From a virus, in IMG/VR virus record IMGVR_UViG_3300021375_000108, positions 1-31,031 of that record: DNA of 31,031 bases; one strand, given 5' to 3'. The translations under genes and the position numbers were made by a program. Below are positions 1-31,031 of the stretch, piece after piece. Under the pieces are notes generated by a model, which saw only the letters and a program-made list of their open reading frames with translations, was not told where the DNA came from and made no database searches. How positions within the stretch are numbered: position 1 is the first letter of the stretch; every line of letters begins with the position of its first letter.

Positions 1-59
1 GGCGGCAGCCGATGCGTCTACGGGTATTGGGCACTATAACACTAGCCCCGGATCGGGGA

Positions 60-107
60 TCGCGGCTCACGGGTCCAGATTAGCTGGGGACGGGTCGCGG
101 CTCACGG
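60..107. repeat. 13-bp direct repeat pair
   Basis: TCGCGGCTCACGG occurs at 60-72 and again at 95-107, so the two copies are 35 bases apart start to start. Both sit in the non-coding leader. The role is unknown; a protein-binding site is possible. Confidence 0.6.
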
Positions 108-181
108 TCCGGGGTTTCTTTTTTCGGCCTATATAGTGATTTATTCTCCAGAAATAAAAATAAAATATTTGGTCAAAATAG

Positions 182-238
182 CCGTAACCGGTGTAACCGT
201 GTAACTTTCGGCTAAAAACCCTTTATATATATAGGGTT
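182..238. promoter_or_regulatory. GTAAC direct repeats plus AACCCT/AGGGTT inverted repeat
   Basis: Three closely spaced copies of a GTAAC(C) element, two of them the exact heptamer GTGTAAC at 191-197 and 199-205, lead into an inverted repeat AACCCT (217-222) and AGGGTT (233-238) around an alternating TA core. The symmetry is of operator size. Function is inferred only from layout in an upstream non-coding region. Confidence 0.35.
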
Positions 239-356
239 AAGTAGACACACAAAGTCGGTTTTAAAAAAGTGCCGGAACCGGGGTTTATGTAACTTGCAGA
301 ATTGCCTCAATGGGGGGGTAAATGGTTTTTAAAAAAAAAATGATTTCAGAAATGGA

Positions 357-386
357 TTGTATATAAAGGCGGTTTATGGGTACAAT
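357..386 (+). promoter_or_regulatory. Candidate sigma70-type promoter for the left operon
   Basis: TTGTAT (357-362) and TACAAT (381-386) are separated by 18 bases, with five of six matches at the -10 and three of six at the -35. Transcription would begin near 392, leaving a short leader with a GGGG element before the ATG at 411. If real, it excludes the longer in-frame start at 357. Confidence 0.4.
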
Positions 387-410
387 CGCATACGACAGAA
401 GGGGATACGA

Positions 411-1061
411 ATGACTGCACGGTCAGACAAGATCACGTGGCGCGGTAAGAACAAACAAAAGATTGGGCAGGGCGAGGTTGGGCGTCCGGGCGTATCGGTA
501 AACACTCCGCTGACCCGAAGGCAGGAATTGTTTGTAAAAGAGCTGGTCGCAAAGGATGGCCAGATCACACTGCGCGAGGCCGCCATTAACGCGGGGTATA
601 CGGCAGGCTCTGCACACACCCGTGCATATGAGCTGACAAATCCGGATCATAGCCCACACGTCTGCGCAGCGATCCAAGCATACCGACAAGAGCTGGACGA
701 GAAATATGGAGTGACGTACCAGCGCCATCTGCGCGACCTGCAAAAGATCAGGGACGTGGCTTTGCAGAACGGGGCATACTCTGCTGCCGTCCAGGCCGAG
801 TACCGACGAGGGCAGGCGCAGGGGGATATTTATGTTTCCAAATCCGAAATCCGTCATGGCAGCATCGACAGTATGTCGAAGGACGAGGTCATGAAGGCCT
901 TAGAGGAGCTAAAACAGTCTAATGGCGAAATCACTATCGACATTACTCCCGAAAGAACGAGCGATACCGACGACGGCAGCGAACAGGGAGAGCGGGTTCT
1001 GGAGGACGATGAAAGCGGGGATGGCGACGACGAACCGGAACCTGACGGCGACCCGTCTTGA
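411..1061 (+). CDS. terS: Terminase small subunit (DNA-packaging protein)
   Basis: The 216-residue protein fits phage terminase small subunits, which bind the packaging start on the phage genome and hand it to the large subunit. The N-terminus is basic. Residues about 34-75 (LTRRQELFVKEL, then LREAAINAGY) match the helix-turn-helix region typical of this family. A helical oligomerisation part follows to about residue 165, and the tail is very acidic, as expected for docking to the large subunit. I chose ATG 411 over the in-frame ATG 357 because AAGGGG lies just upstream and 357 falls in a candidate promoter. The last 140 bases overlap the next gene in another frame. It is unusual that the large subunit gene lies almost 4 kb downstream rather than adjacent. 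Confidence 0.82.
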   Translation: MTARSDKITWRGKNKQKIGQGEVGRPGVSVNTPLTRRQELFVKELVAKDGQITLREAAINAGYTAGSAHTRAYELTNPDHSPHVCAAIQAYRQELDEKYGVTYQRHLRDLQKIRDVALQNGAYSAAVQAEYRRGQAQGDIYVSKSEIRHGSIDSMSKDEVMKALEELKQSNGEITIDITPERTSDTDDGSEQGERVLEDDESGDGDDEPEPDGDPS

Positions 1062-1389
1062 GTCGTGGGCGTTGCCGGGCGTTCCAGACGTCATGCTCTG
1101 CGATGAGCGGGGTAAGTTCCATTTTGTCGAACTAAAGGCCACAGCGGGCCGCGCAGTCGATTTACGGCCCCATCAGGTCGCGTGGCTCCACCGACATGCG
1201 AAGTTAAAGGCCAGCGTTTGGGTTTTGGTGCTGAAAGTCGCGACGAAAACCAAGCCCCAGGAAGTGCGTTTGTATCCGGGATCGAAAGCCTCCGACCTAA
1301 AACTGGAGGGCATGGCGGTTGAGCCGCTGTACCTGGGATCAGAAGAAATTGATTGGGATATGATTTTAGGGTTGATTGCTCCCATATAG
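922..1389 (+). CDS. VRR-NUC type PD-(D/E)XK nuclease
   Basis: This resembles small phage VRR-NUC nucleases, Holliday-junction-resolvase-like enzymes that cut branched DNA in replication, recombination or before packaging. Numbered from ATG 922 (155 residues), GVPDV (53-57) supplies the PD aspartate D56, FVELK (68-72) supplies E70 and K72, and Q85 in RPHQVAWL is the usual following glutamine. An upstream FWRTMK segment and TRLES also fit the family, which argues for a start at or near 922 even though that places 140 bases over the terminase small subunit gene. ATG 1009 and 1021 are alternatives; GGAGG at 1001-1005 sits close to both. Possible jobs are resolving concatemers before packaging or acting in recombination. 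The nuclease fold is well supported; the start is not. Confidence 0.75.
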   Translation: MAKSLSTLLPKERAIPTTAANRESGFWRTMKAGMATTNRNLTATRLESWALPGVPDVMLCDERGKFHFVELKATAGRAVDLRPHQVAWLHRHAKLKASVWVLVLKVATKTKPQEVRLYPGSKASDLKLEGMAVEPLYLGSEEIDWDMILGLIAPI

Positions 1390-1394
1390 TCGCG

Positions 1395-1412
1395 TATGAC
1401 TGTTTCGTCATA
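1395..1412 (+). other. Short hairpin between genes
   Basis: TATGAC (1395-1400) and GTCATA (1407-1412) form a 6-bp stem with a TGTTTC loop, just after the nuclease stop and before the ribosome binding site of the next gene. There is no U-run, so it is more likely an RNA-processing or stability element than a terminator, if it is functional at all. Confidence 0.3.
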
Positions 1413-1429
1413 ACCAAGGGAGATACGAC

Positions 1430-1702
1430 ATGACGATATGTGCGAGACCGCACCTGAACGGGAACGACGCTAAGGATTTTGCTGCGACCAGCGCGCTAAT
1501 TTCTAACGCTGCCGAAGAAATGGAGACCGCACTGCGATATCTGGTAGGAACCCCGTTTCACGGCAGGAACTACCAGAGCAGGCACTCGCCTAATTTAAGC
1601 CGGGCGAATGATATGGAAATTGCGCATGAAATGTTTGAGGCGGTTTCCAAAATGCGGGACCTAGCCCGCGATCTGGCCATTGCGTCGATGGAGGATCAAT
1701 AA
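1430..1702 (+). CDS. Hypothetical phage protein, 90 aa
   Basis: I do not recognise this protein. It is predicted mostly helical (NAAEEMETALRYL; AHEMFEAVSKMRDLARDLA), soluble, without a signal or membrane segment. The start is supported by GGGAGA 8-9 bases upstream of ATG 1430. The sequence CCAAGGGAGA before it (1413-1422) recurs before the DUF932-like gene (1886-1895). Its stop overlaps the ATG of the next small ORF (TAATG at 1700-1704), so the two are translationally coupled. The helical heptad-like spacing suggests it could oligomerise or bind a partner. Confidence 0.6.
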   Translation: MTICARPHLNGNDAKDFAATSALISNAAEEMETALRYLVGTPFHGRNYQSRHSPNLSRANDMEIAHEMFEAVSKMRDLARDLAIASMEDQ

Positions 1703-1809
1703 TGTTCTTCCTGTTCAATTGGATTTCACGGTTGATCTATGGTGCAGAGACCATGGAGCGTGCGGAGCGAATGGTGCAGCAGAGACGCAGGCCCCGACGA
1801 CGAAGATAA
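1702..1809 (+). CDS. Small ORF, 35 aa, hydrophobic start and arginine-rich end
   Basis: ATG 1702 overlaps the upstream stop as TAATG, and GAGGATC (1691-1697) gives a ribosome binding site. The product starts MFFLFNWISRLIYG, a hydrophobic or amphipathic stretch, and ends in a polyarginine run (QQRRRPRRRR). Such a peptide could insert into or coat the inner face of the membrane, or bind nucleic acid. I know no family for it. Coupling and a good binding site support translation, but at 35 codons it could also be chance. Confidence 0.4.
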   Translation: MFFLFNWISRLIYGAETMERAERMVQQRRRPRRRR

Positions 1810-1826
1810 TTTTCTAAAAAAACATG

Positions 1827-1855
1827 TTGACTGCCAGAACGGCCTATGCGATAAA
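1827..1855 (+). promoter_or_regulatory. Candidate promoter upstream of DUF932-like gene
   Basis: TTGACT (1827-1832) is followed after 17 bases by GATAAA (1850-1855). The -35 is close to consensus (five of six) and the -10 moderate (four of six). The spacer and -10 lie inside the inverted repeat at 1839-1869, so hairpin and promoter share sequence. It would drive the gene starting at 1904. Confidence 0.4.
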
Positions 1856-1875
1856 GCGCGTAGGCCGTTTGTTTT
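1839..1875 (+). terminator. Hairpin with T-rich tail before DUF932-like gene
   Basis: AACGGCCTA (1839-1847) and TAGGCCGTT (1861-1869) make a perfect 9-bp stem, with further G-C pairing in the loop, followed by TTTGTTTT (1868-1875). This has the form of a rho-independent terminator for the 1430-1809 genes, or an attenuator ahead of 1904. Confidence 0.55.
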
Positions 1876-1903
1876 GAACGGCCGACCAAGGGAGAATAAT
1901 ATC

Positions 1904-3094
1904 ATGACTTACGTTACGAACGCATTCCAGCATGGCATCGGCAACGCTCAGGTCTCGAGCCAGTGGTTCAGCCGCCCGGACGATCAGAAGTTTCTGTCGC
2001 TGGACGATATGCTGGCGTTTAAAAAAGTCGATGCTAGTCGAATGACTAGCCGCATCGTTGACACTCACAAGATGCAAGTGCTTGGCGACGTTAACGAAGG
2101 CAGCCCGACGGCAGGCGAAATCACCATCGAATACCGTGACGACGCTAATGGTGAGCACCACAACGCCCCGACCAATTGGTCGTTCGGGCAGCTCGCGTCG
2201 CTGTCCGGCGCGCCTGCGGGATATTTGCGGGACCTGCCCGCACCGCTGGCCGCCGACTGTATCCAATGGGGTCTGCGTTATAACCGGAACCGGGAACTGG
2301 TGAAGGTTTACGGTAGCCAAACAGAAGGCGGAGAATTGCGGGCCGCAACCGGCCCCGACTATGGCCGCATATTCGATTGGGAGATATTGGAACCAATCAA
2401 GCAGTTGGTTGACGATAGCGGCGGGCGCTGGAAAGTTCCCGGCATGATGACCGGCAGCCGCGACGGCATGGCCGTTTATGACCCCGACGTGCCGGTTACG
2501 TTGGAGACCACAACGTTGTTTGCCAGCGACCGCGACGTGTTTGCCTTTTTGGTCGATGATCGCAACCCCATCGAAGTCGGCACGTTGGCGAACGGCGAAC
2601 CGGACCTGATGTTCCGGGGGTTCTATGCCTGGAACAGCGAAACAGGTTCCAAGACCGCCGGGATTGCGGCCATGTATCTGCGCGGCGTTTGCATGAATCG
2701 GTGCCTGTGGGGCGTAGAAAACTTCTCAGAGATTAAGATCAGGCACACCAAGTTCGCGCCGGACCGGTTCGCGCACGAGGCCGCGCCAGCGCTGCGCAGT
2801 TTTGCGCATGGCGAAACAGCCACATTCATTGAGGGCGTCCAGGCCGCCAAGGCCGCCAAGGTCGCACATGATGACGACAGCCGCCTGTCGTTTTTAACCA
2901 AGCGCGCAGGATTGTCCGCACGCATGGCGCGGGCCGCTAACGCCCGGCACCTTGAAGAGGAAGGACGCCCGGTAGAAACAGTGTGGGATGCTGCGCAGGC
3001 GATCACCGCCATCGCCCGCGACGTTCCGCACCAGGACGACCGCATTCAAGTCGAACGCAAGGCGGGCGCGCTGCTGGATAAGGTGGCCGCCTAG
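1904..3094 (+). CDS. DUF932-like phage/plasmid protein
   Basis: The 396-residue product resembles the DUF932 / phage-plasmid-like family, widespread on phages and plasmids and of unknown function. Recognisable parts are a segment around the WSFGQLASLSGAPAGYL stretch, the region RAATGPDYGRIFDWEIL, the VPVTLETTTLFASDRDVF strand, a core with FRGFYAWNSETGSKT and a cysteine-containing MYLRGVCMNRCLWGVEN, and a helical C-terminus. These match the family's conserved layout. ATG 1904 is chosen because AGGGAGA lies 6-12 bases upstream; the open frame extends to 1739 but would run through the hairpin. In related phages such genes sit among early or DNA-metabolism genes, which agrees with its neighbours here. 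Soluble, no membrane segment. A 16-bp palindrome begins at the last base of the stop codon. Confidence 0.7.
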   Translation: MTYVTNAFQHGIGNAQVSSQWFSRPDDQKFLSLDDMLAFKKVDASRMTSRIVDTHKMQVLGDVNEGSPTAGEITIEYRDDANGEHHNAPTNWSFGQLASLSGAPAGYLRDLPAPLAADCIQWGLRYNRNRELVKVYGSQTEGGELRAATGPDYGRIFDWEILEPIKQLVDDSGGRWKVPGMMTGSRDGMAVYDPDVPVTLETTTLFASDRDVFAFLVDDRNPIEVGTLANGEPDLMFRGFYAWNSETGSKTAGIAAMYLRGVCMNRCLWGVENFSEIKIRHTKFAPDRFAHEAAPALRSFAHGETATFIEGVQAAKAAKVAHDDDSRLSFLTKRAGLSARMARAANARHLEEEGRPVETVWDAAQAITAIARDVPHQDDRIQVERKAGALLDKVAA

Positions 3095-3109
3095 GCGCTG
3101 CGCAGCGCC
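3094..3109. repeat. Perfect 16-bp palindrome after DUF932-like gene
   Basis: GGCGCTGCGCAGCGCC reads the same on both strands and starts at the final base of the stop codon. It may form a small hairpin or be a protein-binding site; it directly precedes a terminator. Confidence 0.5.
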
Positions 3110-3117
3110 TCACTATA

Positions 3118-3155
3118 CGCCCGCCCGGCCTAGCGCCCGGCGGGCGTTTTTGTTT
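3118..3155 (+). terminator. Rho-independent terminator
   Basis: CGCCCGCC (3118-3125) pairs with GGCGGGCG (3139-3146), with additional C/G pairing possible toward the loop, followed by TTTTTGTTT (3147-3155). It ends transcription of the DUF932-like gene. Confidence 0.85.
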
Positions 3156-3391
3156 AAGAGTTAACCAAGCCCGCCCCTGTCTCCTGGGCCGCGCTCCAAA
3201 CGTACCGGGCCGCCCCTGCGCAGCGCCAGGGCGGTCCATCCCGGCCCCGCCCCGGCCCCGGTTGCCCGGCCCTATCGCATACGGCCTCACGGCCCTCCCC
3301 TGGCGGTTTATTATTTTCTTGCAAGTTATCGCATAACATTCTATAGAGTTATATAAGCGCCGCAATTCAGCCGCGCAGGGGAGTTCAAATC
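3156..3391. other. GC-rich intergenic gap with C-run cluster
   Basis: No gene is supported. Bases 3165-3300 are strongly C-rich on the + strand. The block 3240-3259 has four runs of three or four C separated by one or two bases, so the minus strand has a classical G-quadruplex pattern. Open frames on the minus strand here (proline/glycine/arginine-rich) reflect base composition. The end of the gap carries the promoter at 3319-3347. Confidence 0.6.
3319..3347 (+). promoter_or_regulatory. Sigma70-type promoter for the 3392 gene
   Basis: TTGCAA (3319-3324) and TATAGA (3342-3347) are 17 bases apart in an AT-rich island that follows a very GC-rich block. Transcription would start near 3354, 38 bases before ATG 3392. 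This is the best promoter-like sequence in the window. Confidence 0.6.
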
Positions 3392-4120
3392 ATGCTGAAA
3401 ACTGTAGCCGTTAGCCGCTCAACAAAGACCGCCGGGTGCGCTGTAACCTATCGCGCCGGGGCCGGTGATAGGTTCGGAACCTGCCCGGCAACGTGCGCTT
3501 TAAATCCTACCGGCAAAGGCGCGGGCACCGTCGACGCTGATTATTTGGCCGCGATCCTGGACGCTGTACCGCGTCGCGGCGTCTCTTTTACTTATTCGCA
3601 TTTTGACTTTGCCGAATGGGCGGGCGAATTGCGCGCCGGTCGCACTGTTATTAATTACAGCGCGGATACGTTAGCCGATGCCGATGCTGCGCACGCGGCG
3701 GGCGTTCCGGCTGTTACGGTAATGAGCCCCAAGGCATGGCAGCGCGCCAAGCCTTGGGGCGAAACTGGGCGCAATGCCGTCACTCCGGCGGGCGTTCCGG
3801 TCGTGCGCTGCCCGGCGGAAATGGGAAAGGGTTTCAGTTGTTCCGATTGCGGCAACGGCGAGCCGCTATGCTCGCGCCTAGGCCGTGATTTTGTTATAGG
3901 GTTCACGGCGCACGGTCCGGGCAAGCGAGCCGCTGCCGCTGGCTCGGATGATCCCGGCGGTTGCTATGCCGACGCTGGCAATTGCCGCATCCATTGGAAT
4001 GCGACCGCCCAGGCCGGGCAGGATGAAAGCGACGCCCAGGCCGTGCGAAAGTTCGCGCGCCGGTTACCGCCTGGCACGATCCTGCGCCACCATGTGGCCG
4101 GCGATATCGGGGCCGATTGA
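3392..4120 (+). CDS. Conserved cysteine-rich phage/plasmid protein of unknown function
   Basis: The 242-residue product contains two cysteine clusters: GTCPATCAL near residues 29-37 and CPAEMGKGFSCSDCGNGEPLC written in pieces as CPAEMGKGFSC, SDCGNG and EPLC near residues 138-158, plus later cysteines around GGCYADAGNC. Such spacing suggests bound zinc or an iron-sulfur cluster. The segment FTYSHFDFAEWA followed by TVINYSADTL resembles proteins seen in phages and plasmids that I can place only as a conserved unknown family. GGGAG lies 9 bases before ATG 3392 and a good promoter lies at 3319-3347, so it starts its own transcript. A radical-SAM or redox role is possible but the exact CxxxCxxC motif is not present. 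Confidence 0.65.
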   Translation: MLKTVAVSRSTKTAGCAVTYRAGAGDRFGTCPATCALNPTGKGAGTVDADYLAAILDAVPRRGVSFTYSHFDFAEWAGELRAGRTVINYSADTLADADAAHAAGVPAVTVMSPKAWQRAKPWGETGRNAVTPAGVPVVRCPAEMGKGFSCSDCGNGEPLCSRLGRDFVIGFTAHGPGKRAAAAGSDDPGGCYADAGNCRIHWNATAQAGQDESDAQAVRKFARRLPPGTILRHHVAGDIGAD

Positions 4121-4130
4121 CGGCGCGCCT

Positions 4131-4176
4131 GTTATTCGGTAATAACATCATCAGGCCGGGGCATTCCGCCCCGGCC
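4131..4176 (+). other. Two consecutive hairpins between genes
   Basis: GTTATT (4131-4136) pairs with AATAAC (4141-4146), and GGCCGGGGC (4154-4162) pairs perfectly with GCCCCGGCC (4168-4176). The second stem is strong but lacks a U-run, so it may be a weak or rho-assisted terminator, or a stabilising or processing hairpin before the 4196 gene. Confidence 0.5.
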
Positions 4177-4195
4177 GTAATCAGGGAAAACTGAA

Positions 4196-4489
4196 ATGAA
4201 ATTTCAATATATACTCGACGACGGCGGGCATTTTCTTCTGTCCGCAACCGATATGTCCGATTTGCTGGACGTAATGCATGGCCGCGCGGCCACTGGTAAG
4301 GATCGCCGCGACGAGGTGCCGGTACACCGCGCGAATGATCTAGTCCGCCAGCTCGAGCGCGGGCTGGAGAACATGGAGCGGGAAATAGAGCTATCACTGA
4401 ACGAGATCCGCGAGCGGCGCGCTTCTCGAGATCTCGAGAACGATTTGGCGGACGATCTAGCCGATTGGGAGCCCGCAATCGACGACTAG
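4196..4489 (+). CDS. Hypothetical small coiled-coil protein, 97 aa
   Basis: I do not recognise this protein. Residues 1-25 look like a short beta segment (MKFQYILDDGGHFLLSATD). From about residue 45 on, a long charged helix (VRQLERGLENMEREIELSL, then EIRERRASRDLEN) suggests a coiled coil and dimerisation; the last 15 residues are acidic. The start has AGGGAAAA upstream of ATG 4196. Its reading frame contains a perfect 18-bp palindrome (4423-4440). It is the last gene of the left arm and is followed by the strong terminator at 4509-4545. It could be a small regulator, but nothing in the sequence proves it. Confidence 0.6.
   Translation: MKFQYILDDGGHFLLSATDMSDLLDVMHGRAATGKDRRDEVPVHRANDLVRQLERGLENMEREIELSLNEIRERRASRDLENDLADDLADWEPAIDD
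4423..4440. repeat. Perfect 18-bp palindrome within the 4196 gene
   Basis: TTCTCGAGATCTCGAGAA is identical to its reverse complement. It encodes part of the charged helix, so the palindrome is compatible with the protein but far longer than expected by chance. It could be a regulator binding site. Confidence 0.5.
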
Positions 4490-4508
4490 TCGAGGCGCTG
4501 CCGACGTT

Positions 4509-4545
4509 AAAACCCCGCCGGGATGATCCCCGGCGGGGTTTTTTT
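4509..4545 (+). terminator. Strong rho-independent terminator closing the left arm
   Basis: A perfect 14-bp stem, AAAACCCCGCCGGG (4509-4522) with CCCGGCGGGGTTTT (4529-4542), has a 6-base loop and ends in seven T (4539-4545). It separates the left-arm genes from the packaging and virion genes. The A-run on the left side would allow some termination on the other strand too. Confidence 0.92.
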
Positions 4546-4956
4546 GTGCTCTCTGGTCAATCTCAGCCCAGGATTACCCGGCAATCGTTCACCAGATCGA
4601 CGACAGAGCACCCTTTTTATCCCCTCCCGCACCATTTTGACGTCGGCAGCGCCTCGAGGTCTGCCCGGCCCGATGTTCCCCCGGCCCTACATCCGCCGGC
4701 CCGATCTGCCCGGCCCGATGTTCCCCCGGCCCTACATCCGCCGGCCCGATCTGCCCGGCCCGATGTTCCCCAGGGTCCCCCGGATATCGGGTCATTCTGC
4801 TACCATCCCATGACATGGGCGCCCGCCCACGGCGCGCGGCCCCCTGGGCCGACCAGCGGGTGCTAGGGCCATGTTTCTCACAAATATTCCCATAAAAAAT
4901 GATATGGTGTACTATTATAAGGTACTAATCGCATATAAATAACTTTGGGGGCCCCT
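4546..4956. other. Intergenic region between left arm and packaging genes
   Basis: No gene is supported. The GC-rich part (4640-4860) holds the 45-bp tandem repeats. The part from about 4865 to 4945 is AT-rich and includes TATTATAAG near 4913-4921, the likely place of a promoter for terminase and downstream genes, though I see no good -35 element. Small open frames here just read the repeats as proline-rich peptides. Confidence 0.55.
4660..4771. repeat. 45-bp tandem repeat, about 2.4 copies
   Basis: Units start at 4661, 4706 and 4751 with CTGCCCGGCCCGATGTTCCC; the first two are complete and identical over the 45 bases apart from the edge, the third is truncated after about 20 bases. Units contain several C-runs (G-runs on the minus strand). 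They lie outside genes. Iteron, packaging-site or protein-binding roles are all possible. Confidence 0.85.
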
Positions 4957-6420
4957 ATGAAAGCACCGCGGACCGCGGCCTTAGATGAGAAAGAATTGAA
5001 GCTTCGTCTAAGGCTCGCGCAGCTTGAGCAGAATGAAGCTTGTCGAGATAATTTTTTAAGTTTTGTGAAGACGGTTTGGCCTGAGTTCATTGCTGGCCGT
5101 CATCATAAGATTATAGCGGAGAAGTTGGAGCGAGTAGCGAGCGGTGATTTAAAGCGTTTAATTATTAACATGGCCCCGCGGCACACGAAGAGTGAGTTTG
5201 CGTCATTTTTGTTTCCGGCGTGGATGATGGGCCGCAGTCCGCGAATGAAGATCATTCAGGCGACGCACACGACGGAGTTGGCTGTAAATTTTGGCCGTAA
5301 GACGAAGAATTTGATTGAGAGTGATGAGTACAAGGAGATTTTCCCGAAGGTTAAGTTAGCGTCGGACAGCAAGGCGTCTGGTCGTTGGGACACGTCATCT
5401 GGCGGGATGTATTATGCGGTTGGTGTGGGTTCGAACTTGGCGGGACGCGGTGGTGATTTAGTAATTATTGACGATCCGCATTCAGAGCAGACGGCTATGT
5501 CGAATGCTGGTTTTGAGGATGCTTGGGAGTGGTATACGGGCGGACCTCGTCAGCGTTTACAGCCGGGTGGCAGCATAGTTTTGGTTCAGACGCGTTGGTC
5601 TGAGAAGGACATGACGGGTCAATTAGTTCGTGCGATGGCGAAGGACCCTTTAGCGGACCAGTGGGAGATTGTTGAGTTACCGGCGATATTTGAGGATGGT
5701 TCTCCGTGTTGGCCGGAGTATTGGAGTTTAGAAGATTTAACCGCGGTCCGCGCATCAATACCTCCGAGCAAGTGGAATGCTCAGTATCAGCAGAATCCGA
5801 CGGGTGAGGAGAATGCGATCATTCCACGGGAGTGGTGGAAGCGTTGGGATAAGGACCGGGTCCCTCAGTTAGAGTATGTCATACAGAGTTACGACACGGC
5901 TTTCAGTAAGCGTGAGACTTCGGATTACAGTGCGATAACGACGTGGGGTGTATTTTATCCGAATGAGGGTGGGAGTGGTCCCAATTTAATATTGTTAGAC
6001 AGTAAGAAGGGCCGTTGGGATTTTCCGGATTTAAAAAAAGAGGCTTTAGATTTGTATAGGTTTTGGGAGCCGGACACGGTTATCATTGAGGCTAAGGCGA
6101 GTGGTTTGCCGTTGACGCAGGAGTTGCGGAACATGGGCATTCCGGTAGTAAATTTCACGCCTAGTAGGGGTAATGACAAGGTTTCGCGAGTACACAGTGT
6201 GAGTCCGTTGTTTGAGGCGGGCATGGTTTGGGTCCCTGACGAGACTTGGGCGGATGAGATGATTGAGGAGGTGGCGGCATTTCCCAATGGGGAGTATGAT
6301 GATTTGGTTGATAGTATGACGCAGGCTTTAATGCGGTATCGTCAGGGTAACTTTATTCAGTTGCCGGTGGACGACTGGGAAGATGACGCAACATCTGTTA
6401 AGGTGCGTGCGTATTATTAA
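4957..6420 (+). CDS. terL: Terminase large subunit (packaging ATPase and nuclease)
   Basis: The 487-residue protein has both halves of a phage packaging motor. In the ATPase half are a Walker A-type loop APRHTKSE (73-80), Walker B LVIIDD (168-173) and the coupling segment IVLVQTRW (207-214). In the RNase H-like nuclease half are SYDTAFS (311-317, D313), VIIEAK (375-380, E378) and GEYDDLVDSMTQAL (445-458) with the late acidic residues. The protein pumps DNA through the portal and cuts the concatemer. ATG 4957 follows a GGGGG run and is preferred over TTG 4945. Its codons are less GC-rich than those of the left arm, marking a compositional change at this boundary. Length and motif order are typical. 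Confidence 0.95.
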   Translation: MKAPRTAALDEKELKLRLRLAQLEQNEACRDNFLSFVKTVWPEFIAGRHHKIIAEKLERVASGDLKRLIINMAPRHTKSEFASFLFPAWMMGRSPRMKIIQATHTTELAVNFGRKTKNLIESDEYKEIFPKVKLASDSKASGRWDTSSGGMYYAVGVGSNLAGRGGDLVIIDDPHSEQTAMSNAGFEDAWEWYTGGPRQRLQPGGSIVLVQTRWSEKDMTGQLVRAMAKDPLADQWEIVELPAIFEDGSPCWPEYWSLEDLTAVRASIPPSKWNAQYQQNPTGEENAIIPREWWKRWDKDRVPQLEYVIQSYDTAFSKRETSDYSAITTWGVFYPNEGGSGPNLILLDSKKGRWDFPDLKKEALDLYRFWEPDTVIIEAKASGLPLTQELRNMGIPVVNFTPSRGNDKVSRVHSVSPLFEAGMVWVPDETWADEMIEEVAAFPNGEYDDLVDSMTQALMRYRQGNFIQLPVDDWEDDATSVKVRAYY

Positions 6421-6433
6421 GGGTTTTTGTCTA

Positions 6434-9400
6434 ATGGACCGATACCGATTACAAGACTCGGAAATTGACAAAGCGATCGAAGGGGGTGGTAGCCGTGTAG
6501 ATTTAGGTGCCGGTGCTCCTCGGCCCACGGACCGTGGTTTTTCTGTAGGGATTCCGGGTTTAGCCGGTTTTGGTGTTAAACCAGAGATGTTTGCGGAGGG
6601 TTTTTTTGGGCGTGAGAGCCCGAGAGACGGTTTCACGGTTAGTCAAAGTGGCGGCGGTGGTAAGTTTGGCGCAACGGTTGTGGGTCCTGACGGCCATAGG
6701 TTCACAGCAGGTGTTCCGTTGAATTACCTCAGTGGCGAAGTTGAGTTCGGTGACGAATTACAAGCTCAAGGTGCCCCGGAAAACATAGAATTTGGCACGA
6801 ACGGCATTGAGCGGGGGCCGATTGAGGGTAAATATGAGTCTCCGGGAGGTTTCAGTGCAAGCGGCTCTTATGATCCCAGAACGGGTGAAGGTGGGTTTTA
6901 TTTAAACAAGGCTTTTAAGTTTGAAGATGGCGGCGCGGTTGGCGGCATAGGTCCGTATTTGGATCAGTTGGAAGAGCCTAGAAGGTTCGCGAACGGCGGT
7001 CGGATCAGCATGGAGCCCGCGCGTTATTCGGGTCCTATAACGACTTTGGCTCCGGTGTTTCAGAGACAAGGGTCGTTCGGTTCGGGTATTGGCGGACTTT
7101 TCGACAGTCCAGTAAGTTCCGCCGCGGACCCGGTTAGTGCAGAGGTATTGCCGGACGGTTTAACGGGTTCCGGAGATGGCGGTGGTGGCGGTTATGGGGA
7201 CCCTGACCCCTCGGCGACGGGTCCATCGCAGCCAGGAGGTTTGGCGGATTTAGCGGGCTATGCCGCGACAGCACTTGGTATGACGACGGGCCTTGGTGCT
7301 GTCTCGGCTATAGCAAATGCAGTTTCTCACGCGACAACGGGAAAAAGCATATTCGGTCATATAACGGACATGCTAGGTTTTGGGGATGATGCTCCCGCCG
7401 ACCCTGGTATGGAAACTGGTCATAGCGCGGGCATGGGTATTTCCGGCTATGGCAGTGATGACACCGGGAATACGGGGGATGATGCTCCAGGGCCAGGGGG
7501 TAACGAGGGTGCTGTCGGCGGTACAGGTAACGATGACGATGGCGACGACACCGGAGGTGGAGATGGCGACGACGGTGGACCGGGTGAAGGTGACGACGGT
7601 GGCCCGGAAGGGTTAGCGGACGGCGGCGTTGCAGGTTTGTCCGCGGCCCGTGAGTTTAAGGATGCGGGCACCTTCCCGGACTTTATGGCCGCTCGTTTAG
7701 GGTCCATGGACCGTCGGGATGACGCGGTAGCCCGTAAGCTTCTGGGCGGAAACGCGTCCTCACAAGTTTTGGATCAAGCTAGTCGCATTCTTAATTCTTC
7801 GAGCGATCCGATAAGGACCTTTGCAGACGGGGGTTCTGTTCGATCTCAGAGGTTGCCCCCTCGCAGGCCGCCCCTTTTAGGTGGTGTTCCAGAAGTTTCG
7901 CCGAGCCCCGAATTAGTTCGTATGGCGGATAATGAGTTTGTTCATACGGTTGACCCTTACATTACAAACCCCATTGCACGTATGGAGCTTTTGCGTCGCA
8001 CGGCCAATCCGGGAGTTTACGAGGGCGAAGAATTTTCCCCGAACAACGAGCCGACTAGTATTTCGGACTTTTTAAGCGTACGTCCGGTCCTAGACAACGA
8101 AAACGACGTGAGCCAAAACTTCTATTTGGGTCCGTTGCGTAACCGCGGCGCAAGCCTAGCCGAACTTAAAAAGCGATTGGCACCCGGTGTCCGCGGAGCG
8201 AACTTTCCAACACCCAAATCGTTGACCGGGTCTGAAACCGGAATACTTCTTAATCAGACCGCTCCCCCTTTCGTAGAAAAATACCACAGAGACCCGGATA
8301 CGGGACAAATATCTTCTGAAGTTAAAACCGTTTCTCAAGCGGAAACGCTGCAACACGAACTAATCCATGCTGGATTAAGTCACCTTCGAATTACCGCGTC
8401 CGATCCCAACTCTCCTCCTTATGTAAGCGTAAAAGGTAAAGATTCGGCCTTGGGCAGGATTTTGCAACCAAATCCAGATAAGAGGCCCAGCGTTTCTAAC
8501 GATCACTTGGCGTACATAAATATTTTAGACGTAGCCTCCGCAATTAAATCGGGTAGTTTAGACCCGACGGACGAAGAACAGCTAGATACTTGGGGCTTCC
8601 TAAACGGAAACAGTGTTTCCGCCATGCAGGCCGGGATTGAATTATCGAGGGATCGCTCGTCGGAAGAAGACAAGGGCTTGAGGATACCCGAAAAGTATCA
8701 AGTAAAGGAGATCAGTTTAGAGGCGGCTAAGGAGTTAAAAAAAGCGGAAGAAGAGCTTATGGAACAAATTAAACCTGTCTTAAAAAGAGACGGTTTTTCC
8801 CAAGCGCATATTGAGGCCGCTTTTGGTCCGGAAGAAGAAACCTATTTCCTCAGGTTATTACGGTCCGCCTCGGACTTGTTTTCTATAGAGACCTTTGCAG
8901 ACGGGGGTTCTGTTCGATCTCAGCGGTTGCCCCCGGACAGGCCGCCCCGTTTAGGTGGTATCTCACGCGTTCCGCGTCGAGATTTAGTTCGTCTAGCGGA
9001 CGACGAGTTTGCTCACACTGTGGCTCCGCACATCGAAGGTAGTCCTTTAGCTTCTGCGGAACTTATGATGCGTCAGACAAGACCGGGATCAGGCGGCTCA
9101 GGAACTGAAATCCCTTTATTGTCGGATGATCTTGACGTTCGTCCCGTAACATTACGTCGTTTTACGGATACCCCCCTTCTCGATCAAGCATACCGAGGTC
9201 GCCTTCGCCATCTCGATTCGGGAAAGCCTCTTTATGATAGTTCAGATTTTGAGGGGCGCTTTCCGATACCTGTACATGAAGGCTTGCAAGGTTTGATGTA
9301 CGGGGGAGACAGGTTTAATCCAGAAACTGTGGACCCCAGAGTTAAAGGGGTATTGGTCAACAACATTACAGACCGATACGGAAGAACCCAGGCTGAAGCG

Positions 9401-10126
9401 TCTGGAGATACTTTAGAGGGTCTCAGTGACGCCGCACGAGCAAACAATGAACGCGTGGCTAGAGTGTCTCGACATGAACTGGAACATGCTTTTTTAACTC
9501 GCGCTCGCAACAGTTTATCTGATTATATCAAAACAACGGGTACAGATTCGGCGCTAGGAACTCTTTTGACTACAAATGTTCTTGGAGAAAGAGGCCGCGG
9601 CGGAAAAAACGAACACCGGTTTTTGATAAATATATATGACGCATCAAGTCTTGTAGACGATGGTAGGATGGACCCTCGTAACCAAAAACAACTGGACCTG
9701 TACTCAAAGATGCACGATTTAAGTAGTGGGGAAATGAAGGCTGCCGTGGCTTTGTCGGAAACCGGGAATGTCGCGGATTTACCTGAAAAATATAAAGACC
9801 GTGAATATCAACCTCTTGTTGACCTTGTGCGTCGGGCGGAAGAAGAAGCCGCAACTCAGATAAGGTCTGCGTTAAATTCGGAGGGTTACACCAAAGCTCA
9901 AATTGATAGTGCCCTTGGAGCACACGATTTTGAGCGCATGCCAAAAACAAATTTTGTTGGTATGGACTCTACGGGTAATAATGATGACACGAAAAATGTT
10001 CTTCGTGCGGAACCGCATTTTGTTGGTATGGACTCTACGGGTAATAATGATGACACGAAAAACCCTGTGAGCCGGTTCCGGCGCTTTAGGGAGACATTTC
10101 GGTCGATCTTAGGAGGAATAAACTAA
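6434..10126 (+). CDS. Large protein with two HExxH metallopeptidase-like domains
   Basis: This 1230-residue protein lies between terminase and portal. The first 200 residues are glycine-rich beta-like sequence. Residues about 330-400 are an extreme Gly/Asp linker. Then come two related domains, each opened by FADGGSVRSQRLPP (residues 463 and 821). The first has HELIH at 641-645, the second HELEH at 1014-1018, both fitting the zincin HExxH motif with catalytic glutamate. Both continue with DSALG, then a conserved histidine (H691 in NDHLAYINI, H1061 in NEHRFLINI) that could be the third zinc ligand, then LDP/MDP, EKY and a C-terminal helix ending AFG/ALG. The recurring motif FEDGGAV, FANGGRI, LADGGVA, FADGGSV is typical of marine phage virion proteins. 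I infer a virion-linked peptidase, possibly in maturation or injected into the host. A 46-bp repeat lies near the 3' end. ATG 6434 is chosen over 6383, which lies inside terL. Confidence 0.7.
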   Translation: MDRYRLQDSEIDKAIEGGGSRVDLGAGAPRPTDRGFSVGIPGLAGFGVKPEMFAEGFFGRESPRDGFTVSQSGGGGKFGATVVGPDGHRFTAGVPLNYLSGEVEFGDELQAQGAPENIEFGTNGIERGPIEGKYESPGGFSASGSYDPRTGEGGFYLNKAFKFEDGGAVGGIGPYLDQLEEPRRFANGGRISMEPARYSGPITTLAPVFQRQGSFGSGIGGLFDSPVSSAADPVSAEVLPDGLTGSGDGGGGGYGDPDPSATGPSQPGGLADLAGYAATALGMTTGLGAVSAIANAVSHATTGKSIFGHITDMLGFGDDAPADPGMETGHSAGMGISGYGSDDTGNTGDDAPGPGGNEGAVGGTGNDDDGDDTGGGDGDDGGPGEGDDGGPEGLADGGVAGLSAAREFKDAGTFPDFMAARLGSMDRRDDAVARKLLGGNASSQVLDQASRILNSSSDPIRTFADGGSVRSQRLPPRRPPLLGGVPEVSPSPELVRMADNEFVHTVDPYITNPIARMELLRRTANPGVYEGEEFSPNNEPTSISDFLSVRPVLDNENDVSQNFYLGPLRNRGASLAELKKRLAPGVRGANFPTPKSLTGSETGILLNQTAPPFVEKYHRDPDTGQISSEVKTVSQAETLQHELIHAGLSHLRITASDPNSPPYVSVKGKDSALGRILQPNPDKRPSVSNDHLAYINILDVASAIKSGSLDPTDEEQLDTWGFLNGNSVSAMQAGIELSRDRSSEEDKGLRIPEKYQVKEISLEAAKELKKAEEELMEQIKPVLKRDGFSQAHIEAAFGPEEETYFLRLLRSASDLFSIETFADGGSVRSQRLPPDRPPRLGGISRVPRRDLVRLADDEFAHTVAPHIEGSPLASAELMMRQTRPGSGGSGTEIPLLSDDLDVRPVTLRRFTDTPLLDQAYRGRLRHLDSGKPLYDSSDFEGRFPIPVHEGLQGLMYGGDRFNPETVDPRVKGVLVNNITDRYGRTQAEASGDTLEGLSDAARANNERVARVSRHELEHAFLTRARNSLSDYIKTTGTDSALGTLLTTNVLGERGRGGKNEHRFLINIYDASSLVDDGRMDPRNQKQLDLYSKMHDLSSGEMKAAVALSETGNVADLPEKYKDREYQPLVDLVRRAEEEAATQIRSALNSEGYTKAQIDSALGAHDFERMPKTNFVGMDSTGNNDDTKNVLRAEPHFVGMDSTGNNDDTKNPVSRFRRFRETFRSILGGIN
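7816..7860 (+). repeat. Copy 1 of near-identical domain-opening sequence
   Basis: Bases 7816-7849 are identical to 8890-8923 (34 bases), and after one mismatch the next ten bases also match. The segment encodes the FADGGSVRSQRLPP opening of the first HExxH domain. The rest of the two domains is much more diverged. Confidence 0.85.
8890..8934 (+). repeat. Copy 2 of near-identical domain-opening sequence
   Basis: Second copy of the 7816-7860 element, 1074 bases downstream, opening the second HExxH domain. Matching continues in pieces to about 8957 (CAGGCCGCCCC shared). Confidence 0.85.
9951..10062 (+). repeat. 46-bp perfect direct repeat, period 66
   Basis: Bases 9951-9996 are repeated exactly at 10017-10062. 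Each copy encodes FVGMDSTGNNDDTKN. The two copies are separated by 20 bases. They lie near the C-terminus of the HExxH protein, just ahead of the portal gene. Confidence 0.92.
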
Positions 10127-12591
10127 TGGCTGAAGAGCGTAACGGCTTTCAAAGCAGCTTAATGGAAACCAGTGTTCCTTCTGAGTTGGACCCAGACGTC
10201 CTGGCTGCCGAAATCGAGTTGGAGCTTCCGGGGACTTTGGAAAACGCTTCGTACGAGTTAGAGGACGAAGACGAAGGCCCCGTTGAGGTTGTGGCTTTAG
10301 AAGACGGCAGCGTCGAGGTGGACTTTGATCCGTCGGACGAGCGGGGCGAATCCGATGATTTCTACGCCAACTTGGCAGAAGAAATACCGGATCGTGAACT
10401 AGGTCGTATTTCCAGCGAGCTTTCTGGGGATTTTGATTCTAATAAGGCGAGCAGGCAGGAATGGGAGGAAGCTTATGCGGATGGTTTGGACCTTCTGGGC
10501 TTCACTTACAACGAGCGTACGCAACCGTTTAGGGGCGCTTCGGGCGTCACTCATCCGCTTTTGGCGGAGGCTGCAACGCAATTTCAAGCTCAAGCGTTTA
10601 ACGAATTGTTACCTTCTTCGGGCCCTGTCCGAACTGTGGTCATGGGTAACGAAACTCGTGAGAAAGTTGCGCAAGCTAGGCGCGTAAAGACTTTCATGAA
10701 CTATTACATCACGAGTGTGATGGAAGAATATACGCCTGATATGGATCAAATGTTGTTCTACCTGCCTTTGGCGGGTTCAACGTTTAAAAAGACGTATTAT
10801 GACGAAACGTTAGGTCGCGCGGTTTCTAAGTTTGTCCCGTCGGAGAACCTTGTCGTTCCTTACGAGACGTCTGATTTGGATACATGTCCTAACATTACGC
10901 AGGTTGTTCGAATGTCTTTGAACGATTTGCGTAAAAACCAAGTTGCGGGTTTCTATCGTGACGTTGAAGTAAGCCCTGCACAGCAAAACACTTCAGGCGT
11001 GGGTCAAGAAATTGATAGAATTGAGGGTTTTGAGCCCAATCAAGTAGACTACGACTGCACTCTTTTGGAGTGTCATGTCGATTTGGACTTGGAAGGTTAC
11101 GAAGACCTTGACGAAGACGGCGAACCCACCGGAATTAAAGTTCCGTACATCGTAACGTTGTCTCAGGATAACGGAGAGGTGTTGTCTGTTAGGCGGAACT
11201 ACCAAGAAGATGACACTTTAAAACGTAAAATACAGTATTTTACGCACTATAAGTTCCTTCCGGGCTTCGGCTTTTACGGCCTGGGCCTAATTCACACGAT
11301 TGGTGGTTTGTCAAGAACGGCAACGTCGGCGTTACGCCAGTTAATTGATGCTGGGACCCTTTCAAACCTCCCCGCGGGTTTCAAAGCGCGTGGTTTGCGC
11401 ATTCGGGACGATGACGATCCGCTTCAGCCCGGAGAGTTCCGGGACGTGGATGCTCCGGGGGGCGCGATCCGAGATAGTTTGATGCCGCTTCCGTTTAAGG
11501 GTCCGGATCAGACGTTATTCAATCTTTTAGGTTTTGTGGTTCAAGCTGGTCAGCGGTTTGCTACGATAACCGATTTAAAGGTTGGAGACGGCAACGATCA
11601 AGCTGCGGTAGGTACTACCATGGCGATGCTGGAGCAGGGCTCTAGGGTCATGAGCGCCGTTCACAAGCGCCTTCACTATGCTATGCGCCAAGAGTTTAAG
11701 ATTTTGGCTCGTGTGATGTCGGAAAGCCTGCCGCAAGAATATCCTTATGCCGTGGCGGGCGACGACCAATCGGTTATGGCTCAAGACTTTGATGACCGCG
11801 TGGACGTAATTCCTGTGAGCAATCCGAATGTATTTAGTCAGGCTCAAAGGATTGTCTTGGCTCAGACAAAGATGCAATTGGCGTCACAGGCCCCGGAAAT
11901 TCACAACATGCACGAAGTGTATCGTGACATGTACGAGGCTTTAGGCGTATCGGACGTAGATCGTTTAATGAAATCTATTCCGGCGGAAATTCCCGAACCG
12001 TTGGACCCGGCTCAAGAAAACATCAACGCTTTAGATATGTTGCCGTTGAAAGCTTTTGAAGGTCAGAACCATCAAGCTCACATCACCTCGCATTTAATTT
12101 TTGCGAGCAGTGCCTTGGTTGGTCAAGCACCCCCGATAGCTATGAGCCTACAGAAACATATTATGGAGCATGTGCGGATTGCAGCGAGCGAGAGGTCTGT
12201 GTCTCAGTACATGCAGCAAGTTCAACAGCGCGGTGGTCAGGTTGCAAACGAAGACGAGATGCTACAGATAGAGCAGCAAACGGCTCAATTTATTGCAGAA
12301 GGTTTGCAGCAAGTAAAAGAACTTTCTGGTCAGCTTTCCGGGGCTGGTGCTCCGGACCCTGTGGTTCAGCTTAAGGAGAAAGAGCTGGAACTTCGGGCGC
12401 AGTCCGACCAGACGGATGCGCAAATCGACCAAGGCAAGTTACAATTAGATCAGCAGACCGCCGAAATGCGAGCACAACAGTTCCAAGAGCGGATTGCAGC
12501 GCAGGAGCGTCAAACGCAGGCCCGCATTGATGCGGCAATGGAACGAGAAATTTTGAAACAACAACCTGATGGTGGAGGTATGCCACAATGA
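10126..12591 (+). CDS. Portal protein
   Basis: The 821-residue product fits large portal proteins of P22-like and marine short-tailed phages, which form the dodecameric gate for DNA at one capsid vertex. The first 90 residues are acidic and low in structure. The core has FRGASGVTHPLL, NELLPSSGPVRTVVMG, a conserved GLGLIHTIGGLSRTATSALR region (about 385-404) and LIDAGTLSNLP. From about residue 690 the protein is glutamine-rich and predicted coiled coil, like the portal barrel of P22. AGGAGG (10111-10116) lies 9 bases before ATG 10126, which overlaps the upstream stop (TAATG). The downstream gene overlaps as ATGA. Length and neighbours agree with the call. Confidence 0.88.
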   Translation: MAEERNGFQSSLMETSVPSELDPDVLAAEIELELPGTLENASYELEDEDEGPVEVVALEDGSVEVDFDPSDERGESDDFYANLAEEIPDRELGRISSELSGDFDSNKASRQEWEEAYADGLDLLGFTYNERTQPFRGASGVTHPLLAEAATQFQAQAFNELLPSSGPVRTVVMGNETREKVAQARRVKTFMNYYITSVMEEYTPDMDQMLFYLPLAGSTFKKTYYDETLGRAVSKFVPSENLVVPYETSDLDTCPNITQVVRMSLNDLRKNQVAGFYRDVEVSPAQQNTSGVGQEIDRIEGFEPNQVDYDCTLLECHVDLDLEGYEDLDEDGEPTGIKVPYIVTLSQDNGEVLSVRRNYQEDDTLKRKIQYFTHYKFLPGFGFYGLGLIHTIGGLSRTATSALRQLIDAGTLSNLPAGFKARGLRIRDDDDPLQPGEFRDVDAPGGAIRDSLMPLPFKGPDQTLFNLLGFVVQAGQRFATITDLKVGDGNDQAAVGTTMAMLEQGSRVMSAVHKRLHYAMRQEFKILARVMSESLPQEYPYAVAGDDQSVMAQDFDDRVDVIPVSNPNVFSQAQRIVLAQTKMQLASQAPEIHNMHEVYRDMYEALGVSDVDRLMKSIPAEIPEPLDPAQENINALDMLPLKAFEGQNHQAHITSHLIFASSALVGQAPPIAMSLQKHIMEHVRIAASERSVSQYMQQVQQRGGQVANEDEMLQIEQQTAQFIAEGLQQVKELSGQLSGAGAPDPVVQLKEKELELRAQSDQTDAQIDQGKLQLDQQTAEMRAQQFQERIAAQERQTQARIDAAMEREILKQQPDGGGMPQ

Positions 12592-12788
12592 AAAAACGCA
12601 CAGTTCGAGTAAACGGATCGGCCCCTAAAGACCCCCCTAAAGCGGTGCCGTATGCCGACATTAAAGGTCAAGGCCGCATTCCTTACGGAAAGACCGCAGA
12701 GGCTCCTATGTTGGGCGATACGCGTAAGGTTATGACTGTCCGTGGTGCAGGTGCTGCCATAAAAGGCAAGAGCTACATTAGCTGTTAG
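12588..12788 (+). CDS. Small conserved phage protein after portal, 66 aa
   Basis: The product is basic and short, ending with a VRGAGAAIKGKSY motif. Similar RGxGAAxKGxxF/Y endings occur in small proteins next to portal or neck genes of marine phages; function is unknown. Translation is well supported: GGAGGT (12574-12579) has ideal spacing to ATG 12588, which overlaps the portal stop as ATGA. A minor virion component or assembly factor is possible. Confidence 0.65.
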   Translation: MKKRTVRVNGSAPKDPPKAVPYADIKGQGRIPYGKTAEAPMLGDTRKVMTVRGAGAAIKGKSYISC

Positions 12789-12815
12789 CTCGCACTAGGT
12801 TTTTGGAGAAGGCCG

Positions 12816-13160
12816 ATGGGTGAATTAGATTTACGTCTAATACTCACGCTGGCAGGCATGGGCGTGTCGGTGGTCAGCGCTGCTGTGATCGTCAAGACGA
12901 AATTGGCGGCGGTGATTGAAACGTTATCCGACATTGAATCCAGGCTGCGGAAATTGGATTCAACGGTGGATCGCCAGCAGGCTCATATGGAGGTTGCTAG
13001 CCAAAAACTGAGCGTTTTGAGCGGAATGCTGGCTCCAGATAAGATGGAAGTTCGAGCCAGAGAGGTCGCCACGATGCAGGCTGAAATCTCGGGTCTGAAT
13101 AGTTCAGTATCGAAGCTTTTGGCAATGCACAATGGCAAGCACCCCCCTTTAAACCAATAA
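12816..13160 (+). CDS. Small membrane-anchored coiled-coil protein (lysis region)
   Basis: The 114-residue product has one hydrophobic segment near the N-terminus (about residues 7-26, LILTLAGMGVSVVSAAVIV), then a long helix with heptad character (IESRLRKLDSTVDRQQAHMEV and further) suggesting a coiled coil. GGAGAAGG precedes ATG 12816. It lies directly before the holin and endolysin, so an accessory holin, antiholin or inner-membrane spanin-like role is plausible; DUF2730-type small phage proteins look similar. No specific family motif is seen. Confidence 0.6.
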   Translation: MGELDLRLILTLAGMGVSVVSAAVIVKTKLAAVIETLSDIESRLRKLDSTVDRQQAHMEVASQKLSVLSGMLAPDKMEVRAREVATMQAEISGLNSSVSKLLAMHNGKHPPLNQ

Positions 13161-13191
13161 ATCAACCACTTAGCGTCAACAGGAGATCAAA

Positions 13192-13575
13192 ATGCTTTCA
13201 GCGCTAATCGGTCCAATCACCGGATTGTTGGACAAAGTAATCCCGGACGCCGACACTAAAGCCAAGATCGCTCATGAGTTGGCCACCATGTCAGAGCGAC
13301 ATAGCCAACAGGCACTTCTCCAACAAATTGAAGTCCTAAAGGCGGATGCTAGGGGAAATTGGTTCCAGGCGTCTTGGCGACCCTTGGCGGGCTATGTGGC
13401 GGTGTCCGGCATGGCGGTGAATTTTCTGGTCAGCCCCATTGCTGCGGGTTTTGGAGTGTCGATTCCACAGGCCGATATGAGCGTCATGATGCCCCTTCTT
13501 TTGGGGATGCTCGGAATTGGGGGAATGAGGAGCTTCGACAAGGTCAAGAAAACTGACACCAAGGTGATTAGCTAA
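13192..13575 (+). CDS. Holin, 3-TM gene-transfer-release family
   Basis: The 127-residue product matches the family named holin of 3TMs for gene transfer release, common in alphaproteobacterial phages and gene transfer agents. Typical features are the N-terminal amphipathic part, the signature NWFQASWRPLAGYV (about 56-69) leading into a membrane segment, further hydrophobic segments (about 66-85 and 96-112) and the ending MLGIGGMRSFDKVKK. It would form membrane pores that let the endolysin reach the cell wall. AGGAG precedes ATG 13192. The stop overlaps the next ATG (TAATG), and the endolysin follows one small ORF later. Confidence 0.88.
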   Translation: MLSALIGPITGLLDKVIPDADTKAKIAHELATMSERHSQQALLQQIEVLKADARGNWFQASWRPLAGYVAVSGMAVNFLVSPIAAGFGVSIPQADMSVMMPLLLGMLGIGGMRSFDKVKKTDTKVIS

Positions 13576-13718
13576 TGGTTGCCCGAGCAGCAATTGGTTC
13601 TTTGGCCCGTCCGCCGAAGATCAAACACGTCACCAGCATTGGTCAAAGTTTCCGTTCTTTCCCTAAGAACAAACACAAAAGGAAAAATTGGAAAAAATAT
13701 AGAGGGCAGGGTCGATGA
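13575..13718 (+). CDS. Small very basic protein between holin and endolysin, 47 aa
   Basis: ATG 13575 overlaps the holin stop (TAATG) and its TGA overlaps the endolysin ATG (ATGA), so the three genes are tightly coupled. The C-terminal half is strongly basic and ends KKYRGQGR, an ending I associate with small proteins in lysis regions of marine alphaproteobacterial phages. No membrane segment or cysteine is present. Function is unknown. A role in translation coupling of the lysis genes or binding of nucleic acid is conceivable. Confidence 0.6.
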   Translation: MVARAAIGSLARPPKIKHVTSIGQSFRSFPKNKHKRKNWKKYRGQGR

Positions 13719-14176
13719 GCAGTCACAATTGGGTACTTTCTGCGCGTTCTAGGGAACGTTTGTTGGGGGTTAAGCCGGAACTTTCGGACACGGTAAAGCG
13801 CGCTTTGGAACTAAGCCCCATTGATTTTGGTGTTACCGAGGGCAAACGGTCCATCGAGCGTCAGAAAGAGCTCGTGGCGCGAGGTTTAAGTCAGACCATG
13901 AACTCTAAGCACTTGTCGGGTAATGCTGTAGACCTCGTGGCTTACCTGTCGGGACGAGTTTGTTGGGAGATGTCGGCGTACGATGAGCTTGCAGACGCCA
14001 TGAAACAGGCCGCTAAGGAGACGGGGGTTGCTGTTCGTTGGGGCGGTGCGTGGCAGGTTCGGGATATACGTCTGCACGAAGGTACTATGGAAGATGCTAT
14101 GAACGCCTACATTGACCTGCGTAGGTCAGAAGGTCGTAGACCCTTCCTTGACGGCCCTCATTTCGAACTTAGTTGA
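13715..14176 (+). CDS. Endolysin, M15 family peptidase (D-Ala/L-Ala-D-Glu peptidase)
   Basis: The 153-residue protein fits the M15 (VanY / T5 endolysin-type) zinc peptidases that cleave peptidoglycan peptides. SKHLSGNAVDLV (64-75) carries the zinc ligands H66 and D73, and DGPHFEL (146-152) carries the third ligand H149; VRWGGAW (107-113) is the usual tryptophan segment. RQKELVARG near residue 50 is also typical. There is no signal peptide, so it depends on the holin encoded just upstream. The start overlaps the preceding stop as ATGA. Length is normal for a single-domain phage endolysin. Confidence 0.9.
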   Translation: MSSHNWVLSARSRERLLGVKPELSDTVKRALELSPIDFGVTEGKRSIERQKELVARGLSQTMNSKHLSGNAVDLVAYLSGRVCWEMSAYDELADAMKQAAKETGVAVRWGGAWQVRDIRLHEGTMEDAMNAYIDLRRSEGRRPFLDGPHFELS

Positions 14177-14281
14177 GGGCTTTAAAGAGGATATAACCCA
14201 TAAAAACACATTTCCTCCTAGCAAGTCTTATAAAGTTGTGTTAAATATGGTTTAGTATACCGCAAGTAAAGGAGTTATCCC
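14177..14281. promoter_or_regulatory. AT-rich spacer, possible promoter before the head genes
   Basis: This 105-base stretch after the endolysin is more AT-rich than its surroundings and breaks an otherwise packed operon. TATAAA (14229-14234) is a good -10 element, but the matching -35 region is weak. It ends in AAAGGAG (14268-14274), the ribosome binding site of the next ORF. A promoter for GroES, scaffold and capsid genes is plausible. Confidence 0.3.
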
Positions 14282-14476
14282 ATAGATATATCTGTAACAG
14301 AATCGGTGCTTCGTATTTTAAAAGACCGGCGAGAAGGCTGCATTTCTTACATGTCGGCCGGTAATTTAAAATCTATGGAGCACTATCGTGAGCTTATGGG
14401 CAACCTAGATTGCCTTACTCATGTGGAACAGGAACTCAAGGGCCTGCTAGAAAAACAGGAGCGATACGATGACTAA
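14282..14476 (+). CDS. Small conserved phage protein, 64 aa, apparent AUA start
   Basis: An open frame from 14282 to the TAA at 14474-14476 encodes SVTESVLRILKDRREGC, then SMEHYRELMGNLDCL and VEQELKGLLEKQERYDD. This pattern of an Arg-rich helix, YRELMG and an acidic helical end matches a small family found in front of GroES or head genes in marine phages (unknown function). AAAGGAG at 14268-14274 is 7 bases before ATA 14282, the perfect place for a start. An in-frame TAA lies at 14267. The first ATG is only at 14351 and GTG at 14306, each cutting off conserved sequence. So the start is either a true AUA or a mutated ATG. The 3' end overlaps GroES by 8 bases. Confidence 0.65.
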   Translation: MDISVTESVLRILKDRREGCISYMSAGNLKSMEHYRELMGNLDCLTHVEQELKGLLEKQERYDD

Positions 14477-14930
14477 AATAGATTTAACCAAAATAGCAAA
14501 AAGACTTTCCGAGCCAGAAGTCCCAAAAAAAGCCAATTTGGCGGACGTCTATGTGGAAAGTCCTCGTCTTGACCCGGATAAAATTGGCGAAAGCCTGCTG
14601 GATCGAATGCCTAAACCCACGGGGTGGCGCATTTTAATTCTTCCGTATCAAGGAAAGGCCAAGACGGCTGGCGGTGTGTTTCTTCCGGGCTCTGTTCAGG
14701 AAAAAAGCCAAATATCCACGCAAGCGGGATACGTCTTAAAACTGGGGCCGTTGGCATACAAGGACTCCGAAAAATTCCCAGACGGGCCGTGGTGCCAAGA
14801 AAAACAATGGATCATGTTTGCTCGTTATGCGGGTTCTCGTTTTGAGATTGATGGTGGAGAAGTTCGCATCTTAAACGATGACGAAGTTCTAGCGTCAATT
14901 CTTGATCCCGAAGACATTCATCATCTGTAA
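14469..14930 (+). CDS. groES: Phage GroES-like co-chaperonin
   Basis: The 153-residue protein contains a GroES-fold core. PKPTGWRILILPY (48-60) is the first strand, KAKTAGGVFLPGS (63-75) corresponds to the mobile-loop region that binds GroEL, and AGYVLKLGPLAY (86-97), FARYAGSRFEI (117-127) and ILNDDEVLASI (134-144) follow as in bacterial GroES. A 45-residue N-terminal extension is not found in host GroES. Such viral proteins, like T4 gp31, work with the host GroEL to fold the capsid protein, which fits its place just before scaffold and capsid genes. The C-terminus ends in acidic residues and HHL. ATG 14469 lies after CAGGAG at good distance and overlaps the upstream gene. Confidence 0.85.
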   Translation: MTKIDLTKIAKRLSEPEVPKKANLADVYVESPRLDPDKIGESLLDRMPKPTGWRILILPYQGKAKTAGGVFLPGSVQEKSQISTQAGYVLKLGPLAYKDSEKFPDGPWCQEKQWIMFARYAGSRFEIDGGEVRILNDDEVLASILDPEDIHHL

Positions 14931-14941
14931 GGTATTTTTTT

Positions 14942-15823
14942 ATGTCTCAAGACACTAACACGGTCGAATTAGACGTGGGCGACGCGGAAGAGACCGAAAT
15001 CGAAATTTCCGAAAACAAAACCGAGGAAGAAAACTCTCCTCGGGTTGAGGATTCTTCGGAAAATTTTGAACGTGCAGAAACGGCAACCCAAAAAAGGATT
15101 GACCGCCTAACCAAAAAAATGCGGGAAGCGGAACGTCGCGAACAAGAAGCTGTTCGTTACGCTCACGCCGTTCAGAGCGAAGCCACTCAGCTAAAAAGCC
15201 AAGTAGAGGCTTTGGACACAAACTATGTTTCGGAATACTCTAACCGAGTTACGTCTGAAATGGAGCGCGTGGAAGAACAACTGGCTCGGTCCATAGAGTT
15301 GGGTGATTCCGCAGCCACCGTAGAGGCTCAACGAAAGCTTACGTCTTTAGCGATTCAAGCAGATCGCGCGGCGCAGGCGAAGCTTCAACAAGAAAACTCG
15401 CGAAACCAAGCTTTTGCGGCGCAACAATATCAACAGCAACAGCCGCAACAGCAACAGCCGCAAGCGGCAGCCGTAAAAAGTCCTGACGCAAAAGCGGAAC
15501 AGTGGGCGCTTAGGAACTCGTGGTTTGGTCAAGACGAAGCAATGACTTATGCCGCGTTTGGAATACACAAATCCCTTGTAGAAAATGAGGGGTTTGACCC
15601 AAGCGGTTCAGAGTATTACACTGAGTTAGATCGTCGTATCGCTGATAAATTTGGCGGCGGCGCAAAAACCTCCAGCAGGCGGCCCGCTCAAACGGTTGCT
15701 GGTGCTTCGCGAACACCAAATGGGCGCACAGGAAAGAAGGTTCGACTCACCCCGAGCCAAGTGGCAATAGCCAAAAAATTGGGTGTGCCGTTAGAAGAAT
15801 ACGCGAAATACGTGAAGGATTAA
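14942..15823 (+). CDS. Capsid assembly scaffolding protein
   Basis: The 293-residue product has the features of phage scaffolds: a very acidic first 45 residues, a long coiled-coil part (about 45-155), a polyglutamine stretch (about 161-174) and a small basic C-terminus. The end LTPSQVAIAKKLGVPLEEYAKYV resembles the helix-turn-helix end of marine phage scaffolds, which binds the capsid protein. WALRNSWFGQDEAMT is the typical core motif. It guides capsid assembly and then leaves the shell. AAGG lies before ATG 14942. Its place between portal/GroES and capsid genes agrees. Confidence 0.8.
   Translation: MSQDTNTVELDVGDAEETEIEISENKTEEENSPRVEDSSENFERAETATQKRIDRLTKKMREAERREQEAVRYAHAVQSEATQLKSQVEALDTNYVSEYSNRVTSEMERVEEQLARSIELGDSAATVEAQRKLTSLAIQADRAAQAKLQQENSRNQAFAAQQYQQQQPQQQQPQAAAVKSPDAKAEQWALRNSWFGQDEAMTYAAFGIHKSLVENEGFDPSGSEYYTELDRRIADKFGGGAKTSSRRPAQTVAGASRTPNGRTGKKVRLTPSQVAIAKKLGVPLEEYAKYVKD
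15430..15467 (+). repeat. CAA/CAG repeat encoding polyglutamine
   Basis: A run of CAA, CAG and CCG codons in the scaffold gene encodes QQQQPQQQQPQ. Two near-identical 15-base units (CAACAGCAACAGCCG) lie in tandem, so slippage is possible. It marks the flexible link between the coiled coil and the C-terminal domain. Confidence 0.8.
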
Positions 15824-15827
15824 GAAC

Positions 15828-16313
15828 ATGGCCGAGCAAGAAGAATTTTCTGTAGGTTCGTCCGTGGACCGCACTCCTCGCGCAAAAAAAACTCGGGAGA
15901 AGAAGGCTATGCGTAAGCCTTGGGCTCCCCCGTCTATGCTCGATTCACCGCCCGCACCGGATGGTTTTAGGCATCGTTGGATTCGCGCCGAAACGCGTGG
16001 TTTTGACGATACTAAAAACGTCAGTTCTAAACTCCGGGAAGGTTGGGAACTTGTCCGTAAGGATGAGCACCCTGACTTTGAAGCCCCGGTAGTTGATTCG
16101 GGAAAATACGAAGGTGTGTTCGGCGTCGGCGGCTTGCTTCTCGCACGGATTCCGGAAGAGACCATTCAAGAGCGCACCGAATACTTCGGTAATCGTAACC
16201 GCGATCAAATGAATGCTGTTGACCACGACATGATGCGCGAGAACGCACATTCCTCCATGCGGATCAGCAATGCTGATCGGCAATCTCGTGTAACCTTCGG
16301 CGGCCCTAAATAA
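15828..16313 (+). CDS. Conserved phage protein between scaffold and capsid, 161 aa
   Basis: The protein is conserved in marine phages in this position but of unknown function. Features are a basic N-terminus, GFRHRWIRAETRG, VSSKLREGWELVRKDEHPDF, a glycine-rich VFGVGGLLLARIPEETIQER, and a helix RNRDQMNAVDHDMM. No transmembrane segment or known catalytic motif is seen; VGGLLLARI is a buried strand rather than a membrane helix. Probably an assembly factor or minor head protein. ATG 15828 follows GAAGGA. A small palindrome (GATCAGC/GCTGATC, 16262-16278) lies near its end. Confidence 0.6.
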   Translation: MAEQEEFSVGSSVDRTPRAKKTREKKAMRKPWAPPSMLDSPPAPDGFRHRWIRAETRGFDDTKNVSSKLREGWELVRKDEHPDFEAPVVDSGKYEGVFGVGGLLLARIPEETIQERTEYFGNRNRDQMNAVDHDMMRENAHSSMRISNADRQSRVTFGGPK

Positions 16314-16341
16314 CAGGTCCGCCCCTTTAGGAGAACAACCA

Positions 16342-16992
16342 ATGGCAAATCAAAGCACTGCCTACGGTCTTCGCCCTATTGGGATGGTTGGCAGCGGTGT
16401 AAATTCTACTGGCGTTACTCAGTACGAAATTGCTTCCAACAACACTAACGCTATTTTTCAATACAGCATCTGCGTGCCTCTGGCGGCCGGTGTTATTGAC
16501 CAAGCGGGTGCCACTTCAGGCGGCACCACACAAGCGTTGGGCGTCCTTATGGGTGTGGAATACGTGGATTCGGTTTCTAAGAAACCAGTCTTTATCAATT
16601 ATTGGCCCGGCTCCGGCTCGGTTAGTGTTGATACCAACCACCCGGTTAAGGCTTTTGTGGCCGATAACCCCGATCAGCTTTTCAAAGTTGCTTCAGATGC
16701 GTCCCTTACGGACCGTGCTACGGCTCTTGCGGCGGTATTCGCCAATGCGTCCTTGGGCACGTCGGCTCGTACGGGTTCGACGGACACTGGCTCGTCTAAC
16801 AGCGCGCTTAGTGTTTCTTCCGTAGCGACGACAGCAACGCTACCGCTTCGAGTTGTCGGCATCATGGACGATGCTGCAAACTCCGATTATGCGGCAGCGG
16901 GTATTCCGCTGATCGTTCGTCTAAACGCGCACTTTAACGCTGGTTCTCGGAGGTTTGATTCTCAAACCACCGCAGATTCCACCGGCATTTAA
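16342..16992 (+). CDS. Putative virion protein, capsid-associated, 216 aa
   Basis: The protein starts ANQSTAYGLRPIGMVG, a pattern common to conserved proteins next to capsid genes in marine phages (GFRP/GLRP opening). It is rich in Ala, Ser, Thr and Val and predicted mostly beta, with a low-complexity Ser/Thr stretch around residues 140-165 and FINYWPGSGS near residue 92. No enzyme motif is seen. Likely a decoration or head-stabilising protein, judged by composition and position directly before the capsid gene. AGGAG precedes ATG 16342. Confidence 0.6.
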   Translation: MANQSTAYGLRPIGMVGSGVNSTGVTQYEIASNNTNAIFQYSICVPLAAGVIDQAGATSGGTTQALGVLMGVEYVDSVSKKPVFINYWPGSGSVSVDTNHPVKAFVADNPDQLFKVASDASLTDRATALAAVFANASLGTSARTGSTDTGSSNSALSVSSVATTATLPLRVVGIMDDAANSDYAAAGIPLIVRLNAHFNAGSRRFDSQTTADSTGI

Positions 16993-17005
16993 GGAGGGCT
17001 AAGAA

Positions 17006-17917
17006 ATGGCTATTTCTCGCGCACAACTTGCGAAAGAGCTTGAGCCCGGCCTTAATGCGCTGTTTGGTCTTGAGTATGATCGTTACGAAAACGAGCACGC
17101 TGAAATCTTCGAGGAGGAGTCTTCGGACCGCGCCTTTGAAGAAGAAGTGATGCTTGGTGGTTTCTCCACGGCACCTGTTAAGAGTGAAGGCAACGCCATC
17201 ACTTTTGATGATGCTCAGGAAACGTATACCGCTCGGTACACGCACGAAACCATTGCGCTGGCATTTTCGGTTACTGAGGAGGCTGTTGAAGACAACCTCT
17301 ATGACCGTCTTGCCTCGCGTTACACCAAGGCTCTGGCCCGCTCTATGGCTCAGACCAAGCAGATTAAAGCGGCTGCCATCCTGAACAATGCGTTCACGGC
17401 GGGTGCTTCTGCAATTGGTGACGGCGCAGCGCTTTGCTCCACGGCGCATCCAAGTCTTTCTGGCAATCAACGTAACCTTCTTTCCACGGCGGCTGATCTT
17501 AACGAGACGTCCCTGGAACAGATGCTTATTGATATTGCGGGTCTGACGGACGAACGTGGTCTGAAGATTGCTGTTCGCGGTATGAAGCTCATTATTCCAA
17601 AAGAGCTTCAGTTCATTGCGGAACGAGTTATCAACTCGAACCTTCGCTCTGGTACTGCCGACAACGACCTTAATGCCATGAAGACCATGGGTATGCTTCC
17701 TGACGGCGCGGTAGTTAATCACTTCCTCGTTGATACGGACGCATTCTTCATTAAGACCGACGCTCCAAACGGTTTCAAATACTTCAATCGCTCTCCGATT
17801 AAGACGGCGATGGAAGGTGATTTTGACACCGGCAACATGCGTTTCAAAGCGCGTGAGCGTTACAGCTTCGGTGTTTCCGATTGGCGTTCTGTGTTCGGTA
17901 CTCCCGGCGCAGCGTAA
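17006..17917 (+). CDS. Major capsid protein
   Basis: The 303-residue product has the look of an HK97-fold capsid subunit: an N-terminal helix, an E-loop-like region (FSTAPVKSEGNAITFDDAQ), ERYSFGV and DWRSVFGTPG at the end. FSVTEEAVEDNLYDRLASRY and MAQTKQIKAAAILNNAFT match phage capsid proteins of the Mu gpT-like/marine kind. The ribosome binding site AAGGAGG (16991-16997) is the best in the window, in line with high expression. It forms the icosahedral shell on the scaffold. No N-terminal delta domain or protease site is seen. The gene is followed at once by a strong terminator. Confidence 0.82.
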   Translation: MAISRAQLAKELEPGLNALFGLEYDRYENEHAEIFEEESSDRAFEEEVMLGGFSTAPVKSEGNAITFDDAQETYTARYTHETIALAFSVTEEAVEDNLYDRLASRYTKALARSMAQTKQIKAAAILNNAFTAGASAIGDGAALCSTAHPSLSGNQRNLLSTAADLNETSLEQMLIDIAGLTDERGLKIAVRGMKLIIPKELQFIAERVINSNLRSGTADNDLNAMKTMGMLPDGAVVNHFLVDTDAFFIKTDAPNGFKYFNRSPIKTAMEGDFDTGNMRFKARERYSFGVSDWRSVFGTPGAA

Positions 17918-17920
17918 AAC

Positions 17921-17940
17921 GACAGGTTTTACCTGCCGTC
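17921..17940 (+). other. Small hairpin after capsid gene
   Basis: The sequence ACAGGT-TTT-ACCTG, with flanking GAC and GTC, forms a short stem-loop directly after the capsid stop. It may stabilise the capsid mRNA 3' end. It lacks its own U-run and is followed by the true terminator. Confidence 0.4.
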
Positions 17941-17941
17941 G

Positions 17942-17980
17942 AGAAGGGGCTTCCCGAAAAGGGGGGGCCCCTTCTTTTTT
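17942..17980 (+). terminator. Rho-independent terminator after the major capsid gene
   Basis: AGAAGGGGC (17942-17950) pairs with GCCCCTTCT (17967-17975), with additional CCC/GGG pairing inside, and the stem ends in six T (17975-17980). It lies between the capsid and the next gene and would reduce read-through into the neck and tail genes, giving capsid mRNA its own end. Confidence 0.88.
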
Positions 17981-18096
17981 GTTTACTTTCTTGTTAGAAT
18001 GACACTTGTGGGCATTAAAAAAGCTTTGCAGACAGGTCCCTGCCCTCCTGACGTTGCACAGACTGCAAGGCAAACCCTTGTGCATGAGGTGAAGAT

Positions 18097-18714
18097 ATGG
18101 CTTCGACAACGTTTTCTGGTCCAGTCCGTTCTGAGAACGGATTTCAGACAGTTTCCAAAAACGCGACTACCGGTACTATTACGGTCACCAGCGGCAGCAA
18201 AATGGCCGTGGAGGCCGAAGCTGGTGCGGGTATTGAAGGCACCGCGGAAACTTACATCACGCAGGTGGAGCGCTTTAAAAGCGACGTAGACACTAACGTC
18301 AACCTCGTTAAAACCACTATTATGCTAGACCTTACCGGTCTTCAGTCCACCGCCGCCGGTGACATTATCGGCAAGAACGGCTCGGGCGTAGCATACTTGG
18401 GTCAGGTTACGACGGCCAATTCGGGTGTTGTCTTTGGCGTTACGATGGAGTGTTTTGAAGCTCCGGCGGGCGGCGACCCAGACATTGACCTCTATTCTGC
18501 CACGGAAGCAACTGGCGTTGAGGACAGCCCGATCAGTGATCTAACGGAAACACTGATTATCAACGCAGGTGATGCCGCTGTCGGTACGCGTGTGGCGGGC
18601 GGTACTATTGCTGCCGACCAGTACCTGTATTTGGTCGCAGGGTCTACTACGGACGCTGCATATACGGCGGGCCGTCTGGTAATCACCATCTTGGGCTATG
18701 ACGTAGCCTCGTAA
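18097..18714 (+). CDS. Putative structural protein, 205 aa
   Basis: The opening ASTTFSGPVRSENGFQTVSKN is shared by a family of proteins next to capsid genes in marine phages; function unproven. Predicted mostly beta, rich in Thr, Ala, Gly, with a repeated small-residue pattern and no catalytic motif. ATG 18097 follows GAGGTGA. The 116 bases between the capsid terminator and this gene may hold a promoter, but I see none with both elements. A decoration protein or outer capsid protein is the most likely role. Confidence 0.6.
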   Translation: MASTTFSGPVRSENGFQTVSKNATTGTITVTSGSKMAVEAEAGAGIEGTAETYITQVERFKSDVDTNVNLVKTTIMLDLTGLQSTAAGDIIGKNGSGVAYLGQVTTANSGVVFGVTMECFEAPAGGDPDIDLYSATEATGVEDSPISDLTETLIINAGDAAVGTRVAGGTIAADQYLYLVAGSTTDAAYTAGRLVITILGYDVAS

Positions 18715-18724
18715 GGAGTGAGTT

Positions 18725-19129
18725 ATGGCAGATACCGTTGCGTCTCAAATTATTGAAGACGGACCGAAATACGCGGTAATAAAGCTTACCAACATTTCGG
18801 ACGGCACGGGCGAAAGCGACGTGGTAAAAGTAGACGTGTCTGCTCTGGAAAATAGCGCAGATGGCGACGCCTGTTCGGGCGTCGTCATCGAGCGGATTTG
18901 GTGGCAGTGTATCGGTATGAAAGTGCAGATACTGTGGAATGCCACTACCAACTTGTTCTGTATTGAATTAGGTGAAAACCAGAGCGGGTCTCACGATTAC
19001 ACGGTGTTCGGCGGACTTACCAACAACTCGGGTTCCGGCAAAAACGGCGACGTTTTGTTTACTACGGTTGGGGCGACTTCGGCGGATACTTACACGGTTA
19101 TTTTGTATCTCCGTAAAAAGTTCGGTTAA
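18725..19129 (+). CDS. Conserved phage virion-type protein, 134 aa
   Basis: This protein resembles a small beta-rich family of marine phages recognised by LTNISDGTGES, VKVDVSAL, ERIWWQCIGMKVQILWNATTN split as IERIWWQC and MKVQILWNATTN, then a C-terminal strand YTVILYLRKKFG. Function unknown; usually sits with capsid and neck genes. Two cysteines are present but not in a metal-site pattern. AAGGAGTGAG gives the binding site before ATG 18725. A head or neck structural role is inferred from position. Confidence 0.6.
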   Translation: MADTVASQIIEDGPKYAVIKLTNISDGTGESDVVKVDVSALENSADGDACSGVVIERIWWQCIGMKVQILWNATTNLFCIELGENQSGSHDYTVFGGLTNNSGSGKNGDVLFTTVGATSADTYTVILYLRKKFG

Positions 19130-19132
19130 ACT

Positions 19133-19186
19133 GTTTAAAGGTTGGGGCGCGGCTAGGATAAGACAGGCGCGCTCCTTCCCTTAAAC
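19133..19186 (+). other. Imperfect long inverted repeat between genes
   Basis: GTTTAA (19133-19138) and TTAAAC (19181-19186) frame an imperfect stem continued by GGGGCGCG and CGCGCTCC arms, with a loop near 19153-19166. No U-run follows, and GGAGGT for the next gene lies just after it. It may form a stem-loop that stabilises or paces mRNA before the basic-protein genes. Confidence 0.35.
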
Positions 19187-19205
19187 AAACGGAGGTAAAA
19201 CTCTA

Positions 19206-19490
19206 ATGGCCACTACAAAAAACGTTACGCGGACGCCCTCCGGCCGAATAAAATACCGAGGTGAAACATTCGCGGGTTTTAACAAGCCGAAACGAACGCC
19301 GGGTAAAAACAAAAAAAGCGCTGTTCTTGCCAAAAAAGGCTCTGAAATTAAGTTGGTTCGTTTTGGCGACCCAAAGATGTCCATCAAAAAAGATCAGCCC
19401 AAACGTCGAAGCAATTTCCGGGCTCGCCATTCTTGTGATACCGCGAAAGACAAATTTTCCGCTAGGTATTGGTCCTGCAAAGCTTGGTAA
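19206..19490 (+). CDS. Small basic conserved phage protein, 94 aa
   Basis: The protein is strongly basic. Its C-terminal half, VRFGDPKMSIKKDQPKRR, SNFRARHSCDTAKDK and FSARYWSCKAW, is highly conserved in marine T7-like and related phages. The two cysteines near the end (C77 and C91) and conserved histidine suggest a small fold, perhaps zinc-bound. Function is unknown; the charge fits DNA contact or a minor virion part. GGAGGT (19191-19196) lies 9 bases before ATG 19206. Confidence 0.7.
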   Translation: MATTKNVTRTPSGRIKYRGETFAGFNKPKRTPGKNKKSAVLAKKGSEIKLVRFGDPKMSIKKDQPKRRSNFRARHSCDTAKDKFSARYWSCKAW

Positions 19491-19508
19491 AGTTGTATGG
19501 AGTAGGGA

Positions 19509-19697
19509 ATGGCCTATTCGCGCAAGTCTAAAAAATCTTCTTCAAAAAGCAAAGGAAGCAAGATATGCCCGGCAGGCAAAGCCTGGGCAGAGCGTACCTT
19601 TGACACATACCCTTCCGCGTATGCGAATATGGCGGCCTCAAAATATTGTAAGGACCCCAACTACGCCAAAAAGGCGAAGGGTAAAAAAAGTGGGTGA
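19509..19697 (+). CDS. Small basic conserved phage protein, 62 aa
   Basis: The protein has a lysine/serine N-terminus, a conserved core ICPAGKAWAERTFDTYPSAYA and MAASKYCKDP, and a lysine-rich end. The same core is seen in small marine phage proteins. Two cysteines (residues about 20 and 47) flank an aromatic, helical stretch. Function unknown, but its company of two other basic proteins with similar make-up suggests a shared role with DNA in the virion. ATG 19509 follows GGAGTAGGG. The end overlaps the next gene by 8 bases. Confidence 0.68.
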   Translation: MAYSRKSKKSSSKSKGSKICPAGKAWAERTFDTYPSAYANMAASKYCKDPNYAKKAKGKKSG

Positions 19698-20016
19698 ACT
19701 AAAAAAATGGCGCGACCAAGATTGGGTTAGAATAGGCACGGACGGTAAAATCAAAGGTGCCTGCGGGACGTCTAAAAACAAAAAGAACCCTGACCGGTGC
19801 TTGCCCCGCAGCAAAGCGAAGAGCCTCACTCAATCGGAGCGCGCCGCCACAGCTCGTAAAAAGAAAAAGGGAGGCGCAGGGGGGGAAAAAGTTGTTCCCA
19901 ACACAAAACGCGCAAAAGTAAAAAACATGGCACAGGGTGGCGTTGTTGCGCGGGGTTGCGGGGCGATTATGAACAATCGCCGCAAAGTAACGAAGGGCTC
20001 TGTAAGGCAATCATGA
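19690..20016 (+). CDS. Basic conserved phage protein (DUF6321-like), GTG start, 108 aa
   Basis: The conserved segment starts WRDQDWVRIGTDGKIKGACG, with PDRCLPRSKAKSLTQSERAAT and ARKKKKGGAGG after it, and matches a basic family of phages and giant viruses (I recall it as DUF6321). The end MAQGGVVARGCGAIMNNRR resembles ends of related alphaproteobacterial phage proteins. No ATG in this frame fits. GTG 19690 with GAAGGG about 8 bases upstream is the best start and gives 108 residues. An upstream in-frame extension to 19261 covers two other real genes and is rejected. The stop overlaps the next ATG (ATGA). Probably nucleic-acid-binding; role unknown. Confidence 0.65.
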   Translation: MGELKKWRDQDWVRIGTDGKIKGACGTSKNKKNPDRCLPRSKAKSLTQSERAATARKKKKGGAGGEKVVPNTKRAKVKNMAQGGVVARGCGAIMNNRRKVTKGSVRQS

Positions 20017-20603
20017 CCTTAGCTTTTTTGACACCTTCTTTGGATACGGAACAAGCGGTGCATCAAGAGCTTCTAGATTGGTCTTCCGATGTTTTGTCAA
20101 AAGCTAGTCCTCACTTTAATGACCTTCCACCGTGCCCTTACGCTCAACAAGCTTGGCTATCCGACAGTGTTTCTGTCATGTTTAAATACGAAAACAACAA
20201 GCAATGTCTATACAGCGCGATTTCCCGGTTTGACGATTTGTTTGACCTCGCCATAATTGTAGACTTTAAATTTGACGAAGACCCCAAAGTTTTTCACGAT
20301 TATCTCGATCAAATGAACGACGTCATTTCTGAGGGCATGTTCATAGACAAGGACATGTGGGTTATGGGTTTTCATCCACATGACGAGGAAAGCGAATTTG
20401 TGCAGGACGTGGACTTTGAACCACGCCTAGCAACAGAATATGCGATGATTTTTGTTCAACGCTTATCTAAGTTACAACAGGCAGCAGACAAGCTGGATAA
20501 AAAAGGTTATTATAACGTATACGACGATCAATATAACGCCCGTGAAATCTATGAAAAGCGGGACCGTTTTCACAGGAGACTAGAAAATGGCTATGAAACC
20601 TAG
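20013..20603 (+). CDS. Conserved hypothetical phage protein, 196 aa
   Basis: I do not recognise a function. The protein starts MTLAFLTPSLDTEQAVHQEL, has a central part with CPYAQQAWLSDSVSVMF, LAIIVDFKFDEDP and a tyrosine-rich acidic end (KGYYNVYDDQYNAREIYEKR). It is acidic, in contrast to the basic proteins on both sides, so could act as a partner for them. ATG 20013 overlaps the upstream TGA as ATGA, which decides the start against the longer frame from 19956. The next gene starts 17 bases before its stop. Confidence 0.6.
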   Translation: MTLAFLTPSLDTEQAVHQELLDWSSDVLSKASPHFNDLPPCPYAQQAWLSDSVSVMFKYENNKQCLYSAISRFDDLFDLAIIVDFKFDEDPKVFHDYLDQMNDVISEGMFIDKDMWVMGFHPHDEESEFVQDVDFEPRLATEYAMIFVQRLSKLQQAADKLDKKGYYNVYDDQYNAREIYEKRDRFHRRLENGYET

Positions 20604-20892
20604 GCGTTTTAATGGAGGCGGGTCCGTAAGCGGGTCTGAAGGCTCGCGGGTTAACATAGGAGCGGGAGCTAAGGGCTCAACTAGGGGTGCGCCCGATTCT
20701 GATATGGGTCCCCGGATTAAGAGGGCCAATAAGCGTCCGAAGCTACCCGATGGCGCGTTTGACCCCACGAAAGGCCCGAAGCCGAAGAAGATGCGTGGCG
20801 GCGGCATGGTTAAGAAGAAGCCTGTGCAAAAGATGCGTGGCGGCGGCATGGTTAAGAAGATGCGCGGCGGCGGCATGGTTAAGAAGAAATAA
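20587..20892 (+). CDS. Basic protein with MRGGGMVKK repeats, 101 aa
   Basis: The protein is basic and low in complexity. It opens with RRFNGGGSVSGSEG, carries GAGAKGSTRG, and ends in three copies of MRGGGMVKK (residues about 70-100). The FNGGGSV segment matches the FADGGSV type motif of the large HExxH protein, and GGGMVKK tails are frequent in marine phage proteins. It may bind DNA or take part in virion assembly; nothing is proven. AGGAG precedes ATG 20587. It overlaps the upstream gene by 17 bases and the adaptor gene starts one base after its stop. Confidence 0.65.
   Translation: MAMKPRRFNGGGSVSGSEGSRVNIGAGAKGSTRGAPDSDMGPRIKRANKRPKLPDGAFDPTKGPKPKKMRGGGMVKKKPVQKMRGGGMVKKMRGGGMVKKK
20803..20888 (+). 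repeat. Three repeats of about 24-36 bp encoding MRGGGMVKK
   Basis: The run ATGCGTGGCGGCGGCATGG is present near 20791 and 20833, with a third copy differing by one base (CGC for CGT) near 20860. Copies are separated by AAGAAG-type linkers, the middle one by PVQK codons. Such arrays can change in copy number. Confidence 0.75.
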
Positions 20893-20893
20893 G

Positions 20894-21562
20894 ATGGCCA
20901 CTTCGGGAAGCACAGATTTTGAGTTAGACGTCGCTGATTATGTAGAAGAGGCGTTTGAACGTTGTGGCGTGGAGGTTCGTACAGGTTACGATCTTAAAAC
21001 GGCAAAACGTTCTCTCAATCTGTTGCTTGCAGATTGGGCTAATCGAGGCTTAAATCAATGGACCATTAAACAACGTTCGTTAACGCTGGTTGTAGGCGAC
21101 GGGGAATACGATCTAGGAACAGACGTCATTGACGTGTTGTCTGTGATTGTCCGTCGGGATGGAACAGATTATTCCATGGATCGTCTGAGCCGGGACGAAT
21201 ACCTTACTATTCCTACCAAAACCACGCAGGGCCGCCCTAATCAATTCTTTTTAGACCGTCAGCTCACGCCAAATTTAAAGATTTGGCCGACTCCGGAAAA
21301 CACCTCGGATGCTGTGATTTACGATGCGCTCACTCGTATGGATGACGCGGATGTTTACACAAATACCATGGATATGCCCTTTCGTTTTTATCCGTGTTTA
21401 GCCGCAGGATTGTCGTACTACTTGTCTTTGAAACGCGCTCCAGAGCGCACTCAACTCTTAAAAGCCGTATATGAGGAGGAGTTTCAACGCGCGGCCGAAG
21501 AAGATCGCGACAGGGCCTCCTTTAATGTTGCCCCGAAATATGACTATTACGGGGGCCGATAA
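20894..21562 (+). CDS. Head-tail adaptor / tail accessory protein (P22 gp4-like)
   Basis: The 222-residue protein looks like the adaptor that binds the portal ring and closes the filled head (P22 gp4 / T7 gp11 type). Typical features are the N-terminal helix FELDVADYVEEAFERCGVEV, the segment TAKRSLNLLLADWANRGLNQW, then SLTLVVGDGEYDLGTDVIDV and RDGTDYSMDRLSRDEYLTI, and the C-terminal helix bundle ending YEEEFQRAAEEDRDRA. These are a recognisable marine phage set. ATG 20894 is chosen over the upstream extension because the extension runs through the repeat gene in another frame. The stop overlaps the next ATG. Confidence 0.72.
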   Translation: MATSGSTDFELDVADYVEEAFERCGVEVRTGYDLKTAKRSLNLLLADWANRGLNQWTIKQRSLTLVVGDGEYDLGTDVIDVLSVIVRRDGTDYSMDRLSRDEYLTIPTKTTQGRPNQFFLDRQLTPNLKIWPTPENTSDAVIYDALTRMDDADVYTNTMDMPFRFYPCLAAGLSYYLSLKRAPERTQLLKAVYEEEFQRAAEEDRDRASFNVAPKYDYYGGR

Positions 21563-21867
21563 TGTCAAAGTTTGCACTGGGTAAGAACTCTTACGCCATC
21601 TGTGACCGTTCGGGATTCCGATATCCTTACAGGGTTATGCTGAAGGAGTGGAACGGTCTTTTGGTGGGCCCGGATCAATATGAGCCAAAACACCCTCAAT
21701 TGGGTCCTTTTCGAAAGGTGTCTGATCCCGAGGCGCTTCGCGATGCGCGACCGGATCGTATAGAACCCCTGGATGTTTACGTGGGTTTGCCCTTAATAGA
21801 GGACCCCACCCTTCGGCCCTGCCCCGGTTTTGGTCAGGTCGGCTTAGTAACGGTGAGCACGCCATGA
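21562..21867 (+). CDS. Small conserved protein, zinc-finger-like but lacking cysteines, 101 aa
   Basis: The layout AICDRSGFRYPYRVMLKEWNG, then GPDQYEPKHPQ, then SDPEALRDARPDRIEP matches a small marine phage family that normally has CDxCG and CxxCxExxHPQ zinc ligands. Here only one cysteine is left in the first pair (CDRS) and the second pair is absent (VGPDQYEP). The fold may be kept without zinc. The C-terminus ends VGLVTVSTP, shared with the unrelated protein ending at 30031. ATG 21562 overlaps the previous stop (TAATG), and the end overlaps the next ATG (ATGA), with GGTGAG inside the last codons as ribosome binding site. Confidence 0.62.
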   Translation: MSKFALGKNSYAICDRSGFRYPYRVMLKEWNGLLVGPDQYEPKHPQLGPFRKVSDPEALRDARPDRIEPLDVYVGLPLIEDPTLRPCPGFGQVGLVTVSTP

Positions 21868-22514
21868 GTTTCACATACGATCAGCTAAAACAGGCCGTTC
21901 AAGACTACACCGAAAACGACGAAACGTCTTTCGTTAACAATCTTCCGGTGTTTATCCGTCAGGCCGAAGAGCGCATTCTTAAAAGCGTGCAATTGAGCTT
22001 TTTTCGCAAGAACGTGACGGGGAACATGACCTCGTCCAATAAATATTTGGCCGTTCCCAGCGATTTTTTGGCTCCTTTTTCGCTTTCGTTTGTAGATTCA
22101 AACAGTGACCACGTCTTTTTGGATTTTAAAGACGTAGATTTTGTTCAGTCTTTTCACCCAAACTCCGCAACAACCGGAAACCCTCGGTATTATGCTGTTT
22201 TTGACGTGGACAACTTCGTTTTAGGTCCTACTCCGGACTCCGCCTACGCCGTGGAATTACACTATTTCTACAGGCCCGCCAGCTTGACAGCAGGGTCCGG
22301 TTCGGGAACTACGTGGTTAAGCGAAAATGCAGAATTAACCCTTTTGTATGGAACCTTGATTGAGGCATATATCTATATGAAAGGTGAACCGGACATTATG
22401 GCTCAATACGAAAAACGGTTTGTAGAAGCAATTCAGGGCCTAAAAATGTTTGGGGAAGCCAAAGAGGTTACCGACGAATATAGGACCGGAAAGGTGATTA
22501 GGCCCAAACAATGA
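21864..22514 (+). CDS. Phage adaptor protein (DUF6682-like)
   Basis: The 216-residue product resembles a family named phage adaptor protein. The N-terminal helix FVNNLPVFIRQAEERILKSV, the strand FFRKNVTGNMTSSNKYLAVP, SDFLAPFSLSFVDS, HYFYRPASLT and WLSENAELTLLYGTLIEAYI are typical, as is the C-terminal helix. It would sit at the neck between portal/gp4-like protein and tail. ATG 21864 is coupled to the preceding gene through GGTGAG and ATGA. The stop overlaps the next ATG (ATGA). Confidence 0.7.
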   Translation: MSFTYDQLKQAVQDYTENDETSFVNNLPVFIRQAEERILKSVQLSFFRKNVTGNMTSSNKYLAVPSDFLAPFSLSFVDSNSDHVFLDFKDVDFVQSFHPNSATTGNPRYYAVFDVDNFVLGPTPDSAYAVELHYFYRPASLTAGSGSGTTWLSENAELTLLYGTLIEAYIYMKGEPDIMAQYEKRFVEAIQGLKMFGEAKEVTDEYRTGKVIRPKQ

Positions 22515-22804
22515 CGGTAGGAACTATGCAGCTAAATCGCGGTTTTCATGTTGAAGTTAAAACCACGTCTCATCGCGGTTTTGACCCGGAAGAAATAGCC
22601 GAAATGGCGGCGGACAAAATTATTTCTATTTCTGACGAAGCTGATCCGGTCATCCGGGACCAAGCTAAAGCGTTTCGTGAGAAGATAACGTCGGTTTTAG
22701 CTTTCTACATGCGTCAAGCGGTAAAAAGTGATAGAACTACCGTATACAACGCGTTGAATGACGCAGGCCATAAAGATTTGGCCGAAATGATAAGGAGAAT
22801 GTGA
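22511..22804 (+). CDS. Conserved small helical phage protein, 97 aa
   Basis: Residues FDPEEIAEMAADKIISISDEA, IRDQAKAFREKI, YMRQAVKSDRTTVYNAL and AGHKDLAEMIRRM match a small all-helical family that sits among neck and tail genes of marine phages; function unknown. The start overlaps the adaptor gene stop as ATGA, and AAGGAG at its very end serves the next gene. An assembly chaperone or small connector part would suit both size and position. Confidence 0.65.
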   Translation: MTVGTMQLNRGFHVEVKTTSHRGFDPEEIAEMAADKIISISDEADPVIRDQAKAFREKITSVLAFYMRQAVKSDRTTVYNALNDAGHKDLAEMIRRM

Positions 22805-22805
22805 T

Positions 22806-23240
22806 ATGGCCTTTTCGGGTAATTTCATGTGCACCAGTTTTAAGAAAGAACTTTTGGAAGCCGTACACAACTTCAAAAACTCTGGTGGCAGTACCTTCAA
22901 AATTGCGCTGTATACCAACAGCGCAAGCTTCACGGCGGCCACAACCGCTTACACAACTTCGAACGAGGTTAGTGGTACTAACTACACGGCTGGCGGAAAC
23001 ACTTTGACGCGAGTGGACCCTTCAACTAGCGGCACCACCGCTCTCACTGATTTTGCGGATACGACTTGGAGTTCCGCCACCATAACGGCGCGCGGAGCCT
23101 TAATTTATAACGATTCTGCGTCTGGTGACCCCACTGTGGTTGTCCTTGATTTTGGATCAGATAAAGCTTCGACTTCCGGCGACTTTTCGGTTGTTTTCCC
23201 GGCCGCAGACGCAAGTAATGCCATTATCCGGATAGCCTAA
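22806..23240 (+). CDS. Conserved phage structural protein, 144 aa
   Basis: The protein belongs to a common, uncharacterised marine phage family with signature NFMCTSFKKELLEAVHNF, FKIALYTNSASF, TSNEVSGTNYTAGGNTL, TWSSATITARGALIYNDS and VVLDFGSDK. Predicted all-beta with an N-terminal helix. It normally lies in the tail or neck module and probably is a virion protein. AAGGAG precedes ATG 22806, and its stop overlaps the next ATG as TAATG. Confidence 0.68.
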   Translation: MAFSGNFMCTSFKKELLEAVHNFKNSGGSTFKIALYTNSASFTAATTAYTTSNEVSGTNYTAGGNTLTRVDPSTSGTTALTDFADTTWSSATITARGALIYNDSASGDPTVVVLDFGSDKASTSGDFSVVFPAADASNAIIRIA

Positions 23241-23872
23241 TGTCGGGCATTGTCGTCCCCCTTGGCGGCTGGGGCCGCTCTGGCTGGGGCGCAATGCCTT
23301 GGGGCCAAACGGACCTACCTAAAGCCACCGGCTCTGTAGGTTCTGTTTCGGTCACGGCGGATGCTATTACCGCTGTCACGGGTGTAGCTGCCACCGGCTC
23401 TGTAGGTTCTGTTTCGGTCACGGCGGACGCTATTACCGCTGTCACGGGTGTAGCTGCCACCGGCTCTGTAGGTTCTGTTTCGGTCACGGCGGACGCTATT
23501 ACCGCTGTCACGGGTGTAGCTGCCACCGGCTCTGTAGGTTCTGTTTCCGTAGGTATTTTTGTTACGGTAAACGTAACGGCACCTAGCGAGGCTCAGGGTC
23601 AGGTTGGTTTGGCAACTGCTGCGGCAAACGCGGACGTTTCCGTCACAGGCCTAACCGCCGACGGGCTCGTGAATCAGGTGCTGGTGTATGGTCAGATTGT
23701 TCCAGACCAAAATCCGGGGTATAATGAGGAAACTCCGGTTCAGACTCCGGGGTATTCAGAGGCCACTCCGGTTCAGACTCCGGGGTACTCTGCGGAAACT
23801 CCGGTTCAAACTCCGGGGTATTCAGAGGCCAGCCCCTCCCAAAACCCCGACTGGGTTCAAATTGCAGCATGA
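23240..23872 (+). CDS. Tandem-repeat virion-type protein, 210 aa
   Basis: After a Gly/Trp-rich start (PLGGWGRSGWGAMPWG) the protein has three full and one partial copy of a 22-residue beta repeat (ATGSVGSVSVTADAITAV core), then an unrelated beta segment, then four to five copies of an 11-residue repeat (TPVQTPGYSE type) and the end NPDWVQIAA. Both repeat kinds are known from marine phage tail or virion proteins, which suggests an elongated outer protein. ATG 23240 overlaps the upstream stop. The repeats are near-identical in DNA, so copy number may vary. Function is inferred from composition only. Confidence 0.65.
   Translation: MSGIVVPLGGWGRSGWGAMPWGQTDLPKATGSVGSVSVTADAITAVTGVAATGSVGSVSVTADAITAVTGVAATGSVGSVSVTADAITAVTGVAATGSVGSVSVGIFVTVNVTAPSEAQGQVGLATAAANADVSVTGLTADGLVNQVLVYGQIVPDQNPGYNEETPVQTPGYSEATPVQTPGYSAETPVQTPGYSEASPSQNPDWVQIAA
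23324..23549 (+). repeat. 66-bp tandem repeat, about 3.4 copies
   Basis: Units begin at 23324, 23390, 23456 and 23522 with GCCACCGGCTCTGTAGG. The copies differ by very few bases. They encode a 22-residue beta repeat. Confidence 0.93.
23708..23853 (+). repeat. 33-bp tandem repeat, about 4.5 copies
   Basis: Units at 23741, 23774 and 23807 (CAGACTCCGGGG and variants) are 33 bases apart, with diverged copies before and after. They encode an 11-residue TPGYSE-type repeat. Confidence 0.9.
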
Positions 23873-23883
23873 GGTGTTAAAAA

Positions 23884-26800
23884 ATGCCAAGCACATATAC
23901 GCTTAACAACGGTATTGAAATAATTGCTACCGGAGAGCAGTCGGGTACGTGGGGCGACACGACCAATACTAACTTTGAGCTGGTGGACACGTCATTAGAC
24001 GGACAAGTTTCTGTAACGCTTGCAGCCACGGGAAGTTCCGGTTCTCCGAACACGTTGCCCGTTAGCGATGGGGCGGCCTCCAACGGTCGCAATCGTTTGG
24101 TTATTTTTGGCGACGGGGGAGATTTGGGGGGCACCGTTTTTGTTCAGCTTACTCCGAATGACGCCGAAAAAATTGTGTATGTTCGTAACAACCTGTCAGG
24201 CTCGCGCAGCATACTCTTGTTTCAAGGGACGTATAACTCCAGCAATGACTACGAGGTTCCCGCGGGAACGACCGCCGTTGTTTTCTTTAATGGTGCGGGC
24301 TCTGGTGCGGTAGCGGCAAACGTCTTTAACAACGCGTATTTTGACGCAATTACAACCACTACGGTGGATACCACGAACATTGAGGTTACTAACCTAAAAG
24401 CTAAGGATGGAACCGCCGCGGGTTCCATCGCAGATAGCTCCGGTGTAATCACCATTGCGTCTTCTGTGTTGACGACCACCGATATCAACGGGGGGACCGT
24501 AGACGGCATTACGTCGTTGTCTATGCCAAGTGGCACTGTAGACATTCAAGCTACGCATCCTACCGGCACCTCAAACGTCGGTTTTGGTAGCGGCACCTTT
24601 GCTAACATTGAGGCTGGTGGTACTCTTAATACGGCTATGGGTGTTAACGCCCTACAAGATTTAACTACGGGTGACAGTAACACAGCTATTGGGTATCTGG
24701 CCGCTTCTAATAGCACAACAGCAATTGGAACTACCGCAATTGGTAGAAACGCTATTGGCGTCGGCGTTCTTACTGGCAATTATAATACGGCTCTTGGCTA
24801 CGCAGCAGGTCAAGATTTAACCAGCGGCACCTTTAACTTTTTTGGTGGCTACGCAGCAGGCGGTAACGCAACTACTGCCGATGAGACTGTCGCTATTGGT
24901 AAAAACGCTATTGCCTCAGGTGTTCTTACTGGCGCTTATAATACAGCTATTGGCACAAGCGCTGGCAACGATTTAACCAGCGGCGCATACAACAACTTTA
25001 TCGGCTTTTCAGCCGGCGCTAACGCAACTACTGCCGACAGTAATGTTGCTATTGGTAGACAGGCTATTGGCTTAGGCGTTCTTACTGGCTCAAATAATGT
25101 TGCTATTGGTTATCAAGCTGGCTACGATTTAACCAGCGGCGATCACAACATTCTTTCGGGCTTTCAAGCCGGCTCTAACGTAACGACAGGTTCGGGAAAC
25201 ATATTTCAGGGCAACGAAGCGGGGGAATTTGCAACTACTGCTAGTTATGGCATCGCTATAGGTTATGAAGCCATTGGCTCAGGTGTTATGACTGGTGATA
25301 ATAACATCGCTATTGGTCGAATAGCCGGTCATGATTTGACTAGCGGCACCTTCAATAATTTTATGGGCTATTTCGCTGGCGCTAACGCAACTACTGCTTC
25401 AAATACAATTGCTATTGGTAGTAGCGCAATTGGTTTAGGTATCCTTACTGGCACTGCTAATATCGCAATTGGAGAACAGGCGGCCTACGATTTAACCAGC
25501 GGCGCTTACAACAATTTTATGGGTTTGCAAGCAGGTTATAACGCAACTACTGCCGATAACACTGTCGCTATTGGTAGAGCGGCTATTGGCTCAGGTGTTC
25601 TTACTGGTGACAACAACGTCGCTATTGGTTATCTAGCCGGTTATGATTTAACTAGTGGCGGAAGTAACTTCTTTGGTGGCGTACGTGCGGGGCAGACCGT
25701 AACTACTGGCGATAACAATGTTGCTATTGGTGAAAGCTCGCTTGGCGGTGCGGCTCTAACGGGCGACCGTAACATCGCTATTGGTTATCAAGCGGGCTAC
25801 GATTTAACCAGTGGCACTTACAATGACTTTTCTGGCTATCGAGCAGGTTTTAATTTAACAACCGGCTCATACAACATACTTCAGGGTCATCAAGCAGGCA
25901 ATAACGCAACTACTGCTAATTATGGCATCGCTATAGGTTATGACGCAATTGGCACTGGTATTATGACTGGTACTGATAATACCGCTATCGGTCGATTAGC
26001 AGGTGATGATTTAACCAGCGGCACATACAATACTTTTATAGGTTATACAGCAGGCCGAAACGCAACTACTGCTAATAACACCGTCGCTATTGGTAGAAGC
26101 GCCATTGGCTTCGGTGTTATGACCGGCACAGATAACACCGCTATTGGCTTTTCTGCCGGTTTTGATTTGACCAGTGGCACCTACAACAATTTTATGGGCT
26201 ATCGGGCCGGATATAACGCAACGGAAGCCGATAATACTATTGCTATTGGTAGATTAGCAATTGGTTTAGGTGTTGTTACTGGAGGACAAAATATTGCTAT
26301 TGGATATGAAGCTGGTTACGATTTAACCAGTGGCGGAAACAATGTCACGATTGGATACAGAGCAGGATATGAACTAACAGAAGGGCTTGGTAATACTTTA
26401 ATCGGTGGTTTTGATGCTGGCGGGGATATAACCACCGGAGATTACAACACGATTCTTGGCTATCAGGCAGGTTCTAAGGCAACTATTGCCAATAGCACAG
26501 TCGCTATTGGCCGTAACGCAATTGGCTTAGGTGTTCTTACTGGTGACGCCAACGTCGCTATTGGTCAAAGTGCAGGCTACGATTTAACCAGTGGTGCATA
26601 CAACGTCTTTATGGGCTTCGTAGCAGGCGGTAACGTAACCACAGGCGCTGACAATACAATTCTCGGCACGAATGCTGGTATCTCACTAACAACCGGCAGC
26701 AACAACACCATCATTGGACACGACGCAGCCCCAACATCCGCTAGCGTTTCTAACGAGATCACACTCGGCAATGCGTCTATTGCGACCATCCGCGCTCAAG

Positions 26801-27135
26801 TTACGTCCATCACAGCACTGTCGGATCGCAGAGACAAGAAGGACATCAAAGACCTGTCCGTTGGTCTGGACTTTGTTAACTCGCTGAACCCCGTCGAGTT
26901 TACGTGGAATATGCGTGACGGTGCTAAAGTTGGCCAGAAGGAAGCAGGATTCATTGCTCAAGAATTAGATGAAGCGCAGCAGGACGCAGGCGTTGAGGAG
27001 CTTATGAACCTTGTGCTAAAGACCAATCCAGACAGGCTTGAAGCCGCCCCAGGTAAATTGATCCCAGTCTTGGTTCGAGCCATCCAAGAACTGTCTGATG
27101 AAATTAACATTCTGAGAGAGAAACTAAATGACTGA
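23884..27135 (+). CDS. Tail fibre with YadA-like beta-roll repeats and S74 chaperone domain
   Basis: The 1083-residue protein begins with a phage fibre N-terminus (GIEIIATGEQSGTWGDTTN; about 1-150) common in marine phages. From about residue 245 to 950 it consists of repeats built from NTAIG/NVAIG, GVLTG, YDLTSG, NNFMGY and AGxNATTA elements, like the left-handed beta-roll of YadA-type trimeric adhesins; the DLTSG element occurs about 11 times. At the end is an S74 peptidase/intramolecular chaperone domain: SDRRDKKDI starts at residue 980, followed by NPVEFTW, AGFIAQELDEA and a coiled coil (IPVLVRAIQELSDEINILRE). This domain helps trimerisation and then cuts itself off. The serine before DRR is the expected cleavage residue. 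The fibre most likely binds the host surface. GAGGTG precedes ATG 23884. Confidence 0.88.
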   Translation: MPSTYTLNNGIEIIATGEQSGTWGDTTNTNFELVDTSLDGQVSVTLAATGSSGSPNTLPVSDGAASNGRNRLVIFGDGGDLGGTVFVQLTPNDAEKIVYVRNNLSGSRSILLFQGTYNSSNDYEVPAGTTAVVFFNGAGSGAVAANVFNNAYFDAITTTTVDTTNIEVTNLKAKDGTAAGSIADSSGVITIASSVLTTTDINGGTVDGITSLSMPSGTVDIQATHPTGTSNVGFGSGTFANIEAGGTLNTAMGVNALQDLTTGDSNTAIGYLAASNSTTAIGTTAIGRNAIGVGVLTGNYNTALGYAAGQDLTSGTFNFFGGYAAGGNATTADETVAIGKNAIASGVLTGAYNTAIGTSAGNDLTSGAYNNFIGFSAGANATTADSNVAIGRQAIGLGVLTGSNNVAIGYQAGYDLTSGDHNILSGFQAGSNVTTGSGNIFQGNEAGEFATTASYGIAIGYEAIGSGVMTGDNNIAIGRIAGHDLTSGTFNNFMGYFAGANATTASNTIAIGSSAIGLGILTGTANIAIGEQAAYDLTSGAYNNFMGLQAGYNATTADNTVAIGRAAIGSGVLTGDNNVAIGYLAGYDLTSGGSNFFGGVRAGQTVTTGDNNVAIGESSLGGAALTGDRNIAIGYQAGYDLTSGTYNDFSGYRAGFNLTTGSYNILQGHQAGNNATTANYGIAIGYDAIGTGIMTGTDNTAIGRLAGDDLTSGTYNTFIGYTAGRNATTANNTVAIGRSAIGFGVMTGTDNTAIGFSAGFDLTSGTYNNFMGYRAGYNATEADNTIAIGRLAIGLGVVTGGQNIAIGYEAGYDLTSGGNNVTIGYRAGYELTEGLGNTLIGGFDAGGDITTGDYNTILGYQAGSKATIANSTVAIGRNAIGLGVLTGDANVAIGQSAGYDLTSGAYNVFMGFVAGGNVTTGADNTILGTNAGISLTTGSNNTIIGHDAAPTSASVSNEITLGNASIATIRAQVTSITALSDRRDKKDIKDLSVGLDFVNSLNPVEFTWNMRDGAKVGQKEAGFIAQELDEAQQDAGVEELMNLVLKTNPDRLEAAPGKLIPVLVRAIQELSDEINILREKLND
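24630..26740 (+). repeat. Degenerate coding repeats of the fibre beta-roll
   Basis: About eleven copies of a 150- to 210-base unit share blocks such as ATTTAACCAGCGGC and TTGCTATTGG-type codons. A basic unit is near 52 residues, with longer units produced by extra NxxIG modules. Shared blocks could recombine and change fibre length. Confidence 0.8.
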
Positions 27136-27331
27136 CGCTGAGAAAAAAACCATCACGGTCAACGACAAGTTTTACAATGTCAAAGACCTCAGCGAGCAAG
27201 AGATTGTTATGGTCAACCATGTGGCTGATCTGGACCAAAAGCTGATGGCTGCCCGGTTCAACGTAGATCAATTGCAAGTCGCTCGTGATTCGTTTGTCGG
27301 CATGTTAACTAACTCACTTGAAAAGGAATAA
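27128..27331 (+). CDS. Small coiled-coil protein, DUF6447-like, 67 aa
   Basis: The product opens with a short beta part (KTITVNDKFYNVKDLS) then one helix (LDQKLMAARFNVDQLQVARD) with coiled-coil character. It resembles DUF6447-type small proteins found next to tail fibre genes of marine viruses. The start overlaps the fibre stop by 8 bases, so the two are coupled. A fibre chaperone or a regulator of its assembly is plausible by position. Confidence 0.6.
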   Translation: MTDAEKKTITVNDKFYNVKDLSEQEIVMVNHVADLDQKLMAARFNVDQLQVARDSFVGMLTNSLEKE

Positions 27332-27335
27332 ATCT

Positions 27336-27572
27336 ATGCCAGAAGAAGAAATCGAAATGACGGCAGAAGATATTGCGCGGCACTACAGTGCGTCGATGGA
27401 CTCTGTAAACCTCATTAACGCTGTGCTGGCATCGCCTGACGACTACGCAGATGACCCCACAGTGCTTCAACGCAATATTGACCACCTCAAAGGCACCATC
27501 GTCCGTGACATCTGGACGACGGAAGACATGACGCCTTTCAATGATGCGATTGCGGCGGGTGAGGCTGCATAA
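27336..27572 (+). CDS. Conserved small phage protein, 78 aa
   Basis: The protein (EEEIEMTAEDIARHYSASMD, SVNLINAVLASP, LQRNIDHLKGTIVRDIW, TTEDMTPFNDAIAAG) matches a small helical family next to fibre genes in marine phages. Function is unknown. ATG 27336 with AAAAGGA 8-10 bases upstream is chosen over the in-frame ATG 27318 within the preceding gene. It is acidic and probably a helical bundle. Confidence 0.65.
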   Translation: MPEEEIEMTAEDIARHYSASMDSVNLINAVLASPDDYADDPTVLQRNIDHLKGTIVRDIWTTEDMTPFNDAIAAGEAA

Positions 27573-27620
27573 CGAGGGGTCCCTTAGCCGCTTTTTAAAC
27601 GACAACAGCGAGCCCGTGCG

Positions 27621-29735
27621 ATGCCATTCACAAAACTGGAGTTCCGGCCCGGCGTAAACCGCGAAACAACTTCGTACGCAAACGAAGGTGGGTGGTTTGA
27701 TTGCGACAAAGTAAGGTTCCGTTTCGGTGCTCCGGAAAAAATAGGGGGCTGGACACCTACCACCTCTTCTTATTTTTTAGGGACTTGTCGCGCATTGCAC
27801 CCTTGGGTAGCCCTAGACGGCTCTAACTATCTAGGTGTGGGAACGAACCTTAAATATTATATTAACGAAGGCGGCGGGTATAATGACATAACGCCTGTTC
27901 GCAGCACGACTTCTGCGGGAGACGTAACTTTTTCCACCAAGGCCAACACGTTAAACGGCGATGTCGGCGTAGATGACACCTCTATAACGCTTACCAGTGG
28001 GTCCGGGTTCCCGGCCAATGGCGTTATTAAAATCAATTCTGAAATAATTTTTTATACCGCTCTTAGTGGAAACGTTCTTTCAGGGCTGACTAGGGGGTAT
28101 TCAAGCACAACGACTGCTAGTCATTCTTCGGGTGCCGCGGTGACCTGCGCAACCTTAATAGTTACGGACACGGATCACGGAGCCCTCGAAAATGATTTCG
28201 TAACCTTTTCCGGAGCGGCGTCTTTAGGCGATCAAATTACAGCCGATGTCTTAAACCAAGAATATGAAATCCGCGCCGTGATTAGCGCAAACTCTTATTT
28301 GATAGATGCTCGAGAGGTTTCTTCCGTAAACGCTATATCTACGTCCACGGGATATTCTCCAGTGTTTGTGTTTGCCACAACGTCGGATTCCGGTTCGGGC
28401 GGAAGTTCCACGGTAGGGGCGTATCAAATAAACTCTGGTTTGGACAGCAGCGTTTTTGGAACAGGGTGGGGAGCCGGAACGTGGGGCCGTGGAACGTGGG
28501 GATCGGGCTCGGCGTTAACAGCAAGCGGTGCGACGTTGCGGATTTGGAGCCACGATAATTTTGGTGAAGACCTGTTGTTTAACGTTCGGGACCAGGGGAT
28601 TTTTTATTGGGATAAAACTAGCGGGCTTTCTGCGCGAGGTGTGGAGCTTTCCAGTTTATCTGGCGCTAACACCACTCCCACAATAGCTAAAAAAGTTTTG
28701 GTTTCAGATGCGGACCGCCACATCATTGCTTTTGGTTGTGACCCGCAAAATAATATAGGCGTTCAAGACCCGCTTTTAATACGTTTTTCCTCGCAAGAAA
28801 GTTTGACGGACTGGGAGTCTACGGCAACCAACACCGCAGGTGATCTCAGGATAGGTTCCGGATCAAAGATCATAACTGCGATAGAAACACGTCAACAAGT
28901 TTTGGTGTTTACAGACACGTCCTTACACGCCATGCAGTTTCTGGGGCCTCCGTTTACTTTTGGCATAAATACCATTTCTGAAAACATCACGACGGCGGGG
29001 CCCTTGGCGGCTGTTGCTGTTGAGGACATGGTATTTTGGATGGGTGAGGAAGAGTTTTATATTTACGCTGGCGGCGTTCAAAGGCTTCCGTGTACCATAC
29101 GGGATTACATTTTCTCGGACATAAACGAAAACCAACTTGAAAAAGTCACGGCAAGCACCAACACTTCTTTCTCCGAAATTTGGTGGTTTTATCCGTCTTC
29201 AACGAGTTCCGAATGCGACCGTTATGCGGTGTATAATTACCAACAAAAGATTTGGTATTATGGTGTTTTAAATCGCACTTGTTGGCTGGACCGCGGGATA
29301 AACGCGTATCCTATTGCGGCGTCGACGGACCAATCTTTGTATTTCCAAGAGTTTGGTTTAGATGACGGGAGTACCGATCCGGCCACAGGGATTTCCTCCT
29401 ACATCGAAAGCAGTCAGGTCAGTTTGGGGGCCGGGGACCGTTACATGCTGGTAAGTCGTTTAATACCAGACATGACGTTCCGGGACAGTACCAACGACAG
29501 TCCGACGGCCACGATGACGGTTCAAGTTCGGAACTATCCGGGTGGGAACTATACCAACAGCACGGGGTCCTCGGTCCAAAGAACGGCCACGGTTCCGGTA
29601 GAACAGTTTACCGAAGACGTCTTCCTGCGGCTTCGAGGTCGGTCCATGGCCTTTAAAATACAGAGCACGGACACCGGCACAACTTGGCGATTGGGGGCAC
29701 CGAGGGTAGAAATGCGTCCGGACGGGAGACGGTAA
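27621..29735 (+). CDS. Large tail protein (nozzle/hub-like), 704 aa
   Basis: The opening TKLEFRPGVNRETTSYANEG and WFDCDKVRFRFGAPEKIGGW marks a marine phage family usually annotated as tail protein, comparable in place to T7 gp12 or P22 gp10 (tail nozzle), but I cannot prove that homology. Residues about 95-170 form a beta domain (DDTSITLTSGSGFP, SEIIFYTALSGNVLSGLTRG), followed by DHGALENDFVTFSGAASLG, an FCCH-like segment. The C-terminal half has beta-propeller-like strands (WWFYPSSTSSECDRYAVYNY, IWYYGVLNRTCWLDRG). No good ribosome binding site precedes ATG 27621. The stop overlaps the next ATG (TAATG). Confidence 0.68.
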   Translation: MPFTKLEFRPGVNRETTSYANEGGWFDCDKVRFRFGAPEKIGGWTPTTSSYFLGTCRALHPWVALDGSNYLGVGTNLKYYINEGGGYNDITPVRSTTSAGDVTFSTKANTLNGDVGVDDTSITLTSGSGFPANGVIKINSEIIFYTALSGNVLSGLTRGYSSTTTASHSSGAAVTCATLIVTDTDHGALENDFVTFSGAASLGDQITADVLNQEYEIRAVISANSYLIDAREVSSVNAISTSTGYSPVFVFATTSDSGSGGSSTVGAYQINSGLDSSVFGTGWGAGTWGRGTWGSGSALTASGATLRIWSHDNFGEDLLFNVRDQGIFYWDKTSGLSARGVELSSLSGANTTPTIAKKVLVSDADRHIIAFGCDPQNNIGVQDPLLIRFSSQESLTDWESTATNTAGDLRIGSGSKIITAIETRQQVLVFTDTSLHAMQFLGPPFTFGINTISENITTAGPLAAVAVEDMVFWMGEEEFYIYAGGVQRLPCTIRDYIFSDINENQLEKVTASTNTSFSEIWWFYPSSTSSECDRYAVYNYQQKIWYYGVLNRTCWLDRGINAYPIAASTDQSLYFQEFGLDDGSTDPATGISSYIESSQVSLGAGDRYMLVSRLIPDMTFRDSTNDSPTATMTVQVRNYPGGNYTNSTGSSVQRTATVPVEQFTEDVFLRLRGRSMAFKIQSTDTGTTWRLGAPRVEMRPDGRR

Positions 29736-30031
29736 TGTCTCGAAATCTTGTCCTTCCGTTTTTTCCAATCCCACCAGAAGAATATCGGCCGGGTTATTTT
29801 GCGGAAGTCATGCGGTCGTTTAGCGTTTACGCAGAAAACATGCAGAATCCGGGTGAAGGTCGGCACACGAGTTTGGTTTTGACAGCGCTACAAACGGACG
29901 ATTCTGGATTAGAAAACGGCGCGTTGTTTCAACAAAACGGTTTTGTCAAAGTGGCTTTGATAAATACCCCTCACGTCCGAGGGCAACAAGCCGACGCTGC
30001 GGTAGGCTCTGTAACGGTGAGTACACCATGA
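29735..30031 (+). CDS. Small conserved phage protein, 98 aa
   Basis: The sequence LVLPFFPIPPEEYRPGYFAEV, FSVYAENMQNPGEGRHTSLVL, LQTDDSGLENGALFQQNGFVKV belongs to a small marine phage family that follows the large tail protein. Function unknown. It ends GSVTVSTP, the same end as the 21562 protein, with GTGAG inside serving as ribosome binding site for the next ORF. ATG 29735 overlaps the upstream stop (TAATG), and the end is coupled by ATGA. Confidence 0.65.
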   Translation: MSRNLVLPFFPIPPEEYRPGYFAEVMRSFSVYAENMQNPGEGRHTSLVLTALQTDDSGLENGALFQQNGFVKVALINTPHVRGQQADAAVGSVTVSTP

Positions 30032-30141
30032 TTAAAGAACAATTAAGCGTGTATTACAGCCGCCCGTGGACGGGAGGCAAAAAAAGAAGTACACTGGTTC
30101 AGGTCACGGCACCTGAGAATTTATCTGGAGGCGCGGGTTGA
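30028..30141 (+). CDS. Small ORF between tail genes, 37 aa
   Basis: The ORF (MIKEQLSVYYSRPWTGGKKR, STLVQVTAPENLSGGAG) is coupled at both ends: ATGA with the upstream gene and TGATG with the downstream gene. GGTGAG upstream is a usable ribosome binding site and GGAGG within its last codons serves the next gene. No family is recognised. The double coupling suggests that it is translated, at least to carry ribosomes into the next gene. Confidence 0.5.
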   Translation: MIKEQLSVYYSRPWTGGKKRSTLVQVTAPENLSGGAG

Positions 30142-31031
30142 TGTCTGCTCAACAAACTGCGGAAATGGAAATGCTTGAGATTCCGGGTGGCGGGATCGGT
30201 ACTTTCGTTGACGAAGACCTTTATGGAAGTGATGAGCCCGACTTTCCTGTTTCGGGTATTGGTCAGTACACGGAGGTTGCCGATGAGATTGCCGGTCATG
30301 GTCGTTTTGGCGACAATGTTGTGGCTCACCTTGAGCGTGGCGAACTTGTAATTCCCAAAGAACTTCTGGACGACGACCCTGCTTGGCGCGACTCCATTTT
30401 TACCTATTTGAGTAGCCAAGGCGTCGAAAATCCTGAGCGCTATGTTGTTGGTTCTAACGACAACAGTATTAACCCTGCGACGGGCATTCGAGAGTTTTTC
30501 TTTAAGAAAATCTTCAAGAGCATCAAGAAATTCGTCAAAAAAGCAGCTCCCATTGTATTGCCTCTTGTGCTAGGAGCAGGACCATTGGGTCCGGTTTTCG
30601 GCAGTGCGTTGGGCAGTGGGATCGCTTCCTTAATTAACGGTAACTCCCTTACCGACTCCTTTAAATCGGCGGCTATTTCCGGTGTGATGGGTGCGGGTTT
30701 CGCGGGCCTTGGGTCCATGGGCAGCGGGAAAGGCTTTATGGAAGGGGTAAAAGGGGCGTTTTCACGGCCGGACCTGAGGTTCGAGCAGTTTGGCTCGGGT
30801 TTGCGGAACTTGGCCTCTCAAGGAAGCTTTGGTGCTATTTCCGGTTCCCAGGCCGCGCCAGACGCGGGGATATTTGACACCTTTAATTCAGACCTCTTCA
30901 TGGACGGGACTTCGGATTACAAGGATATAACTAAAACGGCACCTGTTAGAATGGGTCCAACAGATCAATACGGCATGGAACTTGCCCCAAAACCCGGTGT
31001 TGTTCAGCGGCAATTGAATGCCATAGAAAAA
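30141..31031 (+). CDS. Putative internal virion / ejection protein, cut by window end
   Basis: The frame is open from ATG 30141 to the last base, giving 297 residues without a stop. Near residue 55 it has FGDNVVAHLERGELVIPKELL written as NVVAHLERGELVIP and KELLDDD, the same type of motif found near GG-motifs in phage tape-measure and marine ejection proteins. NPATGIREFF leads into a basic amphipathic stretch (FKSIKKFVKKAAP) and then hydrophobic, Gly-rich segments (VLPLVLGAGPLGPVFGSALGSG). This resembles large marine phage proteins thought to pass or open the host envelope during DNA entry. GGAGG in the previous ORF precedes ATG 30141. The C-terminus is outside the window, so domain content is unknown. 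Confidence 0.65.
   Translation, partial: MSAQQTAEMEMLEIPGGGIGTFVDEDLYGSDEPDFPVSGIGQYTEVADEIAGHGRFGDNVVAHLERGELVIPKELLDDDPAWRDSIFTYLSSQGVENPERYVVGSNDNSINPATGIREFFFKKIFKSIKKFVKKAAPIVLPLVLGAGPLGPVFGSALGSGIASLINGNSLTDSFKSAAISGVMGAGFAGLGSMGSGKGFMEGVKGAFSRPDLRFEQFGSGLRNLASQGSFGAISGSQAAPDAGIFDTFNSDLFMDGTSDYKDITKTAPVRMGPTDQYGMELAPKPGVVQRQLNAIEK

Follow-up and report, generated by a model that had tools for sequence, protein, structure and literature searches.

The S74 domain (PF13884) acts as an intramolecular chaperone of the protein that carries it. It is located at the C-terminus of phage spikes and fibres such as the K1F endosialidase and the T5 L-shaped fibre, where an enzyme or a triple beta-helix tip precedes it and where a serine and a lysine stand five residues apart. 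Its mechanism is also described in a study of Alteromonas phages, the consulted part of which reports that fibre-and-chaperone modules are exchanged between unrelated phages (PMC10579305), and the consulted part of another study describes proteins of polinton-like viruses in which S74 is joined to repeated domains (PMC12220804). A pelagiphage tail fibre published in 2014 combines S74 with a YadA-like (3S6L) region and a distal part that varies (Front Microbiol 2014 5:27, PMC3909814, in the sections available to us), so fibres comparable to the one analysed here are already known. In bacterial adhesins, the heads of YadA and BpaC consist of a long run of short beta layers of about 14 residues, with rare 15-residue layers in UspA1 (PMC9543794, in the sections available to us).

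The DNA analysed here is an IMG/VR virus record of 31,031 bases (hereafter the window), which contains genes for a terminase (4945–6420), a portal (10126–12591) and head proteins, and in which no tRNA was found. The portal is ~50% identical to the portals of the Pelagibacter phages HTVC027P and HTVC023P and of phage DSL-LC04, and two window proteins at 20687–22514 match the SU10 adaptor family. In all likelihood this is a short-tailed phage with a genome that extends beyond the record, named relatives being 52–65 kb in length. The GC content of the window is 51.2% as against 35.1% in the HTVC023P stretch, which makes a SAR11 host unlikely. A 704-aa virion protein (27621–29735, + strand), the relatives of which are annotated as stabilization protein, marks the genomic slot of the fibre gene. 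This slot adjoins a tail-type gene, and it is from the neighbouring genes that a tail location of the fibre is suggested. We consider the gene product to be a host-recognition fibre of a short-tailed phage of aquatic bacteria, made of an anchor, a solenoid shaft and a self-cleaving, trimerising S74 domain, with a shaft array that is exchanged between phages (probability roughly 75%).

The fibre gene (23884–27135, on the + strand like its parts and the two small genes given below) is an open reading frame of 1083 aa. Its N-terminal anchor (residues 1 to ~165, 23884–24378) is modelled as a small beta domain and is kept in relatives, in agreement with the fibre-type N-terminus proposed in an earlier note on this DNA. 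An N-terminal alignment comprised the window and 34 of 79 fragments. The anchor has weak matches in 8 phage records. Structure matches of the anchor model are also weak (best Z 6.8; CBA120 TSP4 at 5.9 and T4 gp9 at 4.5 among the rows), and are suggestive of a fibre connector but no more. The anchor is followed by a linker (residues ~166–245, 24379–24618), the coil array (residues 246–957, 24619–26754), a neck (residues 958–979, 26755–26820) and the S74 intramolecular chaperone domain (residues 980–1083, 26821–27132). Two small genes lie downstream, namely sm1 (67 aa, 27128–27331), which overlaps the end of the fibre gene and matches phrog_21153 (E 1.6e-17), and sm2 (78 aa, 27336–27572), which matches no Pfam family and has no convincing PHROG.

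The window fibre resembles the pelagiphage fibre (PMC3909814, in the sections available to us) in being a marine phage fibre with repeats, S74, a distal part that varies and a region resembling YadA. However, the pelagiphage fibre has a T7-type N-terminus (PF03906) while the window fibre has another anchor, and the coil count and array mosaicism described below have no counterpart in those sections, where we encountered no coil count or block comparison. Proteins matched by the window fibre are fibre, spike and intramolecular-chaperone proteins. PHROG families cover such fibre proteins, one matching family being filed under head and packaging, which counts against a tail location, and the NCBIfam search gave no match. 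Related stretches are found by tblastn in 74 phage records, all at less than 60% identity. The coil-repeat fibres of Roseobacter phages CRP-7 and CRP-1, like those of Pelagibacter phages HTVC111P and HTVC112P and Prochlorococcus phage P-SSM2, are 30–33% identical over 77–81% of the window protein; the neighbourhood of the HTVC111P gene is different from that in the window.

The array consists of 41 coils without interruption, in which all 40 spacings are 17 or 18 residues. A 13-column profile at a threshold of 10 finds these 41 coils in the window protein, whereas 100 shuffled versions yield 0.9 on average and never more than 4; because this profile was trained on the same coils, the spacing is the independent part of the evidence. 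An initial count of 47 coils by a loose regular expression was an over-count and was replaced by the profile count. The coil consensus is GxxNxAIGxxAGxxLTS. Among the 28 coils of 17 residues, Gly 1, Asn 4, Gly 8, Ala 11 and Thr 16 are invariant, and positions 2, 3, 5, 9, 10 and 13 are the most variable. The coils form a higher-order repeat of eleven three-coil units of 52 aa, which align without gaps. An 18-residue coil usually opens the unit and some units are followed by a fourth coil, which explains the figure of about eleven units in the earlier note; that figure describes the 52-aa units correctly, while the basic unit is the finer coil of 17 or 18 residues. The same note had proposed DNA blocks shared among the units. 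At the DNA level, 11 copies of a 170-nt block are present in the window array at an identity of at least 60%, but no run of three consecutive coils within this array reaches 80%. The internal sharing of DNA is therefore old and diverged.

In the window fibre this coil array takes the place that the enzyme or triple beta-helix tip occupies before S74 in the K1F endosialidase and the T5 L-shaped fibre. A Peptidase_S74 match covers residues 980–1036 with E 1.2e-13 and 51.6 bits, above the curated Pfam cut-off of 22. Ser 980 and Lys 985, which we take to be the catalytic pair of S74 self-cleavage, are kept in all 20 aligned rows (19 of the 24 listed S74 fragments, the window standing for locus L001, and locus L010). 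The earlier proposal of an S74 domain with its serine at residue 980 is thus confirmed. The folding helper at the fibre C-terminus probably removes itself.

Comparison with related loci reveals that the number of coils varies widely, as the earlier note had expected. Relatives were taken in two samples of 80 loci (the best-scoring 80 of 152 and the best-scoring 80 of at least 600), and their arrays were taken from assembled metagenomes, a kind of data in which repeats may be joined wrongly. S74 domains that are 98% identical in protein sequence follow arrays of 14, 27, 41, 59–60 and 63 coils. In locus L010 the fibre gene is complete and encodes 615 aa, 14 coils included, although its anchor is 98.5% identical in DNA to that of the window and its flanks are ~92–94% identical. 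In L004 the anchor is 98% DNA-identical and the contig ends after 21 coils, of which coils 10–14 match window coils 9–13. Within the close S74 group, conservation of the array is highest in its last coils and in the neck.

Arrays of different phages share blocks of coils at 82–97% DNA identity, often out of register. Between the window and 83 other arrays, near-identical L005 being set aside, there are 20 runs of at least three coils at 80% DNA identity, located in 12 arrays and for the most part out of register. When the coil order is permuted within each length class, 0.47 runs are obtained on average, with a maximum of 9 in 200 trials. The 12 arrays include near copies (L008/L009 and L006/L013), so the runs are not independent. 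All pairs of the 85 arrays yield 208 runs, 177 of which are out of register. Internal three-coil runs at 80% occur in only 3 of the 85 arrays and the window array is not among them. The raw run rate per coil pair is higher within arrays (56/43,040) than between arrays (208/2,859,805), since the 56 internal runs all come from three arrays and most between-array pairs are unrelated; for this reason the permutation control was used for the window. Internal duplication as a present source of length change was considered and rejected for the window array, in which no such run occurs. The earlier suggestion that array length changes by recombination consequently holds for the exchange of coil blocks between phages but not for recent duplication inside the window array. 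The evidence from these alignments points to such exchange as the source of array variation. Coil-block mosaicism of this kind was not found in the consulted parts of the open-licence papers. In two other loci, L187 (ORF region from 1257) and L185 (from 3100), arrays of 51 and 52 coils contain internal coil runs at 80–90% DNA identity, unlike the window.

The array and S74 are one module that is located behind different anchors, often travelling with a small downstream gene. In 56 of the 80 loci sampled by the downstream gene (the best-scoring of a longer list), the window-type anchor is present in a complete fibre gene. These comprise 48 distinct fibres, of which 10 have at least 8 coils (14 to 47), while the other 38 have other distal parts. 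Conversely, L017, L006 and L021 (GC ~41%) share with the window the linker end, the coils and S74 behind another N-terminus, L011 has a distant N-terminus and L008 and L012 have others again, and all six carry coils of the window kind. In L006, L017, L021 and L011, DNA similarity to the window takes in the linker end (24535–24603), which is 94–97% identical in phages with other anchors, and extends from the S74 part into the downstream genes. The gene sm2 is present behind 25 of 66 coil fibres and behind none of 76 others (Fisher p 2e-10, uncorrected for relatedness), and behind all 12 coil fibres in which S74 is at least 75% identical. The gene sm1 is not specific for coil fibres (19/66 as against 15/76, p 0.24). 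Both counts leave out fibres with an open 3' end, less than 250 bases of downstream DNA or identical last 250 residues. It is possible that sm2 aids assembly of the fibre.

An AlphaFold2 single-chain model of the last 375 residues (20 alignment rows; pLDDT 69.7, pTM 0.52) shows a beta-solenoid to which almost every coil contributes a short strand, followed by the S74 part at lower confidence; the coil blocks mostly have pLDDT of 64–83. Matches of the model in a Foldseek search against the PDB are weak (best E 0.13). S74 relatives are among them, namely 3gw6 at a probability of 0.84 and MyRF ICA at 0.94–0.96, but with E above 1. Viral models matched are phage 'intramolecular chaperone' proteins, FhaB-like adhesins and P-SSM5 proteins. 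On re-alignment with VIA-align, the best solved structures among those listed are right-handed beta-helices, which reach Z 16–17 and include the Sf6 tailspike, pertactin and the Pam1 tailspike. For Sf6 (2.6–4.8 Å over 233–237 residues) and pertactin (3.2 Å over 258 residues) the Z of 16.3–16.7 is accompanied by identities of ~10%, and it has to be read with the moderate confidence of a single-chain model and the fact that repeats can reach a high Z by common arrangement.

These alignments bear on the claim of the earlier note that the array is a YadA-like beta-roll. In that reading, which we regard as doubtful, the array would be a genuine left-handed parallel beta-roll trimer of the YadA type in which every layer has gained 3 or 4 residues. 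The YadA motif GxNSVAIGAxSxAx, with its invariant Gly 8, resembles the coil consensus around its own invariant Gly 8, the layers of UspA1 show that a longer layer occurs at least rarely, and the 42 layers of BpaC have grown from a three-layer unit comparable to the three-coil units of the window (PMC9543794, in the sections available to us). A YadA-like region is also annotated in the pelagiphage fibre (PMC3909814, sections available to us), and the best, though weak, match in a direct search with PF05658 falls inside the array. However, this match scores 13.9 bits against a cut-off of 25, YadA_head is absent from the Pfam search of the fibre up to E 10, YadA-type chains are absent from the PDB matches of a profile of the eleven 52-aa units and none is present among the 50 VIA-align rows listed. 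Layers of the window array measure 17 or 18 residues at every one of the 40 spacings, as against 14 in YadA, and BpaC and YadA heads, in the sections available to us, have an outer-membrane anchor and no S74 (PMC9543794). Because the sequence tests fail and the layer length differs, a YadA roll is not established. What remains is a resemblance in the N-x-A-I-G core, the invariant Gly 8 and the three-layer higher-order repeat as in BpaC, which may reflect a relationship. Two other matches were rejected: porphobilinogen deaminase, the sole match of the 52-aa profile (E 0.28), and PsbO chains, the sole PDB matches of the whole protein by phmmer (E 0.005), which reflect low-complexity similarity in the repeats.

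Whatever the roll, differences in coil number might have been produced by short-read assembly of a repeat, given that every related locus lies on a metagenome contig and that several of these contigs (L004, L005 and L015) end inside the array. We consider this very improbable. Three-coil runs within the window array diverge from one another by more than 20%, a difference large enough for short reads to separate, and most arrays differ in sequence besides number. The identities of shared blocks are 82–97% rather than 100%, which speaks against simple chimeras, and named phages carry coil arrays of other lengths (tblastn matches only). If the variation is real, it could still be neutral: the array might be a mere spacer in which coil number and surface matter little, host choice residing in the tip or in another protein. 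Fixed core positions with variation at few positions are what drift under structural constraint would give, and the conservation of the last coils and neck fits as well. On the other hand, L010 and L004 have anchors 98% identical in DNA, yet many of their coils are without a window counterpart above ~80%. We give this explanation somewhat less than an even chance.

In the host-recognition fibre that we favour, the N-terminal domain would anchor the protein on the virion, presumably at the tail, and the 41 coils would stack to form the shaft, a single long parallel beta-solenoid that at ~0.48 nm per coil would measure ~20 nm. The C-terminal S74 domain would join three chains and assist their folding, and would then cut itself off before Ser 980, so that the mature fibre would consist of shaft and neck and might contact the receptor. 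Recombination between phages would replace the intervening coil array and leave anchor and chaperone in place. Since the coils are in frame and alike at the core positions, exchanges may alter fibre length and surface with the fold intact. More tentatively, and with odds that we place below even, aquatic phages with unrelated anchors may take in-frame blocks of 17/18-residue coils, with one type of S74 cap, from a shared pool that recombines, sm2 being a dedicated assembly or capping partner. If such a pool exists, fibre length and surface are reshuffled at a sub-domain scale. The findings suggest that phages whose anchors differ exchange modules smaller than a domain, and sm2, as a small linked gene, may help coil-array fibres to assemble. 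The natural series of 14 to 63 coils behind a near-identical chaperone lends itself to the question of which of the two, fibre length or coil surface, determines adsorption.

Other features of the window are an ORF of 1247 aa (6383–10126), which separates the terminase gene from the portal gene and matches neither PHROG nor Pfam families, and an exact tandem repeat of 45 nt in 2.5 copies (4660–4771). A near-exact 66-nt tandem repeat (22 aa) is present at 23324–23547 in the gene directly upstream of the fibre gene. Its full copies number 3 in the window, L010 and L004, and 2 in L005 and L015, contigs that are otherwise more than 99.9% identical.
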